Source of the DNA: an uncultured Bacillota bacterium
GTDB taxonomy: Bacteria; Bacillota; Clostridia; Peptostreptococcales; Anaerovoracaceae
Assembly: GCA_927441425.1 (NCBI GenBank)
Contig: CAKMKG010000013.1
Span: forward strand, 62,001 to 126,000
Direction: 5' to 3'
DNA length: 64,000 nt
The position numbers and the translations under genes were made by a program. Position 1 is the first letter of the stretch; each line of letters begins with the position of its first letter. This document shows, in pieces, positions 1-64,000 of the stretch. The notes below the pieces were generated by a model, which saw only the letters and a program-made list of their open reading frames with translations, was not told the DNA's origin and made no database searches.

Positions 1-245
1 GCAGACTGGTCAATATTGCGGCAGCAGACGGGCATCCGGCGGAAATTATGGATATGAGCTTTGCAGTGCAGTGCCTGTCGGCCCTTTATATTTTGAATAA
101 TCGAGGCAAGCTGGAAAACAAGGTCATTGATGTTTCTGATGAAATCGACGATCTGGTTGCAAGAAGAAAGCTGGAAGCTTGGGGTATTGAAATCGACAAG
201 CTCACTCCGGAGCAGGAGAAATATTTAAACAGCTGGAATTTATAA
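1..245 (+). CDS. ahcY: Adenosylhomocysteinase, C-terminal fragment (window edge)
   Basis: This is the last 80 residues of S-adenosylhomocysteine hydrolase, which splits S-adenosylhomocysteine into adenosine and homocysteine in the methyl cycle. The frame is open from base 3 and reads [20 protein letters not shown], the conserved segment near the family's C-terminus, followed by the [16 protein letters not shown] stretch. The protein ends in SWNL rather than the KYRY-type tail of many homologues, which is common in Clostridia. The gene is cut only by the window edge. The next gene starts 33 bases downstream on the same strand, so co-transcription is likely. Confidence 0.93.
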
Positions 246-277
246 AGGTTACTCTTCATTTTAGAAAGGTGAACAGA

Positions 278-1465
278 ATGAAATTTGCAAGCAGAATGGA
301 GTGTCTGCAGGACAAGGCACTTTTAAATGCGATGGAACTAACGGAAACGGAGGACATGATCTCCTTTTCGGCCGGCTTTCCGTCACCGGAGACCTATCCT
401 GTTGAGGAGATCAAGGAATCCTTTGATCAGGTCCTTGACCGGGAGGGGAAAGAAGCCTTGAGCTATTGCTCCACCAGCGGATTCGGAAAATTAAGAGAAA
501 TCATCGCCGATAGGATGAAGAATAAATTTGGACTGAATTATCGAACGGAAGAGGTTGTCATAACCAGCGGTTCCCAGCAGGCGCTTGATATGAGCAGTAT
601 GCTTTTTATCAACAAGGGAGACGTAGTATTGTTTGAAACACCATCCTATTTGGGAGCGGTCAATGCGCTGCGCGCCTATGAAGCGGAGCTGGTTGCATTG
701 CCAACCGATCGTGAAGGTTTGATTTTGGATGCCCTTAAGAAAGCGCTGGATCAATACGGGGACCGGGTGAAGCTGATTTATGTCATCCCGGATTTTCAAA
801 ACCCGACGGGGAGAAGCTGGTCACCGGAACGGAGAGAAGCGTTCGTTGAATTCATCTCAGACTACGAAATTCCGGTTATCGAAGATGCGGCGTATTCCGA
901 ATTGTCCTTTGAAGACAAGCTGGAAAAACCGTTGAGCTACTACGATAAAAAAGGGCAGGTTGTTTATGTGGGAACCTTTTCCAAGACATTCTGCCCGGGG
1001 CTCAGGGTGGCATGGCTGTGCGCCAGAGAGAACCTGATGGAAAAGTACCTGATCTTGAAAAATGCAGCAGATTTGTCGTCCTCAGCAATCGCCCAGAGGC
1101 AGATGGCCAACTATCTGATGCATAACGACCTGGATGCCCATATCAAATGGATCACAGGCTTATATAAGGAACGACGGGATTGCATGATGGTCGTCATAGA
1201 CCGAGAATTTCCAAAAGAGGCCCACTACGTGATACCAAAGGGAGGACTCTTTATCTGGCTTGAGCTGCCAGAGAATAAAGATTCCCGCGAACTGCTCCGC
1301 AGAGCGATGGCTGAAAAGGTAGCATTTATACCCGGAGGATCCTTTTATCCCAGTGGCGTGAAAAATAACGAGCTGAGGCTGAATTTTTCAAATTTGTCCC
1401 ACGATGATATCGAAAAAGGGATGACGATTCTGGGTAGGCTTACACGAGCGTATCTGGCGGAATAA
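278..1465 (+). CDS. PLP-dependent aminotransferase, class I/II (LysN/MocR-like fold)
   Basis: Fold-type I aminotransferase of 395 residues, expected to transfer amino groups between an amino acid and 2-oxoglutarate in the cytosol. The pyridoxal-phosphate lysine is Lys236 in GTFSKTFCPGLRVAWLC, and the substrate-binding segment PDFQNPTGRSWS is present. The closest family seems to be 2-aminoadipate or branched-chain/aromatic aminotransferases of the LysN/ARO8 group; the substrate cannot be read from sequence. A GTG nine bases upstream is in frame, but the ATG at 278 is better placed after AGAAAGGTG. It follows ahcY closely, so the two may share a transcript. Confidence 0.88.
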   Translation: MKFASRMECLQDKALLNAMELTETEDMISFSAGFPSPETYPVEEIKESFDQVLDREGKEALSYCSTSGFGKLREIIADRMKNKFGLNYRTEEVVITSGSQQALDMSSMLFINKGDVVLFETPSYLGAVNALRAYEAELVALPTDREGLILDALKKALDQYGDRVKLIYVIPDFQNPTGRSWSPERREAFVEFISDYEIPVIEDAAYSELSFEDKLEKPLSYYDKKGQVVYVGTFSKTFCPGLRVAWLCARENLMEKYLILKNAADLSSSAIAQRQMANYLMHNDLDAHIKWITGLYKERRDCMMVVIDREFPKEAHYVIPKGGLFIWLELPENKDSRELLRRAMAEKVAFIPGGSFYPSGVKNNELRLNFSNLSHDDIEKGMTILGRLTRAYLAE

Positions 1466-1502
1466 TAGAAGATCGGATTTGGTCCGATCGTCCCTTCCTA
1501 CT

Positions 1503-1566
1503 AAAAAACCCGACTTTCGTCGGGTTTGTCAGGGGTCCGAAAAGTTTGCCTATGGGCAAACTTTTC
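1503..1566 (-). terminator. Rho-independent terminator plus adjacent inverted repeat
   Basis: The 9-bp stem AAACCCGAC/GTCGGGTTT (1506-1527) with a TTTC loop is followed on the minus strand by a run of six T. It can end minus-strand transcription of the small ORF at 1566-1670 and probably also stops the aminotransferase transcript from the other side. A second, 12-bp perfect inverted repeat with a 4-nt loop lies at 1539-1566 and touches the stop codon of the small ORF. Confidence 0.75.
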
Positions 1567-1670
1567 TATCTTGTGTAACAGTTACAGAATATGATTACCA
1601 GTAACAAGAAGAAAAACAGTAAGCTGGTATCAATTCCCTCTCCGCCAAGGAGTCCACATCCATCTGACAT
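1566..1670 (-). CDS. Tiny glycine/hydrophobic protein, YjcZ-like (34 aa)
   Basis: A 34-residue ORF: MSDGCGLLGGEGID, then a run of about 14 hydrophobic residues (LLFFFLLLVIIF), then CNCYTR. The Gly-rich head, single hydrophobic helix and cysteines resemble the very short YjcZ/sporulation-associated membrane peptides common in Firmicutes. An AGGTG ribosome binding site lies 9 bases before the ATG and a terminator follows directly. Both support a real gene, which automatic callers would miss because of its size. The function is unknown; a spore coat or membrane role is only inference. Confidence 0.55.
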   Translation of the reverse strand: MSDGCGLLGGEGIDTSLLFFFLLLVIIFCNCYTR

Positions 1671-1767
1671 TTTTTAATCACCTGCTTCTATAAAAATAAT
1701 TGATTTGTATTATAATTTATGAAGCGGTGGCAAAATGTGTTACAAAACTTTTTTAACAAATATATCG

Positions 1768-3423
1768 TCAGATGCTTTTTTTAATTCTTTCTCTCGTATT
1801 CTCTTCCCCCAGGATCTGCTGAATTTCCCAGAGGTCAGGTGACATGGCACGCCCCATCAACGCGATCCGAACCACAGTGCTGACATCCCCCACATGCCCT
1901 TTGTAAAGCTCGGGGTTTTTCTTATAGTCCTTTGGTTTTGCAGCATACCCGTTGGCCGTTGCAATTTCGCGGATTTTATCAAACCATAAAGCCTGATCAT
2001 CGCTGTGGTCATAGCCTTCCAGATAAGCGGACAGGATGATTTTTGCATCCTCATTGCTCACATTTTCGGGATAGGCATCTTCGATTTTAAAATAGTCGTC
2101 ATAGAAATAACTGATAAACTCAAACATCTGCCTTGCAAAGACGAAATCCTTTCTCGGCTTATCTCCTTCTCTGCCAAGATCAAGTATTCTCATAAGATAT
2201 TCCTCCCGGCCCTCAAACAACCCGACAAGAGGCTGTTGGTAGGCTCCGGCCCAAGCCTTGAGAAACTCGCAAAGCTCGCTGGCAGGAAGCTTCACTAAAA
2301 CATCCTTGCTGATATCGTTGAGCTTGTCCAAGTCGAAAAGGGTTCCTGAATTACTCATCTTTTCTACTGTGAAGGCAAAGGCTTCTTGGGGAGCATCAGG
2401 ATTTTCCATACGCCATTCCTCGTAATTGGAATTCAATATGGTCAGGAGGTATTCTCTCACCGCCTTTGGATGGTAGCCCTCGCTGCGGTAATAATCCAGT
2501 GAAAGTTCCGGATCCTTTCTCTTGGAGAGCTTTCTTTTGTTGCCGTCTTCCATTTTCATGAGCTGTGCTGTATGGCAGTAAACGGGAAGAGGCCATCCCA
2601 ATGCATGGAAAAGCTCCACGTGAATCGGAAGGGAAGGCAGCCACTCTGCACCTCTCACCACATGGGTCGTTCTCATCAGATGATCGTCAACCACGTGGGC
2701 AAAATGATAGGTTGGAATCCCATTGGCCTTCAGCAAGACCACATCCTGGTCGTTTTCCGGCATGGTCAGCGTTCCTCTGATTCCGTCTTCCACGGAAATC
2801 GTTTTGATCTCTTCCTCCGCGCAATCGTGAGTGCCCTTGGACCGCAGCCTTATCACGAAGGAATGGCCAGCCTGGATACGGCTTTCAATTTCTGCGGCAG
2901 AAAGATCTCTGTGCTTCGCCCATTTTCCGTAATAGCCCGGATTCTCCTTTAAGCTTTCCTGTTCTTCCCGAATCGCAGTCAGTTCCTCCTCCGTACAAAA
3001 GCAGGGATAGGCCTCGCCCCGCTGGACCAGCTGTTTTACATAAGTTTGATAGATTTCTGCCCTCTGACTTTGGGAATAAGGTCCGTAATCGCCTTTGTCA
3101 CCCTCCATGGAAGCGCCTTCATCGAAGGTCACTCCAAAGAATTCCAGAGAGGAAATAATGGCTTCCACAGCACCCTCTACCTGCCGTTTGTCATCGGTAT
3201 CCTCGATTCTAAGATAGAAGATTCCATCACTTTGATGGGCAAGTCGTTCATCTACAAAGGCGCCGTACAGATTTCCCAGATGAATGAAGCCCGTTGGGCT
3301 TGGACCCAGTCGGGTTACCTTAGCACCGGCAGGAAGCTTTCTTTCCGGGTAAATCTTTTCATAATCCGCAGGATCCTTTGTGATATTCGGAAAGAGCAGT
3401 TCCGCCAATTTGTTATAATCCAT
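1768..3423 (-). CDS. gltX: Glutamyl-tRNA synthetase
   Basis: Class I aminoacyl-tRNA synthetase of 551 residues that charges tRNA-Glu with glutamate. The HIGH signature appears as HLGN in RLGPSPTGFIHLGNLYG near the N-terminus and the KMSKS loop as KLSKRKDP near residue 300. The length exceeds the usual 480-500 residues, as in some clostridial GluRS with an enlarged C-terminal anticodon-binding half. I chose the ATG at 3423 because GGAGG lies 9 bases upstream; an earlier ATG at 3441 overlaps that site. tRNA-Glu(CTC), a likely substrate, is encoded on the same strand about 1 kb upstream. Confidence 0.95.
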   Translation of the reverse strand: MDYNKLAELLFPNITKDPADYEKIYPERKLPAGAKVTRLGPSPTGFIHLGNLYGAFVDERLAHQSDGIFYLRIEDTDDKRQVEGAVEAIISSLEFFGVTFDEGASMEGDKGDYGPYSQSQRAEIYQTYVKQLVQRGEAYPCFCTEEELTAIREEQESLKENPGYYGKWAKHRDLSAAEIESRIQAGHSFVIRLRSKGTHDCAEEEIKTISVEDGIRGTLTMPENDQDVVLLKANGIPTYHFAHVVDDHLMRTTHVVRGAEWLPSLPIHVELFHALGWPLPVYCHTAQLMKMEDGNKRKLSKRKDPELSLDYYRSEGYHPKAVREYLLTILNSNYEEWRMENPDAPQEAFAFTVEKMSNSGTLFDLDKLNDISKDVLVKLPASELCEFLKAWAGAYQQPLVGLFEGREEYLMRILDLGREGDKPRKDFVFARQMFEFISYFYDDYFKIEDAYPENVSNEDAKIILSAYLEGYDHSDDQALWFDKIREIATANGYAAKPKDYKKNPELYKGHVGDVSTVVRIALMGRAMSPDLWEIQQILGEENTRERIKKSI

Positions 3424-3570
3424 ATTAATTACATCCTCCATTAGCCTCTATGATTTTGCCCGAATTTAACCGGGAATGATTCACTTAAACCATTATATAC
3501 TGTGCCCAATTTTGATTCAATATAAATAGTACGGCATATATTGTAGTAAATATATTCAGGGGGCGCATAA

Positions 3571-4137
3571 ATGGCAGACATGAACGGTATGAACAATCAT
3601 TCCATCCCGTATGGACAGATGAATTTATTCAATACACTTAGAAAACTCTTACTTGAGCTGTCAATGTGGAGAAGGGCTTATCTGGTAAGCTACGCCTCAA
3701 ATTCCGGTGATTTGGCAGCAGTCGGAAGCAAGCTCTATTCTATGCCGACGAGTATCGGAGATGTGCTGGAGGTATTCTTTGGAAGGACAATTGCAAGAAG
3801 AATAGAGATTATGATTCGACAACAAATCATAATCGGATCGGAAATCCTGCGAGCAGAAAAAGAAGGAAATATAGAAGAGATCAATGAAAGTACGAAAAGA
3901 CTCTATCAGAATGCAAGTCAAATGGCAGACTACTTAGCTCAAATCAATCCCGACTGGGAGGAACAAAAATGGAATGATCTTCTTTATGAATACTATGAGA
4001 CGACGATTCTTGAGATGGTAGCCGTATTGGCAGGCAAATACGAGGAGTCCATCGTATTGTTTGAAGCCATGGAAAATCAAGCACTGGGTATAGCGGATTA
4101 TCTGGTGCAAGGGATCATTCCGTATTTCACTAAATAA
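3571..4137 (+). CDS. Hypothetical helical protein (188 aa)
   Basis: A 188-residue soluble protein predicted to be almost all alpha-helical, with no signal peptide and no membrane segment. I do not recognise the family. It has a Met/Asn-rich start (MADMNGMNNHSIPYGQMNLF), an arginine-rich middle helix (FGRTIARRIEIMIRQQ), and an acidic, aromatic C-terminal half ending in YLVQGIIPYFTK. A GGGGG ribosome binding site sits 9 bases before the ATG. It is divergent from gltX and convergent with the tRNA-Glu unit, so it is probably monocistronic. Confidence 0.6.
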   Translation: MADMNGMNNHSIPYGQMNLFNTLRKLLLELSMWRRAYLVSYASNSGDLAAVGSKLYSMPTSIGDVLEVFFGRTIARRIEIMIRQQIIIGSEILRAEKEGNIEEINESTKRLYQNASQMADYLAQINPDWEEQKWNDLLYEYYETTILEMVAVLAGKYEESIVLFEAMENQALGIADYLVQGIIPYFTK

Positions 4138-4149
4138 TGCATCAGAAGC

Positions 4150-4206
4150 AAAAAATGCCGAAGCAGAAAGCCTCGGCATTTTTCTCTTGGTAACCCGTAG
4201 GGGAGT
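4150..4206 (-). repeat. Direct repeat copy 1: tRNA-Glu 3' tail plus terminator
   Basis: 57 bp identical, except for one base, to 4348-4404. On the minus strand it reads tRNA-Glu T-stem end, acceptor 3' strand and CCA, then the hairpin GCCGAGG...CTTCGGC with a T-run (a rho-independent terminator). It is a displaced duplicate of the end of the tRNA-Glu transcription unit and lies downstream of structured element A. Confidence 0.85.
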
Positions 4207-4338
4207 TTGCATCTGCTCGCTCCACTCTCAGCTGCCGCCCTGCGAGGCCTCGTTCAGGCCTCTTGGACCGCTCACTGCTTGAAAGTCCACCGGACTTTCA
4301 AGAGGCGTTCGCGCCCTTATGGGTTCGACTCCCCTGCC
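4188..4338 (-). repeat. tRNA-linked structured repeat, copy A
   Basis: Read on the minus strand after the tRNA-Glu terminator. It opens with AGGGGAGTCGAACCC, the exact reverse complement of the T-arm of the neighbouring tRNA-Glu. It carries an AAAGTCC/GGACTTT hairpin, a GAGGCCT/AGGCCTC-type hairpin and GGGCGGCAGCTG, and closes with a copy of the tRNA-Glu tail. The opening AGGGGAGT (4328-4335) pairs with the closing ACTCCCCT (4199-4206). It shares its layout and conserved blocks with copies B and C after tRNA-Ser. No protein-coding content is credible. Confidence 0.75.
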
Positions 4339-4347
4339 ATCAAAAAC

Positions 4348-4404
4348 AAAAAATGCCAAAGCAGAAAGCCTCGGCATTTTTCTCTTGGTAACCCGTAGGG
4401 GAGT
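4348..4404 (-). repeat. Direct repeat copy 2: genuine tRNA-Glu tail and terminator
   Basis: Original member of the 57-bp direct repeat whose duplicate lies at 4150-4206. Here the tail belongs to the intact tRNA-Glu gene, and the hairpin GCCGAGG...TTTGGC followed by T residues is its terminator. The single mismatch lies in the terminator stem. Confidence 0.85.
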
Positions 4405-4460
4405 CGAACCCCTGACTCCGCCGTGAGAGGGCGACGTCTTGACCACTTGACCAACGGGTC
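4386..4460 (-). tRNA. tRNA-Glu (anticodon CTC)
   Basis: 75-nt cloverleaf on the minus strand with encoded CCA. The acceptor stem is GACCCGT/ACGGGTT with one G-T pair. The anticodon stem-loop has loop CTCTCAC, giving anticodon CTC for GAG codons, and the T-arm is GGGTTCGACTCCC. It is followed by its own terminator and then by structured repeat copy A. Confidence 0.93.
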
Positions 4461-4630
4461 TCACAGTTATTAATGATACTTTAAAAAGCTGAAAAAAGCA
4501 ACTGTTTTTTGTCCGTTTGCCTTGTAAAATTCGAATATATTTGATAAAATCTAATATTAATCATGGGTAATACTACGGGATACATCCCGGGTTTGAATAG
4601 TACAGTTTAGTTCGGAAAGGGAGATGGCAA

Positions 4631-6106
4631 ATGAAATATAGAAGTACAAGAGGTAGTAAGGACACAAAGAACGCGGCGCAGGCGGTGATTCAGGGAATCG
4701 CTCAGGATAAGGGCCTTTTCGTCCCGGAAAGCATTCCGCAGTTGCCGTTTGCCTTGGAAGATATGAAAGAAAAAACATATCAGGAGATTGCATTTGATGT
4801 GATTCGTAGCTTTTTTACAGATTACACAGAGGCTGAGCTTCAGGAATGTGTGAATGGTGCTTATGATAAAAAATTTGAGGCAGCAGACATCGTTCCGATG
4901 GTTAAAGCCGGTGATGTGTATTTTCTAGAGCTTTATCATGGCAAAACCGCGGCTTTCAAGGATATGGCCTTATCGATTCTGCCGTACCTGATGACAACAG
5001 CAATGAAAAAGGAAAAGGAAGATAAGAAAATTGTCATACTGACAGCAACGTCAGGAGATACCGGCAAAGCTGCACTGGAAGGGTTTACAGATGTGCCGAA
5101 TACAGAGATCATTGTTTTTTATCCCAATGAGGGAGTCAGCCAGGTCCAGGAAAGACAGATGACTACGCAGGAAGGTGAAAACACCCATGTGTTTGCTATC
5201 CGCGGGAATTTCGACGACGCCCAGACTGGGGTGAAGAAAATTTTCAATGACAGTGATTTTGCAGAGGAGCTGGCAAAGCTTGGCTGCAAGCTTTCCTCGG
5301 CGAATTCCATTAATATCGGAAGACTGATTCCCCAAGTGGCTTATTATGTGTATGCCTATGCTAAGCTGCTGGAGAAGGGTGCAATCGGAATTGGGGACAA
5401 GATCAATATCGTGGTACCTACGGGGAATTTTGGGAATATACTTGCGGCATATTATGCCAAAGAAATGGGCATTCCCGTAGGAAAGCTAATTTGCGCATCC
5501 AATGAAAACAAGGTACTGACGGATTTTATCAATACCGGAATTTATGATGTGAAAAGGGATTTCTATCTGACAAACTCCCCCTCCATGGACATCTTGATTT
5601 CCAGCAATCTAGAAAGGCTTTTGTATCATCTGAGCGGTGACAACGGTGCTGAAATCGCAGCATTGATGGAAAGTCTGGAGAAGAATAAGCAATATGAAGT
5701 AAATGACAGTATGAAAAAGGGTCTTTCGGAATTTTGGGCATGTTATGCAAATATGGACGAAACCAACGCAGCCATCGGGAGAATGTATCGCGAAAATGGT
5801 TATCTCATGGATACCCATACTGCAGTTGGATATAAGGTTTATGAGGATTACCGCAACGAAACGGGAGACCAGACGGTAACAGTGATCGCATCTACTGCCA
5901 GCGCATATAAATTTGCGGACAGCGTGGCTGCTTCCATTGGTCTGGATATTGAGCAGGACGGCTTTGTCAATGTGCGTGCACTGCATGAGAAAACAGGGGT
6001 TAAAATCCCTGCCGGATTAAAAGGTCTGGAAACAAAAAAAATCAGGCACAAGGAAGTGCTTGATAAAGAAGATCTAAAAGCAGCAGTTAGGGATGCATTG
6101 AAATAA
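4631..6106 (+). CDS. thrC: Threonine synthase
   Basis: PLP enzyme of 491 residues converting O-phosphohomoserine to threonine. The N-terminal segment KYRSTRGSKDTKNAA is typical of the longer (yeast/E. coli-like) threonine synthase class. Lys110 in HGKTAAFKDMALS is the Schiff-base lysine, and TATSGDTGKAALEGF and VPTGNFGNILAAYYA contact phosphate and cofactor. Length fits the family. The start has AAGGGAG 9 bases upstream. A small hairpin CGGGA/TCCCG sits in the 5' region near 4575-4590; I see no T-box or riboswitch. It is probably transcribed alone. Confidence 0.94.
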   Translation: MKYRSTRGSKDTKNAAQAVIQGIAQDKGLFVPESIPQLPFALEDMKEKTYQEIAFDVIRSFFTDYTEAELQECVNGAYDKKFEAADIVPMVKAGDVYFLELYHGKTAAFKDMALSILPYLMTTAMKKEKEDKKIVILTATSGDTGKAALEGFTDVPNTEIIVFYPNEGVSQVQERQMTTQEGENTHVFAIRGNFDDAQTGVKKIFNDSDFAEELAKLGCKLSSANSINIGRLIPQVAYYVYAYAKLLEKGAIGIGDKINIVVPTGNFGNILAAYYAKEMGIPVGKLICASNENKVLTDFINTGIYDVKRDFYLTNSPSMDILISSNLERLLYHLSGDNGAEIAALMESLEKNKQYEVNDSMKKGLSEFWACYANMDETNAAIGRMYRENGYLMDTHTAVGYKVYEDYRNETGDQTVTVIASTASAYKFADSVAASIGLDIEQDGFVNVRALHEKTGVKIPAGLKGLETKKIRHKEVLDKEDLKAAVRDALK

Positions 6107-6146
6107 CGGAAAAACGAACTCGATTTTCTTTGATACGGGAAACCAT

Positions 6147-7256
6147 TTAATGCGGATAGACTACGGTCTGCCCTTTGCCATTCTCTTTCGCTTGGTAGAG
6201 AGCAGAATCTGCTTGATGGAACAGAAGGTTTTCATTCATATCCCCCTCCATATAGTAGGAAATCCCTGCGCTAAAGCTTATTTGACCGGATCTTATTATC
6301 GATCGAGGGATTTGTCTACATCTCTGTCGCAGTGTTTCCAGCCTCAAATAAGCGAGCTCTTTGGAGGCTTCAGGGTAAATAACGGCAAATTCGTCTCCGC
6401 CGTAGCGGGAAACATAGGCTTCTCCATCGTTACACTGCTGTTTGATCAGATTGGTAAATTGGAGCAAAACCTGATCCCCCTCCAGATGGCCAAAGTTATC
6501 GTTGATATCTTTAAAATCATCCAGATCAATAATTGCAAGGGACATGGGTGTCTTATGGTGCTTTGCCTTTTCCATTGTACTTTTTAATAGAGATTGGAAG
6601 GTCTTCTGATTATACAGACCTGTCAGGGAATCATTTCGGGCCTCCTCTTTCAGAGAGAGTTGGGCTTGATAGCTCGTATAGACATAATCACTGTTCGCTT
6701 TATTATACGCGATCAAAACAGTACTCAGAAGATAAGCCGTGAGCAGCAGCGTTATGGCGACGGCTGCATTCAAATAGAAATAGACCGAGTCATGGTTATA
6801 CATTGCAGAATGTATTGTTGAAAAAATAAGCAGAATACAATTGATGATGGTGATGACACCTGTCATCCTCTTTTGACCAAACAGTATGGTAATAAAAATT
6901 GGGATTGTGAAGATTGTCAGGATCGCACCGACAACACAATGGATATAGGCCATTACAGCGGCCATTAAGGAAGCGGTTATCAATAGGGAGTAGTTTTTTA
7001 TTTGAACCTTGATGTTCATTGCATTGACTCGATGACAAAGAATCACCAAGACAGCATTGATTGCGGTAGGCGTAATAATAAAACTGATTATGTACTGAAA
7101 GTCATGGGGAACCTCTTCGTTCAACAGACCACGATTTCGAAAAGCAATAAAAACAATAACTTCTACCGTAAAAATCAATGCAACAATTACGTAGAAGACT
7201 CTGATGATCTTTTCTCTCCAATGATCAAAGGACAAATTAGGCTTCGTAATTTCCAT
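6147..7256 (-). CDS. Membrane diguanylate cyclase (GGDEF)
   Basis: 369 residues. The N-terminal half has about six hydrophobic helices forming an MHYT/5TM-like membrane sensor. A linker coiled segment (about residues 190-210) leads to a GGDEF domain (about 210-365). The active-site loop RYGGDEFAVIYPE is intact, and the preceding IDLDDFKDINDNFGHLEGD motif binds Mg/GTP, so c-di-GMP synthesis is expected. No clear RxxD inhibitory site was checked beyond the loop. An AGGAGGT site lies 12 bases from the ATG. The gene is convergent with thrC and stands alone. Confidence 0.9.
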   Translation of the reverse strand: MEITKPNLSFDHWREKIIRVFYVIVALIFTVEVIVFIAFRNRGLLNEEVPHDFQYIISFIITPTAINAVLVILCHRVNAMNIKVQIKNYSLLITASLMAAVMAYIHCVVGAILTIFTIPIFITILFGQKRMTGVITIINCILLIFSTIHSAMYNHDSVYFYLNAAVAITLLLTAYLLSTVLIAYNKANSDYVYTSYQAQLSLKEEARNDSLTGLYNQKTFQSLLKSTMEKAKHHKTPMSLAIIDLDDFKDINDNFGHLEGDQVLLQFTNLIKQQCNDGEAYVSRYGGDEFAVIYPEASKELAYLRLETLRQRCRQIPRSIIRSGQISFSAGISYYMEGDMNENLLFHQADSALYQAKENGKGQTVVYPH

Positions 7257-7379
7257 AAAACAGCAAAGACCTCCTGTCGGGACAATTATACTTCAAAATT
7301 TTACAAGATTCAAACTGTTTATGGCTAAAAATTCAATTAATTCCGTAATTTGATTGCAAATAATTATTTATGCAAGGAC

Positions 7380-7408
7380 TTGCTTTTTCAATGAATATAT
7401 GTTAAATT
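7380..7408 (+). promoter_or_regulatory. Likely sigma-A promoter of tRNA-Ser
   Basis: TTGCTT (7380-7385), a 17-nt spacer and TAAATT (7403-7408) lie about 35 bases before the tRNA. Spacing is ideal; the -10 box is a moderate match. Confidence 0.5.
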
Positions 7409-7442
7409 ATTAGATGTGTCTTAACAGAGGTACACTTGAATT

Positions 7443-7530
7443 GGAGAGTTGACCGAGTGGCTAAGGAGCTCGCCTGGAAAGCGAGTAAGGTGTTAAAGCC
7501 CCGTGGGTTCGAGTCCCATGCTCTCCGCCA
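7443..7530 (+). tRNA. tRNA-Ser (anticodon GGA)
   Basis: 88-nt class II tRNA with a long variable arm (TAAGGTGTTAAAGCCCCG region) and encoded CCA. The acceptor is GGAGAGT with ACTCTCC-type pairing GCTCTCC. The anticodon stem CTCGC/GCGAG has loop CTGGAAA, giving GGA for UCC/UCU codons. Confidence 0.94.
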
Positions 7531-7531
7531 A

Positions 7532-7575
7532 TAAAACAAAAGACGAGGATTCATGCCTCGTCTTTTGTTTTATTT
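7532..7575 (+). terminator. Terminator of tRNA-Ser
   Basis: Long perfect stem AAAACAAAAGACGAGG / CCTCGTCTTTTGTTTT with a short loop followed by ATTTTTG, starting two bases after the CCA. Confidence 0.85.
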
Positions 7576-7583
7576 TTGTTCAG

Positions 7584-7734
7584 AAGCATGGGACGAGAAC
7601 CCGAAAGGGCATCAAGCGTTTGAACGGCAAAGAAAAACAGCATGCTATGCTGTTTTTAGCTTGATGGGCCGAGCCACGTGAGATGGCGAAGGACGGCAGC
7701 TGCGACCAGAGGAGCAGATGTAAAGTCCCATGCT
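7584..7734 (+). repeat. tRNA-linked structured repeat, copy B
   Basis: Lies just after the tRNA-Ser terminator. It opens with AGCATGGGACGAGAACCC, the reverse complement of the tRNA-Ser T-arm and tail apart from a CGAG/CTCG flip, and closes with GTCCCATGCT, a copy of the tRNA-Ser tail. These ends pair perfectly over 10 bp. Inside are ACCCGAAAGGG (hairpin), AACAGCATGCTATGCTGTT (hairpin), CGAAGGACGGCAGCTG and GGAGCAGATG. The same order of blocks occurs in copies A and C. Confidence 0.75.
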
Positions 7735-7749
7735 CAATCATCACTGGAT

Positions 7750-7985
7750 GATTGGGGACGAGAACCCGAAAGGGCGCGAACGTCGGGAGAAAGTCCCAGC
7801 GGACTTTAGAACAGAGAGCGGTCCAAGATGCCTGAATGAGGCATCGCAGGACGGCAGAACGGAAGAATTCCTATCCAGCTAAAGCTGGGGAATTCCCGTA
7901 TGGCACCTACCGGACATTTGCTGCGCACATGTGGTTAGGTGCGCATGAGACCATAGGGAGCAGCTGCAAAGTCCCATGCGCAATC
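7750..7985 (+). repeat. tRNA-linked structured repeat, copy C (with extra stem insert)
   Basis: Starts 15 bases after copy B with GATTGGGGACGAGAACCC and ends GTCCCATGCGCAATC. The outer GATTG/CAATC and inner GGGAC/GTCCC segments pair. It shares GAGAACCCGAAAGGGC, GAGCGGTCCAAGA, a GATGCCT/AGGCATC hairpin and AGGACGGCAG with copies A and B. Between that block and GGGAGCAGCTGCAAA it carries about 90 extra bases that fold as GGAATTC-type and GGTGC/GCACC-type stems. A short inverted repeat CAATCATC/GATGATTG joins B to C. Confidence 0.72.
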
Positions 7986-8285
7986 AAAAGGAATCAGCTC
8001 TAGACTATGTAATTAAAGTTGCTGCAGAAGAGTGGAGCAATATGTCGATTAGAATTTATTTTATTTTAAACCATACTGTAATATAATTGCTGCAACTTAC
8101 TATAACCTTTTATTTTATAATTTCTTCATCTCTGAATTTCTTATTCGTATTAAAACAGGTAATCGCGAAACGGCAACAAAAAAATAAATTCGTAATAATT
8201 AATATGAAAGGAGGATATCTTGAAATTTTCATTGAAACTTAATCGTTATTGTATAATTTAATAAAAATGATGAGAGGAGAAAAAC
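7986..8285 (+). other. AT-rich intergenic region before the permease
   Basis: About 300 bases without a convincing gene. Near its end AAAGGAGG is followed by a 13-codon ORF starting TTG at 8220 (stop 8259-8261). It could be a leader peptide for the permease, but an overlapping ATG ORF of similar size makes this uncertain. No clear operator or riboswitch fold was recognised. Confidence 0.3.
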
Positions 8286-9683
8286 ATGTCAGTAAAACCT
8301 GAGAAAAAATGGCAAGATAATGAGCATATGTTAACACCGGTACCAATAGCAGAAAGAAGGTCAACATCAGCCCAAATACTTGTTTGGGTAGGTTTCGGAT
8401 ACGTTGTAACGGGGCTTTTTGTGGGAGGTGTCCTAGCAGGTTTTGGAGGCCAGCCAGGAGTATCACCTTCAATGGCTGTGGGGGCTGTTATTATAGGCAT
8501 GGGTGCACTTTTTCTAATTACTTCATTTCTTGGGGTTATAGGGCAAAGAACCGGTATGAGTTTAGCACTTGTTAGTAGATATTCTTATGGTTCTAAGGGA
8601 GCCAGTATTCCTATGATCGTCATGGCACTCTTAACCCTAGGATGGTTTGCAAGTATTACTGGAATGGTTGGATCAATATGGGGAGCGTTCATTGGAAATA
8701 GGTCAGGCATCATCATATTTGATCCGTCCGGCATAGGCTATGAAGGAATCCCACCAATAACATTAGAAATCTTTCTCGCATGTGTGATAAGCGGTTTGGT
8801 ATTCACTGCCACAGCTTTTTATGGGATCAAGGCTATTGAATGGGTTGCCAAGCCTGTGGCTCCAATCATATTAATTATCGCGGTATACACAGGTGTTACA
8901 ATGCTGGCTGAGGGAGGCGGCATGGATGCATTTCTGGCAGAAGCAAGCAACATTGGGGGTTTGGGCTTAGGCAGTGCAATTACGGTAGTTGTGGGTAGCT
9001 GGATAGCAGGTGCAGTTATGGGGGTTGATTTATTTAGGTTTAATAAGTCAGTGGCTGCAGTATTTGCTTGTGCTGCGGCATGTTTTATATTTACGAATCC
9101 TCTATTGAATCTTGTTGGCTATATTGGAGCTGTTTCCGTGGGACAATTTGATTACGTAGTTTGGATGCTTGGAAAAAGTGTTTTGCTTGGTATCATTGGT
9201 GTTTTCGCATGGACGACTTCCTTGTGGACGACAAATAATGCTGAATTATATTGTAATTCCTTATATATGGGACCTGTATTTTCGTCATTTGGAAAAGTAA
9301 TTGATAGAAGGAAGTTAGTTCTATATGCAGGAATTATAGGGACTTTATTGGGATCATTAGCTTTCTATCAAATACTCTTTGGTGCTTTCATCACGATTCT
9401 TGGTGCCGCTGCACCACCACTTGCAGGGCCGCTATTAGCCGATTATTACTTTGTTAAGAAACAGAAGTATGATGTGGATTTATTTGACAAACAACCTAAG
9501 TTTAGGCGCACAGGGGTGGTATCTTTTCTTATTGGCGGTAGTCTTGGAATCATATTTCAGTACTTCTTACCATTGCCATACGGATTACCATCTGGGTTAA
9601 CTGCTTTAATATTGACAATAATTTTATATGTGATTCTTTATAGATACTTAGAAAAGCCTGTGAAGGAGGAAGCGAAGGAATAG
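8286..9683 (+). CDS. NCS1-family permease (CodB-like), probable creatinine or related base transporter
   Basis: 465-residue membrane protein with about 12 hydrophobic helices, of the nucleobase-cation-symport-1 (cytosine permease CodB) type. Family-like stretches are GFGYVVTGLFVGG near residue 38, an internal LGWFASITGMVGSIWG, and TTSLWTTNNAELYCNSL near residue 305. Substrates of the family are cytosine, hydantoins, allantoin and similar rings. The creatininase gene 27 bases downstream points to creatinine or a similar cyclic amide as substrate; this is inference. An AGAGGAG ribosome site precedes the ATG. Confidence 0.85.
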   Translation: MSVKPEKKWQDNEHMLTPVPIAERRSTSAQILVWVGFGYVVTGLFVGGVLAGFGGQPGVSPSMAVGAVIIGMGALFLITSFLGVIGQRTGMSLALVSRYSYGSKGASIPMIVMALLTLGWFASITGMVGSIWGAFIGNRSGIIIFDPSGIGYEGIPPITLEIFLACVISGLVFTATAFYGIKAIEWVAKPVAPIILIIAVYTGVTMLAEGGGMDAFLAEASNIGGLGLGSAITVVVGSWIAGAVMGVDLFRFNKSVAAVFACAAACFIFTNPLLNLVGYIGAVSVGQFDYVVWMLGKSVLLGIIGVFAWTTSLWTTNNAELYCNSLYMGPVFSSFGKVIDRRKLVLYAGIIGTLLGSLAFYQILFGAFITILGAAAPPLAGPLLADYYFVKKQKYDVDLFDKQPKFRRTGVVSFLIGGSLGIIFQYFLPLPYGLPSGLTALILTIILYVILYRYLEKPVKEEAKE

Positions 9684-9710
9684 AGATAGAAAGTAAAGGA
9701 GATATGGAAC

Positions 9711-10484
9711 ATGAGAAAAATATTCTTAAATGAATTTACTACAAAAGAAATAAATCAAAAATTGAAAGATAATGAATTGGATAGCGCCATAACGGTGTTT
9801 GGCAGTTGTGAAAGCCATGGGAATCATATGTGCCTTGGTCCCGATTTGTTTGTGCCAACTGAGATAGCAAGGCAGGCTGCGCTTCGATTACATAAGACAA
9901 TCGTTGTTCCAGGGATTCCTTTTGGTGCATCTATGCATTATAACCAATTTCCCCTGTCAATCACCATGAGGTTTGAAACAATAATAGCAATAGCAGAAGA
10001 CATATTTGATAGCCTTATCCTTCATGGAATGAAACATATCTTAATTTTAAATGGGCATGATGGAAATATTCCGGCGCTAGAAATAGCTGCCAGAAAGGTA
10101 AAAGATCGGCATAAAGATGCTGTGATTATTTTTATCCCCGCTTGGTGGGAGATTACAGGGCATAAAATGGTAGAAGACTTCGATGTGTGGAATGGTTTAG
10201 GGCATGGTGGAGAAGGTGAAACCTCAATTACTATGGCTGTAAGGCCGGATTTGGTATCCATTGAGGATGCAGTGGGGTATACTCCAAAGGATACAATTAG
10301 ACTATGTGACCATTCTTCAATAATATGGGATATCAAGGAAATTACTCATACAGGAGCAACTGGAGACCCATCAAAGGCAACTCGTGAAAAAGGTGAGAAA
10401 ATGCTGAAAATCATGGTTGATTATATAGAGAAGACGATACTAGCGTTTGAAAAGGACAATTGGAACTATGACCTGCGACAATAA
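9711..10484 (+). CDS. Creatininase-family amidohydrolase
   Basis: 257-residue member of the creatininase/MftE family, which uses two metal ions to open cyclic amides such as creatinine to creatine. Candidate metal ligands are visible in FGSCESHGNHMCLGPDLF (Glu, His, Asp), LNGHDGN (His) and LGHGGEGETS (His/Glu). Length matches creatininase (about 250-260). It shares a transcript with the permease upstream (27-base gap, AAAGGAG site). No creatinase or sarcosine gene follows, so the product may be exported or handled elsewhere; other family substrates, such as peptide clipping, are possible but less likely given the permease. Confidence 0.82.
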   Translation: MRKIFLNEFTTKEINQKLKDNELDSAITVFGSCESHGNHMCLGPDLFVPTEIARQAALRLHKTIVVPGIPFGASMHYNQFPLSITMRFETIIAIAEDIFDSLILHGMKHILILNGHDGNIPALEIAARKVKDRHKDAVIIFIPAWWEITGHKMVEDFDVWNGLGHGGEGETSITMAVRPDLVSIEDAVGYTPKDTIRLCDHSSIIWDIKEITHTGATGDPSKATREKGEKMLKIMVDYIEKTILAFEKDNWNYDLRQ

Positions 10485-10514
10485 AACGATTTTGAACCTT
10501 TTAAAAAACCAAAG

Positions 10515-10556
10515 AGGAGCTGTAGCACTAAGAAATGAGTGCACAGCACCTTTTTT
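10515..10556 (+). terminator. Terminator after creatininase
   Basis: Imperfect stem AGGAGCTGTAGCACT / AGTGCACAGCACCT followed by TTTTTT, 30 bases after the creatininase stop codon. Confidence 0.8.
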
Positions 10557-10725
10557 AATAGCGTAAAAAACTAAACTAATTCGGCATTTGTTCGAGATAT
10601 AGAATATAGGAAAAATGAGGCAGGCAATTATTAATTTGACCTTGTTAAATATTGGAATTCAAGGGTATCAGTATTTTAAACTGTGACAAAAGTGCAGTGA
10701 TGAAATTGAATGAAGGTTAATTGAA

Positions 10726-13683
10726 ATGAAACCCCCCCATTTTAAACGAATAAGAACGAAGCGCCTGGTTATGATCGTTGTAATGATCGGCTTATGGCTG
10801 TTGGCTGACATTGGTTTTGGAATGACACATGTTTCCTTTGCTATGGAATCGAAGGAAGGTCAGGCCGATGTTGTATTTAAGCGCGTTCTTGTTTTAAACT
10901 CCTATGATGAGGGCTATCGCTGGACCAGTGAGCAGTCAAATGCAATCACAGACAGGTTAAAGGAAGAATACGATGATATTTTAATCTTTGTGGAGTATAT
11001 GGATGCAAAATATCATCCCGAAAAAGATAATTTAGCCCAGCTTTATGAACTGTATCGTTACAAGTATTCCAAAATAAAAATTGATCTGATCTTTGCAACG
11101 GATAATGATGCACTGGAATTTGCATTAGAACATCGAGGGGAGCTGTTTTCTGATGCACCGATCGTATTCAGCGGGATAACGGAAGATGCCGCAAACACAA
11201 TGGTAAAGGGGCATGAAAATATCGTCGGGGTCCTTGAAGTTACGGATCCGGCCGGTACGATGAAGGCGGCAGCGAAAATCAATCCTGACATCAGCAGGGT
11301 GTACATCATTTATGAAAACTCTTCGACCGGAAGAGATTCTAAAAAGCAGATTATCGAGGACCATGTTCAGGATCAGTATGAGCTGATCTCCCTCAATATG
11401 CTGCCCATTGATGAGATATTGGAAACCATATCTATGCTGGAGCAGGACAGTGCTGTTTTGTTAGGGGCGTATACCGTCGATGCAAAGGGATTCAAAATCC
11501 CGGCAGATAAATTCGCAAAACTGATTAGCGAAGCCAGTTCGGTGCCTGTTTATGATTTATGGAATTTCAGAATGGGCGATGGTGTTCTTGGCGGGAGTTT
11601 GCTGTCCGGTTCTACCATGGGAGAATATGCGGCAGACCTCGGCGTTAGACTTCTGAACAGGGAACCAATCGAGTCGATGCAGATTGTCAATCATAAAGTG
11701 GTGGAGAGCATATATGATTATGAGCAGTTGGAACGCTTCAATATTTCTATGAGCCTGCTTCCGGAGGGGAGCCAGATCATCAACAAGCCGTTTTCTTTTT
11801 ATGAAACGTATAAGGAATTGGTAATTGGAACGTCCTTTGCATTTATCGTTTTGCTAATCTACATCATGCTTTTAATTAAGAATATTGGCAAGAGAAAAAA
11901 AGCAGAAATGAAGGTTCATGAATCCAATCAGGAATTAACAGCATTATACGGGCAGATGTCTGCCATCGACCAGCAACTCAAATATCAATTGAGTGAGCTT
12001 TCTGTTGCCCATGAAAAACTGCAGCTGAGTGAAGCAAAATACAGGATGGTTGCCGAAGCAACGAATGACATTGTTTGGGATTGGAATATGGACAGCGGCA
12101 TTATCCGCTATTCCGGAGGACTGAAGGAAATATTAGGCTATGATGATGCGGAAATTTACAGAAAAGAAGATTGGCTTCAAATTGTTGTATCAGAAGATGC
12201 CGAATATGTAAAAACAGCGATAGAGAAATTTGTTCAGAAGGATAGCAATGAGCCGGTTTGTGAGTACCGGGTCAGGCATAAAGACGGAAGAACAATCTGG
12301 ATTTCCACCAAAGCAAAAATGCTACTGGACCAATCTGGGAAGCCTTCTAAAATCGTAGGTTCCCATATCAATATTACAAGGCTGAAGGAATACCAAAACA
12401 GAATTTGGGAGATGGCTTATTATGATGAATTGACGAAGCTGCCGAACAGGGCATATTTGAAAGAGTATGTCACGAAGCAAATCAATTCAAACTACGCAAA
12501 CGAACTTGCCATGATCTATATCGATATTGATGACTTTAAAGCGATTAATGATAATTTTGGTCATAGTGAAGGGGATAAGCTCCTGATTGAAGTCGGAAAC
12601 ATGTTAAATGAAATTACCGAGGAAGAAAACATTGTGTTCCGTCAAGGTGGGGATGAGTTTGTCGTGGTGCTGAATCACGCGGATAGGAATGATTCCATCA
12701 GGGATTATGTCGCAAGGATGAAAGCCAAATTTGAAGACCCCATAAAACTGACCGTGGGCGAATTCCATATCACACTAAGCGGAGGAATCGTTGTCCATCC
12801 TTCGGATGGGGAAGACTTCAATACACTATTAAAAAATGCAGACATTGCAATGTATTATGTGAAAAATAACGGCAAGAATAATTTGGAATTCTTTAACAAT
12901 GACATGGAAAAAGGGGTAAAAGAAAAACTATTATTGGAAAACAGTCTTAGAGCGTCTGCAAAAGAAATGAACTTTACGCTGCATTACCAGCCGATCGTTG
13001 ATATCGTTTCTAGGAAGATACTCAAGTTCGAAGCCCTGATCCGATGGAACAGCCCCGAATTCGGTGTAATTCCTCCGTCGGTTTTTATTAAGCTTGCGGA
13101 AGAAAACGGCTTGATCGTTCCCATCGGCAGCTGGGTTATAAGGCAAAGCTGTATCTTTGCAGCCCAGTTGGCATCGAACGGGTATTCCGATGTGTCTGTC
13201 TCAATTAACATCTCGCCGATTCAACTGAGACAGAGAGATTTTGTTCCGCTGATCAAGGATGCTCTGGCGCAATCTGGTGCTGAGGCAGAAAGAATAGAAC
13301 TTGAAATAACGGAATCACTTTTAATTGATTCCTTCGACTTAAGCCTGAAAAAACTCAATGAAATCAGAGAGCTTGGAATGCAGATATCATTGGATGATTT
13401 TGGACAAGGGTACTCCTCATTGACCTATTTAAGAATGCTTCCAATCAGCACCCTTAAGATAGACAAAGCATTTTTAAATGATTATATTAATATTGACCGA
13501 AACGACCAAATTATCTGTGCGATCATTGATCTCGCTCATGGAATGAAGATCAGGGTTGTGGCTGAAGGAGTGGAGACCACAGAGCAGCTTCAATTTTTGA
13601 GGAAGAATCATTGTGATTTGATACAGGGATATTTGATCAGCAAACCGGTTCCGGAAAGGGAAGCCTTTGCATTGCTGAAGTAA
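10726..13683 (+). CDS. Sensor diguanylate cyclase/phosphodiesterase (ABC-substrate-binding-like, PAS, GGDEF, EAL)
   Basis: 985 residues. An N-terminal hydrophobic segment (about 15-35) anchors an extracytoplasmic domain (about 45-340) of the ABC sugar/peptide-binding-like type (VLVLNSYDEGYRWTSEQ). A second membrane helix near 365-385, a short coiled coil and a PAS domain (about 435-560, WDWNMDSG...RHKDGRTIW) follow. Then come GGDEF (about 565-730, RQGGDEFVVVL) and EAL (about 745-985, FEALIRWNS and DDFGQGYSSL). Both catalytic motifs look intact, so the protein may make or break c-di-GMP depending on ligand. It follows the creatinine operon but has its own 240-base upstream gap. Confidence 0.9.
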   Translation: MKPPHFKRIRTKRLVMIVVMIGLWLLADIGFGMTHVSFAMESKEGQADVVFKRVLVLNSYDEGYRWTSEQSNAITDRLKEEYDDILIFVEYMDAKYHPEKDNLAQLYELYRYKYSKIKIDLIFATDNDALEFALEHRGELFSDAPIVFSGITEDAANTMVKGHENIVGVLEVTDPAGTMKAAAKINPDISRVYIIYENSSTGRDSKKQIIEDHVQDQYELISLNMLPIDEILETISMLEQDSAVLLGAYTVDAKGFKIPADKFAKLISEASSVPVYDLWNFRMGDGVLGGSLLSGSTMGEYAADLGVRLLNREPIESMQIVNHKVVESIYDYEQLERFNISMSLLPEGSQIINKPFSFYETYKELVIGTSFAFIVLLIYIMLLIKNIGKRKKAEMKVHESNQELTALYGQMSAIDQQLKYQLSELSVAHEKLQLSEAKYRMVAEATNDIVWDWNMDSGIIRYSGGLKEILGYDDAEIYRKEDWLQIVVSEDAEYVKTAIEKFVQKDSNEPVCEYRVRHKDGRTIWISTKAKMLLDQSGKPSKIVGSHINITRLKEYQNRIWEMAYYDELTKLPNRAYLKEYVTKQINSNYANELAMIYIDIDDFKAINDNFGHSEGDKLLIEVGNMLNEITEEENIVFRQGGDEFVVVLNHADRNDSIRDYVARMKAKFEDPIKLTVGEFHITLSGGIVVHPSDGEDFNTLLKNADIAMYYVKNNGKNNLEFFNNDMEKGVKEKLLLENSLRASAKEMNFTLHYQPIVDIVSRKILKFEALIRWNSPEFGVIPPSVFIKLAEENGLIVPIGSWVIRQSCIFAAQLASNGYSDVSVSINISPIQLRQRDFVPLIKDALAQSGAEAERIELEITESLLIDSFDLSLKKLNEIRELGMQISLDDFGQGYSSLTYLRMLPISTLKIDKAFLNDYINIDRNDQIICAIIDLAHGMKIRVVAEGVETTEQLQFLRKNHCDLIQGYLISKPVPEREAFALLK

Positions 13684-13786
13684 CATATTAAATGGATTAC
13701 CATCTGCTGATAAATAGCATTTTATCGGTAGGTGGTATTTATTTTGCCCTGAAGAGGATTTGATCTTTTTCAGGGCACAAAAACTA

Positions 13787-13841
13787 TTTACAAGAGATAA
13801 AAGATACTATATAATGAGTTCGATGAATATATTCGACGAAC
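13787..13841 (+). promoter_or_regulatory. Promoter with overlapping palindromic operator for the flavoprotein operon
   Basis: TTTACA (13787-13792), 17-nt spacer, TATAAT (13810-13815). Directly downstream lies the near-palindrome with ends GTTCG and CGAAC (13818-13841), placed where a bound repressor would block transcription. Its minus strand contains TTCATCGAAC, a 9/10 match to the TTCATTGAAC motif before the corrinoid gene and dctP. A TetR operator is likely, since two TetR genes flank the cluster. Confidence 0.65.
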
Positions 13842-13883
13842 CAGTTCAAATTGTCAATTAAACTTTAGAAGGAGGGAAAAGCT

Positions 13884-15356
13884 TTGGAAAGCATGAAACA
13901 AAAATTAGTTGGGATTGTTGGAGCAAAAAATGTTCTCGACAGTCAAGAAATTCTTGAATCTTTTTCAAAAGATCAAAGTTTTGCAGTACCAATGATGCCT
14001 TTGTTGGTTGTAAAGCCTGAAAATGCTGCGCAAGTTCAAGAATTGGTAAAGTGGGCAAATGAAACAAAAACACCACTTGTACCAGTGAGCTCAGGTGCAC
14101 CACATTTCAAAGGAGATACCGTACCAAGTGTTCCCGAATCCGTTATCGTAGATTTAAGTGGAATGAATAAAATCATTAGCATTAACCGTCAGCAAAGAAT
14201 GGTTGTGATTGAACCAGGGGTAACTTACGAACAACTTCAACCGGCATTGGCAAAAGAAGGAATGACACTCTCTACTTCATTAAGACCGAAGGCAAATAAA
14301 TCTGTAGTAACAAGTGTTTTGGAAGTTGAACCAAGACTTAACTGCCTACATCAATTTAACTATACAGAACCAATCAGATGTACAGAAGTTACATATGGAG
14401 ATGGTAACCAGATATTTACAGGAGAAGCCGGTAACGGAGCAAAAGATTTAGAAAAACAATGGGAACAAGAAAAATGGCAAGTACATTCCAATGGTCCCCA
14501 AATGGTTGACATGCTAAGAGTTGTGATTCAAGCACAGGGGAGCATGGGAATTGTGACTTGGGCATCTTTTAAATGTGAATTGCTTCCTACGATCAAAAAA
14601 ATGTACATAGTACCAGCGAAAAAATCAACTGATTTAGAGGATTTTGCTTATAAAGTGATATGGTCGAGATTTGGTGATAAGCTTTATATGATGAATAGAG
14701 CCTATCTTGCTAATTTACTTGGTGAATCTTCAGATAAAATAGCTGACCTAAAAGAAGAATTACCAAATTGGGTTGCAGCTGTTGGTATCTCAGGAGATAT
14801 TATGCTACCAGAAATGAAAGTAAGTGGGCAAGAAAAGGATATTGCAGAAATCGCGAAACTTGCAGGATTAAAATTTCTTTCAGCGATACCCGGAGCAACC
14901 GGAGAAGAAGTGCTTTCTAAATCAATCAATCCTTCGGGAGAAAAATATTGGAAACAAACGAAAAAAGGTGCATTCCAAGATATATTCTTTATTACAACTC
15001 TTGATAAAACTTCTAAATTTATCGACGCTATGTATGAGCTTGCAATTGAAGCAGGATATCCGACAGAAGATATCGGTATCTATATCCAGCCACAGCATAT
15101 GGGTACATCCGTTCACTTAGAATTCAATTTACCTTACGATCCTGATAATACGAAAGAAGTGAAAAAAGTCAAAGGCCTATATGAAAAAGCAAGCAGAGAA
15201 ATGTCAAAGCTTGGTGGATATTATGCAAGGCCATATGATATTTGGGCTGGAATCCAATTGAATAAAGATGCTCAATCCTATGAGATCTTAAAGAAAATGA
15301 AAAATATATTTGATCCAAACAATATCATGAATACCGGAAAACTTACCTTAAAATAA
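13884..15356 (+). CDS. FAD-linked dehydrogenase (GlcD/VAO superfamily)
   Basis: 490-residue flavoprotein of the PCMH/VAO superfamily. The FAD-binding half (about residues 35-225) contains VVKPENAAQVQELVKWANE and LVPVSSGAPHFKGD; the C-terminal half ends with FDPNNIMNTGKL, the usual last motif of GlcD-type dehydrogenases. Such enzymes oxidise hydroxyacids, aryl alcohols or similar groups and pass electrons to an Fe-S partner. TTG start at 13884 with GGAGG 8 bases upstream; an ATG at 13893 is the alternative. It is the first gene of an operon with the Fe-S protein and a second flavoprotein. Substrate unknown. Confidence 0.8.
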   Translation: MESMKQKLVGIVGAKNVLDSQEILESFSKDQSFAVPMMPLLVVKPENAAQVQELVKWANETKTPLVPVSSGAPHFKGDTVPSVPESVIVDLSGMNKIISINRQQRMVVIEPGVTYEQLQPALAKEGMTLSTSLRPKANKSVVTSVLEVEPRLNCLHQFNYTEPIRCTEVTYGDGNQIFTGEAGNGAKDLEKQWEQEKWQVHSNGPQMVDMLRVVIQAQGSMGIVTWASFKCELLPTIKKMYIVPAKKSTDLEDFAYKVIWSRFGDKLYMMNRAYLANLLGESSDKIADLKEELPNWVAAVGISGDIMLPEMKVSGQEKDIAEIAKLAGLKFLSAIPGATGEEVLSKSINPSGEKYWKQTKKGAFQDIFFITTLDKTSKFIDAMYELAIEAGYPTEDIGIYIQPQHMGTSVHLEFNLPYDPDNTKEVKKVKGLYEKASREMSKLGGYYARPYDIWAGIQLNKDAQSYEILKKMKNIFDPNNIMNTGKLTLK

Positions 15357-15379
15357 ATATAGAAAAGGAGGATTTAAAG

Positions 15380-16654
15380 ATGGCTTTACAAGATTTCAGA
15401 CCTATGATGGAACGTTGCAGCAGCTGTGCCGGCTGTAAGTTCATTCCATTTGAAAAAATAAAAAGCTTAAGATTTGGAGAAAACTGTCCAAGTATAGGCT
15501 ACTACAATTTTATGACTTATTCAGCCCGCGGACGTTTTCAGTTAAGTCAAAGCTTGCTTGACGGAAGAGCAGAGCTTGATGATACTGTCACAGAAGCGAT
15601 TCACTCCTGTACATCTTGTGGTTATTGCGATATAGGATGTAAGATAACCAGATACAACCTGGAAGTATTGGAACATAACATTGAGCAAAAGGCATATGCA
15701 GTTGAAAATGGTAAAACATTAGAAGGACAAAAGCCTGTTATGGACAATCTTGCGAAAGAAAACAGCATGATTCCTGGAACGAAAAAAGCAAATCGTACGG
15801 ATTGGGCAAAAGACCTTAACCTGAAGGATTTGTTTAAGGAAAAAGGGGAAGTTGCTTTCTTTGCCGGATGTAAATACAGCTACGATCCTAAACTTCAAAA
15901 AGTAGCGCAAGCTGCAGTTAAATTGCTGCAAGGTGCCGGAGTAGATTTAGGATACCTGGGAGCTGCTGATAACTGCTGTACAGGTCGTGCACATCAAATG
16001 GGATTCTATAAAGAATTTGAAAAGGGTGCAGCGGGCAACATGAAAGCATTCCAAACTGCCGGAGTAAAAACCATCGTGACGCCATGTTCCGATTGCTATC
16101 ATGCGTTTAAACGTCAATATGCGAAATTAGGATCCGATGTCAAAGTACTTCATGTTGTAGAGTATGTTGACCAATTAATTCAAGAAGGCAAAATTAAATT
16201 TACAAAAGCAGTTCCAATGACTGTAACTTACCATGATCCTTGCCATCTTGGAAGATTGGGTGAAGAGTATATCCCATGGGAAGGCAAAGAAAAGAAAATC
16301 TATAACCAAATTCACACTTGGGAACCGAAAAGGCCTAGATACAATGGTATCTATGGAATCTATGATGCTCCAAGAAACATCTTAAATGCAATCCCAGGCG
16401 TAAAACTGGTTGAAATGGAAAGAATCCGTGAATATTCATGGTGCTGCGGAGCAGGCGGCGGATGCAATGAATCCAATCCGGAATTTTCTGCATGGACTGC
16501 CAGCGAAAGAGTAACTGAGGCAAATGCGACAGGTGCAGATGCAATGGTAACTGCTTGCCCATGGTGTAAAGATAACTTTGTAAATGCTGTTGATGAAGAT
16601 GGTAATAAGATTGAAGTCTTAGATATCATCGAACTCGTACAGCAAGCAATGTGA
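15380..16654 (+). CDS. Fe-S oxidoreductase with two CCG domains (HdrD/GlcF-like)
   Basis: 424 residues. Two N-terminal cysteine clusters (CSSCAGC near residue 12 and CTSCGYCDIGC near 75) can hold Fe-S clusters. Two cysteine-rich CCG domains follow: the first includes CCTGRAHQMG and TPCSDCYHAF, the second HDPCHLG and WCCGAGGGC...ACPWC. This is the electron-transfer partner of FAD-linked dehydrogenases such as GlcF, and resembles HdrD subunits. It lies 23 bases after the first flavoprotein and overlaps the upstream region of the second, so all three probably form one complex. Confidence 0.85.
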   Translation: MALQDFRPMMERCSSCAGCKFIPFEKIKSLRFGENCPSIGYYNFMTYSARGRFQLSQSLLDGRAELDDTVTEAIHSCTSCGYCDIGCKITRYNLEVLEHNIEQKAYAVENGKTLEGQKPVMDNLAKENSMIPGTKKANRTDWAKDLNLKDLFKEKGEVAFFAGCKYSYDPKLQKVAQAAVKLLQGAGVDLGYLGAADNCCTGRAHQMGFYKEFEKGAAGNMKAFQTAGVKTIVTPCSDCYHAFKRQYAKLGSDVKVLHVVEYVDQLIQEGKIKFTKAVPMTVTYHDPCHLGRLGEEYIPWEGKEKKIYNQIHTWEPKRPRYNGIYGIYDAPRNILNAIPGVKLVEMERIREYSWCCGAGGGCNESNPEFSAWTASERVTEANATGADAMVTACPWCKDNFVNAVDEDGNKIEVLDIIELVQQAM

Positions 16655-16668
16655 GAGGAGGTAATAGA

Positions 16669-18336
16669 ATGGCTTTATCAAGAGAAATTTACCAGGCCCT
16701 CGAAGCGATTGTCGGAAAAAGAAATATTTCTGACAATATCGGGGTATTAGAAACATATCGAAGTATTCCGGCTCAAGGTTCAGCACACTACGGTCCATCG
16801 GAACATTGGACACCACTTCCCCAGGCTGTTATTTTGCCGGCAACCACAGATGAAGTAAAAAATGTTACCAGAATTTGTAATAAATATGGGATAGAGTTTA
16901 AAGCATCAACTACTTTCTGGTCAACCATGGGTTATATAGGCGGTGATTATGCGATTCAGATAGATCTGAGACGTATGAAAAGCGTAGAAATTGATGTGAA
17001 AAACATGACTGCCATTGTTGAACCATTTGCGATTGGTGCAACGGTTCAAGCAGAAGCGATGAAAGTTGGATTGAACCTTAATATTCCCGGTGTAGGATGC
17101 AGTGCTTCTACATTGGCAAATTTTTCATCCTGGATCGCATTCGGCCCCAATTCAATCTCAATGGGACAGGGTTCGGAGAACATACTCGGTATGGAATGGG
17201 TTCTTCCAAGTGGAGAAGTAATGAGAACAGGTTCCCTTGGTTCCGGTGACGGCTGGTTCTGCGGAGAAGGCCCCGGACCAAGCCAAAGAGGCTTGCTCAG
17301 AGGTATTTTTGGAAATGCCGGATCAACCGGTGTTTGTACGAAAATGGCTGTAAGACTGCATCCGTGGCCAGGTCCTACCAGTTTACCTACAAGAGGTTCT
17401 GCGCCGGCATACAAAATGGATGATCTTGGTGACAACTTTAAGTGTTATACCCTTTGCTATCCTAGCTGGGAAGCCTGGGCACGCAGCATACAATACTTTT
17501 ATGAATGCGACGTGGTATATTCAGGACACAGGCAGTTCAATATGTTCGGTAGGGATTTAAAGGCATATATGTTAAAAATCATTACGAATCCGGACGGGCA
17601 GCTTGCTGACTTGGAAACTTTATCACAAGATCCATATTTGCAAAAACAAAATGAAAACATGAAATTTGAATATCAAATCATCATTGCAGGTTACACAAAA
17701 CGGGATATGGAATATAAAGAAAAAGCAGTCGAATATGTACTTGAACAAACCGGCGGCTGGAAAAACGAAATGATGCTTGAAAAGGATATGCATGACTACG
17801 CACTCTTATACTTAACAAGAATGGGACATAAAAATCTTAACTTCGTTATGTGTGGTGCGTATGAAGGTACCTTCGGGTTGTCCGGTAACGTTTGGAAAGC
17901 AATACAAGTTGCCGAAGAAGCTGCTGCCAGAAAGAAATACTGGGAGCAAAACCATACGCATATTGCTGCTACCGGTGGCGAATCTGCAATGGGCAGTTTA
18001 TCCGGAATTGGCGGCGGCGGCGCTACCGGTTGGGAATTCTTTGTGAACTTTGATGCTTACGACAAAGAATCCATTAGAGGAACATACGAATTTATTAACG
18101 GCAACCAGGAATTACATAATAAGTATGGTTTCGGTCCGGATTTCTGCAGATGGAATTCTGATGTAAGACATATGAATGGATACAACTATACGCAGGAGGA
18201 ACACGACGCGATGTTCGTCAATGCACCGCAGCCTTGGGTTTATGCTTATCAGTATAAAATCAGAGAAGCGCTTAACCCGAACAACCTATGCGGAACATAT
18301 TTGAGAACAGTGGATCCAAGCAAACTTGAAAAATAA
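16669..18336 (+). CDS. FAD-linked oxidase, vanillyl-alcohol-oxidase/p-cresol-methylhydroxylase type
   Basis: 555-residue flavoprotein with an FAD-binding PCMH domain (about residues 50-250; PQAVILPATTDEVKNVTRIC and PGVGCSASTLANFSSW) and a long C-terminal substrate domain ending in REALNPNNLCGTYLRTVDP. Size and layout recall VAO/PCMH-type enzymes that act on para-substituted phenols, but the covalent-FAD residues cannot be assigned by eye. Start at ATG 16669 with AGGAGG 8 bases upstream; a GTG at 16651 overlaps the previous stop. A Gly-rich run GIGGGGATG occurs near residue 450. Substrate unknown. Confidence 0.75.
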   Translation: MALSREIYQALEAIVGKRNISDNIGVLETYRSIPAQGSAHYGPSEHWTPLPQAVILPATTDEVKNVTRICNKYGIEFKASTTFWSTMGYIGGDYAIQIDLRRMKSVEIDVKNMTAIVEPFAIGATVQAEAMKVGLNLNIPGVGCSASTLANFSSWIAFGPNSISMGQGSENILGMEWVLPSGEVMRTGSLGSGDGWFCGEGPGPSQRGLLRGIFGNAGSTGVCTKMAVRLHPWPGPTSLPTRGSAPAYKMDDLGDNFKCYTLCYPSWEAWARSIQYFYECDVVYSGHRQFNMFGRDLKAYMLKIITNPDGQLADLETLSQDPYLQKQNENMKFEYQIIIAGYTKRDMEYKEKAVEYVLEQTGGWKNEMMLEKDMHDYALLYLTRMGHKNLNFVMCGAYEGTFGLSGNVWKAIQVAEEAAARKKYWEQNHTHIAATGGESAMGSLSGIGGGGATGWEFFVNFDAYDKESIRGTYEFINGNQELHNKYGFGPDFCRWNSDVRHMNGYNYTQEEHDAMFVNAPQPWVYAYQYKIREALNPNNLCGTYLRTVDPSKLEK

Positions 18337-18358
18337 GCGAAATAGCATGTCAATTGTT

Positions 18359-18391
18359 GATAACCGTCATCTTATAAGGATGGCGGTTATC
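18359..18391 (+). terminator. Strong hairpin after the flavoprotein operon
   Basis: 13-bp stem GATAACCGTCATC / GATGGCGGTTATC (one G-T pair), 22 bases after the stop codon. The U-tract is poor, so it may act as a partial terminator or an RNA stabiliser. Confidence 0.5.
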
Positions 18392-18509
18392 TTATGCAGC
18401 CAAAGAGGAAATTTCGGTATAGTCTGTGATGTAACAAATAAAATTGTCGACATGTTTGACCGAATGCATTATACTAAAAACAATAAACAAACATTCAGGA
18501 GGGCCTTAT

Positions 18510-19091
18510 ATGAAAAAATTTACTTCACGTCAGCTTCAGGCACAAAAAACGAAACGCAGGATATATAACGCTGCCGTTGATCTATTTAACAAACAGGGAT
18601 TTGATAATACGACAATTGAGGATATCAGCAGAAAAGCCGACGTATCTGTAGGTGCTTTCTATCATTACTACACTTCAAAAGCAGAAATATATTCCGAGCT
18701 TTATAAAAAGATCGATGTATATTATGAAAATACCGTCGCCGATCAATTGGATAAGGAAGATTTCTATGAGAATATCATCCTTTATTTTAAGCATTATGCC
18801 GAATATATTAGCGCAAGGGGAATCGATACGGTCAAGCAGCTGTATAACACGCAAAACGCCTTATTTCTTGATAAAAGCAGGTATATGTACAAGCTGCTTA
18901 ACGAAGTCATAAAACGAGGCGAAGAAAAAAACCTCCTTACAAACGACTTGAGTATAGATGAAATCGAGGAATTCCTGGTGGTCGTTTCAAGGGGTGCCGT
19001 CTATGACTGGTTGCTTCACAACGGAGACTATGATCTGGAAGGGAAAATGGTGAAGTATATATCAGAAATGAGGCATATTGTAGTAAGATAA
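18510..19091 (+). CDS. TetR-family regulator (copy 1)
   Basis: 193 residues. The N-terminal helix-turn-helix (about residues 15-60) includes FDNTTIEDISRKADVSVGAFYHYY; the remainder is a helical ligand-binding domain. It is clearly paralogous to the regulator at 25735-26322 (shared SRQ.QA.KTK, DVSVGAFY/GVSVGSFY, KQLYNTQN/KKLYNTEN, RGAVYDWLLH/RGVVFEWCLH). The ATG at 18510 follows AGGAGG by 8 bases. Sitting between the flavoprotein operon and the corrinoid operon, it probably represses one or both by binding the TTCAT(T/C)GAAC-type sites. Confidence 0.85.
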   Translation: MKKFTSRQLQAQKTKRRIYNAAVDLFNKQGFDNTTIEDISRKADVSVGAFYHYYTSKAEIYSELYKKIDVYYENTVADQLDKEDFYENIILYFKHYAEYISARGIDTVKQLYNTQNALFLDKSRYMYKLLNEVIKRGEEKNLLTNDLSIDEIEEFLVVVSRGAVYDWLLHNGDYDLEGKMVKYISEMRHIVVR

Positions 19092-19149
19092 GCAGGTACT
19101 TTAGAATCCTTCCCGATACACCCTTTATAGTATGAAAGAGCAGGAACAG

Positions 19150-19190
19150 CGATCCTTGTATTACGCAGACCAGGGCGCTGTTTTGTTTAT
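19150..19190 (+). terminator. Possible terminator after TetR gene
   Basis: AACAGCG and CGCTGTT arms separated by about 24 bases and followed by TTGTTT. The large loop makes this a weak call. Confidence 0.35.
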
Positions 19191-19291
19191 GTCGCAGAAA
19201 TACGAAAACTAAAATTGATGTTTGAATATTATCCGTTTCCTTAGAAGTATTTTATTGCAATAACACAAAAAATAATATAAAATTGAATTAA

Positions 19292-19306
19292 TTCATTGAA
19301 CGAGTT
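19292..19306 (+). promoter_or_regulatory. TTCATTGAACG(A)GTT operator-like site before the corrinoid gene
   Basis: 15 bases matching 14 of 15 to the site before dctP (25491-25505). It lies about 50 bases before the corrinoid-protein start, in the expected promoter region. Probable TetR binding site shared across the cluster. Confidence 0.5.
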
Positions 19307-19354
19307 ATGTAAATAATCTGAAATTATCATAAGATTTTTAAGGAGGATTTTGAA

Positions 19355-19993
19355 ATGGCAATACTTGAAGAAGTCAAAACTATGATTGAGGATGGCGAAA
19401 CGAAACTGATTACTGAAGTGGTGCAGAAAGCGATCGACGAAGGAACCACGCCGGAAGACATTCTGCAGGCAATGATAGACGCCATGAGTGTCGTAGGAGA
19501 CAGATTCTCAACAGGGGAAATCTTCATACCTGAAATGCTGATGGCAGCGAAAGCAATGAGTGAAGGCATGGACATTCTCAAACCGCTTTTGGTCGGCAGC
19601 AGCAGCACGAATGCATTAGGAACCTGCATTATTGGAACCGTAGAAGGCGACCTCCATGACATTGGTAAAAACCTTGTTTCGGTGATGATCGAAAGTGTCG
19701 GCTTTCATATAATAGACCTTGGTGTAGACGTGCCCACAGCCAGATGGATCGAAGCCATCAAAGAAAACCAAAACGTCACCTTAGTAGCTTGTTCCGGGCT
19801 TCTGACAACCACAATGCCGGCGATGAAAGAAACGGTCCAGACCATCAAGGCCAGCGACCTGAACGGATTAAAAGTCATTGTGGGGGGGGCGCCTATCACC
19901 CAGGAATACGCCAACGTGATTGGTGCCGACGGCTATTCAGCGGATGCCGGAAGTGCAGCTGTTAAAGCAGTCGAATTAGTGAAATCAATGTAA
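19355..19993 (+). CDS. Corrinoid (B12-binding) methyl-carrier protein
   Basis: 212 residues with the layout of MtaC/MtbC/MttC-type methyl carriers. A helical cap domain (residues 1-90; MIDAMSVVGDRFSTGEIFIPEM) is followed by a Rossmann B12-binding domain with the base-off signature DLHDIGKNLV (His is the lower cobalt ligand) and SGLLTTTMPAM plus VGGAPI. It carries a methyl group between a substrate-specific methyltransferase and a second one feeding tetrahydrofolate. The UroD-family methyltransferase follows 25 bases downstream. AGGAGG 9 bases upstream of the ATG. Confidence 0.92.
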   Translation: MAILEEVKTMIEDGETKLITEVVQKAIDEGTTPEDILQAMIDAMSVVGDRFSTGEIFIPEMLMAAKAMSEGMDILKPLLVGSSSTNALGTCIIGTVEGDLHDIGKNLVSVMIESVGFHIIDLGVDVPTARWIEAIKENQNVTLVACSGLLTTTMPAMKETVQTIKASDLNGLKVIVGGAPITQEYANVIGADGYSADAGSAAVKAVELVKSM

Positions 19994-20018
19994 TAATAAG
20001 AAGAGGAGGGCGGTTCAG

Positions 20019-20996
20019 ATGTTAACGAGGCGGCAAAATTTACTTGAGACAATAACCGGTGGGAAGCCGGATCGATTCGTCAATCAATATGAATTTATGG
20101 AATTAATCATGGAAGCACCCCGTGATGATAGGCCCAAGCCTGGAGGAACCCGCAAAAGTAAATGGGGTATTACCTTCGTCTGGCCGGAAGGTCAACTTGG
20201 GGTCTTCCCTTTACACGACGCGGAGCACAAGGTCTTAAAAGATATCACCAAATGGAGAGAGTATGTTCATGCACCGGAAATCGATACTACGGAAACGGTC
20301 TGGGCAGCGGCAGTTGCCCACGCTGATCGTGTCGACCGGAAGGATCAATATGTCGCAGGGATCTATTTATCTGGTGTGTTTGAAATGACCCATCATCTGA
20401 TGGGCATGACAGAAGCAATGATGGCTTTTTATGAGGAGCCTGAGGCTATGCATGAGCTGATCGATTACATAACAGAGTATGAACTGGCTTATGCCAAGGT
20501 TCTCATTGAAAAAATCCATCCGGATTGTATTTTTCATCATGACGACTGGGGCGGTCAAAAAAACTCATTTGTATCCCCGTCTATGTTCAAAGAGTTCTTT
20601 TTGCCGGCATACAAGAAAATATACGGCTTCTATAAATCCAACGGTGTGGATCTAATCGTACACCACAGTGATTCCTATGCTGCGAATCTGGTCCCCTATA
20701 TGATTGAAATGGGTATTGATATCTGGCAGGGCGTTATGACGACCAACAACACGCCGGAACTGATCAAAAAATATGGCGGACAAATCTCCTTCATGGGTGA
20801 TATCGACAGCGGTGTCGTCGATTTCCCGGATTGGACACCGGAGATTGCAGCCAGAGAAACAGAGAGAGCTTGCAGGAATTGCGGTAAACTGTATTTTATC
20901 CCAAATTTAACCCAGGGGCTGAATGTAAGCTCATTCCCGGGCGTATACGAAGAGGTCAGCAGATCGATTGATAGATTAAGCCGGGAGATGTTCTAA
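20019..20996 (+). CDS. UroD-family corrinoid-dependent methyltransferase
   Basis: 325 residues of the uroporphyrinogen decarboxylase/MtaA/MtbA superfamily. Being paired with a corrinoid protein, it should act as a methyltransferase rather than in haem synthesis. Visible features are the start MLTRRQNLLETITGGKPDR, DCIFHHDDWGGQ, LIVHHSDSYAANLVP and FIPNLTQGLN; the His/Asp/Cys positions could bind a zinc ion. Members act on methanol, methylamines, or methoxylated aromatics (vanillate-type O-demethylases). No dedicated second methyltransferase or corrinoid-reactivation gene is adjacent. Substrate unknown. Confidence 0.82.
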   Translation: MLTRRQNLLETITGGKPDRFVNQYEFMELIMEAPRDDRPKPGGTRKSKWGITFVWPEGQLGVFPLHDAEHKVLKDITKWREYVHAPEIDTTETVWAAAVAHADRVDRKDQYVAGIYLSGVFEMTHHLMGMTEAMMAFYEEPEAMHELIDYITEYELAYAKVLIEKIHPDCIFHHDDWGGQKNSFVSPSMFKEFFLPAYKKIYGFYKSNGVDLIVHHSDSYAANLVPYMIEMGIDIWQGVMTTNNTPELIKKYGGQISFMGDIDSGVVDFPDWTPEIAARETERACRNCGKLYFIPNLTQGLNVSSFPGVYEEVSRSIDRLSREMF

Positions 20997-21039
20997 ATCA
21001 TCTAAAATAGCATGAGGCAATCTTTTACAGACTTGTATT

Positions 21040-21076
21040 AGCGATCCTACGGCGAAAGCCGGGGGATCGCTATTTT
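21040..21076. terminator. Bidirectional terminator between methyltransferase and MFS genes
   Basis: AGCGATCC...GGATCGCT outer arms with CGGC GAAA GCCG inner stem, followed by TATTTTA. It serves the plus-strand corrinoid operon and the convergent MFS gene. Confidence 0.75.
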
Positions 21077-22239
21077 ACTAATTTTTTATGAACAAAAAAG
21101 ATATAAACCAAAATGGATAGAACGGCGCAGGCCGAGGAAGCCAGGTATACTGTTGTAAATCCGGTAACTTCTAGTACCACACCCCAAACGAGAGCGCCAA
21201 ATCCTATCCCGATATCCATCGCAGCCAAGAGTGTTGAAGTTGCAGCGCCTCTTCTCGTTTCCGGACATAGTTTAATTACGATGGCATTGGTCAGAGGATA
21301 AGCTGTTCCAAATCCAATGCCGAAAAAAACAGCAGCCATCAGAACGACTGCCAATGTGCTTGCAAAAGCAAGTGTTACCATTGACAGGAATAGAGCTGCA
21401 AGGGATGGGATCAGGACAATCCGAAATCCATGCTTGTCTGCAAGCTTCCCCGTCGTGAGTCTTGAAATGAATACGGCAATGGAATATACAATGAAGAAGC
21501 TGCCAATATGTTCTATTTCACGCGCAAGACCATAAGAAGGCAAAAAAGCAATGACCGATCCGAATGTGAGAGAAACAAAGAACATAACCAAAGAAGGTAA
21601 CAGGGAGGTCTTTTCAAAAAAAATAATATTTTTTACTTTTGCATTTTCAATTGGAATTTTTTTTTCATATTGAATCAATAATGAAAACAGCAACCCCATT
21701 ACCCATATAATCAGCACCCATAGGAACATGAATTTGTAGCCCGAATGGATGCTTAGATATAGTCCTAAAGCGGGGCCAATCGCTGTACCGATTATGATCG
21801 ATATTCCATAATAGCCAATTCCTTCTGCAAGACGTGATTTTGGAGTCAGATCAGAAGCAATGGTTCCCGAGGCAGAAGTATGAGCACTAAAACCAATTCC
21901 ATTGATCAAGCGCAATAAAATTAATAGAAAAACAGAGCTTGCTATATTATATAAAACAGACACGATTACAAATATCATTGCGCCTGTTACAAGTACGAAT
22001 TTTCTTCCTTTACAATCAATGAATGAACCAAATACAGGTCGAAACAGCAGAGCTGAAATCGTGAGGGCAGTTATCATCAAACCGGCAATCACATTGCTGC
22101 CACCCAGCTCCATGGCGTAAAGAGGCATCGTCGTCATTAACATGTAATGTCCGGTATAGGAAAGAATACTTACTACCAACATTAAATTATAGGGCGTTGT
22201 AAAGATCTTGTTTTTTATGAAAGCTTCTTCTTTGAGCAT
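21070..22239 (-). CDS. MFS transporter
   Basis: 389 residues with about 12 hydrophobic helices typical of the major facilitator superfamily. The loop 2-3 motif region is VFGSFIDCKGRKFVLVTG and the equivalent in the second half is LTTGKLADKHGFRIVLIP. Size suits a drug- or metabolite-type exporter/importer; the substrate cannot be read. It lies between the methyltransferase operon and the TRAP operon and is separated from the latter by a terminator, so it has its own promoter. It may export a product of the cluster. Confidence 0.82.
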   Translation of the reverse strand: MLKEEAFIKNKIFTTPYNLMLVVSILSYTGHYMLMTTMPLYAMELGGSNVIAGLMITALTISALLFRPVFGSFIDCKGRKFVLVTGAMIFVIVSVLYNIASSVFLLILLRLINGIGFSAHTSASGTIASDLTPKSRLAEGIGYYGISIIIGTAIGPALGLYLSIHSGYKFMFLWVLIIWVMGLLFSLLIQYEKKIPIENAKVKNIIFFEKTSLLPSLVMFFVSLTFGSVIAFLPSYGLAREIEHIGSFFIVYSIAVFISRLTTGKLADKHGFRIVLIPSLAALFLSMVTLAFASTLAVVLMAAVFFGIGFGTAYPLTNAIVIKLCPETRRGAATSTLLAAMDIGIGFGALVWGVVLEVTGFTTVYLASSACAVLSILVYIFFVHKKLVK

Positions 22240-22293
22240 ATAACTGTACTTCCTTGTTCAAGATTTATATTAACAATCAAAATAAACAAGAAT

Positions 22294-22330
22294 GAAAACA
22301 GCTATGTTCGTTTCTCACATAGCTGTTTTC
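22294..22330 (-). terminator. Terminator of the TRAP operon
   Basis: Perfect 14-bp stem GAAAACAGCTATGT / ACATAGCTGTTTTC with a 9-nt loop, 40 bases after the dctM stop on the minus strand. Confidence 0.75.
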
Positions 22331-22369
22331 TATCATATGAGGAGATAAAAAGCACCATTACGTTTCTTC

Positions 22370-23674
22370 TTATTTAATCATTAAACTAGGCAGGAAAGTC
22401 GCAATCTGTGGAAATAGTATCAGTACAAGAGCGGCCGCCATCAGGGAGAACCAAAATGGTATCGTACCCTGGAATACCGTTTCCAATTTTATCTTGGTCA
22501 GGCCCGCTGTTACAATTGCCACAACGCCTACTGGAGGTGTCAGGAATCCAATCAAAATCATCAGAATCGTGATGATGCCGTACCATACGCCGCTGAATCC
22601 GGCTGCAATTACAATCGGATAGAAGAGACTTGTAAAAATGATTAAAGCAGCCATTGCATCTAAGAAGAATCCAGATACAAAGAATATGGCAAAGATTGTT
22701 AACATCAGCAGAACAGGAGGTAAATCCACCAGGTATACCTGTAGAAAAGCGGGGATGCGGCTAACGGAAACAAAGTTTCCGAAGGTAACTCCTCCAACGA
22801 TGAAGATCATCAACATACCGGTAATTCTGGCAGTACCCATGAGAGATTCTTTAAGATCTTTCAACGAACAGCGCTTTGTTGCCACGCTAATCGTCAGCGC
22901 AAGGAATGCACCAAATGCACCGCCCTCTGTCGCTGTAAAAAGACCAAATAGGATTCCACCCATGGAAAGAGCAAATATCACGGGAATCGGCCAAACCTTC
23001 TTTAGCGCTTCCGCTCTGTCGTGGCTGTCTACTGTAACTGTATTTGGAGCCAGTTCGGGTTTCAATCTGACCATGATAAATACGGTAAACATCATAAACA
23101 AAGCGGTCATTATACCGGGGAAAATACCTGCAATCAGCAGCTGCCCTATGGATTCTTCGGTAAGCATCCCATAGATGACGAGATTTGAGCTTGGCGGAAT
23201 CAGTATCCCTAACGTACTTCCGGAGGCAACAACGCCTGCGGCGAGGGAATCGTGATAATTATTTCGCCTCATTTCGGGAACTGCAACCGGGGCGATTGTA
23301 GCTGTTGTTGCAATTACGGACCCGGAGACGGATGCAAATGCAGCACAGGTGCCGATCGTTGCCATCGCAAGTCCGCCTCGGAAACGACCTAAGAGAGAAT
23401 TGAATGCCACAAATAGATCCTTCCCAAGACCTGTGTGACCCAGCAGCATGCCCATGAAAGTGAACATAGGTATTACGCTGAGGGTGTAATTATTAACATT
23501 GTTAAAGGGATCCGTTCCTAACTTTACGAGTGCAGCTTGAGGGCTTACAATTACTGCGTAACCTGCGGCGCCCACAAGAAACATACTGAAGCCAATAGGG
23601 ACCTTCAGGAATATCAGTACAAAAAGAAATATAATGCCGATAACTCCGATCATTTCAGTACTTAAATCAAACAT
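22370..23674 (-). CDS. dctM: TRAP transporter large permease (DctM)
   Basis: 434-residue integral membrane protein with about 12 helices. It is the large subunit of a tripartite ATP-independent periplasmic transporter, which imports organic anions with sodium. Typical stretches are IPMFTFMGMLLG, GIFPGIMTALFM and LTPPVGVVA near the C-terminus. It overlaps the DctQ gene by 8 bases and follows dctP, giving the order dctP-dctQ-dctM on the minus strand. The usual ligands of the family are carboxylates such as C4-dicarboxylates, aromatic acids and keto acids. Confidence 0.92.
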   Translation of the reverse strand: MFDLSTEMIGVIGIIFLFVLIFLKVPIGFSMFLVGAAGYAVIVSPQAALVKLGTDPFNNVNNYTLSVIPMFTFMGMLLGHTGLGKDLFVAFNSLLGRFRGGLAMATIGTCAAFASVSGSVIATTATIAPVAVPEMRRNNYHDSLAAGVVASGSTLGILIPPSSNLVIYGMLTEESIGQLLIAGIFPGIMTALFMMFTVFIMVRLKPELAPNTVTVDSHDRAEALKKVWPIPVIFALSMGGILFGLFTATEGGAFGAFLALTISVATKRCSLKDLKESLMGTARITGMLMIFIVGGVTFGNFVSVSRIPAFLQVYLVDLPPVLLMLTIFAIFFVSGFFLDAMAALIIFTSLFYPIVIAAGFSGVWYGIITILMILIGFLTPPVGVVAIVTAGLTKIKLETVFQGTIPFWFSLMAAALVLILFPQIATFLPSLMIK

Positions 23675-24167
23675 CTAATCTATCTCCTTTAAAATCACGG
23701 ATCGATTTAAGCAAATCCAAGATAAATCCAAGAATTAATACAACGATTCCAATAGCAGTGACATAAACGAACGGTTGCAGTGGAATATGCAACACAGGGG
23801 TAATCTGATTTGAGTCGGTCATACGCAAGGCGAATGTAATTGTTTGCTTCACGACTACCGAGAAAAGAGCGATGCATAGTATACTGATCAAGAAGTCCAT
23901 TACTGCTTTTACCTTTGGCTTCATTCGATCATAAACCATTGTAACGCCTACATTTTCACCTTCAATCTGAGGGTATCCCATTGCCAAAAAGCTGATTACG
24001 ACCAAACCCAGACTGGAGAGTTCGTATACGCCTGGCACCGACGAACTGAAAAAACGTCTGCCTATAATGTCCCACATTGTCATAAGCATCATTAATAAAA
24101 TGCATATTCCACTTAGAAAAGCAGAAAATAGTATTATTTTTTTTATTATTTTTTCGGATTTTCTCAT
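23667..24167 (-). CDS. dctQ: TRAP transporter small permease (DctQ)
   Basis: 166 residues with four hydrophobic helices, the DctQ small membrane subunit. Features are WDIIGRRFFSSSVPGVYE after the first helix and the final helix VYVTAIGIVVLILGFILD. I chose the ATG at 24167 because GGAGGAG lies 7 bases upstream; the longer reading from 24203 adds residues without support. It overlaps dctM by 8 bases, consistent with translational coupling. Confidence 0.88.
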   Translation of the reverse strand: MRKSEKIIKKIILFSAFLSGICILLMMLMTMWDIIGRRFFSSSVPGVYELSSLGLVVISFLAMGYPQIEGENVGVTMVYDRMKPKVKAVMDFLISILCIALFSVVVKQTITFALRMTDSNQITPVLHIPLQPFVYVTAIGIVVLILGFILDLLKSIRDFKGDRLDV

Positions 24168-24190
24168 TCTATCTCCTCCGAATCTGTAAG

Positions 24191-24228
24191 CAATAGCATA
24201 CAATCAAATTGTTGATTGTACGCTATTG
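24191..24228 (-). promoter_or_regulatory. Intercistronic hairpin between dctP and dctQ
   Basis: 17-bp near-perfect stem CAATAGCATACAATCAA / TTGATTGTACGCTATTG just after the dctP stop. Such hairpins commonly protect the binding-protein mRNA so that it exceeds the membrane subunits; no U-tract is present. Confidence 0.6.
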
Positions 24229-24238
24229 CTGCTATAAA

Positions 24239-25285
24239 TTAGTGTTGTTCAACAAACTGCATGGCCTTCTCATAGGTCGCATTGCCAGGTAAACCCTTGC
24301 CGTCCATATCAGCAAGCCACTGCTCTTTTAATGCATCCGTAATCGCATGGAGCTCAGCTTTTTCTTCATCTGAAAAGCTTAGGATATTAATATTGGTTTC
24401 TGCTGCTTTCTGCATTCCCAACTCGAATTCATGATCGTACTGAGTACCGACTTTTTCGGGGAATTCAGCTAACAGTGCTTCGATTATCTGCTGATCCTCA
24501 GCGGATATCTTTGCCCAGGAATCTTTATTCATAACGATAATTAACGGGTTCATGTATACGTCCAGATCAATGATATTGTCAGTTACTTCGGCGAGTTTAA
24601 ATGAAATCAAAGCAGAAGGAGACATCAGGCTTCCATCTACGATGCCACGGTCCATTGCGTCATAAAGATCACTGACCGGGAGAGATAACTCGGTTGCGCC
24701 TAGTTTATGGAATAAATCATTGTAAATTAAACCTGGAGATCTGAGCTTCAAACCAGACAACCCATCTACGGTTGAAACAGGTTTATTGATGAGCACTTTT
24801 GCAATGTCTGTTCCGCCGATCCAAAGGAGCTGCATATCTTTATAATCGGTATCCTGTAAATCCTGTCTCAAATCTGCAGCGACAAGATTTCCCTGTAATG
24901 AGGAGTCAAACATAAATGGGAATTCAAGAATTGTTGTTAATGGGAATCTTCCAGGAGTATAGGCTGCAAGGGTTAGACCCATATCCAAAGAGCCGCCAAC
25001 GACCTGGTCTACTGTTGTTGAAGGAGCACCCAACTCATTATTCGGGTAAACTTTAATATCTACCCTGCCTTCCGTTTGCTCGAGAACTGCTTCTGCGAAA
25101 GGTACGATTATGTTAGTATGTAAAGGATGTTGGTTTGACATGAAATGTGAGAAGTTAACAGTAACGGGCGTAGGTGCAGGTGTTTCTCCTGAGGCTTCTT
25201 CGCCTTTGGATGCACAACCCGTTAATACAGATAACAACATTACCAATGTCAGGAAAATGCTTAGTTTTTTTGACACTTTATTCAC
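24239..25285 (-). CDS. dctP: TRAP transporter substrate-binding lipoprotein (DctP)
   Basis: 348 residues. A lipoprotein signal ends in the lipobox LLSVLTGC, placing the protein on the outer face of the membrane. The mature part has the DctP fold with YPNNELGAPSTTVDQV, LKLRSPGLIYNDLFHKLGA and the conserved arginine of the ligand-binding LRSP motif, which grips a carboxylate. Start is GTG 25285 with AGGAGG 9 bases upstream. A short proline/threonine linker (GETPAPTPVT) follows the lipid anchor. It suggests that the cluster's substrate is an organic acid. Confidence 0.9.
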   Translation of the reverse strand: MNKVSKKLSIFLTLVMLLSVLTGCASKGEEASGETPAPTPVTVNFSHFMSNQHPLHTNIIVPFAEAVLEQTEGRVDIKVYPNNELGAPSTTVDQVVGGSLDMGLTLAAYTPGRFPLTTILEFPFMFDSSLQGNLVAADLRQDLQDTDYKDMQLLWIGGTDIAKVLINKPVSTVDGLSGLKLRSPGLIYNDLFHKLGATELSLPVSDLYDAMDRGIVDGSLMSPSALISFKLAEVTDNIIDLDVYMNPLIIVMNKDSWAKISAEDQQIIEALLAEFPEKVGTQYDHEFELGMQKAAETNINILSFSDEEKAELHAITDALKEQWLADMDGKGLPGNATYEKAMQFVEQH

Positions 25286-25490
25286 GACTAATTTCCTCCT
25301 TAATATCAACAAAGAATTTCGATATGAATCTTTCTATGTCTTATCCCAGTTGAGAATTCTTCACCTCCTTTAGGCTGAACACCTTCTGTCATTTTGCCAA
25401 CTTTCTTAAGAGCTTCTCTTTGATTTCTACCTATACCATTTTTTCAAGAAAAATGGTAGCTTAAGTAAAGTAATAATTTGACTATACTGG

Positions 25491-25507
25491 TTCATTGAAC
25501 GTGTTCA
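25491..25507. promoter_or_regulatory. TTCATTGAACGTGTTCA operator-like site before dctP
   Basis: Contains the inverted repeat TGAAC-GT-GTTCA and matches 14 of 15 bases with the site before the corrinoid gene. It lies about 200 bases upstream of the dctP start with A/T-rich -10-like sequences on both sides. Probable target of the adjacent TetR regulator. Confidence 0.55.
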
Positions 25508-25633
25508 GTATATAATAGGATGTAGGTCATGTCAATAGCATTATTAGAATATTAAGAAAATTCACCGTAGAAAATTATGAGCATATTGATTTTGTTGTTT
25601 GAAATAGAATAAGAAACAATACGGATTTAAAAT

Positions 25634-25668
25634 AAAAGTGCGCTTCCATTACCTGAAAACGCACTTTC
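25634..25668 (-). terminator. Terminator of TetR copy 2
   Basis: AAAGTGCG / CGCACTTT arms with a 17-base partly paired loop; on the minus strand the stem is followed by TTTTATTTT. Confidence 0.65.
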
Positions 25669-25734
25669 ACAATACACTTTTCCTATTCACTCGCAGCCAT
25701 CTTAGATGGCCTCTTTCTATTAAAAGACACATCG

Positions 25735-26322
25735 TTACTGTTTAAATATTACAATCAAACGATTAAAATAATCGACCATCGCAGATTCTAAATCATATTT
25801 GCCATCATGAAGGCACCATTCAAACACAACACCTCTCGCTGCAATAAATAAATAACTACATATTTCTTCCGTTGTCATGGTTTGAATTATTTCGCCGCGA
25901 TCCTGTCCGTTTTTTATTATAGTAAAAAAAATTTGAAACATGATTCGGTCATGTTTTATAAATGATTTATTCTCTGTATTATAAAGTTTTTTGGCAAAAT
26001 CAATACTGGAGCCGTTTATATATTTTGCATAATATGAAAAGAATTCAATGATATTGGCAACGGCATTATCAGATTTAAACTTATCAATGTTTGCACTGAA
26101 ATAATCATCAGCTTTATGAAAGATATCAAGTAGGATATCGTCCTTTGAATTAAAGTAATAGTAAAAAGAACCTACAGAAACACCTGCGCTTTTGCTGATG
26201 CCTTTAATGGTTATATTATCAAAACCTTTTTTTTCCATCATATCAATGGCAGTTTTTAGTATTTTATTCTTGGTTTTAATTGCCTGCGCCTGTCTAGAAG
26301 TTATTCGACTATGTGTAGTCAT
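25735..26322 (-). CDS. TetR-family regulator (copy 2)
   Basis: 195 residues, paralogous to the regulator at 18510-19091. The N-terminal DNA-binding domain contains FDNITIKGISKSAGVSVGSFYYYF; the rest is a helical effector-binding domain with two tryptophan/cysteine positions (FEWCLHDGKYD). It is encoded upstream of the TRAP operon on the same strand, with its own terminator. The pair of similar regulators bracketing the catabolic block suggests a duplicated local control system that senses the transported compound. Confidence 0.85.
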   Translation of the reverse strand: MTTHSRITSRQAQAIKTKNKILKTAIDMMEKKGFDNITIKGISKSAGVSVGSFYYYFNSKDDILLDIFHKADDYFSANIDKFKSDNAVANIIEFFSYYAKYINGSSIDFAKKLYNTENKSFIKHDRIMFQIFFTIIKNGQDRGEIIQTMTTEEICSYLFIAARGVVFEWCLHDGKYDLESAMVDYFNRLIVIFKQ

Positions 26323-26585
26323 GAACCGATCCTCTGCATCTTTAAAATTATATATTTATCAATATATAACACATTAATATTTATGTCAAACGATAAGTTC
26401 TAAATCAGGTTTGGTTGTGAAGTAATGAATTGAAATTAAAATATTGATGGAAATGATTGTATTTTGTAGATATATAATGTAAAATAAAATCTAGTGTTGT
26501 ATAAAAACGTAAACTACACCAGATAGAAGCCCTATCCGTTATTGATGCCGGTAGGTAAGAGGTAAGTGAAAGGCAAGTGACCGCG

Positions 26586-26933
26586 ATGACTTTACCATGG
26601 GAAGTGTATGACGGAAATCCTGAAGCAATTCGGCAAAATGTTCAAGTTGCATTGATTCACTACCGCCATAATGTAGTAAATGTTACAGAGATTATGGCAG
26701 AAGAGAAGGTGGGGGAAGTGATTTCCATGATGGAAGCGTGCTCCTGCCCCAGATGTGTTTATGATATCTTGGCATTAGCGTTAAATACCCTTCCAACAAA
26801 ATACGTCACCACGGATATAGGGAAGCAGTTCATTCAGTTGAATTCCTATAAGAAACAGTTTGAAACAGATGTGATGTCGGCACTGATCAAAGCGTGTCAA
26901 ATCGTGAAGGCATCGCCCAGGCATGACACCTGA
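26586..26933 (+). CDS. ComFB-like protein (late competence/c-di-nucleotide receptor family)
   Basis: 115-residue protein of the ComFB family, recognised by the core NVTEIMAEEKV followed by CSCPRCVYDILALALNTLPTKYVT, including the CxCxxC cysteine set. Family members have been described as cyclic di-nucleotide receptors, which fits the many GGDEF proteins in this window. ATG 26586 is used; an in-frame GTG at 26577 is possible. The upstream leader has a repeated GGTAAG/GGCAAG pattern rather than a recognisable riboswitch. It appears monocistronic. Confidence 0.72.
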   Translation: MTLPWEVYDGNPEAIRQNVQVALIHYRHNVVNVTEIMAEEKVGEVISMMEACSCPRCVYDILALALNTLPTKYVTTDIGKQFIQLNSYKKQFETDVMSALIKACQIVKASPRHDT

Positions 26934-27262
26934 TAAATGCAGCAAGACAATTTAATTATGATAACGAAAAACAAATAAACTTTAAATTTATAAAATAATT
27001 TGAGTGCAGCCTAACCGGTCGTTGGTCAGGCTGTTCTTTTATTATATAAAGGAAGGATAATTTGTGGTGTATCTCGGACCTTCTTATTCCAATTGCTGTA
27101 TGGAGCCAGATTCTGCACAAATACCAGATTTTGAGGGTTTTTTTATTCCTAGTATTCCGATATACTTATGTTTGTGACGGGGAAACATTCGATATTACCA
27201 AAATTGTGAAACATTATTTCAGATACTTTTTATAAAGTATAAAACAATCAGGAGGATAAAAA
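26934..27262 (+). other. Intergenic region with terminator
   Basis: The first part has a terminator (27007-27040). The remainder is AT-rich. A GTG-start reading frame of about 37 codons from 27064 with an AAGGAAGG site is visible, but its composition does not resemble a protein I know and I do not call it. Confidence 0.4.
27007..27040 (+). terminator. Terminator after ComFB gene
   Basis: CAGCCTAACC / GGTCAGGCTG stem with a short loop followed by TTCTTTT. Confidence 0.7.
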
Positions 27263-27967
27263 ATGAAAAACCGATTTTTTAAAATTACGATAACACTTGT
27301 AATGCTGCTTGTCTTGGCAGCACCGATACAAGCCTTTGCAGCCGAAGAATGTGATACACAAACAAGCCTAAATAAGAATAGTAATTACAGTAATATATTA
27401 AATCAGGTTCAGGAGCAACTAAGTAAAGCAGGCGTTCCCAATCAGTTATCTCAGATGGTAAAACAGAACGTAAAAGTATGGCAGCCACCAGCGCAGCAGA
27501 CAGCGCAGACGGTACAGACGAAGCAGGAGCCGGTAGCTGCGAAAGCAAAGCCGGCAGCTGCAGCACCGGCTTCCGCGAATATCGGTGCCTACGAACAGCA
27601 GGTTGCTGATCTGGTAAATAAGGAGAGAGCTGCAGTTGGACTTCCGGCCTTGAAGGTGAATACACAGCTTGCAGGAGTAGCGGAGAAGAAGGCAGAAGAC
27701 CTTAGGGACAAGAATTATTTTGACCACAACTCTCCAACCTACGGATCACCCTTTGATATGATGAAACAGTTTGGAATCAAATATTCCACAGCCGGTGAAA
27801 ACATTGCGAAGGGTCAGAGAACACCGAGCGATGTAATGAATGGCTGGATGAACTCACCGGGACACAAAGCAAATATTATGAATGCAAACTATACGGAAAT
27901 CGGTGTAGGATACGTGACGGACAGCAATGGTGGAACCTATTGGGTACAGATGTTCATCAGACCGTAA
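27263..27967 (+). CDS. Secreted CAP/SCP-domain protein (YkwD-like)
   Basis: 234 residues. A Sec signal peptide (about residues 1-27, ending AAPIQAFA) is followed by a low-complexity Gln/Ala/Pro linker (about 75-110) and a C-terminal CAP domain (about 112-234). The CAP signatures are VNKERAAVGLPALKVN, DHNSPTYGSPFDMMKQFG, AGENIAKGQ, WMNSPGHKANIMN and EIGVGYV. Bacterial members are extracellular and cell-wall associated, with unclear biochemical activity; in spore formers several are coat or envelope proteins. AGGAGG is 7 bases before the ATG. Confidence 0.92.
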   Translation: MKNRFFKITITLVMLLVLAAPIQAFAAEECDTQTSLNKNSNYSNILNQVQEQLSKAGVPNQLSQMVKQNVKVWQPPAQQTAQTVQTKQEPVAAKAKPAAAAPASANIGAYEQQVADLVNKERAAVGLPALKVNTQLAGVAEKKAEDLRDKNYFDHNSPTYGSPFDMMKQFGIKYSTAGENIAKGQRTPSDVMNGWMNSPGHKANIMNANYTEIGVGYVTDSNGGTYWVQMFIRP

Positions 27968-28018
27968 TGCAAGCAGGATCAATATGCATACAACAAAACT
28001 GACGAACAGTCAGGAAAA

Positions 28019-28056
28019 GAGAGAGAGCAGTTCTTTAATGAGCTGTTCTCTTTCCT
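28019..28056 (+). terminator. Terminator after CAP gene
   Basis: GAGAGAGCAG / CTGTTCTCTTTC stem followed by CTTTCC; imperfect pairing. Confidence 0.5.
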
Positions 28057-28194
28057 TTCCCCTCAAAGCCTTGGCCCGATCCAGCCGACAGGCTTTTTTA
28101 GACGATAGGAATCACACTTGTGGGCGCACATAATATACTAATTCATAACGTAAATTGAGCTTCGAATCCAATATCATATAAAGGAGGGAAATGA

Positions 28195-28671
28195 ATGGTT
28201 GATCATAAAACTTATTATGGTTTACCCGTATCAAAAACCCAGAATGAATCCCCAATCTCTGAATACTTAAATACCTACTTAAGTGAGAATCCCAAAATTG
28301 GATATCTCGTGTTTAACGTGTTTCAGAACTCACCTGTCAGAGGAAGGATCCCGATTCCAAATGCGAAGATAACCATAAGCAAGTTACTGGAGGATGATTA
28401 CTATTTTTCGAAAATTATTATGACAAACGAAAACGGTGAAACAGTGCCTGTTCATTTGCCAACCGTAAGCAGGGATCTTTCCTTAAAACCGGGGGAAGTC
28501 AGAGTGTATTCCACCTATCAGGCCAGTGTGGAAGCCCCGGGATACCAAAGGCAGGATATCTTTGATGTGGAGATATTTGAAGGGATCACCGCTGTTCAGA
28601 ATGTAGTTTTGCAGACAAGTGCGGCGATTCGTGGAAACCGGGCCGGTGCGGACCGTGTTTCAATAGAGTGA
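28195..28671 (+). CDS. Hypothetical beta-rich protein paired with SpoIID-like gene
   Basis: 158 residues, soluble, without a signal peptide. After an N-terminal 35 residues with serine-rich sequence, it is beta-rich: IGYLVFNVFQNSPVRGRIPIPNAKITISK...VEAPGYQRQDIFDVEIFEG. This looks like a carboxypeptidase-regulatory/Ig-like domain in which PIPNAKITI opens the fold. I do not recognise a named family. It sits 10 bases before the SpoIID-like gene in the same operon, so a role in spore or wall assembly is a reasonable guess. AGGAGGG lies 6 bases before the ATG. Confidence 0.65.
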   Translation: MVDHKTYYGLPVSKTQNESPISEYLNTYLSENPKIGYLVFNVFQNSPVRGRIPIPNAKITISKLLEDDYYFSKIIMTNENGETVPVHLPTVSRDLSLKPGEVRVYSTYQASVEAPGYQRQDIFDVEIFEGITAVQNVVLQTSAAIRGNRAGADRVSIE

Positions 28672-28681
28672 GGGGGCAGCT

Positions 28682-30043
28682 ATGGCAATCATTAGCCGGC
28701 CGGATGTGCCGTTTATCCCGGAAACCATCACAGTTCACTTGGGCGACCCGGATCAGCCTGCAGAGAATGTCACGGTTTCCTTTCCAAACTACATTAAAAA
28801 CGTGGCCTCCAGTGAGCTTTATCCTACCTGGCCTGAAGCTGCACTTAGGGCGAATATATACGCACAGATCAGCTTTGCATTAAATCGTATCTATACGGAA
28901 TGGTATCGGAGCAGGGGCTATGATTTTGATATCACCAGTTCAACACGGTTTGATCAGTCCTTTGTTGAGGGGAGAGATTTCTTTGACAACATCAGCAGAA
29001 TTGTGGATGAAATATTTGATAGCTACATTGTGCGACAGGGGAGCAGAGAACCGCTGTTTGCCGCCTACTGTGATGGTGCGGAGGTTGTTTGCGATGGCCT
29101 GTCCCAATGGGGAACCGTGGAGTTAGCCCAGCAGGGTAAGCTTCCCTATGAGATCCTGCAGAACTATTATGGGGAAGATATCGATTTGGTGCGGGATGTG
29201 CCGGTCAATGCCAACTTTGAATCCTACCCGCTGTATCCTTTGCGGTTGGGAACCTTCGGACGGGAGGTCGCCATTATACAACATGAATTGAATAGAATCG
29301 CAGAGAATTATCCGGCAATCCCCAAAATACAAAATGTTGATGGAATCTTCAGTGCAGATACGGAGGCCGCGGTCAGAGCGTTTCAAAGGATATTTAACCT
29401 GACGGAAGACGGGGTTGTTGGAAATGCCACCTGGTACAGAATCAAATATATTTACAACGCCGTGAAAGGCCTCGGGGAACTGTTCTCCGAAGGGCTTGCT
29501 CCGGAGGAATTGGAAAGCCCCTTTGAAGCTTTTTGGCAAGAAGGAGACTTCGGAGTATGGGTAAGATTGATCCAATACTATGTCCGTGCTCTGTCCTGCT
29601 ACTATAATCTGACTCCCCGTATTGAAATAACCGGTCGATTCGGACCGGAAACAACCGCTGCGGTAAAGCAGCTGGAAGCCATTTACGGAATCCCTCAAGA
29701 TGGGATCGTGGATGTTCAGACCTGGGGCAGGTTTTATCAGGATTACAGGCAAAATGTAAATCGGATACCGGTGGACTGCTTCAATATTTCTCCTCTTTAC
29801 CCCGGATATTTACTATACCGCGGCATGGGAGATAACAACGTAAGGTTGATCCAGACCTATCTTAAGAGGATTGCCGAAACGGACCCGGATATACCGGATC
29901 TTACGATTACCGGTATTTTTGATGAACCGACGGTGGCTGCCGTTAGGGCCTATGATCAGAAATATCTGGAGGAGGGAACCGGGATTGTCGGTCCGATCAC
30001 ATGGAACAGTATCGTTAGCACCTATACAAATTTGACCCAATAA
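28682..30043 (+). CDS. SpoIID-like protein with three peptidoglycan-binding domains
   Basis: 453 residues with no signal peptide. The N-terminal half (about 40-180) resembles a SpoIID/LytB core: YPTWPEAALRANIYAQISFA, and near the end CDGLSQWGTVELAQQGK followed by ILQNYYGED, which matches the SQWG..A..G...ILK.YY pattern of SpoIID. The C-terminal half has three PG_binding_1 repeats (about 185-255, 280-350, 375-450), each with the REVAIIQHELN...DGIFSADTEAAVRAFQ type pattern. It is expected to bind or trim peptidoglycan, perhaps at the spore. How it is exported is unclear. Confidence 0.78.
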   Translation: MAIISRPDVPFIPETITVHLGDPDQPAENVTVSFPNYIKNVASSELYPTWPEAALRANIYAQISFALNRIYTEWYRSRGYDFDITSSTRFDQSFVEGRDFFDNISRIVDEIFDSYIVRQGSREPLFAAYCDGAEVVCDGLSQWGTVELAQQGKLPYEILQNYYGEDIDLVRDVPVNANFESYPLYPLRLGTFGREVAIIQHELNRIAENYPAIPKIQNVDGIFSADTEAAVRAFQRIFNLTEDGVVGNATWYRIKYIYNAVKGLGELFSEGLAPEELESPFEAFWQEGDFGVWVRLIQYYVRALSCYYNLTPRIEITGRFGPETTAAVKQLEAIYGIPQDGIVDVQTWGRFYQDYRQNVNRIPVDCFNISPLYPGYLLYRGMGDNNVRLIQTYLKRIAETDPDIPDLTITGIFDEPTVAAVRAYDQKYLEEGTGIVGPITWNSIVSTYTNLTQ

Positions 30044-30073
30044 GCAAATATAACGAGGAAGGAGATGAAATCT

Positions 30074-30553
30074 ATGTGTGACTACTGCAAAACATATGCA
30101 AGGAATGAGATCAAAAATAGGAATCATTACAGAAATGATAAGACGGATTATGGCCCGAGGCCGTTTGTGATCAATATTGACGAGGTGACAAAACAGAATA
30201 ATGCGTTTCGTACCGCATTATGGACAGGGGATTATTTACAGCTTACACTAATGAGTATCAAGCCCGGCGAGGACATCGGTCTGGAAATCCATCCTGATCT
30301 GGATCAATTTTTACGAATCGAAGAAGGCCAAGGGCTTGTCAAAATGGGGTATAGAAGGGATCGATTGGATTACAAAGAAATGGTTTATGATGATTTTGCA
30401 ATCATTATTCCGGCGGGTACATGGCATAATCTAATCAACACAGGGAATCAACCTTTGAAATTGTACTCCATTTACGCACCACCTCAACATACTAAGGGGA
30501 CGACTCATGAAACCAAGGAAGATGCAATGGCAGAAGAAGAGCACCACCACTAA
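30074..30553 (+). CDS. Cupin-domain protein
   Basis: 159 residues with a single cupin fold (about residues 45-135). The cupin motif 1 region is EDIGLEIHPDLDQFLRIEEG and motif 2 is IIPAGTWHNLINTGNQP, with His/Glu positions able to bind a metal. The N-terminus has CDYCKTYA, and the tail is acidic and ends EEEHHH, a natural metal-binding patch. Start at ATG 30074, with GGAG 9 bases upstream; an ATG at 30065 overlaps that site. It follows the SpoIID-like gene by 30 bases and probably shares its transcript. Enzymatic role unknown. Confidence 0.8.
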   Translation: MCDYCKTYARNEIKNRNHYRNDKTDYGPRPFVINIDEVTKQNNAFRTALWTGDYLQLTLMSIKPGEDIGLEIHPDLDQFLRIEEGQGLVKMGYRRDRLDYKEMVYDDFAIIIPAGTWHNLINTGNQPLKLYSIYAPPQHTKGTTHETKEDAMAEEEHHH

Positions 30554-30591
30554 ATTGGGAGAAGAGAGATCGATTTGCTTTTTCAATAAGA

Positions 30592-30628
30592 AGGCCATGT
30601 AAATCAACTTGATTTACATGGCCTTTGT
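30592..30628. terminator. Bidirectional terminator between cupin and ABC genes
   Basis: Perfect 15-bp stem AGGCCATGTAAATCA / TGATTTACATGGCCT with a 3-nt loop followed by TTGTT. Confidence 0.8.
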
Positions 30629-30669
30629 TCTGATCCTTTGCGTAGGCTGTTTCATAAATGAATGGTTTT

Positions 30670-31485
30670 CTAGTCAAGATCAAGCTTATGGTTGAGCATC
30701 CAGATGGTGCCGATGGCATAGACAACGGTCAAGATCATTGTATAAAGGATTCCGACAGATATGACTCCGTTGAATAATCCGGTAAACTGGTGGATGCCGC
30801 TTAGGTCGTTCATCTGCTCTAGCCGAAGGGCAAGCTCATCCGTATAAGGGAGAAGGCTTAGCACAAGAACAAAAGCTTGCGCGATGAGGGTCTCCAGCCA
30901 AGAGAACACGAAGTAGGACAGAATCCCTCCAGGCACACGGAAGCGGTTCAGCTGCTTTAAATGTGCGATGGAACAGGCTAGAAACAGCTTTGCAATTTCT
31001 TTTACGGTGGAGAGGATCATCGCAACAACCAGAAGCACAATTGTGAAGGCGCCGCGGCCGTCAAGCATGATCATAACCTTCTGGAATGCAGCGGTTATTT
31101 CTTCCCAGGGAACCGCATTCAAATTCAAAGCAAAGATGCAGAGGCCGATGGCAGATACGATTCCGGTCAGAATGATCCACATGGTGCTGATCAGCAGCTT
31201 GGAAACAACAATCTGCATTGAAGTCGCCGGAAGCGTCAGCGTGAGATAGCCCTCTTTTGAAAACACGTTGGTGTTGAATATTTTAAATAGTGTGATTACC
31301 ATCACAACGATGGTTGCAACGACGATACCTGCTCCGATCAGCCCTGCAAAGGTATTAACAATATCATTGTTAAAATGATTAAAGAGGGGAGGAAGGATGA
31401 GGACACCGAGCAGGATGGACAAGTAGACTGCGGCAAAATCTCTCCAAGTGGAACGTATATCATATTTTATTAATTTACCTAACAT
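30670..31485 (-). CDS. ABC transporter permease (YtrC/D-like)
   Basis: 271 residues with about six hydrophobic helices of the ABC-2 permease type. It is the membrane partner of the ATPase whose gene overlaps it by 7 bases. Starts with [17 protein letters not shown], a typical amphipathic entry before the first helix, and has FSKEGYLTLTLPATSMQIV in the first large loop. The operon GntR-ATPase-permease resembles the Bacillus ytr system, which responds to cell-wall-active peptides. Substrate unknown. Confidence 0.85.
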   Translation of the reverse strand: MLGKLIKYDIRSTWRDFAAVYLSILLGVLILPPLFNHFNNDIVNTFAGLIGAGIVVATIVVMVITLFKIFNTNVFSKEGYLTLTLPATSMQIVVSKLLISTMWIILTGIVSAIGLCIFALNLNAVPWEEITAAFQKVMIMLDGRGAFTIVLLVVAMILSTVKEIAKLFLACSIAHLKQLNRFRVPGGILSYFVFSWLETLIAQAFVLVLSLLPYTDELALRLEQMNDLSGIHQFTGLFNGVISVGILYTMILTVVYAIGTIWMLNHKLDLD

Positions 31486-32213
31486 TTGAATACCTCCCTG
31501 AATAATTGATCGATGGACTTTCCTTCTTCTTCCCTGATATTGTCGATATTACCCTGCAGCACGATTTCTCCCTCTTTTAGAAAGACAACAGTATCGAAGA
31601 TCCTTTCCACATCGGAAATCAGATGGGTTGACAGGAAGATGGTTGCATCCTCGTTGTAGTTTGTAAGGATCGTATCCAGAATGTAATCTCTAGCAGCGGG
31701 ATCCACACCGCCGATGGGCTCGTCAAGGATATAGAGCATGGCATTTCTTGACATCACAAGGCATAGCTGAAACTTTTCGATCATACCCTTTGACATCGTT
31801 TTGATCTTCTGCTTTTCGTTGAGATCCAGCCGTTTTAGCATTTCCAGGCATTTATGCTCATTGAAGTCGGTATAAAAATCTTTGAATAGTGCGATCATAT
31901 CCAGCGGACACATCCACGGGCTGAAGTACGCGCTGTCGGGTAAATAGGACACCAGCGCTTTGGTTTCGGGACCTACGCTTTTTCCATTGATGGTGACGGC
32001 GCCTTCATAGTCATTGAGCGCGCCGGACAAGATTTTGATCAAGGTCGTCTTGCCGCTGCCGTTTGGACCCAGCAAGCCTACGATGCGGCCAGATTCCAAG
32101 GTTAAATTGATGTTGGATAAGGCGGCCTTATTCTTGTACTTTTTCGTCAGGTTTGTGACCTTGACCAGTTCGCTTTTTTGATCAATCACTGGATTGCTAT
32201 TTTGCATGTTCAT
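31479..32213 (-). CDS. ABC transporter ATP-binding protein (YtrB-like)
   Basis: 244 residues. Walker A is [15 protein letters not shown], the signature motif is present in degenerate form as [11 protein letters not shown], and Walker B is [11 protein letters not shown]. The D-loop and switch His (STHLISDVE) are intact, so ATP hydrolysis is expected. It overlaps the GntR gene by 17 bases and the permease by 7 bases. Such three-gene operons are typically auto-repressed by the GntR regulator and induced by envelope stress. Confidence 0.93.
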
Positions 32214-32586
32214 TCTGATAATCCCCCTTTTCCAACATTTTGCTGAACAACTCCATGGCCTCTTTCTCTGAAAAGCCCAGGCTCTTCATTTGGTGCATGA
32301 ATTGCCCAATGATTTCTTGTGCTACTGCCTCGCGCATTTTAATGATCAACTCCTTATCTTCTGTTATAAAACGCCCTACCGTGCGATCCGCATAAACGAG
32401 TCCGTCTCGCTCCAGCTCAGCGAGTGCTCGCTGCATTGTATTCGGGTTGACCTCAAAGCTGATTGCGAGATCCCGCACTGATTCAAGCTTAGAACCGGCC
32501 TTTAAATCCCCTGAGACGATTCTGTGCTTGAAATTGTTAACCAGTTGTAAATAGATTGGCATGTTTGCTTGAAACTGATTCGTCAT
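32197..32586 (-). CDS. GntR-family regulator (YtrA-type)
   Basis: 129 residues. A winged helix-turn-helix (residues 10-75; [27 protein letters not shown]) is followed by a short C-terminal helical tail, the YtrA-type architecture with no ligand domain. An AGGAGG site lies 12 bases before the ATG. The perfect palindrome at 32606-32635 directly upstream is its likely operator, so it should repress its own operon. Confidence 0.92.
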
Positions 32587-32605
32587 AATATTTTAAAACC
32601 TCCTT

Positions 32606-32635
32606 TTGTATTAATGTATTAGTCAATTAATACAA
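32606..32635. promoter_or_regulatory. Operator of the GntR-ABC operon
   Basis: Perfect inverted repeat TTGTATTAAT-N10-ATTAATACAA, 20 bases upstream of the GntR start. This is the GTATTA...TAATAC pattern used by YtrA-type regulators. Confidence 0.75.
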
Positions 32636-32794
32636 TAATACAACTTGATCTCTTTGTCAACCCATAAAAAAAAATAAATTTCAAATTTTTATCAGATGTG
32701 ATTTTCCCTACAATATGATATAATTTTTATTTAATGGGTGCGGATTGAAACAATGCGCAAAGGGGCCGCATCAATGGAGACAGGGGGAATAACA

Positions 32795-34489
32795 ATGAAG
32801 AAGAAATTAATGAGTATAATCATAGCAGCTAGCATGATTTTCACGATCATGCCGGTTACTGTAGTGACAGCGGCCAACCGCTACAGCGATATCCCTGCAG
32901 ACAACTGGTCTGTTGGCGTTGTAAATGCGGCAGGGGAGTATGGGTTGATGCAGGGGGCGGGTGATGGAGCCTTTGGATTTGGAAACACAATCACCAGAGC
33001 GGAGTTTATCACCGTGTTGGATCGAATGTTTGGGTGGGAATTGGTTGCTCCGGATACGCCGAGTTTTACAGATGTTGCAAAAGGCGAGTGGTATTATCCA
33101 AATGTTGAAACGGCGTTGCAACATAATGTTATAGACAGTGCGGGATCATTCAACCCGAACGCGCCGATTACCCGTGAGGAAATGGCGGTCATGCTGGTCA
33201 GAGCCCTGGGCTACAATACGCTGGCGCAGTCCGCAGCATCCTTTGGCAATCCCTTTGCCGATGTGGTCAGCAGTGCAGGATATATTGCGATCGCCAGTGA
33301 TATCGGAATGACGAAAGGAACCAGTGAGACGACCTTCTCCCCGTCCATGACAGCGAAGAGGGAAGAAGCGGCGGCTATGCTGGTGCGGGTATATGAAAAA
33401 TACATCGGAAAGACCGATTGGGTCCACGGATTTTACGCCATCTCCTCCTATTCTCAGAAGGAGCTTATAAAGGATATGGATGCTGTTTCCACCGGCTGGA
33501 GCAGAATGAGCTACAGCGCGGACAAGGGGGCGTATTTGAATACGACATCGGCGGAGGGCAACGAATACAGCATTCCGGCCGGCTACGAAGGGATCACCTC
33601 TTATTTCAAAGAGAACGGAACCAAGACCCATTTAACGGTATATATGGATACATCGACACAGGTTACGGCAAATGGCGGCAGCACTGACATCTGCTCTGCG
33701 ATCCTGCTTGACGGCACGCAGAGAACCAAGGCCGTCAATGACATCATCAGAGAATTGTCGGTGAATTATAATACAATCGGTTACAATCCGTACAGTGGTG
33801 TTACCATCGATTTTGAGGGAATGAAGGGCGAGGCGCTAAAGCTTGGCTTTAACACGTTCCTGACTGAGCTGTCGGCGGCCTTAAAGCCCCTTGACAAGAC
33901 GCTATATGTAGCCGTACCTCCTGCTACCTCCGATGGAATATATTATGATGCCTATGATTTCCGAACCATTGGAGTGTTTGCGGACAAGGTCATCCTCATG
34001 GCCCATGATTACATGAAAACAACTATGCCTGAAAATCTGCTGGGTTCGGAATACTACAGGAATACACCGGTTACCCCCTTCTCCAGCGTCTATTACGCAT
34101 TGAAGGCAATTACCGATGAAAACACGGGGGTGGATGACCTTTCCAAACTGGTGCTTGCAGTCAGCTTTACCAGCGTCGGCTGGGAGCTTGAGAACGGAAA
34201 GCTGATCAGTACAAAGTCGGTGAGACCGACTCCGGAGACAATCTATACCCGCTTGAAGGGCGGCGCGCAAATGGGATATTCGGAGGTTTACCGTAATCCG
34301 TATCTGTCCTACACCACCGAGGAGGGGAAAGACATCTTCCTTTGGTATGAGGACGAACGAAGCGTAAGGGATAAGCTGCAGCTTGCGAAGTTGTTCGGAA
34401 TCAAGGGCGTTTCCTTCTGGAGACTCGGGACGATACCAAATTATACCGAAGACGGATTCTATTACAACGTTATGGACAGCACAAAATAG
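32795..34489 (+). CDS. S-layer-homology protein with glycoside hydrolase family 18 domain
   Basis: 564 residues. A signal peptide ends near TVVTA (about residue 27). Three SLH repeats (about 28-215; NRYSDIPADNW, FTDVAKGEWYYPNVETAL, FADVVSSAGYIAIASDIG) anchor the protein to the cell surface. The GH18-like barrel follows (about 225-560); GVTIDFEGMKG carries the catalytic Glu position of the DxxDxE motif. Relatives include YaaH/YdhD-type cortex-fragment hydrolases. ATG 32795 is preceded by AGGGGG; the longer start at 32738 lacks support. Expected substrate is a GlcNAc-containing wall or spore polymer. Confidence 0.85.
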   Translation: MKKKLMSIIIAASMIFTIMPVTVVTAANRYSDIPADNWSVGVVNAAGEYGLMQGAGDGAFGFGNTITRAEFITVLDRMFGWELVAPDTPSFTDVAKGEWYYPNVETALQHNVIDSAGSFNPNAPITREEMAVMLVRALGYNTLAQSAASFGNPFADVVSSAGYIAIASDIGMTKGTSETTFSPSMTAKREEAAAMLVRVYEKYIGKTDWVHGFYAISSYSQKELIKDMDAVSTGWSRMSYSADKGAYLNTTSAEGNEYSIPAGYEGITSYFKENGTKTHLTVYMDTSTQVTANGGSTDICSAILLDGTQRTKAVNDIIRELSVNYNTIGYNPYSGVTIDFEGMKGEALKLGFNTFLTELSAALKPLDKTLYVAVPPATSDGIYYDAYDFRTIGVFADKVILMAHDYMKTTMPENLLGSEYYRNTPVTPFSSVYYALKAITDENTGVDDLSKLVLAVSFTSVGWELENGKLISTKSVRPTPETIYTRLKGGAQMGYSEVYRNPYLSYTTEEGKDIFLWYEDERSVRDKLQLAKLFGIKGVSFWRLGTIPNYTEDGFYYNVMDSTK

Positions 34490-34520
34490 CTCATTTCATT
34501 GCAGAAAGAAGGAGAAAGCC

Positions 34521-36419
34521 GTGAATCAACTCAATCTGAAGCACAAGTATTTCCTTTCCATCACTCTCGTATGTCTCATTAGCCTCGCGATCGTTTCTAT
34601 CGTAAGCTACAGGATTTCATACCAGCTGGTTTTTGATGCAACGACGTCAAAGCTGGAAATGGCCTCGCAGCGTTACTCCACCGAGATCGATGGGTGGTTG
34701 AAAATCCAAATGAATGATTTGGACAATATCAAGGAGGATATCGAATCGGATCCGGGCTATTACGATGATGCGCGAATATCGGCTATGCTCGCCAGTAAGT
34801 TGGATAAAACCGACGGGCAAGTCCTGGATTATTATATCGGCTTTCATAACAAGCACCTTCTTTCGGGAACAGGCTGGGAACCTGATGCGGATTATGACTG
34901 TACCCAGAGGGTTTGGTTCAAGCAGGCAGTCAACCGGGGAAGAACAGTGATCACCTTGCCTTATGTGGACAGTGATTCAAAAAAAATGGTCATCACCATA
35001 TCGGAACCATTGTTGATAAACGATCAGGTTGTGGGGGTTCTTGCAGTGGACATCACAGTAGACTATCTGGTAGAATTGGTCAACGACATTAAGCTCTCGG
35101 AGGGCAGTTATGCGTTCCTGATCGACAATCAAAAAAATATTATGACCTATCCGGAGAAGAGCCTGCAGCCGACGGAGGAAACTTCGTTCCGGATTGATGA
35201 GATTCTGGACGGAAGATTTGCTCCGCTTTCGGATCAGATCAACAAAAGCAAATACAAGCTTACAAAGCTGACGGACTATGACGGGGAAGAAAAATATTTC
35301 TATCTGTCTGAGATCAGTACCTCAAGATGGATTCTGGGTTTTTCCATTCCGACGTCGGAAATCACAGATAATTTACATGCTTTGCTGCTGGGCTATGCAT
35401 ATGCCTGCGGGATATCCATCGTAATCAGCATGTTCATCATCTTCGCCCTGCTGAGCGGATTGCTCCGGCCGCTTATGCATCTCACCAAGATTGTGAAGCA
35501 GTTCGGGGTGGAAAACATGGATGGGAGATGTGATATCAAATCCAGCGATGAAATCGGCGAGTTGGGGAAATCCTTTAACAGCATGGCGGATACGATACAA
35601 AACTACAGCCTGACCCTTGAGAATAAGGTGTTGGAACGTACAAAGGAACTCAACGAGAAAAATGCTAAAATACAGGACAGCATCGAATATGCAAAGATGA
35701 TCCAACAAACCATTTTGCCCGATGATACGGAAATCGGCAAGGCCTTAAAGGATTATTTTATAATCTGGAAACCCAGAGATATCGTCGGTGGAGACCTTTA
35801 CTGGATGAGGAAATATGATGATGGCTTTACGATTGTGGTGGGAGACTGCACCGGTCATGGTGTACCCGGCGCCTTAATGACAATGGCGGTGAATGCCATC
35901 CTCGACCGCATCGTCGATGACCTGTGCCATGATGACCCGGCATTGATTTTGAAAGAGCTAAACCGTTTGCTTCATCAGACACTGAGCAAAGGAAGCGGTG
36001 AAACGGAGCTGCAGGATGGTATGGATGCGGGCGTCATCTATGTTTCCAATCAGGGTCAAGTCCTATATTCCGGGGCTCGGATCTCATTATTTATCATAGA
36101 AGGCGGCGAACCTTCAGAATTGAGGGGCGTCTCCTATACCATAGGAACCGATGCAAATCAAAAGGGAAAAAGCTTTATCAACCAGAGCGTGGAACTGAAT
36201 CCGGAAATGTCATTCTATCTGGCTACCGATGGATTCAAGGATCAGGTCGGTGGAAAAAAACGTCTTCCTTTTGGGAAAAAAGGGATGCTTGCTGTTTTAA
36301 AGGATATCCAGCAATGTACCATGGAGGAGCAGAAGGCGATCCTGTGGTCTACCTATGAGGATTATAAAAAAGAAGAGATATTGCGCGATGACGTTACCAT
36401 GTTTGGTTTCCGATTATAA
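34521..36419 (+). CDS. siaA: SiaA-like sensor phosphatase (dCache, HAMP, PP2C/SpoIIE)
   Basis: 632 residues. An N-terminal membrane helix (about 8-30), an extracytoplasmic dCache-like sensor (about 35-300), a second helix (about 305-330), HAMP (about 330-390), a coiled linker, and a C-terminal PP2C/SpoIIE phosphatase domain (about 420-632). The metal-binding Asp motifs are IVGGDLYW and VVGDCTGHGVPGALM. The GTG start at 34521 has AAGGAG 9 bases upstream; longer readings from 34383 run into the previous gene. As first gene of siaABCD it should dephosphorylate the SiaC-like protein when its ligand is sensed. Confidence 0.88.
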   Translation: MNQLNLKHKYFLSITLVCLISLAIVSIVSYRISYQLVFDATTSKLEMASQRYSTEIDGWLKIQMNDLDNIKEDIESDPGYYDDARISAMLASKLDKTDGQVLDYYIGFHNKHLLSGTGWEPDADYDCTQRVWFKQAVNRGRTVITLPYVDSDSKKMVITISEPLLINDQVVGVLAVDITVDYLVELVNDIKLSEGSYAFLIDNQKNIMTYPEKSLQPTEETSFRIDEILDGRFAPLSDQINKSKYKLTKLTDYDGEEKYFYLSEISTSRWILGFSIPTSEITDNLHALLLGYAYACGISIVISMFIIFALLSGLLRPLMHLTKIVKQFGVENMDGRCDIKSSDEIGELGKSFNSMADTIQNYSLTLENKVLERTKELNEKNAKIQDSIEYAKMIQQTILPDDTEIGKALKDYFIIWKPRDIVGGDLYWMRKYDDGFTIVVGDCTGHGVPGALMTMAVNAILDRIVDDLCHDDPALILKELNRLLHQTLSKGSGETELQDGMDAGVIYVSNQGQVLYSGARISLFIIEGGEPSELRGVSYTIGTDANQKGKSFINQSVELNPEMSFYLATDGFKDQVGGKKRLPFGKKGMLAVLKDIQQCTMEEQKAILWSTYEDYKKEEILRDDVTMFGFRL

Positions 36420-36436
36420 TAGGGAGAGGCGATTTG

Positions 36437-36991
36437 ATGAATCTTGAACTGTACGATTTTTATCAGCAGGCAAAGGGAAAGAATATTATATTTTATTATT
36501 GCGGCCCCGTTGCCCATGCCAGCATTGAAGGAGTTGCCCAAACACTAAGGAAGAACCTTGAGTATGCAGAGGTCGGGAGCCTGACTACCCATTCTGTTTT
36601 TTCCGTATTTATTGAACAGATGCAAAATATTTTGAACTATTCAGCAGAGCGGATATCCAATCCGGAAGGGGCGGATCCTGAACTGCGGGTCGGAGTCGTT
36701 GTGATCGGCCATGAAAAAAACGGATATTTCATCTTATGCGGAAATAAGGTCTGCAACGAAGACATCCCCAACTTAAAGAATAAGCTTGAATTGATCAGAG
36801 GGATGAATAAAGAGGAACTAAAGGCATTCTATAAAGAACGCCGAAGAATGGACCCTGCTCCCGAAAGCAAAGGTGCAGGCCTTGGATTGATTGAAATGGC
36901 AAGAAAGGGAACGGAGCCCATTGAATACAGCTTTCCGCCCATTGATGGAGCGCATTCGTTTTTTACAATCAGAGTAGTTGTTGGGAGGTAG
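36437..36991 (+). CDS. siaB: SiaB-like protein kinase
   Basis: 184 residues of the SiaB/DUF6272 family of small GHKL-type kinases. Visible elements are the helix with SVFIEQMQNILNYSAER (ATP-binding Asn region) and the glycine loop ESKGAGLGLIEMARKG, the G-box of GHKL ATPases. It should phosphorylate the SiaC-like protein and oppose SiaA. ATG 36437 follows GGGAGAGG; it ends 2 bases before siaC. This fits the four-gene order known from Pseudomonas. Confidence 0.87.
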   Translation: MNLELYDFYQQAKGKNIIFYYCGPVAHASIEGVAQTLRKNLEYAEVGSLTTHSVFSVFIEQMQNILNYSAERISNPEGADPELRVGVVVIGHEKNGYFILCGNKVCNEDIPNLKNKLELIRGMNKEELKAFYKERRRMDPAPESKGAGLGLIEMARKGTEPIEYSFPPIDGAHSFFTIRVVVGR

Positions 36992-36993
36992 AA

Positions 36994-37374
36994 ATGCAGG
37001 CTTTAATAATTGAGAGTACACAATCAACACCGTCTATTTATTTTGACCAAACGACAAATGTATTGATTCTGAAAGGAGAATCCTTTCCGGAAAACGCCGC
37101 AAAATTTTATGCTCCGGCAATGCAATGGCTGAGAGAATACCTATCAGCGCTGGAGACAGAAGAAGCAATCGTACAGTTCGAGATCGTTTATTTTAACAGT
37201 AGTACCTCGAAGGTCTTTATGACCATATTGGATATGCTGCAGGCAGAGGTGGAAAGTGGGAAAAACATCTCGGTGCTTTGGCTATGCGATGCGGAGAATG
37301 AAACGGCGATTGAGTGCGGCGAAGAATTCAAAGAGGACCTGGGAAGCCTTCCTTTTAAGATCGTAGTGCTTTAA
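36994..37374 (+). CDS. siaC: SiaC-like phosphoprotein
   Basis: 126 residues of the SiaC/DUF1987 family, with an STAS-like fold. The phosphorylation segment is FNSSTSKVFMTIL (about residues 67-79), where a Ser/Thr is the expected target. In the characterised system the unphosphorylated protein binds and activates the diguanylate cyclase SiaD. GGAGGT sits 4 bases before the ATG. It lies between the kinase and the cyclase in one operon. Confidence 0.88.
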   Translation: MQALIIESTQSTPSIYFDQTTNVLILKGESFPENAAKFYAPAMQWLREYLSALETEEAIVQFEIVYFNSSTSKVFMTILDMLQAEVESGKNISVLWLCDAENETAIECGEEFKEDLGSLPFKIVVL

Positions 37375-37387
37375 GTGGAGGGAAACA

Positions 37388-38098
37388 ATGGAAGACATAT
37401 TTGAATTGGAAGATAAAGTGATCCTGGAGGCGGAAGACTATATTGAAACAAAGGAATTTGCATCTGCAGAGGATGAAGACCGATACGAAAAACTGCTACA
37501 GGCGTATAAAAGATTGCTGAGACAAATGCGGACCATGGTAAGAATGTCCGATATCATGCAGTCCAAGCTGAATACCATGTCGGGGGAATTGGAAAAGCTG
37601 TCACAGATAGACGGATTGACAGGACTTTACAACCGCAGGTATTTTAATGAAATCTATCAGAAGGAATGGCGGAAGGCAATAACAGACGGAACGGAACTGG
37701 GTACCCTGATGATCGATATCGATTATTTTAAGGTTTATAACGATACCTTTGGACATCTTGCGGGAGATCTCTGCCTGCAGAAAATTGCAAAGTCCATTGA
37801 GGAGTCGATATTAGATTCCAATGCTTTTGTTGCTCGATTCGGCGGAGAAGAATTTATTCTATTGCTGCCTAATACCAACCTAGCGCAGTGCACCGGCCTT
37901 GCGCAGAAGATTATGGATCAGCTTACGTTGCTCAATATACCCGGTGCGATCAAAACCACCGACGGCAAGGTCACAATATCCATTGGCATCGGGCTGATGA
38001 AGCCGACGGAGGAAACGAAGTTGGAGACCTTGATTAACATAGCTGATCAGGCGCTATACCGAGCAAAGAAGGACGGAAGGAATTGCTGGAGGGCATGA
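37388..38098 (+). CDS. siaD: SiaD-like diguanylate cyclase (GGDEF)
   Basis: 236 residues. A predicted coiled-coil stalk (about 1-75, rich in Glu/Lys/Leu/Met) precedes a GGDEF domain (about 80-236). The motif RFGGEEFILLLP is the active GGEEF variant, and IDIDYFKVYNDTFGHLAGD is the Mg/GTP motif, so c-di-GMP synthesis is expected. No transmembrane part, as in SiaD. It is the last gene of the siaABCD operon, followed by a terminator. Confidence 0.9.
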   Translation: MEDIFELEDKVILEAEDYIETKEFASAEDEDRYEKLLQAYKRLLRQMRTMVRMSDIMQSKLNTMSGELEKLSQIDGLTGLYNRRYFNEIYQKEWRKAITDGTELGTLMIDIDYFKVYNDTFGHLAGDLCLQKIAKSIEESILDSNAFVARFGGEEFILLLPNTNLAQCTGLAQKIMDQLTLLNIPGAIKTTDGKVTISIGIGLMKPTEETKLETLINIADQALYRAKKDGRNCWRA

Positions 38099-38112
38099 AA
38101 AGATAACCTTTC

Positions 38113-38136
38113 AAAGTGGCGCAAGCCACTTTTTTC
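38113..38136 (+). terminator. Terminator of siaABCD
   Basis: AAAGTGGC GCAA GCCACTTT stem followed by TTTCTTATTTTT. Confidence 0.9.
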
Positions 38137-38268
38137 TTATTTTTGGTAGATTTCATCAACAATGCAGTATATTTCAATTTTAAGTAGAAATAATGGGTTT
38201 ATTGCGCTATAATTATACTCGTAGTGTAATTCTTGTGCGATTTTATGTTTAATTATCGGGTGAATCCC

Positions 38269-38817
38269 ATGAGAAATATGAGAGAAGAGTATGAAAAAAA
38301 GCAGATCTTCGAGAATATTTGTATCATCTATAGCGGTGATCTTCAACGGTTCATTTATACCCTAACCAGAAAAGATCAGTTTGCCATGGAGGAGATTTAC
38401 CAGAACACAATGCTGGGAGCTTTAAAAGGGTTGAATTATCTGCGTGACAGCAGTAAAATGAAAGCTTGGATTTTTTCCATTGCGAAAGCGGAGTCCAAAC
38501 GATACTATGCAGCCAACAGATCGCAAACGACTTCTTGTGGCACCATGACAGGGGAAGAACCTGCCAGGCTGGAATATATGATTGATTTCACCAAATCAAT
38601 TGTTGACAGGGAATATGTTAGAAATTTAATTCATGGCCTCTCAGATGAGGAACAGCAGCTTTATATTTTGCATTATTATTATGATCTTCATTTGAAGGAA
38701 ATCTCGGAACTGCTACATGTGAATTATAACACCATCCGCTCGATGCATATGCGTGGAATGGACAAGATGCGTAAACGCGGCAGAAAAATGTGTAGATTTG
38801 ATGCTGATTCCTCATAG
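38269..38817 (+). CDS. RNA polymerase sigma factor, sigma-70 family (ECF-like)
   Basis: 182 residues. Region 2 (about 20-85; IYQNTMLGALKGLNYLRD and MKAWIFSIAKAESKRYYA) and region 4 (about 120-175; LSDEEQQLYILHYYYDLHLKEISELLHVNYNTIRSMHMRGMDK-type helices) are present without regions 1 or 3, the ECF layout. No anti-sigma gene is adjacent. The start is uncertain (ATG 38269 or 38278; ribosome site weak). A terminator follows within 10 bases, so it is monocistronic. It may control the following DUF4125/DUF4037 genes, which is only inference from position. Confidence 0.85.
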   Translation: MRNMREEYEKKQIFENICIIYSGDLQRFIYTLTRKDQFAMEEIYQNTMLGALKGLNYLRDSSKMKAWIFSIAKAESKRYYAANRSQTTSCGTMTGEEPARLEYMIDFTKSIVDREYVRNLIHGLSDEEQQLYILHYYYDLHLKEISELLHVNYNTIRSMHMRGMDKMRKRGRKMCRFDADSS

Positions 38818-38821
38818 AAAT

Positions 38822-38848
38822 ATGCCCTCCCAGGAGGGCATGTTTTAT
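38822..38848 (+). terminator. Terminator of sigma gene
   Basis: ATGCCCTCC CA GGAGGGCAT followed by GTTTTATTG, 5 bases after the stop. Confidence 0.85.
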
Positions 38849-38957
38849 TGTATAAACACCAGAATAGATTGGAGAATTACTAGTAAAAGATTTCTTTTCG
38901 TTGCATATCGGGATAGATATGCTATCATACAGTAAAAACCTGCGGAGGTGAGAAGAA

Positions 38958-39590
38958 ATGTATGATGACATGAAGCCGGAGAAACGGAATCTGATGATAG
39001 AACAAATATTACGGGCTGAATGGATGATGTTCCAGACGGTTGGAGATATCGGAGGCAAGACGGGTTGTCAAGAAGATTGGGAGACGTTTCATATCATGAG
39101 ATATTCCTATTATAACGCTTGGTCTGATCAAATGATCAGAAGCTATGCAAAGGACTTGGATGAGGCGGAAAATGACAAAAGAAACCTAATCATGGAAAAA
39201 TATGCGTATATGATGGAATTCACTGATCCGGAGTATTACCGTAACAAGCTGATGCCGCATCTGCCGCGGATCGATGAAGAAACAAAAAAGAGGATCGAAG
39301 AAATCGCCGAATATCTGGTTGGCTGTGATAAGGAATTCGCCCTGCGTTATCCAAAACTCAGCAGAAAGGGTCGGCCCACCGATGCAGCAGCAGATACCGG
39401 GCAGGAAACTTCAATGGAAACTTATTTCAAAGGGGAATTGAGGACCTACTCCCGGTACACTTTGCAAGTATTCCTTGCTCATATCGTGAAGTGCAAATCT
39501 GAAGGGGTAAACTTTTCCTTTTTAGTGAAGGACAAAATGGTCAGAATGTATGGATACGCATCCATAGAAGATGCGGAAGGAAAACTGTAA
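38958..39590 (+). CDS. DUF4125-family protein
   Basis: 210 residues, helical, soluble. It matches the DUF4125 layout: LMIEQILRAEWMMFQTVGDIGG, DWETFHIMRYSYYNAWSD near residue 45, and a C-terminal TLQVFLAHIVKCKSEGVN helix. The function of the family is not known. It is found next to DUF4037 proteins in many Firmicutes, as here, with a 12-base gap. AGGTG 9 bases before the ATG. Confidence 0.8.
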   Translation: MYDDMKPEKRNLMIEQILRAEWMMFQTVGDIGGKTGCQEDWETFHIMRYSYYNAWSDQMIRSYAKDLDEAENDKRNLIMEKYAYMMEFTDPEYYRNKLMPHLPRIDEETKKRIEEIAEYLVGCDKEFALRYPKLSRKGRPTDAAADTGQETSMETYFKGELRTYSRYTLQVFLAHIVKCKSEGVNFSFLVKDKMVRMYGYASIEDAEGKL

Positions 39591-39602
39591 GGTGAGAGAG
39601 TA

Positions 39603-41351
39603 ATGGAGACAGGCAATTTTTTCAGAGAACTGGACTCGATCTTTCAAACAAAGAATATTAGCGATGCGGAGAAATTTGTGATCAACTCGATGGAACGTGC
39701 CCTCGAGGAAAAAGACTTTCCGTCGCTTCTTGCTGTCGCAAATGAGCTGGGAGGAATCTATCGGGTTACCAACCGGTTTGAGGAAGCAATGAAGATCTAT
39801 GGGGTGGCTGCAGACCTAATCAGATTACTGGGCCTTGAAAATACCATCCAGCATGGAACGACACTTCTGAATCTAGGGAGTGTGCATACGGAGGCAAAGG
39901 AAGCGGCGGAAGCATTGAAGCTTTATAAGAAAGCGGAAATCATTTTCAGAAACGCCGGTCTGGATCAGGACTATCAAATGGCTGCATTATACAACAATAT
40001 GAGCCATGCATACGATAAGTTGGAAATGCCAGTGGAAGCGATGGGATACGCAGAGAAAGCTTTCGCTGTCATCCGGAAGCTGAAGGGATATGAGACGGAG
40101 CTTGCAACAAGCTGCACGACTCTGGCTGCAAGATGTGCGAAAGTGCAGAAGCAGGAGGAGGCGTTGCAATATCTCAGAGAAGCCGAGGAGATCTTCCGAA
40201 AGCTGCCGGGAAAACCGAATCCCCATTATGCGGCAACATTGAATTCTTTAGGTGAGCTCTTTTATCGCAGAGGAAATCGGGAAGAGGCTGTCAGGTACTT
40301 TGAAAAAGCGTTGGAAGTGATCCGAGAAAATTACGGTGAAAACCAATCCTTTGCCGAGGTTTCGAAAAATCTGATTAAGGCGAGAGATGGGGTAATACCA
40401 CAGGGAAAGAGGATGAAGGGTCTCGCACTTTCTGAGGCTTATTTCAACGAGCATGGAAGGAAAATGATCGAAGAGGGTTTTCCGGAATACAAAAGGTATA
40501 TGGCAATTGGTCTGGTGGGAGAAGGATCGGAGTGCTTCGGTTTTGATGATGAATTGTCGGAAAGCCACGACTTCGGACCGGGCTTTTGCATCTGGCTACC
40601 CGATGAAATTTATCAAAGCATCGGCAGGAAAATGAAGGAAGCCTATGAAAGGCTGCCAAAGGAGTTCTGGGGAAAGCGCAGAATCGAGACCTTTGAGGGC
40701 GGCGGTAGAATAGGTGTCTTTAGCATACAGGAATTCTATAAAAAATATATCGGTTGCAGTGGGATTCCAGCGGATCATCTAGAGTGGCTTTTCGCCCCGG
40801 AAACCAGTCTGAGCACCGTTACAAACGGAAAGTTATTTGAAGATAACCCAGGTGAATTTACGCGAATACGAACCGGACTGCTTGCGTTTTATCCGGAGGA
40901 TGTAAGATTGAAGAAACTGGCAGCAAGGATGGCGATGCTGTCCCAGACGGGACAGTATAATTACGAGCGTTGCATGAAACGAAATGAGCACGCTGCGGCG
41001 TATCTTTCCTGCAGTGAGTTTATCAGGACTGCGGTTTCCACCGTATATTTGCTGAATCGAAGGTATATGCCGTTTTATAAATGGATGTTCCGGGGTATGG
41101 AGGAACTTCTGCGCCTACGCGAAGTGAAACCGATGCTGGAACAGCTGGCATCCATGCAGGATACTCATGAAAACATAAAAAACAAGGTTGCTATCATGGA
41201 GGAAATTTGCGCTAAAATCAGGGATGAACTGGAAACCCAAGGGATTGTCAAAGGCCCGGATCCTTTTTTAAACAGCCATTGCCGTGATGTGATGAGTTTG
41301 ATTTCCGATCCCCGGATCAAGAATTTACCGGTCATGTTTGATGCCAGATAA
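39603..41351 (+). CDS. TPR-repeat protein with DUF4037 domain
   Basis: 582 residues. Several tetratricopeptide repeats (about 30-265), then a DUF4037 region (about 270-580) with VGEGSECFGFDDELSESHDFGPG. This GSE...D-x-D pattern recalls a nucleotidyltransferase (minimal GSxxxG-D) core. It may therefore modify a partner presented by the TPR part; this is inference. It pairs with DUF4125 upstream. Its last 27 bases overlap the 3' end of the convergent PucR-type gene. Confidence 0.8.
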   Translation: METGNFFRELDSIFQTKNISDAEKFVINSMERALEEKDFPSLLAVANELGGIYRVTNRFEEAMKIYGVAADLIRLLGLENTIQHGTTLLNLGSVHTEAKEAAEALKLYKKAEIIFRNAGLDQDYQMAALYNNMSHAYDKLEMPVEAMGYAEKAFAVIRKLKGYETELATSCTTLAARCAKVQKQEEALQYLREAEEIFRKLPGKPNPHYAATLNSLGELFYRRGNREEAVRYFEKALEVIRENYGENQSFAEVSKNLIKARDGVIPQGKRMKGLALSEAYFNEHGRKMIEEGFPEYKRYMAIGLVGEGSECFGFDDELSESHDFGPGFCIWLPDEIYQSIGRKMKEAYERLPKEFWGKRRIETFEGGGRIGVFSIQEFYKKYIGCSGIPADHLEWLFAPETSLSTVTNGKLFEDNPGEFTRIRTGLLAFYPEDVRLKKLAARMAMLSQTGQYNYERCMKRNEHAAAYLSCSEFIRTAVSTVYLLNRRYMPFYKWMFRGMEELLRLREVKPMLEQLASMQDTHENIKNKVAIMEEICAKIRDELETQGIVKGPDPFLNSHCRDVMSLISDPRIKNLPVMFDAR

Positions 41352-42884
41352 CATGACCTCCATAACCTTAAAGGTCATCAACATATGTATGGTTTCCTCA
41401 GACTCCTTCAGATTGATTCCAAAAATTTCCTTTATTTTTTCTAATCGATAATTTACCGTGTTGCGGTGAATAAATAGAGTTTCTGAAGCAGCAATCACGT
41501 TTTTATTCACTTTCAAATACACAGAAAGAGTCTGATAGTAATCGGTACCATTTAATTGGTCGTATTCATGCAGCTTCAGCACACCCTCATGGCAGAAGTT
41601 TTTCGGGTTTAAGTACAGTGATGCATCATAAATAAGATCATGCAGAATATAGTTCTGATACGCAGCCATACGCTTTGCCGGCTCCATCAGCCTGCCGAAA
41701 AAAAGTGCTCTCCTGGATTGCTTGTAATAACGGTCGATCTCGCGTAAATCTGAGAATCGGTTACTGCACCCTGCATACAAGCCATTGTCCTTTAAAAAAG
41801 AAATGAGACTGCTGATGTTGTTCTTGTAGGCATCCGTTTTTCCTGCCTCGATGATGATTGAAACGGCATCGTTATAATAAATAGAGCGGAATTGCGGTGC
41901 AAGCCTATGAATCTGCACGCGGAAATAGTCTATGAAACTAGGATCGTTAAACCGTGACATATCAACACTGACCATGGATAGGTTTTGATCCGGAATCCAT
42001 TCGCAGGACTTAAGCCGATCACTCAATTCTGATTCCTCTGTAACCCTTCCTTCCAACAGATCCTGGATGAGGTTCTCCCACATCAGTCCACGGGCATTTT
42101 TCTGCCACTTGTCCTCTTTCATGATAGAAGAAATTACTTCGCAGATCAGTTTGGCGATCTTTACATCATGGCCTTGAAAGGGCTGCTTATACTCCAGGAC
42201 CGCTAAATATCCCATGCACTTATCGTTGACTTGTATTTTTCCGATTATTCTTCGAATCTTTTCGGCAACACCGGTATCCAGGATAACAGGATCTTCATTC
42301 AGCAGAACCTTTTCGATGATTCTTTCATACTTGAACTTGGTGACATACTTATAGGAGGAATAGCCTCTTGTAATCAAGTCGGCCCAAACCTCATCCTCTA
42401 CTGTGGTATCTGTCTTGTAGGAGAGCACCTTATAGCTTGTATCCATCAGCATAATCGGATTATTCAAGATATCGTAACCTGTTTCGATGACCTCTCTCAC
42501 TTCCTTCCCCCGAATAATACATTCAAGCAAGGATGCGGACCCATCCAGAAGCTTCGAGGAATCCTGATGGATGTCCTGTATTTGATTGAATACTTCAAAT
42601 ATACTGTTTTCACTGATAACAAAGATGAGGTTGCCCTCTTCTCGGTTAGGCTTCCACTCCTTCGGAAGCTCCGGATTGAAAACCAGAGCAATGCTTGCAT
42701 CTGCATGGATTGGAGCAAGGGTCGGATACAAATCCGATCCACCCACATATAAGGTATTGCTTTCAAATTCCTTTTGGTTATTGACCAGAAAACGTACCCG
42801 AATAATATTATGGTTATCGCTAATCATGCTTTCAATTCTAAAGTCTTCTTTCCTGAGTTTTTCGATTAATTCACTGACCTTCAT
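41325..42884 (-). CDS. PucR/CdaR-family transcriptional regulator
   Basis: 519 residues. An N-terminal sensor part (about 1-270) includes GAF-like sequence (ILNNPIMLMDTSYKVLSYK), and the C-terminal PucR helix-turn-helix (about 455-510) reads NVIAASETLFIHRNTVNYRL. The family controls purine, allantoin, sugar-acid or similar catabolic genes. ATG 42884 has AGGAGG 7 bases upstream. It is divergent from the ene-reductase at 43015, so it probably controls that gene and perhaps the following transporter. Confidence 0.87.
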   Translation of the reverse strand: MKVSELIEKLRKEDFRIESMISDNHNIIRVRFLVNNQKEFESNTLYVGGSDLYPTLAPIHADASIALVFNPELPKEWKPNREEGNLIFVISENSIFEVFNQIQDIHQDSSKLLDGSASLLECIIRGKEVREVIETGYDILNNPIMLMDTSYKVLSYKTDTTVEDEVWADLITRGYSSYKYVTKFKYERIIEKVLLNEDPVILDTGVAEKIRRIIGKIQVNDKCMGYLAVLEYKQPFQGHDVKIAKLICEVISSIMKEDKWQKNARGLMWENLIQDLLEGRVTEESELSDRLKSCEWIPDQNLSMVSVDMSRFNDPSFIDYFRVQIHRLAPQFRSIYYNDAVSIIIEAGKTDAYKNNISSLISFLKDNGLYAGCSNRFSDLREIDRYYKQSRRALFFGRLMEPAKRMAAYQNYILHDLIYDASLYLNPKNFCHEGVLKLHEYDQLNGTDYYQTLSVYLKVNKNVIAASETLFIHRNTVNYRLEKIKEIFGINLKESEETIHMLMTFKVMEVMLSGIKHDR

Positions 42885-43014
42885 ATCACACCTCCTGCTC
42901 TTATTATAGTGCAATCTGCACAAATATGATAGGAGATAATTATAGGATTAACATAGTGTACAAACGCAGCATTCCCTATATAATTGACCTAAAATTAATA
43001 TGGGAGGGTTCTTT

Positions 43015-44946
43015 ATGATACTCAAAAAATTATTCAGTCCTGCACAAATTGGCAGTCTTACACTCACGAACAGAATCATACTTCCTGCAATGTGCACAGT
43101 TTTTGCTAACGAAGGGGGATATGTTTCGGATAAGCTGATCGATTATCATGTGGCACGTGCAAAAGGCGGCTGTGGCCTGAACATAGTAGAAATCGCCTCA
43201 ATACATCCAACCTCTGCGGTACCAAAGGTATTGGGAATCTATGATGACAAATTTATACCGGGACTTGAACAGCTTGCAAGGGCGATCAAGGAAGCGGGAG
43301 GAAAGGCTTGCCTTCAGCTCTGGCATGCGGGGAGACAGGTTAACAGCATACAAACAGGGATTCCGATTGTTGCGCCATCTGCGATCCCTTGCCCACTATG
43401 TCAAGAAATGCCAAAAGAACTTACAAAAGAAGAGATCCTGGAGCTGATTGCATCCTACGGAGATGCGGCGCAAAGGGCAAAAAAAGCAGGATTCGATGCA
43501 ATTGAACTGCACGGAGCCCACGGGTATCTGATCAATCAATTTCTAAGTCCTTACTCAAATAAAAGGACGGATGAATATGGGGGCAGTCCGGAAAACAGAA
43601 CGCGGTTTGCTATCGAAGTGATCAAAGACATCAGGCGTAAGGTGGGCGAGGATTATCCTATCCTGTTCAGAATGGGATCGGAAGAGATGGTGGAAGGAGG
43701 ACTGACGCTGGAGGATGCGAAGAGCATCGCACAAGCATTGGAAAATGCAGGCGTCAACGCATTGCATGTATCCATCGGAGTCTATCAGACAGTCTTCTAT
43801 ACGATTCCGACGATCGATATGCCTTTGGCCTTTAATGTAGATCGTGCAGCTGCAATCAAATCTGTAGTCAGCATTCCGGTCATCACGGTGGGAAGGATCA
43901 ATGATCCGTTATTGGCAGAAAAGATTCTGGCACAGGGCAAGGCGGATTTTGTGGCCATCGGAAGAGGTCAAATCGCCGATCCCGCATTTAGTAACAAAGC
44001 GAAGAATGATAATTTTGATGAGATTACAAAATGTATCGGCTGCATTCAAGGCTGCTTTGATGTTATTTTTGGTTCGGGACTTACACAGCCTGCGTGCTGC
44101 CTGTTGAATCCTACCGTTGGCTTTGAAAAAGAGTTTGAAGAAATCAAGACAGACAAACCGAAAAGGGTTCTGATTGCCGGCGGGGGACCGGGTGGGCTAG
44201 AAGCAGCAATTATGCTAAAGAAAAAGGGACACGAAGTTGTTTTATGTGAAATGGACAGCAAGCTGGGCGGTCAGTTTTTCATTGCGGGCATTGCTCCAAG
44301 GAAAGCAGAATTTACGAAAGCTTCAGAGAGTCTTGGACAAAGAGCAGTCATGGCCGGGGTCGATATTCGCTTGCAGACAATGGTCACACCGGAATTCATT
44401 GATGGGATGGACCCGGATTTCATTATCATAGCAACAGGTGCGGAGCCAATCGTGCCGAATATCAAGGGCGTTGAAGGAATAAACGTTTTTACCGCTCAGG
44501 ACATACTGAGAGGAAATGAAACCACCGGCGCCCATGTCGCTGTGATCGGTGGGGGGTTGGTGGGACTTGAGACGGCAGAGTTTCTTGCGAAGCAGAAGAA
44601 GAAGGTCACAGTAATTGAGATGCTGGACGACGTGGCCAAGGACATGGGCTTTATCCGAAAGGTTGTTACGATGCAGCATATCAGTGATGCCGGGATTCAG
44701 ATTATTACAAATGCAAAATGCATTGAAATTAGTGATTCTGAAGTGCTGATCGACAAGGATGGCAAAATGGAACGGCTACAGGAGATTGACTCCGTCGTGA
44801 TCGCTGTGGGTAGCAGATCGAACAACAAGCTGGAAGAATATTTAAAAAATGCCCAATATGAGTACTGCGTGATCGGAGATGCGAAACAAGCACGAAAAGC
44901 AATCGACGCGATATGGGAGGCCGCGGAGGTCGCAAAGTCTCTCTAG
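43015..44946 (+). CDS. FMN/4Fe-4S/FAD ene-reductase (2,4-dienoyl-CoA reductase / trimethylamine dehydrogenase family)
   Basis: 643 residues. The N-terminal old-yellow-enzyme barrel (about 1-330) has RIILPAMCTVFANEGG and ELHGAHGYLINQFLSPYSN. The Fe-S motif CIGCIQGCFDVIF...ACCLLNP follows at about 340-365, then the C-terminal FAD/NAD(P) module (about 380-640; VLIAGGGPGGLEAAIMLK, VAVIGGGLVGLETAEFLA). This is the layout of trimethylamine dehydrogenase, 2,4-dienoyl-CoA reductase and bile-acid or enoate reductases. Its position between PucR and the choline microcompartment makes a link to amine metabolism tempting but unproven. ATG 43015 follows GGGAGGG. Confidence 0.85.
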   Translation: MILKKLFSPAQIGSLTLTNRIILPAMCTVFANEGGYVSDKLIDYHVARAKGGCGLNIVEIASIHPTSAVPKVLGIYDDKFIPGLEQLARAIKEAGGKACLQLWHAGRQVNSIQTGIPIVAPSAIPCPLCQEMPKELTKEEILELIASYGDAAQRAKKAGFDAIELHGAHGYLINQFLSPYSNKRTDEYGGSPENRTRFAIEVIKDIRRKVGEDYPILFRMGSEEMVEGGLTLEDAKSIAQALENAGVNALHVSIGVYQTVFYTIPTIDMPLAFNVDRAAAIKSVVSIPVITVGRINDPLLAEKILAQGKADFVAIGRGQIADPAFSNKAKNDNFDEITKCIGCIQGCFDVIFGSGLTQPACCLLNPTVGFEKEFEEIKTDKPKRVLIAGGGPGGLEAAIMLKKKGHEVVLCEMDSKLGGQFFIAGIAPRKAEFTKASESLGQRAVMAGVDIRLQTMVTPEFIDGMDPDFIIIATGAEPIVPNIKGVEGINVFTAQDILRGNETTGAHVAVIGGGLVGLETAEFLAKQKKKVTVIEMLDDVAKDMGFIRKVVTMQHISDAGIQIITNAKCIEISDSEVLIDKDGKMERLQEIDSVVIAVGSRSNNKLEEYLKNAQYEYCVIGDAKQARKAIDAIWEAAEVAKSL

Positions 44947-45039
44947 AGTGAAAAAAAAGTTTGCTCCAATGATTTTCCTTGCTATAATAAAGCAATGTAT
45001 TACAGAATAATACGGAACCTGAAAGGAGCAAAGAAAACA

Positions 45040-45366
45040 ATGGGGTATTTATATTTAGCAATCGCCATCGTGGGTGAACTGATCGGAACCACATTTTTGA
45101 AGTATTCCGATGGGTATACAAAGCCGGTGCCTACGATCATAAGCATACTATCATATGGCTTGTGTTTTTATGTTTTTTCAAAATCATTGCTCAGCATCAA
45201 TCTCAGTGTTGCCTATGCAACCTGGTCAGCTGTAGGTTTGACTGTGACGACCCTGATTTCGGTTTATATTTTCAAAGAAGGCATTACGCCGGCTGGAATT
45301 GCAGCAATTCTAATGATTACGGCGGGAGTTATCATTTTGAATCTATATGGAACGCCGGTTAGCTAA
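45040..45366 (+). CDS. Small multidrug resistance (EmrE-type) transporter
   Basis: 108 residues with four transmembrane helices. The conserved Glu of the first helix is present in LAIAIVGELIGTTFLKYSDG, and the WSAVG motif region appears as ATWSAVGLTVTT. These proton-driven antiporters move quaternary ammonium compounds. SMR proteins are commonly seen in choline trimethylamine-lyase gene clusters, where they may move choline or trimethylamine. AAAGGAG 11 bases before the ATG; an upstream extension from 44995 is not needed. Confidence 0.88.
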   Translation: MGYLYLAIAIVGELIGTTFLKYSDGYTKPVPTIISILSYGLCFYVFSKSLLSINLSVAYATWSAVGLTVTTLISVYIFKEGITPAGIAAILMITAGVIILNLYGTPVS

Positions 45367-45413
45367 TGGGGAAGAAATACCAAATATGCTGGAAATAGTT
45401 ATATAATTATCCA

Positions 45414-45450
45414 AACAAAGGCGCGAGCACATCCGCCTTTGTTTTTATTT
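45414..45450 (+). terminator. Terminator after SMR gene
   Basis: AACAAAGGCG / CGCCTTTGTT stem, 10-nt loop, then TTTATTT. Confidence 0.85.
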
Positions 45451-45554
45451 GGACGAATAAATGTGCGGTTAATACAAAAATATAACGATAGTGCAATTTT
45501 GTAAAAAAAAATTAAAGGATATTATACAGTAAATTCTTTCGCTTAATGCCATGA

Positions 45555-45579
45555 AATCATAACTTGTTCGGTTATGATT
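45555..45579. promoter_or_regulatory. Inverted repeat upstream of the choline microcompartment operon
   Basis: Perfect 9-bp arms AATCATAAC / GTTATGATT with a 7-nt spacer, about 90 bases before the first gene of the operon. Candidate operator for the response regulator or another factor. Confidence 0.45.
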
Positions 45580-45670
45580 AAAGATATATAAAGATACTCA
45601 AGTTGGTCATTATTTTTTTAATTAATGATATTCTAAAGAAGCTGTTTAAATGAAAGGAGTTTTTTGTTTT

Positions 45671-46759
45671 ATGAACGACGTTTCAGGCTCAGCAAATGTA
45701 AATGCAGTTGCTGCGAAAAAAAAGTTATCATCTAAATTCTTCAAAAAAGGAATCACAGTCGCAATCTTATCCGGTATGTGCTACGGACTGTATTCCGCAT
45801 TCATTACGCTAGGTATGTCCAACGGAATATGGGCTGACTGGTATGGTGTAAACACTGCCGCACTATCGGCATTTGTTATTACATACATGCTGGGTGCTCT
45901 GGGCAGTGCGCTCAACGATACCATCAGTGCCATCTGGTGCATTGGAATCGCTACAGCGAAGGGAAAGATGGGAGATTTCTTCCGAACACTCAAAACCAAA
46001 CCGGGCAGAATGATGATGCTCGCTGCATTACTCGGCGGACCGATTGCAAGCACAGCATATATCGTAGCGCTGCAAATGGCTGGTTCCATCGTAATCCCGA
46101 TTACCGCACTTTGTCCCGCAATCGGAGCGATCATGGCCAGAATATTATTTAAGCAAAAACTAACTCCACGTATGTTACTGGGTATTGCGATCTGCTTCGG
46201 AGCTACGCTGATGATCGGAGGCACAGGTTTTCTTGCAGATGCTCCGGAAGGCTTGATGCTCGGTATCTTAATCGCATTCATCGCAGCCTTCGGCTGGGGT
46301 CTGGAAGGATGTATCGCCGGTTATGGAACATCCATGATAGACTATGAAATCGGAATCACAATTCGTCAGTGCACATCCGGTCTTTCCAATTTGATCATCT
46401 TGGTTCCTCTTATGGCTATCATGGCAGGAAACTTTGGTCTTGCTCCAAGTCTTCTCATACAGGCTGTAACAAGCAGCGACGCAATGATTTGGTTTGTCGT
46501 CAGCGGTTTCTTCGCAGTATTCGCTTACAGCTTATGGTATAAAGGCAACAGCATGTGCGGAGCTGCACTGGGTATGGCTTGTAACGGGGCGTATTCCTTC
46601 TGGGGACCGTTCTTCTGCTGGCTGATTCTCGGCGTAGTCGTCGGACAGGAAGGCTGGGCTCTTGCACCGATCGCTTGGGCAGCCGCTATTGTAATGGCAA
46701 TCGGTATCCTGATCATTTCGATGAATCCGTTAGATTTATTCAAAAAGAAGGAGGCGTAA
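45671..46759 (+). CDS. DMT/EamA-type permease of the choline cluster
   Basis: 362 residues with about ten transmembrane helices in two halves, an EamA-like drug/metabolite transporter. Recognisable stretches are ILSGMCYGLYSAFITLG, ALQMAGSIVIPITALCPAIGAIMARI and ACNGAYSFWGPFFCWLILG. An N-terminal cytosolic Lys-rich tail precedes the first helix. Start at ATG 45671, with AAGGAG 11 bases upstream. It lies 4 bases before the small gene of the cut operon, so choline or a product is a likely substrate (inference). Confidence 0.82.
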   Translation: MNDVSGSANVNAVAAKKKLSSKFFKKGITVAILSGMCYGLYSAFITLGMSNGIWADWYGVNTAALSAFVITYMLGALGSALNDTISAIWCIGIATAKGKMGDFFRTLKTKPGRMMMLAALLGGPIASTAYIVALQMAGSIVIPITALCPAIGAIMARILFKQKLTPRMLLGIAICFGATLMIGGTGFLADAPEGLMLGILIAFIAAFGWGLEGCIAGYGTSMIDYEIGITIRQCTSGLSNLIILVPLMAIMAGNFGLAPSLLIQAVTSSDAMIWFVVSGFFAVFAYSLWYKGNSMCGAALGMACNGAYSFWGPFFCWLILGVVVGQEGWALAPIAWAAAIVMAIGILIISMNPLDLFKKKEA

Positions 46760-46763
46760 ATCG

Positions 46764-47030
46764 ATGAAACCACTGAATTATGCGATTTTGAAACATTTTA
46801 CAAAGGTGAAGGAAGCTTGCGCCGAAGATGTTATTGAAGCATTAAAAGGCGAATACGGCAGTTTCAAAGCGTTGAGAAAACCTGCTGTTATTGAAGCAAT
46901 CATGACGGGTGAGGCGAACGGTTTACTGGAGGAAACAAGATTTGAGATGGGTTCCGATGGAGAACTGAGAGTTTACTACCGTGCAAATGAAGAAGGTGCA
47001 GCTACAATTAACAACTACATCAAAGACTAA
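46764..47030 (+). CDS. Small winged-helix-like protein of the choline cluster (88 aa)
   Basis: 88 residues, acidic, soluble. The N-terminal part (YAILKHFTKVKEACAEDVIE) and the middle looks like a small helical/winged-helix fold; no family is recognised with confidence. The gene is tightly coupled to the permease (4-base gap, GGAGG site) and is followed by strong RNA hairpins before the first shell gene. It could be a regulator or a permease partner. Confidence 0.65.
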   Translation: MKPLNYAILKHFTKVKEACAEDVIEALKGEYGSFKALRKPAVIEAIMTGEANGLLEETRFEMGSDGELRVYYRANEEGAATINNYIKD

Positions 47031-47060
47031 TCACGATACATTATAAAAATAAAGTAATAT

Positions 47061-47123
47061 TTTCTCAGGCAGGGCAGTAAAAATCTGCCTTTGCCTGAGA
47101 AATGAAAAGCAGCTGAAAGCTGC
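47061..47123 (+). promoter_or_regulatory. Tandem intercistronic hairpins before the shell genes
   Basis: A long stem TTTCTCAGGCA..GGCAG / CTGCC..TGCCTGAGAAA (47061-47102) is followed by GCAGCT/AGCTGC (47109-47123). Without a U-tract, these more likely set mRNA processing or stability than terminate. Confidence 0.55.
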
Positions 47124-47157
47124 CGATCAAGGTTCGAAAAGAAAGGAGAAGCTTGAA

Positions 47158-47454
47158 GTGAGATATGAAGGTGGAGAAGCTCTAGGGCTTGTTGAAACAT
47201 TGGGAATGGTACCTGCAATAGAAGCAGCAGATAAAATGCTGAAGGCTGCAGAAGTAGAATTGATTTCCTATGAAAATGTTGGATCAACGCTTGTCACGGT
47301 CATGGTAAAGGGTGATGTTGCGGCTGTCAAAGCAGCAGTAGAAGCCGGCACGGAAGCTGCGGCGGCTATCGGCAAGGTTACTGCCCATAATGTGATGCCG
47401 CGTCCGATCAAAGGCGTAGGTGACATTGTTTCTGTTCATGATATTGATAAATAA
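47158..47454 (+). CDS. BMC-H shell protein (hexamer) 1
   Basis: 98-residue single-domain BMC protein, which forms hexameric tiles of the microcompartment shell. Typical features are ALGLVETLGMVPAIEAADKMLKAAEVEL at the N-terminus, the pore loop YENVGSTLVTVMVKGDVAAVKAAV region and the closing HNVMPRP. The GTG start at 47158 follows AAAGGAG. The next shell gene begins 24 bases after its stop. Confidence 0.92.
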   Translation: MRYEGGEALGLVETLGMVPAIEAADKMLKAAEVELISYENVGSTLVTVMVKGDVAAVKAAVEAGTEAAAAIGKVTAHNVMPRPIKGVGDIVSVHDIDK

Positions 47455-47477
47455 TAAGGAAAAGGAAAGGGAGACAA

Positions 47478-47783
47478 ATGGAAAGATATGAAGCGTTAGG
47501 GCTGATCGAAACATTCGGGCTGGTATTTGTACTGGAAGCGGCAGACGCAATGTGCAAGGCTGCAAATGTTGAACTGGTCGGCTATGAAAATGTTGCATCC
47601 GGATATATTTCCGTGTTGGTACGCGGTGATGTTGGTGCATGCAAGACTGCTGTTGCAGCGGGCGTCAAGGCAGTGGAAGACATGGAAGGCGGAAATCTTT
47701 ACAGTTCCGTTGTTATTGCAAGACCACATCCGGATCTTGAAAAAATAATCGCACGTTACTCGCTGGAAAATCTGCTGGGTTAA
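47478..47783 (+). CDS. BMC-H shell protein 2
   Basis: 101-residue BMC protein. EALGLIETFGLVFVLEAADAM, pore loop NVASGYISVLVRGDVGACK and IARPHPDLEKI. Divergent from its neighbour in the pore (VASG against VGST), so its pore selectivity probably differs. AAGGGAG site 9 bases from the ATG. Confidence 0.92.
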   Translation: MERYEALGLIETFGLVFVLEAADAMCKAANVELVGYENVASGYISVLVRGDVGACKTAVAAGVKAVEDMEGGNLYSSVVIARPHPDLEKIIARYSLENLLG

Positions 47784-47825
47784 TGAAACCATCAAGATTG
47801 GATGATACAGAAAGGAGAGTACCAA

Positions 47826-49316
47826 ATGAATATTATTGATAATGATTTGCTCTCCATCCAAGAAGCACGAATTCTTGCAGAGGATGCCAGGGAAGCACAA
47901 AAAAAATTAGCGTCTTTCCCACAGGAAAAGCTGGATGCTATCGTCGCATGCATGGCAAAGGAAATCGATAAGCATGCGGCCGAACTCGCCAGATTATCCT
48001 ACGAGGAAACTGATTATGGCATCTGGCAGGATAAATACATAAAAAATCGGTTTGTCTGTGAATATTTAATGAACGGACTTTCGGGAATGCGTTGCATCGG
48101 TATTATTAAGGAAGATCAAACGAACAAGACCATGGACGTAGGGGTTCCTATTGGCGTGATCGTCGCACTTTGTCCTGCAACCAGCCCCGTTTCCACAACG
48201 ATCTATAAAACTCTGATTGCGGTGAAATCCGGAAATGCGATCATCTTTTCTCCCCATCCAAGAGCAAAGGATACGATTAGCAGAACCCTTGATATCCTCA
48301 TCAAAACAGCAGAGGAAAATGGTTTGCCGGAAGGCGCCCTGGCGTATTTGCATACGGTAACCCAGAGTGGAACGACAGAGCTGATGAATCATCCTGTGAC
48401 CTCTTTGGTCATGAATACAGGGGTTCCCGGTATGCTGAAGGCAGCACACCGCTCCGGAAAACCTGTCATTTATGGCGGAGCGGGAAACGGACCGGCGTTT
48501 ATTGAACGTACAGCCGATATCAAGCAGGCAGTGAAAGACATCATTGACAGCAAAACTTTCGATAACGGGATCGTATCCGCAGCGGAACAATCCATCGTTG
48601 TGGACGGCTGTATTGCCGATGAGGTCAAACGAGAACTTCAAAATAACGGCGCTTACTTTATGACGGAAGAAGAATCCCAAAAGCTCGGCGCATTGCTTTT
48701 CCTGACTGATGGCCGTCTGGACTCGGAAATGGTCGGAAAATCAGCACAGGAACTGGCGAAGAGAGCAGGATTTTATGTTTCGAGCAATGTCGTATTACTG
48801 CTTTCGGAACAAAAATATGTTTTTGATACGAATCCATATTCGAAAGAAAAGCTCTGTCCTGTTCTAGCCTATTATATTGAAGACGATTGGATGCATGCCT
48901 GTGAAAAGTGTATTGAATTGCTGCTGACGGAAGGAAACGGTCACACCCTCGTGATCCATTCGAAGGATGATGATGTAATCCGTCAGTTTATCCTGAAAAA
49001 GCCGGTGGGCAGAGTCCTTGTAAATACTCCCGCAACCTTTGGTAGCATGGGAGCTACAACGAATTTATTTCCCGCCATGACGCTGGGCAGTGGATCCGCA
49101 GGAGAAGGAATCACCTCGGACAACGTATCTCCCATGAATCTGATTTATGTGAGAAAAGTGGGATATGGGGTCCGCAATACGGAGCAAATCAAAAGACTGA
49201 CAGAGGAAAGAGATTCTGTTTGTCAGGCAGCACAGCAGCCGGAGTTCAATCAGGAAAACAGGAAGATGCTGCAGCGTATTTTAGAAACTGTTATTGAAGA
49301 ACTGAAAGAAAAATAA
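47826..49316 (+). CDS. Aldehyde dehydrogenase homologue without the catalytic cysteine
   Basis: 496 residues of the CoA-acylating aldehyde dehydrogenase family (EutE/PduP/AdhE-like). The catalytic segment reads KTFDNGIVSAAEQSIVV, so Ser251 (codon TCC, 48576-48578) replaces the cysteine that forms the thioester; the paralogue at 59230 has Cys251. The NAD-binding region (IGVIVALCPATSPVST) is diverged but present. The N-terminal helix (LLSIQEARILAEDAREAQ) looks like an encapsulation peptide. Start at ATG 47826, with AAAGGAG 8 bases upstream. It is probably a structural or regulatory partner rather than an enzyme. Confidence 0.88.
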   Translation: MNIIDNDLLSIQEARILAEDAREAQKKLASFPQEKLDAIVACMAKEIDKHAAELARLSYEETDYGIWQDKYIKNRFVCEYLMNGLSGMRCIGIIKEDQTNKTMDVGVPIGVIVALCPATSPVSTTIYKTLIAVKSGNAIIFSPHPRAKDTISRTLDILIKTAEENGLPEGALAYLHTVTQSGTTELMNHPVTSLVMNTGVPGMLKAAHRSGKPVIYGGAGNGPAFIERTADIKQAVKDIIDSKTFDNGIVSAAEQSIVVDGCIADEVKRELQNNGAYFMTEEESQKLGALLFLTDGRLDSEMVGKSAQELAKRAGFYVSSNVVLLLSEQKYVFDTNPYSKEKLCPVLAYYIEDDWMHACEKCIELLLTEGNGHTLVIHSKDDDVIRQFILKKPVGRVLVNTPATFGSMGATTNLFPAMTLGSGSAGEGITSDNVSPMNLIYVRKVGYGVRNTEQIKRLTEERDSVCQAAQQPEFNQENRKMLQRILETVIEELKEK

Positions 49317-49385
49317 CAGGGTACGCAGCATGGTGAAATAGATTCAGACGTGATGTCTGAAATAATGAAGAAAGAGGTAAGAACT

Positions 49386-51929
49386 TTGGATATTCGTGAG
49401 TTTTCAAACAAATTAGCAGAAGCAACACAAAACATGTCTGCTGAAGAACGAGCATCTTTAATCAAGATGTTTGAAAGTGTTTCCAAAGAAATCGCAAAAG
49501 AAGAACCCAAAAGCAATGCAAGCTATACCGCTCCAAGCGGCACTGGAGTTCCCGACGGAATAACAGAACGTCTGGCAAAGCTGAAGGAAACCTATTTGAA
49601 GCATGTCCCATCCATCACAACCTATCGTGCAAGAGCAATCACAAAGATTGCAAAGGAAAATCCCGGCATGCCGAAGATCATGCTGCGTGCGAAGTGTTTC
49701 CGCTATTGTTGTGAAACCGCGCCTTTGGTGATCCAGGAAAATGAACTGATTGTCGGGGCTCCTTGCGGAGCACCGAGAGCCGGAGCATTTTCTCCGGACA
49801 TTGCTTGGAGATGGATGGCAGATGAAATTGATGCCATTGGTACCCGTGCCCAGGATCCGTTCTATATCTCAGAAGAAGACAAGAAGTTCATGAAAGAGGA
49901 GCTGTTCCCATTCTGGCAGGGGAAATCCGTAGACGAATATTGCGAAGACCAGTATCGTGAAGCCGGACTCTGGGAGCTTTCCGGAGAATCCTTCGTGTCC
50001 GACTGCTCATACCATGCAGTAAACGGCGGCGGAGATTCTAATCCTGGCTACGACGTCATTCTTATGAAAAAAGGTATGTTGGATATTCAGCAGGAAGCCA
50101 GGGACCATCTGGAAAAATTGCATTATGAAAACCCCGATGACATAGAAAAGATTTATTTCTACAAATCCATTATCGATACAACCGAAGGCATTATGATTTA
50201 TGCAAAGCGTCTGTCCGACTATGCTGCGGAGCTTGCTTCAAAGGAAACAAATCAAAAGCGCAAGGCAGAGCTTCAGAAGATCTCGGAGATCAATGCATGG
50301 GTTCCGGCGCATAAGCCAAGAACCTACTGGGAAGCAATACAGTCCGTCTGGACCATCGAATCTCTGTTGGTCGTGGAAGAAAATCAGACAGGAATGTCCA
50401 TTGGCCGTGTTGACCAATATATGTATCCGTACTACAAGGCTGACATTGAAGCAGGCCGTATGAATGACTTTGAAGCCTTTGAGCTCTCCGGCTGTATGCT
50501 GATCAAAATGTCGGAAATGATGTGGGTAACAAGTGAGAATGGCTCTAAGTTCTTTGCAGGATATCAGCCATTCGTAAATATGTGTGTTGGCGGGATTACC
50601 CGTGAAGGTCGGGATGCGACCAATGAACTTACATATCTTCTGATGGATGCTGTGCGCCTCGTTAAAATTTATCAGCCATCGCTGGCATGCCGGATCCACA
50701 ATAAGTCTCCTCATAAATACATGAAGAAAATCGTAGATGTGGTTCGTTCCGGTATGGGTTTTCCTGCGTGCCACTTCGATGATGCGCACATTAAGATGAT
50801 GCTGGCCAAGGGCGTTTCCATTGAAGATGCCCGCGACTACTGCTTAATGGGCTGCGTAGAGCCTCAAAAATCAGGCCGCCTCTATCAGTGGACATCCACC
50901 GCTTATACCCAGTGGCCGATCTGTATTGAGACGACACTGAACCACGGCGTTCCACTCTGGTACGGTAAGCCGGTCACACCAGACTCAGGAGATCTGTGCC
51001 AGTACAAGACCTTTGAAGAATTCGATGCAGCAGTAAAAGAGCAGATTAAGTGGGTAACGAAGTGGACCAGCGTAGCTACCGTAATTTCGCAGCGTGTCCA
51101 CAGAGAGCTTGCACCAAAGCCTTTGATGTCCATCATGTTTGAAGGTTGTATGGAATCAGCCAGGGACGTAGCCGCCGGCGGTGCAATGTATAACTTCGGT
51201 CCTGGAGTCATATGGTCCGGTCTTGCAACGTATGCTGACTCCATGGCTGCAATCAAGAAACTTGTATTCGATGACAAGAAATATACGCTGGAACAGCTCA
51301 ATACAGCATTGAAAGCTGACTTTGTCGGATATGATCAGATCAAAGCGGATTGTCTGGCAGCGCCAAAGTATGGCAATGATGATGACTATGCAGATCTGAT
51401 TGCTGCGGATTTGATTAACTTTACCGAGATGGATCACAGAAAGTACAAGACGTTATACTCTGTACTGAGCCATGGAACCTTGTCCATTTCAAACAATACT
51501 CCATTCGGTCAGCTGACCGGTGCATCCGCCAATGGAAGAAAAGCTTGGATGCCGTTATCCGATGGAATCAGCCCGTCGCAGGGTGCTGACTACAAAGGAC
51601 CGACAGCCATCATCAAATCTGTTTCCAAGATGGCGGTAGACAATATGAACATCGGTCAAGTACACAACTTCAAGATCATGGCCGGCCTTCTGGACACCCA
51701 GGAAGGTGAAGATAGCATCATTACGCTGCTTCGGACCGCATGCGCATTCGGAAACGGTGAAATGCAGTTCAACTATCTGGACAATGATACGTTGCTTGAA
51801 GCACAGGAGAATCCGGAAAATTTCCGTGACTTGATTGTTCGTGTAGCCGGATACAGCGCATTCTTTGTCGAACTCTGCAAGGATGTTCAGGACGAAATTA
51901 TCAGCAGAACCATGCTGACGAAACTGTAA
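49386..51929 (+). CDS. cutC: Choline trimethylamine-lyase (glycyl radical enzyme)
   Basis: 847 residues. It cleaves choline to trimethylamine and acetaldehyde inside the microcompartment. Active-site Cys490 and Glu492 lie in [14 protein letters not shown], and the glycyl radical site is Gly822 in [11 protein letters not shown]. The segment [15 protein letters not shown], in the choline pocket, matches CutC rather than diol dehydratases. I chose the TTG at 49386 (after AAGAGGT) because the protein then begins [13 protein letters not shown], matching the N-terminus remembered for Desulfovibrio CutC; the first 50 residues form the short encapsulation-type extension of type I CutC. Confidence 0.97.
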
Positions 51930-51968
51930 AAATTTAATTTCAGTAATAAAAGTAAAAAGAGGCGTCCG

Positions 51969-52020
51969 GAGGGAGGAATACTCCCTCTGGGCGGGAACCT
52001 TGTTGACCGGGAGTCCCCAG
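51969..52020 (+). promoter_or_regulatory. Intercistronic structure between cutC and cutD
   Basis: GAGGGAG GAATA CTCCCTC hairpin (51969-51987) overlapping a wider CTGGG...CCCAG pairing that ends at 52020. Probably sets the ratio of lyase to activase. Confidence 0.5.
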
Positions 52021-52044
52021 AGAAATAACAGGAGATTTGGCAGT

Positions 52045-53007
52045 ATGAGCAACAATACAAAGACAGGAAGCATTGAACGAAAAGCATTGATTGCCAATGT
52101 TCAGAAATATAATATGCACGATGGCCCTGGTGTCAGGACACTGGTATTTTTCAAAGGCTGTCCTTTGCGCTGCAAGTGGTGCTCCAATCCTGAGAGTCTG
52201 GAGAAGAAATACAACGTTATGTATAAAAGAAGCGCATGTATTGATTGCGGTGCCTGTGTTCCTGTTTGCCCTGTGGGCATTCATTTCATATCCAAAGCCA
52301 CAGGAATTCATGAAATCAACCGAGAGATTGAATGTATCGGCTGCAGAAAGTGTGAAAAGGCCTGTCCCGAATCTGCCTTGTCGATTTCCGGTGAGTTGAA
52401 AACCATTTCAGAGCTGCTGGAGATCATCGAGGAAGACCGGATGTTTTATGACCTATCAGGCGGCGGTGTCACCGTCGGTGGAGGGGATCCGATGCTGCAA
52501 CATGACGCGGTAACGAATCTGCTTGCAGCCTGCAAGCAAAATGGGATCAATACGGCGGTAGAAACCTCGGGTTACGCGAGAACGGAAGTATTGCTCAAGA
52601 TAGCTGAGTTCACGGATTTGTTTCTATATGATATCAAACAAATTGATACACAGAAGCATAACGAACTGACAGGAGTTCGAAATGATCAGATATTAAAAAA
52701 CTTAACGGAGCTGATCCACAGAAGATACAACGTAAAGATCAGAATGCCGCTATTGAAGGGTCTCAATGACAGCCCAAAGGAGATCCAGGGAGTGATCGAT
52801 TTTCTGTTGCCATTCCGTGACTGCAAGAACTTTAAAGGGATCGATCTGCTGCCCTATCACAAATTGGGCGTCAATAAATACAATCAGTTAGGGATGGATT
52901 ATCCGCTGGAGGAAGTGCCTGACTCATCGCCGGACAGCGAAGCGCTGAAAAAAATAGAAGCGATGTTCAAGGAGCATAATTTCCAGGTTCAGATCCTAAG
53001 CCATTGA
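52045..53007 (+). CDS. cutD: Choline trimethylamine-lyase activating enzyme (radical SAM)
   Basis: 320 residues. The radical SAM motif [13 protein letters not shown] (CxxxCxxC) near residue 45 binds the SAM-cleaving cluster. The inserted ferredoxin domain has two CxxCxxCxxxCP sets ([14 protein letters not shown] and [14 protein letters not shown]). This matches glycyl-radical activases that generate the Gly822 radical of CutC. ATG at 52045 has AGGAG 11 bases upstream; the reading from 52000 adds 15 unsupported residues. Directly follows cutC. Confidence 0.95.
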
Positions 53008-53026
53008 TCAGAGAAAGGAATTTCAC

Positions 53027-53380
53027 ATGGGAGCATTCGGTGAAAAAGGAATAGAGCGCATCATACAGGAATCGGTACCGGGAAAACAGGTCACCCTCGC
53101 ACATGTGATCGCTTCCCCCATGAAGGACATCTATGAGTGTCTGGGTGTGGACGAAAAAGGGGCCATTGGAATCTTGACCCTGTCACCCTACGAAACTTCC
53201 ATCATTGCTGCAGATATCGCAACGAAAACGGCAGACGTTGAAATTGGATTTCTGGACCGGTTCACAGGCTCCGTGGTGATCACGGGGGACGTGGAAAGTG
53301 TTGAAACCGCATTGTCGGCAGTGAATGAAACCTTGAAAAATATGCTGGGATTTGAGACGGTCCCGGTAACGCGGACATGA
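53027..53380 (+). CDS. Circularly permuted BMC shell protein (EutS/PduU-like)
   Basis: 117 residues. The start [28 protein letters not shown] and following BMC core resemble EutS/PduU, whose permuted BMC fold places a beta barrel on one face of the hexamer. The central [23 protein letters not shown] is the BMC helix. It overlaps the EutP-like gene by 4 bases (ATGA). AAAGGA 9 bases before the ATG. Confidence 0.85.
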
Positions 53381-53823
53381 GAAAGAAACGAGTGATGATC
53401 ATCGGACCTACGGGCTGCGGAAAAACCCTGCTGGCCAACGCACTGAATGATTATGATGGTCCGTTACGAAAAACACAGAACATGATTTACAAAGAAAAAA
53501 CCATAGATGTTCCCGGAGCCTATATTGAAAATGCATGGATGTATAAGCATCTGATCGCAGCAGCCCAGGACGCATCTCATGTTTTAATATTAATCGATCA
53601 ATCAAAACGCGACGACGTTTATTCCCCCGGATTTGCCAAGGTGTTTCGGTGCCCGGTAATCGGAGTGATCACGAAGTGCGGTTTGTCAGAAGAAAACGAA
53701 GAATTGGCCGTGCAGAAGCTGAAAAAGCTCGGGATTGCAGAACCTTATTTTAGAATTAGCGTTCCGAACGGAACGGGACTAGAAGACTTGAAAGAATATC
53801 TATTTAAGGAGGCGTCAAAATGA
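53377..53823 (+). CDS. eutP: EutP/PduV-like GTPase
   Basis: 148 residues of the small Ras-like EutP/PduV family found in microcompartment operons. The P-loop is [15 protein letters not shown] and the switch II is DVPGAYIEN. The usual NKxD specificity motif is altered to ITKCGLSEE, lacking the Asp, so nucleotide choice may differ. EutP has been reported to have acetate-kinase activity in the ethanolamine system; whether that applies here is unknown. Overlaps genes on both sides by 4 bases. Confidence 0.88.
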
Positions 53824-54500
53824 AGTTTATTACCGAAGACGACTTACGTGATTTGTATAAGAAAGAACCCTTTACCGAATATGTGATTGAGGCGGGAACG
53901 AGATTAACGCCTGGAGCCAGACAATTTCTTGCAGACCGGCAGATCTTTCTGCCCGATGAGGATACCGTTCCTATGGGAAGAAGTCTCGGAAAACAGGAAA
54001 GCAAGTCGGGAAAGCTGGCAAAAGATAAAACTCTGTGGGGGAAAAGGCTCAGCATCAGAATGAAATCAGTGGAAACACTGTTCCTGGTGCTCGCGGAGGA
54101 ACTGTTAAGCAGAGATGTTCTTCTGGCACAGAAAATCATCAGTCTGAAAAAATGCTTTACCGATATCAGAAAGACAATGGATGGCGGAGCAGCTTGTGAT
54201 GTGCTCAACTGCGAGGAATGCACCGGGATACGGGAAGACAATTTCAGCCAGGAGCTTGGCGAATGCTTTGAAATCACAGAATTTCACATTCAGCTTGGAA
54301 AGGGCAGAGAAATCATCAGCTTACATAGACTCCGCTGTGCCCTTCAGGAAATGCAGATGGAGATCGAGGAAGCCTTTGATAATTGTGGTGATAACAAGCA
54401 GTGTAAGGAGATAACGGGCAAGACGAACCAAATCATCAACACCCTATCCCAGTTGATCTGTTATGCTGCCGGAGGAGAAACATGTCAGAGAAAAAGTTAG
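53820..54500 (+). CDS. EutT-like protein (cobalamin adenosyltransferase homologue, degenerate)
   Basis: 226 residues. The first 50 residues (FITEDDLRDLYKKEP, AGTRLTPGARQFLADRQI) match the N-terminus of EutT. The HX11CCX2C metal site of EutT is absent; a CEEC pair occurs later (DVLNCEECTG). The C-terminal half is a helical bundle. Since the pathway here uses a radical, not B12, lyase, the protein probably lacks adenosyltransferase function or has a new one. It overlaps eutJ by 19 bases and the EutP gene by 4. Confidence 0.78.
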   Translation: MKFITEDDLRDLYKKEPFTEYVIEAGTRLTPGARQFLADRQIFLPDEDTVPMGRSLGKQESKSGKLAKDKTLWGKRLSIRMKSVETLFLVLAEELLSRDVLLAQKIISLKKCFTDIRKTMDGGAACDVLNCEECTGIREDNFSQELGECFEITEFHIQLGKGREIISLHRLRCALQEMQMEIEEAFDNCGDNKQCKEITGKTNQIINTLSQLICYAAGGETCQRKS

Positions 54501-55327
54501 CCTTTGAATACTGTGATCAGTTGGTCAGAGACTTTGAAGAAGCAATAGAAAACCCCATTAGAAATAAATCTTCCGTTTACTATACGGGAGTGGATCTGGG
54601 TACCGCCTGTGTCGTACTTGCGGTACTGGATGAAAACCGCAAGCCGGTGGCAGGCGCTTACCGATATGCGGACGTGGTACGAGACGGTATGGTAGTAGAC
54701 TATCTCGGTGCGATTGAAATTGTAAGAGAGCTGAAGGCACAGCTGGAAGAAAAGCTGGGCACAGAGTTGATCTATGCCGCAGCCGCCATTCCTCCGGGAA
54801 CGGATGCGCTGGATTCCGGGGCGATTAAGAATGTTGTCTGCGCTGCAGGCTTTGAATTGACCAACGTGCTGGATGAACCCACCGCCGCCAACGAAGTGCT
54901 CAAGATGGAAAACGGAGCGGTTGTGGATATTGGCGGAGGAACCACGGGAATCTCGATCCTGAAGGACGGAAAAGTAGTATATATCGCCGATGAACCTACC
55001 GGGGGGACCCATTTTTCACTGGTGATCTCCGGAGCATATAAAAAATCCTTTGCGGAAGCGGAGCTCTACAAAAGAGATGTTGCAAACCATAAGGAGCTGA
55101 TTGCGGTAGTCAAACCGGTGGTCGAAAAAGTAGCGTCCATTATCAGTCAGCACATAAAAGACTTCGATGTTCAGGAAATTTCTTTGGTCGGCGGAACGAG
55201 CTGTCTGACAGGAATCGAAACGATCATCGAAAAGCAGACCGGAGTAAGCACCCATAAACCAAGGAATCCTATGTTTGTAACCCCTTTGGGGATCGCACTG
55301 GGTTGTACACAAGAAGGCAGATATTAG
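54482..55327 (+). CDS. eutJ: EutJ-like chaperone (actin/Hsp70 fold)
   Basis: 281 residues of the EutJ family, with an actin-like ATPase fold. Phosphate-1 motif YYTGVDLGTACVVLAVLD (about 35-52), phosphate-2 VVDIGGGTTGISIL (about 142-155), adenosine motif LVGGTSCLTGIE (about 235-246). A reactivase or chaperone role for cargo is assumed for the ethanolamine homologue; here it could help the lyase or aldehyde dehydrogenase. GGAGGAG precedes the ATG. Confidence 0.9.
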   Translation: MSEKKLAFEYCDQLVRDFEEAIENPIRNKSSVYYTGVDLGTACVVLAVLDENRKPVAGAYRYADVVRDGMVVDYLGAIEIVRELKAQLEEKLGTELIYAAAAIPPGTDALDSGAIKNVVCAAGFELTNVLDEPTAANEVLKMENGAVVDIGGGTTGISILKDGKVVYIADEPTGGTHFSLVISGAYKKSFAEAELYKRDVANHKELIAVVKPVVEKVASIISQHIKDFDVQEISLVGGTSCLTGIETIIEKQTGVSTHKPRNPMFVTPLGIALGCTQEGRY

Positions 55328-55353
55328 CAGGAGTAATCCAAGGAGGATTCAAA

Positions 55354-55659
55354 ATGGAATTTCGAATAATCAAATCCCCTTCGGCTGGAGCTGTGGATAT
55401 TCTGATGAGACGGATGGGGCCGGATGCCCGGGACGATCTGAAAAACGCCGATGCGGTGGGCCTCGTACAAGGCAGAATGATCGAAATGATTTGTGCCGCA
55501 GATATTGCAGAGAAAGCGGTTGGAGTGGCCGTGGAAGATATCAGGGGCAGCTGCCCACAGAATATGATCATGATCGCAATCTTTGGTGATACGGCATCAG
55601 TTGAGGCCGCAATTCTGGAGATCAAACGTAAGCTGGAAGAGGGGAAAATGTTATGTTAA
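55354..55659 (+). CDS. BMC-H-like shell protein 3 (divergent)
   Basis: 101 residues with a BMC fold but a distinctive N-terminal start: MEFRIIKSPSAGAVDILMRRM. The core has ADAVGLVQGRMIEMICAADIA and ends ILEIKRKLEEG. The pore region is altered (EDIRGSCPQNMIMIAIFGD). ATG at 55354 has AGGAGG 7 bases upstream; a longer reading from 55303 overlaps eutJ. It overlaps the pentamer gene by 7 bases. Confidence 0.82.
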   Translation: MEFRIIKSPSAGAVDILMRRMGPDARDDLKNADAVGLVQGRMIEMICAADIAEKAVGVAVEDIRGSCPQNMIMIAIFGDTASVEAAILEIKRKLEEGKMLC

Positions 55660-55916
55660 CCGCAAAATTAATCGATAACGTATGGGCGACTCGAAAAGCA
55701 GAAGCATTGAATGGGTTTAAGTTCATGCTGGCGGAAGTGATCGGCGGTACCGGTGAAGGACAGCGCTTGATCGTGATCGACACCATCAGTGCCGGTATTG
55801 GTGACAGAGTGATCGTATGCACAGGCTCTTCGGCCCGCCGAATGCTTGGAGACGATGATCTTCCCGTTGATGCGGTGGTTGTCGGAATCATAGACGAAGA
55901 TTGTAAGTTTGGTTAA
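55653..55916 (+). CDS. eutN: EutN/CcmL-type pentameric vertex protein (BMC-P)
   Basis: 87 residues. Starts MLTAKLIDNVWATRKAEALN, then FKFMLAEVIGG and DTISAGIGDRVIVCTGSSARRM; the closing VDAVVVGIIDE is typical of BMC-P. Pentamers cap the twelve corners of the shell. Starts inside the end of the previous gene (ATG 55653). Confidence 0.93.
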   Translation: MLTAKLIDNVWATRKAEALNGFKFMLAEVIGGTGEGQRLIVIDTISAGIGDRVIVCTGSSARRMLGDDDLPVDAVVVGIIDEDCKFG

Positions 55917-55972
55917 AAGGCGATACGCGATTTAAACTCAGCAGTGAATTTGAATCATGAATGGAGGCACAA

Positions 55973-57301
55973 ATGAATCTTCTTGAGATGGTAAAGGATG
56001 CCGGGATTATCGGCGCAGGCGGGGCAGGCTTCCCGACCCATGCCAAATTGGCAACCAAGGCAGAATATATTATTCTCAACGGAGCCGAGTGCGAGCCGCT
56101 GCTCAGAGTCGATCAGCAGCTTATGGCACAGTTCCCGGATGAGATTATAAAGGGTTTTGAAGCGGCAGGAAAACTGGTCTGCGCAGAAAGTGCACTGATC
56201 GGGATCAAGGGGAAGCATAAGAACGTGATTTCCCTGCTTCGTGAGCGGATCGAGGCACTGCAGCTGAGCGATTTTGTTCACGTAAAGGAGCTTGCCGATG
56301 TCTATCCTGCAGGAGATGAGCAGATTCTGGTTTACGAGCTCACCGGAAGAGTGGTACCCGAAGCGGGGATCCCGATCCAGGTAGGCTGTGTGGTAATCAA
56401 CTCGGAAACCGCGCTGAATATTTATCATGCTTCTCAGGGAAAGCCTGTAACGGAAAAGTATATCACGATTGCGGGAGATATTCCGAACCGTTTGACGGTG
56501 AAGGTTCCGGTTGGAACACCGGTCATGGCTGTATTGAAGCTTTCCGGTATCGATGAATTTGACAACTATTCGGTTATTGACGGAGGTCCTATGATGGGAC
56601 CGGTCATGAACCAGTTGAATGGATATATTACAAAAAAAAGCAAGGGATTTGTAATTTTAAAGAAACAGCATTCGTTGATCCGTAAAAAATCCATCAAACC
56701 TGATCAGGCGAAAAGAATCAACAGGGCAACCTGCGAACAGTGCCGTATGTGTACCGACCTTTGCCCCCGTTACCTGATCGGCCATGATATGCAGCCCCAC
56801 AAGATGATGAGGACAATCGGATACTCCTTAACAGATACAGAGGAGCAGAAAATGTCTTATCTCTGCTGCCAGTGTAATCTGTGTGAATTGTTCTCCTGCC
56901 CTGTGGGATTGTATCCTAAGGCGGCGAATATGATGATCAAGCAAAATCTAATGGAGCAAAGCATTCGGTATCAGCCTGAAAAAAAGGAATATGCAGCCAG
57001 AGTAAACCGTGAATACCGTCAACTGCCCAGTAAGCGTCTGATCGCAAGGCTTGGCCTCTATGATTTTGATAAGCCTGCGCCAATGACGGAAACGGACTTG
57101 AAACCGGAAATTGTATCTATAGCAATATGCCAGCATGTAGGCGCACCCGCAATCCCCATCGTCTCCCCAGGAGAACGCGTACTGGTTGGACAGATGATCG
57201 GTAAAATACCGGAAGGCAGTTTGGGCGCTGCGATTCATGGGAGCATCACAGGAACGGTGATGGAATGCGAAAATGGCTTTATTACGATAAGGAGGGACTG
57301 A
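55973..57301 (+). CDS. PduS-like flavo/Fe-S oxidoreductase (RnfC superfamily)
   Basis: 442 residues. The N-terminal FMN/NADH-binding RnfC-type domain has VKDAGIIGAGGAGFPTHAKL and NGAECEPLLRVDQQLM. Two Fe-S ferredoxin-like sets follow: CEQCRMCTDLCPRYLIG and CCQCNLCELFSCPVG. C-terminal RnfC/SLBB-like region is APAIPIVSPGERVLVG. PduS oxidises NADH and reduces cobalamin or the PduT cluster. In a B12-free compartment it should instead recycle NAD by passing electrons to the adjacent BMC-T. ATG at 55973 follows GGAGG; the alternative is 55961. Confidence 0.9.
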   Translation: MNLLEMVKDAGIIGAGGAGFPTHAKLATKAEYIILNGAECEPLLRVDQQLMAQFPDEIIKGFEAAGKLVCAESALIGIKGKHKNVISLLRERIEALQLSDFVHVKELADVYPAGDEQILVYELTGRVVPEAGIPIQVGCVVINSETALNIYHASQGKPVTEKYITIAGDIPNRLTVKVPVGTPVMAVLKLSGIDEFDNYSVIDGGPMMGPVMNQLNGYITKKSKGFVILKKQHSLIRKKSIKPDQAKRINRATCEQCRMCTDLCPRYLIGHDMQPHKMMRTIGYSLTDTEEQKMSYLCCQCNLCELFSCPVGLYPKAANMMIKQNLMEQSIRYQPEKKEYAARVNREYRQLPSKRLIARLGLYDFDKPAPMTETDLKPEIVSIAICQHVGAPAIPIVSPGERVLVGQMIGKIPEGSLGAAIHGSITGTVMECENGFITIRRD

Positions 57302-57302
57302 G

Positions 57303-57851
57303 ATGGCAAAAGCAATCGGAATGGTTGAATTTATAAGTATCGCCCGCGGCATGTACGCCGCAGATCAGATGGTAAAAATATCCGATGTGGAAATCGTAAC
57401 GGCCAGCTCTGTCTGCCCGGGTAAATATATCGCAATCGTACATGGCGATGTTGCGGCAGTTCAGGATTCGGTAGCAGTGGGGGAAAGGGTGGCAGCAGAA
57501 TACCTGGTGGATTCCATCGTAATCCCCAATGTGAGTCCGGCTGTATTCCCGGCGATTACCGGTGCTACGATGCCTGATAAGATCCGTGCCCTGGGCATTA
57601 TGGAATCCTTCTCACTGGCATCGATGATCATTGCCGCAGATGCGATCTTGAAGTCGGCTGATCTCCAGCCTCTTGAGCTTCGGCTTGGAAACGGGCTGGG
57701 CGGCAAAGCATATTTCACCTTTACCGGTGATGTAGCAGCGGTGGAAACCGGTGTGGAGTCCGGAAAAGCCATTGCGGAAGAGAAAGGCCTGCTTGTGAAT
57801 GCAGAGATCATCGCTGCACCGTCAGATAGACTGATCCCAAGTTTGTTCTAA
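57303..57851 (+). CDS. PduT-like tandem BMC shell protein with Fe-S cysteine
   Basis: 182 residues with two BMC domains (residues 5-90 and 97-180), forming trimers in the shell. Cys38 in SSVCPGKYIA sits at the position that holds the Fe-S cluster at the three-fold pore of PduT. It lies 1 base after the PduS-like gene, supporting an electron path across the shell. The second domain begins ALGIMESFSLASMIIAADAIL. Confidence 0.93.
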   Translation: MAKAIGMVEFISIARGMYAADQMVKISDVEIVTASSVCPGKYIAIVHGDVAAVQDSVAVGERVAAEYLVDSIVIPNVSPAVFPAITGATMPDKIRALGIMESFSLASMIIAADAILKSADLQPLELRLGNGLGGKAYFTFTGDVAAVETGVESGKAIAEEKGLLVNAEIIAAPSDRLIPSLF

Positions 57852-57928
57852 TCTATTCTAAATAATTAGAAGTTGAAATAAAATTATTGCTTTGAATGAT
57901 TGTTTCAAAATTGAAAGGAGGTGAAATC

Positions 57929-58567
57929 ATGAAAAAATTGGTTTGTGCGAAAGAAGTTGAGGCTGTACAAAAAGAGGGAAAGAAAGTTCTTTACATAGAG
58001 TGCAATTCGATTATTACCCCGTCGGCAAAGGATGCCGCAAAGGCGGCCGGAATCGAATTCTCTACGGAATGCTGCCCTTGCTGCCAAAGCTCTGCTGGAA
58101 CCGTAGCCACAGCCCCTTGTGAAGGTGAAATCGATCGAGACATGATTTACAATGTACTGAAAACGATGATGGAAAAGGGACTATTGCAAGGAGTATTTGA
58201 CACAGCAACGGATCTGCCTTATGCAGCAGAAAAAGATCCCTGCGGTCTGAAGGTGGTTCGAGGAAATTCAGTGAAATACGAAGCCCTTGATACCGGTAAT
58301 CCTACAGACAAGGTATTCTATCAGGAAATCATCAATGCAGATGACGGCTGTTCCATGAATGCAGGATTTATTACCATCGAAGGCTGCAATTTTGACTGGG
58401 AATGCGCCTGTCAAGAGCTTTACCACATCGTGGAGGGCACGCTGACAGTTGGCGTAAATGGCAAGGTTTACACCGCTCGTCCGGGTGATTCGGTATTCTT
58501 CCCAAAGGGAGCCCAAGTCGTATTTGGTTCTCCTGACAGGATGAAAGCATTCTATGCTACATACTAG
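57929..58567 (+). CDS. eutQ: EutQ-like cupin protein
   Basis: 212 residues. N-terminal region with VCAKEVEAVQKEGKKVLYIEC and a cysteine cluster (ECCPCCQSS), then a EutQ-type cupin (about 120-212; HIVEGTLTVGVNGKVYTARPGDS and FFPKGAQVVFGS). EutQ of the ethanolamine system has been reported to act as an acetate kinase. A similar role in turning acetyl-phosphate into ATP would fit here but is unproven. AAGGAGGTG 8 bases before the ATG. Confidence 0.85.
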   Translation: MKKLVCAKEVEAVQKEGKKVLYIECNSIITPSAKDAAKAAGIEFSTECCPCCQSSAGTVATAPCEGEIDRDMIYNVLKTMMEKGLLQGVFDTATDLPYAAEKDPCGLKVVRGNSVKYEALDTGNPTDKVFYQEIINADDGCSMNAGFITIEGCNFDWECACQELYHIVEGTLTVGVNGKVYTARPGDSVFFPKGAQVVFGSPDRMKAFYATY

Positions 58568-58591
58568 AATGCTGCAAAGGAGGTGTAAGAA

Positions 58592-59161
58592 ATGCAGGCA
58601 CTTGGATTAATCGAAACAAAAGGTCTCGTAGCGGCAATCGAGAGTGCAGATGCCATGCTCAAGGCGGCAGAGGTTCGTCTTCTGGAAAAAACCTTTGTCG
58701 GTGGGGGGCTTGTCACAATCACCATAACCGGTGACGTAGGAGCTGTCAAGGCTGCTACCGATGCTGGAGCGGCAGCTGCACAGCGTGTCGGTGAACTTCT
58801 CTCCGTTCACGTGATTCCCCGGCCCCATGAGGAATTGGATCAAATCCTGGGTTCCTCTCAAATGGATTCTCCGGTGGAAGCAGAAATAAGCGAACCTATT
58901 CAGGCGGAAGCAATCAAGCCTGTGAAAGCGAAAGCGGACACCCCGGCTGAACCGGAGGAGCTCCACAAGGAGACCTTCGACAAGCTGGTAAAGAAAAATG
59001 GTTTAGAGGAAGCAATGACAGCACTGGACACTCTGAAGGTGGTAAAGCTTCGAAATCTGGCCCGAGAATACAAGGGCTTCGGCATCGCAGGCAGAATGAT
59101 TTCGAAGGCAGATAAGCAAATGATCATTACCGAATTCAGAAAATACTACGAGTCAAAATAA
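58592..59161 (+). CDS. BMC-H shell protein 4 with C-terminal extension
   Basis: 189 residues. The BMC domain (1-88; [54 protein letters not shown]) is followed by a Glu/Ala/Pro-rich linker (about 92-130) and a small helical domain (about 130-189; [18 protein letters not shown]) resembling a SAP/Rho-N-like fold. The extension would sit inside or outside the shell and may tether cargo or nucleic acid. AAGGAGGTG site. Confidence 0.88.
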
Positions 59162-59229
59162 AAGCAATAAATAGACCAATGAAATAACTAGATTTCTTAG
59201 CTTATGAAAAAGAAAGGAGGAATTACAAC

Positions 59230-60786
59230 TTGGAGAACTATGATTATGACTTACGTTCCGTTCAGGAAGCCAGAAATCTTGCCCGTATGGGTAAGGCTGC
59301 AGCAGATCAGATTGCAGATTACACTGAAGAGAAGATCAATCATATCCTGAGCAATATGGTCAAGATTGCAAAAGAGAACGCCGTAAGTCTGGCTAAAATG
59401 GCCGTTGAAGAAACCGGATTTGGAAAAGTTGAAGACAAGACCTATAAAAACCATTTGGCCTCCGTCGTACTATATGATGCCATCAAAGATATGAAAACGA
59501 TCGGAGTGATCAAGGAAGATACGGTTGCACAAGTAATTGACATTGCAGAGCCGGTCGGTTTGATCATGGGCATCGTGCCCTCGACAAATCCAACATCCAC
59601 CGCTATTTTTAAGGCAATGATTGCAATCAAATCACGAAACGGAATTGTATTCTCACCCCATCCTTCCGCAGCAAAGTGCACAATGAATGCAGCAAGACTG
59701 ATGCATGATGCGGCAGTGGCGGCAGGTGCGCCGGCAAATATTATATCTTGTGTTTCAATGCCGACCATGGATGCCACAAATGCCTTGATGTCCAGCAAGG
59801 AAATCAGCATGATCATCGCTACCGGAGGACCGGGAATGGTAAAAGCATCCTATAGTGCGGGAAAACCTGCATTGGGAGTTGGTGCCGGAAACTGTCCTGC
59901 TTATATAGAAAAGACTGCAAACGTACCAAAAGCGGTCAGTAATATTCTGGCAAGCAAGACCTTTGATTACGGAACGATCTGTGCATCCGAGCAATCGGTT
60001 ATCGTTGAAGAAAGCAACCGCGATCAGGTAGTGGCAGAATTTAAAAAGCAGGGCGGATATTTCATGAGTCCCGAGGAAACGGTGAAGGTTTGTAATCTGC
60101 TGTTTAAGAACGGCCATGCTATGAATGCCAAATTTGTGGGCAGATCGCCGCAGGTGATTGCATCCGCAGCCGGTTTTTCCGTACCTGACAGTGTCAGAGT
60201 ACTGATCGGGGAACAGCAGGGAGTAGGACCGGATTATCCGTTGTCTTATGAAAAGCTTACATCTGTACTGGCGTTCTATACGACAAAGGATTGGTTGGAT
60301 GCCTGTGAACACTGCGTTAAGCTGCTCCAAAACGGAATCGGCCATAGCATGAGCATACATACGGAAGACAGGGACATGGTAATGAAGTTTACCAAGAAAC
60401 CCGCGGCGCGTATTCTGGTTAACACCGGAAGCACCCAGGGTGCGGTAGGCGCAAGCACCGGTCTAATCCCTTCCTTTACGCTTGGATGCGGAACATGGGG
60501 AGGAAGCTCTGTCTCTGAAAATGTTAGCCCGATGCATCTGATCAATATCAAGCGTGTTGCTTACGGGACAAGAGATTGCAGCACACTTGCGCTGGATCCG
60601 TCCTTCAACTATCCTGAATTAGGCGGAGGGACGCAATGCAGCACTCCCATCGGCACTTCGTCCGGCTGTGCAGGAAGCAGTAAGGAATGTAGCTCTTCAT
60701 TCACGTCAAACATCGTTGCCGAAGATAAGGAACAGCTTTTAAAGCTGATCAGCGAGCTGGTGGACGCGATGAAGGGAGGACAGTAA
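59230..60786 (+). CDS. CoA-acylating acetaldehyde dehydrogenase
   Basis: 518 residues of the EutE/PduP/AdhE family, converting acetaldehyde, CoA and NAD to acetyl-CoA and NADH. Catalytic Cys251 in KTFDYGTICASEQSVIV is intact, and NAD-binding motifs (GLIMGIVPSTNPTST, VGAGNCPAYIEKTANV) are clear. The N-terminus (YDYDLRSVQEARNLARMG) looks like an encapsulation peptide. The C-terminus has a Cys/Ser-rich stretch (QCSTPIGTSSGCAGSSKECS). TTG start, with AGGAGG 9 bases upstream. The stop codon overlaps the ATG of pduL. Confidence 0.93.
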   Translation: MENYDYDLRSVQEARNLARMGKAAADQIADYTEEKINHILSNMVKIAKENAVSLAKMAVEETGFGKVEDKTYKNHLASVVLYDAIKDMKTIGVIKEDTVAQVIDIAEPVGLIMGIVPSTNPTSTAIFKAMIAIKSRNGIVFSPHPSAAKCTMNAARLMHDAAVAAGAPANIISCVSMPTMDATNALMSSKEISMIIATGGPGMVKASYSAGKPALGVGAGNCPAYIEKTANVPKAVSNILASKTFDYGTICASEQSVIVEESNRDQVVAEFKKQGGYFMSPEETVKVCNLLFKNGHAMNAKFVGRSPQVIASAAGFSVPDSVRVLIGEQQGVGPDYPLSYEKLTSVLAFYTTKDWLDACEHCVKLLQNGIGHSMSIHTEDRDMVMKFTKKPAARILVNTGSTQGAVGASTGLIPSFTLGCGTWGGSSVSENVSPMHLINIKRVAYGTRDCSTLALDPSFNYPELGGGTQCSTPIGTSSGCAGSSKECSSSFTSNIVAEDKEQLLKLISELVDAMKGGQ

Positions 60787-61433
60787 TGGACAATTATGAG
60801 AATGTGCTGAAACTTTTCCTGGATGCGGTTCAAACAACCTTGCATTCTACGGAAACAGGAGATTCCTCAGAAATTCCGATTGGGATCTCAAATCGGCACC
60901 TTCATCTCTCCCAGATTGACCTGGATGAATTGTTCGGAGCAGGCTATCAGATGACTAAAATCAAAGATCTGTCACAGCCGGGACAGTACGCCTGCAAAGA
61001 AACCGTAACCATTTGCGGTCCCGGTGGCGCCATTGAAAAGGTGCGAATCCTTGGACCGGTTCGCGGTAAGACCCAGGTGGAAATTCTTGCCGGTGATTGC
61101 TTCAAGCTTGGTATGGTTTCCCCTTCAAGATTGTCGGGTGATCTGCAGGGAACACCGGGAATCACCATCGTAGGACCGAAAGGTACGGTTCGGACATCGG
61201 AAGGACTCATCGTAGCACAGCGGCATATACACATGACACCACAGGATGCGCAGAGACTTGGAGTCACCGACGGACAAATCGTTTCCATTCAAATTGACGG
61301 CCCCCGTGGCGGTACTTACAGCAACGTTGCGGTGAGGGCAACCGACACATCCGCTCTCGAATGTCATGTTGACACGGAAGAAGCAAATGCAATGAATCTG
61401 AATTCGTTATCAAAAATTAAAATAATAAAGTAA
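60786..61433 (+). CDS. pduL: PduL-type phosphotransacylase
   Basis: 215 residues. Two PTAC beta-barrel domains carry the zinc-site motifs SNRHLHLSQIDLD (about residue 36) and AQRHIHMTPQDAQ (about 140). It converts acetyl-CoA and phosphate to acetyl-phosphate, freeing CoA inside the compartment. The N-terminal helix (YENVLKLFLDAVQTTL) is the expected encapsulation peptide. ATG overlaps the preceding stop by one base (TAATG). Confidence 0.94.
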   Translation: MDNYENVLKLFLDAVQTTLHSTETGDSSEIPIGISNRHLHLSQIDLDELFGAGYQMTKIKDLSQPGQYACKETVTICGPGGAIEKVRILGPVRGKTQVEILAGDCFKLGMVSPSRLSGDLQGTPGITIVGPKGTVRTSEGLIVAQRHIHMTPQDAQRLGVTDGQIVSIQIDGPRGGTYSNVAVRATDTSALECHVDTEEANAMNLNSLSKIKIIK

Positions 61434-61452
61434 ATTTTAGGAGGAAATAAAA

Positions 61453-61749
61453 ATGAAATATGATGCATTAGGAATGATCGAAACAAAAGGTCTGGTTGGT
61501 TCAATCGAAGCTGCTGACGCAATGGTTAAGGCTGCTAACGTTTACCTTGTTGGTAAAGAACATGTAGGCGGAGGACTTGTAACTGTTATGGTTAGAGGTG
61601 ACGTAGGTGCTGTAAAGGCTGCTACTGATGCCGGTGCTGCTGCTGCTCAGCGTGTTGGCGAACTGGTTTCCGTTCACGTAATCCCAAGACCACATGCAGA
61701 AGTGGAAAGCATCCTTCCTGCAGTTAAGAACGTACCAAAAGAAAAATAA
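61453..61749 (+). CDS. BMC-H shell protein 5, probably the major shell protein
   Basis: 98 residues: [21 protein letters not shown], pore [41 protein letters not shown]. Codon choice is unusual for the window (many GCT, GTT, CGT), the pattern of very highly expressed genes, so this is likely the most abundant shell tile. AGGAGG 8 bases before the ATG. Last gene of the operon. Confidence 0.94.
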
Positions 61750-61841
61750 ATCGTAGATTACGATTTACCTATGCTGCATATCGGTGCAGCAGCAACAACA
61801 GGATCTTTTAAAAAGCTTTTTAAAGTATGTTGAAATCTCTT

Positions 61842-61877
61842 GGCTGATGCGATGCTCGCATCAGCCGGGGGGTTTTT
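61842..61877 (+). terminator. Terminator of the microcompartment operon
   Basis: Perfect 10-bp stem GGCTGATGCG / CGCATCAGCC with a 5-nt loop, followed by GGGGGGTTTTT. Two smaller hairpins precede it (ATCGTA/TACGAT and TGCTGCA/TGCAGCA). Confidence 0.85.
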
Positions 61878-61893
61878 AATAAGGAGAACATGG

Positions 61894-62520
61894 ATGAAGG
61901 TATTGTTGGTAAATGGCAGCCCCCATGAAAAAGGAAGTACCTATACTGCATTATCCGAAGTAGCAAATACGCTGAATAGACTGGAAATCAAAGTCGAAAT
62001 TTTTCAATTGGGCTCCAAACCGATTTCGGGATGCATTGGCTGCGGGACGTGCACCAAAATAGGGAAGTGCTTTATGAGAGATCAGGTAAATGAGTTTCTG
62101 GAAAAAGCTGCGGAGGCAGACGGATTTCTCTTTGGCTCGCCTGTTCACTTCGCTTCCGCCACAGGAATGCTGACCTGTTTTATGGATCGTGTGTTTTATG
62201 TCAATTTTTCCAATCGGGTTTTGGACAACAAACCGGCAGCAGCGGTTGTCACTTGCCGTCGAGGCGGAGCTACAGCTGCACTGGATCAGATCAATAAATA
62301 TTTTGCCATCAGCAATATGCCGATGGTAGGTTCTCAATACTGGAATATGGTGCATGGGAACTCGCCTGAAGAGATCAGGAAGGATCTGGAGGGGATGCAG
62401 GGTCTGCGTACACTAGGGAATAACATGGCATGGCTTCTAAAATCCATCAAGGCGGGAAAGGCTTCGGGAATCAATACTCCTGAAAAAGAGCCCAGAAAGA
62501 TGACTAATTTTATCAGATAA
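61894..62520 (+). CDS. Flavodoxin-like NADPH-dependent FMN reductase
   Basis: 208 residues. The flavodoxin-like fold starts MKVLLVNGSPHEKGSTYTAL, the FMN phosphate loop of the family. The CXXCXXC-type segment GCIGCGTCTKIGKC (about 45-60) is shared by Fe-S flavoproteins and iron-sulphur WrbA-like proteins. GSPVHFASATGML is the second FMN loop. Expected role is NAD(P)H-driven electron transfer. ATG at 61894 follows AAGGAG. It is separated from the microcompartment operon by the terminator and converges with the response regulator. Confidence 0.85.
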   Translation: MKVLLVNGSPHEKGSTYTALSEVANTLNRLEIKVEIFQLGSKPISGCIGCGTCTKIGKCFMRDQVNEFLEKAAEADGFLFGSPVHFASATGMLTCFMDRVFYVNFSNRVLDNKPAAAVVTCRRGGATAALDQINKYFAISNMPMVGSQYWNMVHGNSPEEIRKDLEGMQGLRTLGNNMAWLLKSIKAGKASGINTPEKEPRKMTNFIR

Positions 62521-62522
62521 AC

Positions 62523-63302
62523 TTATTGCTGGTTGCCACTTTTGATAGAACCCGCATATTTACGATAGGTTTGGGGCGTCATGTTCATCTGAGCACAGAA
62601 GACTCTATTGAAATAGGATGGATCAGAAAACCCGCATTCGATTGAAATGCGGTATGCATGATAGTTGGTTGTTTCCAACAGCTTACAGGCGTGCTCGATT
62701 TTCAGCCCAATCACATATTCGGTAAATGAAACACCCATCTCCCTTTTAAAGACATGGCTGAAATACTTTGGATTTACAAACACCTTTGAGGCAACCAATT
62801 CTAGGGTCAATCTCTCTTTAAAATGATCTTGAATATATCTTAAGGATTCTTCAATAAAGTATTGACGCTCGATTTTGGGCTTCAAACTTTTTTTCTCAGT
62901 ATTCACCTCGGAAAGGTTCTGGCTTCTCTCAACAGAATCCAGCATTTTGCAAAAAACCTGTTTGAAGTCCGTTGGTTTTATCGGCTTTAAAAGATATTCA
63001 AAAACTCTGAGACTGACGGATTTTTGTGCATAAGAAAAATCCGAATATGCAGTTAAAACAGAGATGCATGCAGAGGGAAGGAATTCCCTGATCTCCTCAA
63101 TGGCGCTTATGCCATCCAATTCCGGAATCCGCACATCCATTATGATAAGATCAGGCCGATACTGCTTTGCCAGCTCGACGGCCTCGATGCCGCTCTCACA
63201 AGTCAAAAGCTTGTCCTCCTGTTGAAGCTCATCCATGACCACCGATCTTAGAAATTCTTGTTCCAGCAATTCATCTTCAACTATTAAAACAACAACGCTC
63301 AT
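62523..63302 (-). CDS. Response regulator, YesN/AraC type
   Basis: 259 residues. Receiver domain (1-120) with phosphorylation Asp in LIIMDVRIPELDG and conserved Lys in LLKPIKP. Then two AraC-type helix-turn-helix motifs (about 155-255; LTLELVASKVFVNPKYFSHVFKREMG and CGFSDPSYFNRVFCAQMNMTPQTYRKY region). It pairs with the kinase 2 bases upstream. The position at the end of the choline locus makes it a candidate regulator. Confidence 0.9.
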   Translation of the reverse strand: MSVVVLIVEDELLEQEFLRSVVMDELQQEDKLLTCESGIEAVELAKQYRPDLIIMDVRIPELDGISAIEEIREFLPSACISVLTAYSDFSYAQKSVSLRVFEYLLKPIKPTDFKQVFCKMLDSVERSQNLSEVNTEKKSLKPKIERQYFIEESLRYIQDHFKERLTLELVASKVFVNPKYFSHVFKREMGVSFTEYVIGLKIEHACKLLETTNYHAYRISIECGFSDPSYFNRVFCAQMNMTPQTYRKYAGSIKSGNQQ

Positions 63303-63304
63303 TG

Positions 63305-64000
63305 CTATCCCCTTCCGATTGGCTGGCTTGAGATTGTAATCGTAATCGTGCTGCCACTGTAATCAGATTTTACGATTTCCAATCCAAATTCATCCCCGTA
63401 GTATCGCTTCAGACGATTGTCCGTGCTTCGAAATCCAAGACCCGATGTATTTTCTGCTTGCCGTATGCCTTCAAGGACCGACTTAGAAAAGCCATTTCCG
63501 TTATCAATAATGGAAATGATGATTTGATTCTTGTCTTCCTCCGCGTTAATACAGATTTTTCCGCCGTCTCTTTTCGGAGTAATTCCGTGAATCAAAGCGT
63601 TCTCCACAATTGGCTGAATCACCATATTGGGGATACGGTACGACTTTATTTTATCTGAAATATTGATTTCATACTCCAGACGGTTCTTAAATCTTATTTT
63701 TTGGATATAAAGATATTTTTCAATATTATCAATTTCAGAACCGATGGTATGAAGCTGATCCTCCTGCTTCAGATTGTATCTCAGTAGATCGGAAAGGCAA
63801 TAAATAAGCTCTTCCGTTGTATGAGAATGTTCAAAATATGCGATACGGGCGATGCAGTTCAAGGTATTGAATAGAAAATGCGGATTGATCACCAGGGACA
63901 TATTTTTCGCTTCAAGGTCAATGATTTTTTTCTCTAGGATCTCTTTCTCTATGGACAGTCTGGCTACATCGGGATCTTCTGAATCGACATGATTGATGCT
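63305..64000 (-). CDS. Sensor histidine kinase, LytS/YesM type (partial at window edge)
   Basis: C-terminal 232 residues; the gene continues past the right edge. Phosphoacceptor motif INPHFLFNTLN is preceded by a coiled segment (EKEILEKKIIDLEAKN). The ATPase domain has N-box IVENALIHGITPK, and G-boxes IIDNGNGF and SGLGFRSTDNRL. It phosphorylates the AraC-type response regulator encoded 2 bases downstream. The sensor domain lies outside the window. Confidence 0.9.
   Translation of the reverse strand, partial: SINHVDSEDPDVARLSIEKEILEKKIIDLEAKNMSLVINPHFLFNTLNCIARIAYFEHSHTTEELIYCLSDLLRYNLKQEDQLHTIGSEIDNIEKYLYIQKIRFKNRLEYEINISDKIKSYRIPNMVIQPIVENALIHGITPKRDGGKICINAEEDKNQIIISIIDNGNGFSKSVLEGIRQAENTSGLGFRSTDNRLKRYYGDEFGLEIVKSDYSGSTITITISSQPIGRG

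Follow-up and report, generated by a model that had tools for sequence, protein, structure and literature searches.

Short repeats of the MITE and REP types contain no genes, occur in many copies and are mobilised in trans. In filamentous phages of the CTX type, in which the element is the phage genome, a single strand of attP imitates the host site, dif, when folded, whereas the attC sites of integrons, an imperfect hairpin, carry R and L boxes. Integron cassettes are described as mobile units ending in a structured site that is recognised as a folded single strand, and they form arrays (PMC3053210, PMC6393395). CIMEs and IMEs are found in the 3' ends of tRNA genes, where one of the direct repeats is the end of the target gene, the insert is non-disruptive and tandem accretion takes place (PMC5704250). 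The strand-biased circularizing integrative elements (SEs) of Vibrio are of the tyrosine-recombinase type and circularize a single, specific strand (PMC9345347).

In this study we describe gene-less inserts of about 200 bases that occupy the ends of a wide range of tRNA genes in some anaerobic bacteria, starting from a stretch of 64,000 nucleotides of an uncultured Bacillota bacterium (hereafter the window). These units resemble integron cassettes in their structured end site and in their arrays, and the use of that site as a folded single strand is proposed here. Unlike integrons, their anchor is the tRNA T-arm instead of attI, their fold is a multi-branched junction rather than an attC-like hairpin with R and L boxes, and most of them lack a gene; moreover, the integron integrase (TIGR02249) did not exceed its curated cut-off in any of 31 genomes, the weaker matches in 30 of these being paralleled in 14 of 14 control genomes. 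They share with MITE- and REP-like repeats a short, gene-less constitution, a high copy number and, presumably, mobilisation in trans, but they are found at tRNA 3' ends or scars, and their ends follow each tRNA. The proposed folding mimicry recalls CTX-type attP, which differs in its host site and in being part of a phage genome. As in CIMEs and IMEs, the direct repeats correspond to the tRNA 3' end, the insert restores the tRNA and tandems occur; however, a unit of about 200 bp has neither an integrase nor any other gene, its folded core is conserved, and its ends are inverted matches to the T-arm. SEs have recombinase genes of their own (SE-6945 measures 7.1 kb) and leave no empty site, and the abstract describing them states no link to tRNA (PMC9345347), whereas the present units are gene-less and tRNA-linked.

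An earlier sequence-only reading had claimed three copies in the window, and these are present: copy A at 4207-4337 on the minus strand, and copies B and C at about 7582-7733 and about 7747-7984 on the plus strand. Copy A stands behind tRNA-Glu(ctc) (4386-4460, minus strand; ARAGORN, Rfam RF00005), between 67-nt direct repeats of 96% identity (4338-4404 and 4140-4206, minus strand; repeat family D1) that span the T-loop, the CCA end and the terminator. The proximal repeat runs from base 58 of tRNA-Glu, in the T-loop, through CCA and terminator, the distal one is the other copy of this 3' end and terminator, and the unit measures 198 bp from T-loop to T-loop. The element itself (model match 4196-4334) consists of a 5' arm that contains the exact reverse complement of the tRNA-Glu T-arm and is thus antisense to it, a P2 hairpin and a folded core with P3-P5. 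Units B and C form a tandem array behind tRNA-Ser(gga) (7443-7530, plus strand; ARAGORN). Unit B (7512-7723, plus strand; model match 7589-7734) comprises the tRNA-Ser 3' part from base 58, the CCA end, a terminator hairpin (about 7530-7574), the arm (7586-7594, pairing with 7725-7733), P2 (7600-7602/7607-7609) and the core; by sequence, the tail behind it (7724-7735) holds 12 nt of tRNA-Ser from base 58 and is diverged thereafter. Unit C, the second member (7724-7969, plus strand; model match 7754-7980), comprises a decayed tail, a hairpin spacer, the arm (7755-7759, pairing with 7971-7975) and a core interrupted by an unrelated 87-nt repeat of another family (7857-7943), which is outside the element proper and recurs at nine more places in the genome; 10 nt equal in sequence to tRNA-Ser from base 58 follow (7970-7979). 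The near-exact complement of the tRNA-Ser T-arm, GACGAGAACCC, occurs in B and also in C, the perfect complement being GACTCGAACCC. The core was found to be less uniform than had been claimed: GAACCC-NNNN-GGGC and G-G-A/G-C-GGCAG are present in all three copies, but the rest is confined to two, namely GCGGTCCAAGA to A and C, AGGACGGCAG to B and C (copy A has AGGGCGGCAG) and GAGCAGATG to A and B (copy C has GAGCAGCTG).

Covariance models built from the copies detected the family 15 times in the window's genome, with E-values below 1e-6 in 13 cases and of 6.5e-41 in the best, the window copies being among the model-building sequences. The covariance-model search yielded matches in 60 of 297 genomes of the window's order and a few elsewhere in the phylum, with part of the genomes sampled evenly from larger groups and with stricter filters, at the cost of weak matches, in some searches. 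Strains with arrays include Emergencia timonensis SN18 and Sinanaerobacter chloroacetimidivorans BAD-6, and genome G008 is among those rich in arrays. Many copies occupy the same tRNA in related species, a pattern also expected from vertical descent. The pattern also occurred in 64 stretches of genome contigs, of which four repeat known loci and 60 were tested with the model. In Proteobacteria, Actinobacteria and further distant groups, none of the tested stretches matched at E up to 0.1 apart from one in Microbacterium, whose weak match (17.8 bits, E 0.0055) was not counted as a member. A viral origin was rejected, as five stretches of viral contigs that fitted the pattern all failed to match the model at E up to 0.1; in blastn searches (E 1e-5), copies B and C had no match among phage records and copy A none among plasmid records. 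The family also lacks a name in Rfam, as had been suspected: no model reached its gathering score on the element, the Rfam matches in the window were the two tRNAs only, and the other matches at E up to 5 all stayed below their own gathering scores, with no group I or group II intron among the 15 Rfam matches at that threshold. Among the papers listed by literature searches, no title or abstract opening described a comparable element.

The co-variation of the element with its host tRNA was supported by the arm, the tail repeat and P2. The 5' arm, antisense to the host T-arm, matched its own tRNA at 14.4 of 17 positions, compared with 11.5 with permuted neighbours and a maximum of 12.1 over 200 permutations (48 of 84 hits, those with a tRNA 5-60 nt upstream); several copies carry the arm variant CGAGAACCC, with which the complement to the T-loop is interrupted. 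As read from the alignment, the 3' strand of P2 equals T-stem bases 51-53 in 76 of 78 rows, including 20 of 20 tRNAs with a non-GGG stem; the 78 rows were taken from 103 by leaving out 23 without a tRNA within 600 nt and 2 identical ones. A separate cognate-matching set of 82 rows was judged by eye only. For the tail, a census of the 98 of 166 hits with a tRNA 5-75 nt upstream revealed 80 elements with an exactly repeated block of 8 nt or more and 18 with none. This block starts at base 58 in 61 of the 80 and at bases 57-59 in 75, and it extends to the tRNA 3' end or further in 55.

Neighbourhood counts, based on 84 of 87 model matches (three below 13 bits were omitted), upheld only partly the expectation of neighbouring tRNA genes: 62 hits had an upstream tRNA, and the nearest one was always on the same strand (62/62). 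The other 22 had no tRNA within 1.5 kb upstream, and hits away from tRNA neighbours, which the sequence-only reading had counted against itself, do therefore occur. Nineteen of them were inspected: five are distal array members and eight (L099, L110, L114, L117, L120, L088, L090 and L133, of 14 tRNA-less rows) lie behind what is clearly part of a tRNA 3' end, itself preceded by unrelated DNA. In the eight rows lacking a listed element, tRNA-Thr and tRNA-Tyr lie 3-81 nt apart, against 91-315 nt in the four that have one. In the commonest layout, the element begins a few bases past the terminator of the tRNA.

Mobility, past or present, is supported by the comparison of two close genomes at tRNA-Gly(ccc), where G311 is empty and G312 filled. 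The tRNA is the same to its CCA end, after which G312 has a 200-bp unit and then the terminator and flank of G311 (identity 90.8% over 732 bp downstream and 88.3% over 700 bp upstream). The loci differ by this unit, T-loop to T-loop, with the proximal tail and terminator belonging to the unit and the native terminator lying beyond the distal tail, although a single empty/filled pair cannot separate gain from loss. A second, partly deleted pair at tRNA-Arg(acg) agrees, a remnant of the native terminator being distal to two foreign terminators (flank identity 89.7% over 1219 bp), and precise gain or loss of a unit at a tRNA is thus seen in one clean and one partly deleted pair. At one tRNA-Gly locus with a 96% identical flank the number of units differs, G008 having two and G006 a single truncated one; at tRNA-Met, searching with the flank for one more empty/filled pair retrieved no partner. 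The element had been said to close with the tail of its own tRNA, and tail sequence does stand there, but the distal tail is the native end and the upstream tRNA is completed by the insert. Simple tandem duplication was rejected as the whole story because the clean pair has a foreign proximal and a native distal terminator. Insertion behind the native terminator was likewise rejected at the two loci with a distal native terminator; it fits G520 better, where an element with Leu-type arm and tail, the latter without another exact copy in that genome, lies behind an intact tRNA-Arg(tct), and which T-loop insertion alone leaves unexplained.

On the basis of the clean pair and the agreeing second one, we interpret the copies as gene-less integrative units that restore the tRNA, and we give a probability of roughly 0.6 to the full reading, in which they insert at the T-loop, bring their own folded recombination site and use a recombinase from elsewhere. 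Such a unit, of about 150-250 bp, would consist of the tRNA 3' end (from base 57/58 to CCA), usually a terminator, the 5' arm and the folded core, and would enter the T-loop/3' end of a tRNA gene via site-specific recombination. As the incoming unit would bring a new tail and usually a terminator, the tRNA would stay whole, the native tail and terminator would be displaced to the far side, free to decay, and repeated insertion at the same tRNA would generate tandem arrays. The block of arm and core is the putative recombination site of the unit: in one folded strand, arm plus tail (P1) and the P2 hairpin would rebuild both halves of the T-arm, with the core looped out of that strand at the T-loop, and the strand could work as a single-stranded attachment site comparable to integron attC and filamentous-phage attP. 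A minimal unit of about 200 bp is too short to hold an integrase. The recombinase presumably derives from tyrosine-integrase elements using the same tRNA sites. It is this folded single-stranded step, together with action of the recombinase in trans and current activity, that we infer; no circle or excision junction was seen.

In an alignment of 100 distinct copies, fitted to the structure that we propose, 93.3% of pair cells are paired, 34 of 35 pairs have two-sided changes and covariation is 0.515 compared with 0.169 after shuffling, and the RNA folding z-scores of copies A, B and C (-4.3, -4.5 and -5.2) are far above chance. Such a strong multi-branched fold, with P2 loops that are GNRA-like in many rows and with tandem G-A positions, would suit a structured non-coding RNA made when transcription passes the tRNA terminator. 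Its arm, being complementary to the T-arm of the cognate tRNA, might pair with that T-arm or with the precursor and tune folding or 3' processing, the tail acting as closing helix; the constant same-strand position of the upstream tRNA also fits. We nevertheless consider this unlikely, and the earlier claim of a tRNA-parasitic RNA found no support, given that elements begin a few bases past a terminator and that G-U pairs make up only 2.5% of pair cells in the family and 3.4-3.6% in two element subsets, versus 10.4% in the RNase P RNA of the clade under the same pipeline. The corresponding figure for tRNA is 8.0%, A-C being zero there by construction because the pairs are those accepted by ARAGORN. 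Furthermore, insertion of a unit that replaces the proximal terminator marks an integrative element, and the CGAGAACCC variant disrupts the complement on which an antisense role would depend. The rarity of G-U pairs suggests a site folded from single-stranded DNA and not an RNA gene, but could also reflect a very stable RNA. It also weighs against an RNA ending in the tRNA 3' end with CCA that would enter tRNA 3' ends by reverse transcription and recombination, as does the lack of a shared family among neighbouring proteins (best 25 of 151 families); the repeats reaching the tRNA 3' end or beyond, and the G520 unit, which appears to have moved as an arm-core-tail whole, speak for this route, which we hold to be very improbable. 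As to the strand, G-A mismatches exceed C-T in the sense orientation (4.5% versus 0.7%), compared with 1.4% versus 5.9% in the opposite one for the same subset. G-T also exceeded A-C when the opposite strand was folded as a control (13.1% versus 4.4% in RNase P, 5.6% versus 4.3% in the elements), and therefore the G-T/A-C ratio alone does not name the strand, whereas the G-A/C-T asymmetry does. When folded as DNA, copy A is more stable than its shuffled versions in either orientation (z -4.0 for the sense strand and -3.3 for the opposite one); folding energy thus separates the strands poorly, and the argument for one strand depends on the mismatch counts.

No recombinase could be linked to the family through its neighbouring genes. 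Of 94 proteins encoded nearby, no Pfam family matched more than 3 (93 of 148 ORFs plus one more; best 25 of 151 families). Genes for Radical SAM, WYL regulator, Rce1-like, NYN, SLFN_AlbA_2 and AbiEii proteins are found in several array gaps, but gene cassettes proper were rejected because these genes face both ways and adjoin scars of other insertions. In G281 a Phage_integrase protein (E 3.4e-30) is encoded between two units; as this concerns a single locus, it was rejected as the enzyme of the family. Larger integrated elements use the same kinds of tRNA, which, with that integrase and the partial tRNA ends of other insertions adjoining units, would be in keeping with CIME-like remnants, that is, att sites of tRNA-integrated elements after the loss of all genes, kept by recombination between tRNA repeats. 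CIMEs are a known product of decay (PMC5704250). However, the fold of some 130 nt that 100 distinct copies share, with its compensatory changes, looks maintained, the units are similar in size, and an unsystematic look noticed no full-length relative with the core at its end, all of which makes such an origin quite unlikely. Least credible, at the margin of what we would entertain, is a TnpB/IscB-type guide RNA using the tRNA tail as guide to home into tRNA genes behind the T-loop TTCGA: target-identical sequence is located directly 3' of the structured block and a conserved TTCGA-like T-loop immediately precedes the target, but in full copies the would-be guide is base-paired with the 5' arm, the match between P2 and T-stem would be needless, the neighbours share no protein family above the count given, and the pairing is DNA-like.

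Gene-less integration at the T-loop remains our preferred reading. Its boldest form, a new integron-like system of Bacillota with tRNA anchors, tiny cassettes, a folded single-stranded DNA site that rebuilds the T-arm, a recombinase acting in trans at 57/58 and the match of site to tRNA as an addressing code, is offered tentatively, as conceivable rather than probable. This so far unnamed family looks like new minimal site-specific mobile DNA; to our knowledge, it would be the smallest family of tRNA-targeting integrative elements. For genome annotation, its repeated tRNA ends and scars could pass for duplicated tRNAs or prophage borders. Because the end sequences predict the tRNA of each unit, how integrases find and share tRNA sites becomes testable and, if the folded-strand reading is true, the family would represent integron-like single-strand recombination outside integrons.

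Copies A (4207-4337, minus strand), B (about 7582-7733) and C (about 7747-7984) were recovered where the sequence-only reading had placed its three repeats, behind tRNA-Glu(ctc) and tRNA-Ser(gga), and the 5' arm of copy A indeed contains the T-arm of tRNA-Glu as an exact reverse complement. The 3' end of this copy repeats tRNA-Glu from the T-loop onward, and the direct repeat around it (67 nt, 96% identical) spans the CCA and the terminator. Behind tRNA-Ser, B and C stand in tandem. Each of the three copies is much more strongly folded than shuffled sequence would be (z of -4.3 for A, -4.5 for B and -5.2 for C). Nested inside copy C lies an 87-nt repeat of an unrelated family (7857-7943), which occurs at nine other genomic places, one of them (locus L004) immediately upstream of a CTP-synthase-like gene.

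A first covariance model, based on a hand-drawn structure and on nine copies, full or partial, from the genome of the window, found 15 matches there at E up to 1 (13 below 1e-6) and matched 21 of 61 genomes, that of the window included, at E up to 0.01. A second model, built on 103 copies, matched 60 of 297 genomes of the order (E up to 1e-5), and 56 of these 60 belong to the same family as the window. In a phylum draw of 398 genomes, seven were matched (E up to 1e-3), namely the window's genome, a weak match in its own family (genome G012) and five genomes of other families, in which every match read adjoins the 3' side of a tRNA and carries a T-arm-antisense arm and a terminal tRNA tail. Named carriers include Emergencia timonensis, Sinanaerobacter chloroacetimidivorans and Anaerovorax, and these point to Anaerovoracaceae / Clostridiales Family XIII. 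Three loci of a genome of another class (L304, L306 and L307 of G524) have more diverged cores with the arm and tail layout unchanged, which suggests that the family extends beyond the reach of the present models. When the window was searched with Rfam, only the two tRNAs exceeded the gathering score and the element was not covered. The family, suspected earlier to lack a name, is real and unnamed; the papers listed in the literature searches, judged by titles and the starts of abstracts and with bioRxiv preprints and most subscription papers outside their scope, do not describe it.

The expectation that matches would lie next to tRNA genes was borne out in 62 of 84 model matches: a tRNA lies no more than 1.5 kb upstream of each, and the closest one shares its strand in every case. 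The distance is mostly 42-60 nt, with a terminator in between, or 14-20 nt within tRNA clusters, and the hosts comprise tRNAs for Glu, Thr, Arg, Lys, Leu, Ala, Ser, Gly, Pro and Met. The other 22 matches lack a tRNA within that distance, the case named beforehand as refuting; among the 19 inspected, five are distal members of arrays and eight stand behind a partial tRNA 3' end preceded by unrelated DNA, which we take to be a scar left by another element that had inserted into the tRNA.

Adaptation of each element to its own tRNA, proposed from three copies, holds across the family, since arm, tail and P2 (the short hairpin after the arm) all track the host. In the 48 elements whose tRNA lies 5-60 nt upstream, the arm agreed over a 17-nt stretch with the reverse complement of its own tRNA at 14.4 positions; with permuted neighbours the figure was 11.5, and it reached 12.1 in the highest of 200 permutations. 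Compared with tRNAs of other isotypes, the own tRNA was best or tied for 39 of the 48 arms (strictly best for 25) and for 40 of the 48 tails; in several copies CGAGAA replaces the T-loop complement. P2 is the most telling part of this matching: its 3' strand equals host T-stem bases 51-53 in 76 of 78 copies and follows the host in all 20 whose tRNA lacks GGG there, and the 5' strand complements it exactly in 69 of the 78, the 3' strand tracking the tRNA in all nine departing copies. An exact tRNA-tail repeat of at least 8 nt was found in 80 of 98 elements, starting at tRNA base 58 in 61 and at bases 57-59 in 75, and stopping short of the tRNA 3' end 25 times, exactly there 20 times and past it 35 times. 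The exact block is absent from the other 18, several of which are truncated copies.

Mobility, raised in the sequence-only reading, is probable, as a unit may be present or absent, or differ in number, at the same locus. At tRNA-Gly(ccc), genome G311 is empty, the tRNA being followed directly by its terminator, whereas in its close relative G312 the same tRNA leads into another terminator, an arm, a core and a second tail before the G311 terminator and flank resume (identity 90.8% over 732 bp from the terminator and 88.3% over 700 bp upstream). As far as sequence comparison tells, this clean pair is a change of one unit of 200 bp, T-loop to T-loop, compatible with gain or loss. At tRNA-Arg(acg), also empty in G311 and filled in G312, the inserted units separate the tRNA from what is left of the native terminator, and both terminators on the tRNA side of it are foreign. 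With the native terminator distal and the foreign ones proximal, the intact tRNA end is that of the insert and the displaced end is native, as in tRNA-integrated elements. Another tRNA-Gly locus has two units in G008 versus a truncated one in G006 (flanks 96% identical), and in a conserved tRNA cluster the Thr-Tyr spacing ranges from 3 to 81 nt in eight rows that list no element and from 91 to 315 nt in four that list one. Units frequently stand in tandem, two to five per array. Against an integrative unit matched to its tRNA count the CGAGAA segment of several copies and the many copies that related species have in common at the same tRNA. Insertion at the T-loop alone is also insufficient for genome G520, where an element with Leu-type arm and tail stands behind an intact tRNA-Arg(tct), its tail having no other exact copy in that genome.

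Across 103 aligned copies (100 distinct), fitted to a structure that we had proposed and thereby favouring these figures, standard pairs make up 93.3% of pair cells, two-sided changes occur at 34 of 35 pairs, and the covariation score is 0.515 (shuffles 0.169, slid controls at most 0.108). Mismatch cells are G-A/A-G in 124 cases versus C-T/T-C in 14, which argues that the folded strand is the tRNA-sense strand; for copy A, DNA folding energy favours sense only slightly (z -4.0 versus -3.3 for the opposite strand). G-T pairs are rare, at 82 of 3340 cells versus 46 for A-C. RNase P RNA from 24 genomes of the clade has 10.4% G-T and 1.5% A-C, and two element subsets taken through the same pipeline have 3.4-3.6% and 1.4-3.2%; tRNAs from the same loci reach 8.0% G-T and tRNA terminators 5.1%. 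When element sequences are folded singly, G-T makes up 4.3%, versus 11.9% when shuffled. Scarcity of this kind is the expected trace of selection on folded DNA, although a very stable RNA could give a similar picture.

No neighbouring enzyme common to the units emerged, no Pfam family occurring in more than three of 94 neighbour proteins among the first 25 of 151 families listed, and no integron integrase scored above cut-off in 31 genomes. Elements with tyrosine integrases appear to share target tRNAs with the units. Between two tRNA-Lys units of genome G281 (L317, 2983-8192) lie a tyrosine integrase (PF00589, Phage_integrase, E 3.4e-30) and an AAA_25 ATPase, the right border of this stretch seemingly falling inside the arm of the second unit. 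In G283 (L316, 4419-5848), a gene for an AbiEii toxin (PF08843, E 5.1e-39) lies, together with its upstream neighbour, between two tRNA-Ala(ggc) units as a candidate phage-defence cargo. Elsewhere (L026, 4411-4590, on G000:C49) the 5' part of tRNA-Lys is joined within its T-loop straight to an element core that lacks tail, terminator, arm and P2, as though recombination had removed the beginning of the unit. Identical sequence behind truncated tails at two different sites of G281 (L325 and L328) seems to reflect another repeat inserted into the tails. Behind the first tRNA-Arg(cct) unit of L092 and L093, the tail terminator is followed, by eye, by an apparently inverted, decayed piece of the same tRNA that appears to extend past the T-arm.

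The description that fits the family best is that of a gene-less integrative unit that restores its tRNA and has a folded attachment site. One strand would fold such that P1, the pairing of arm and tail, recreates the right half of the T-arm and P2 the left half, which the linear unit lacks beside its junction; the arm strand would supply the T-arm in antisense, some copies having a variant T-loop segment, and the core (P3-P5) would be looped out at the T-loop from the strand opposite. Such an arrangement would explain why the arm spans the T-loop, why P2 tracks T-stem bases 51-53, why the P1 stretch is kept where tails have decayed, as in B and C, and why the behaviour of the fold is DNA-like. 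Such a unit would follow the same logic as integron attC sites, as these are presented in PMC3053210 and PMC6393395.
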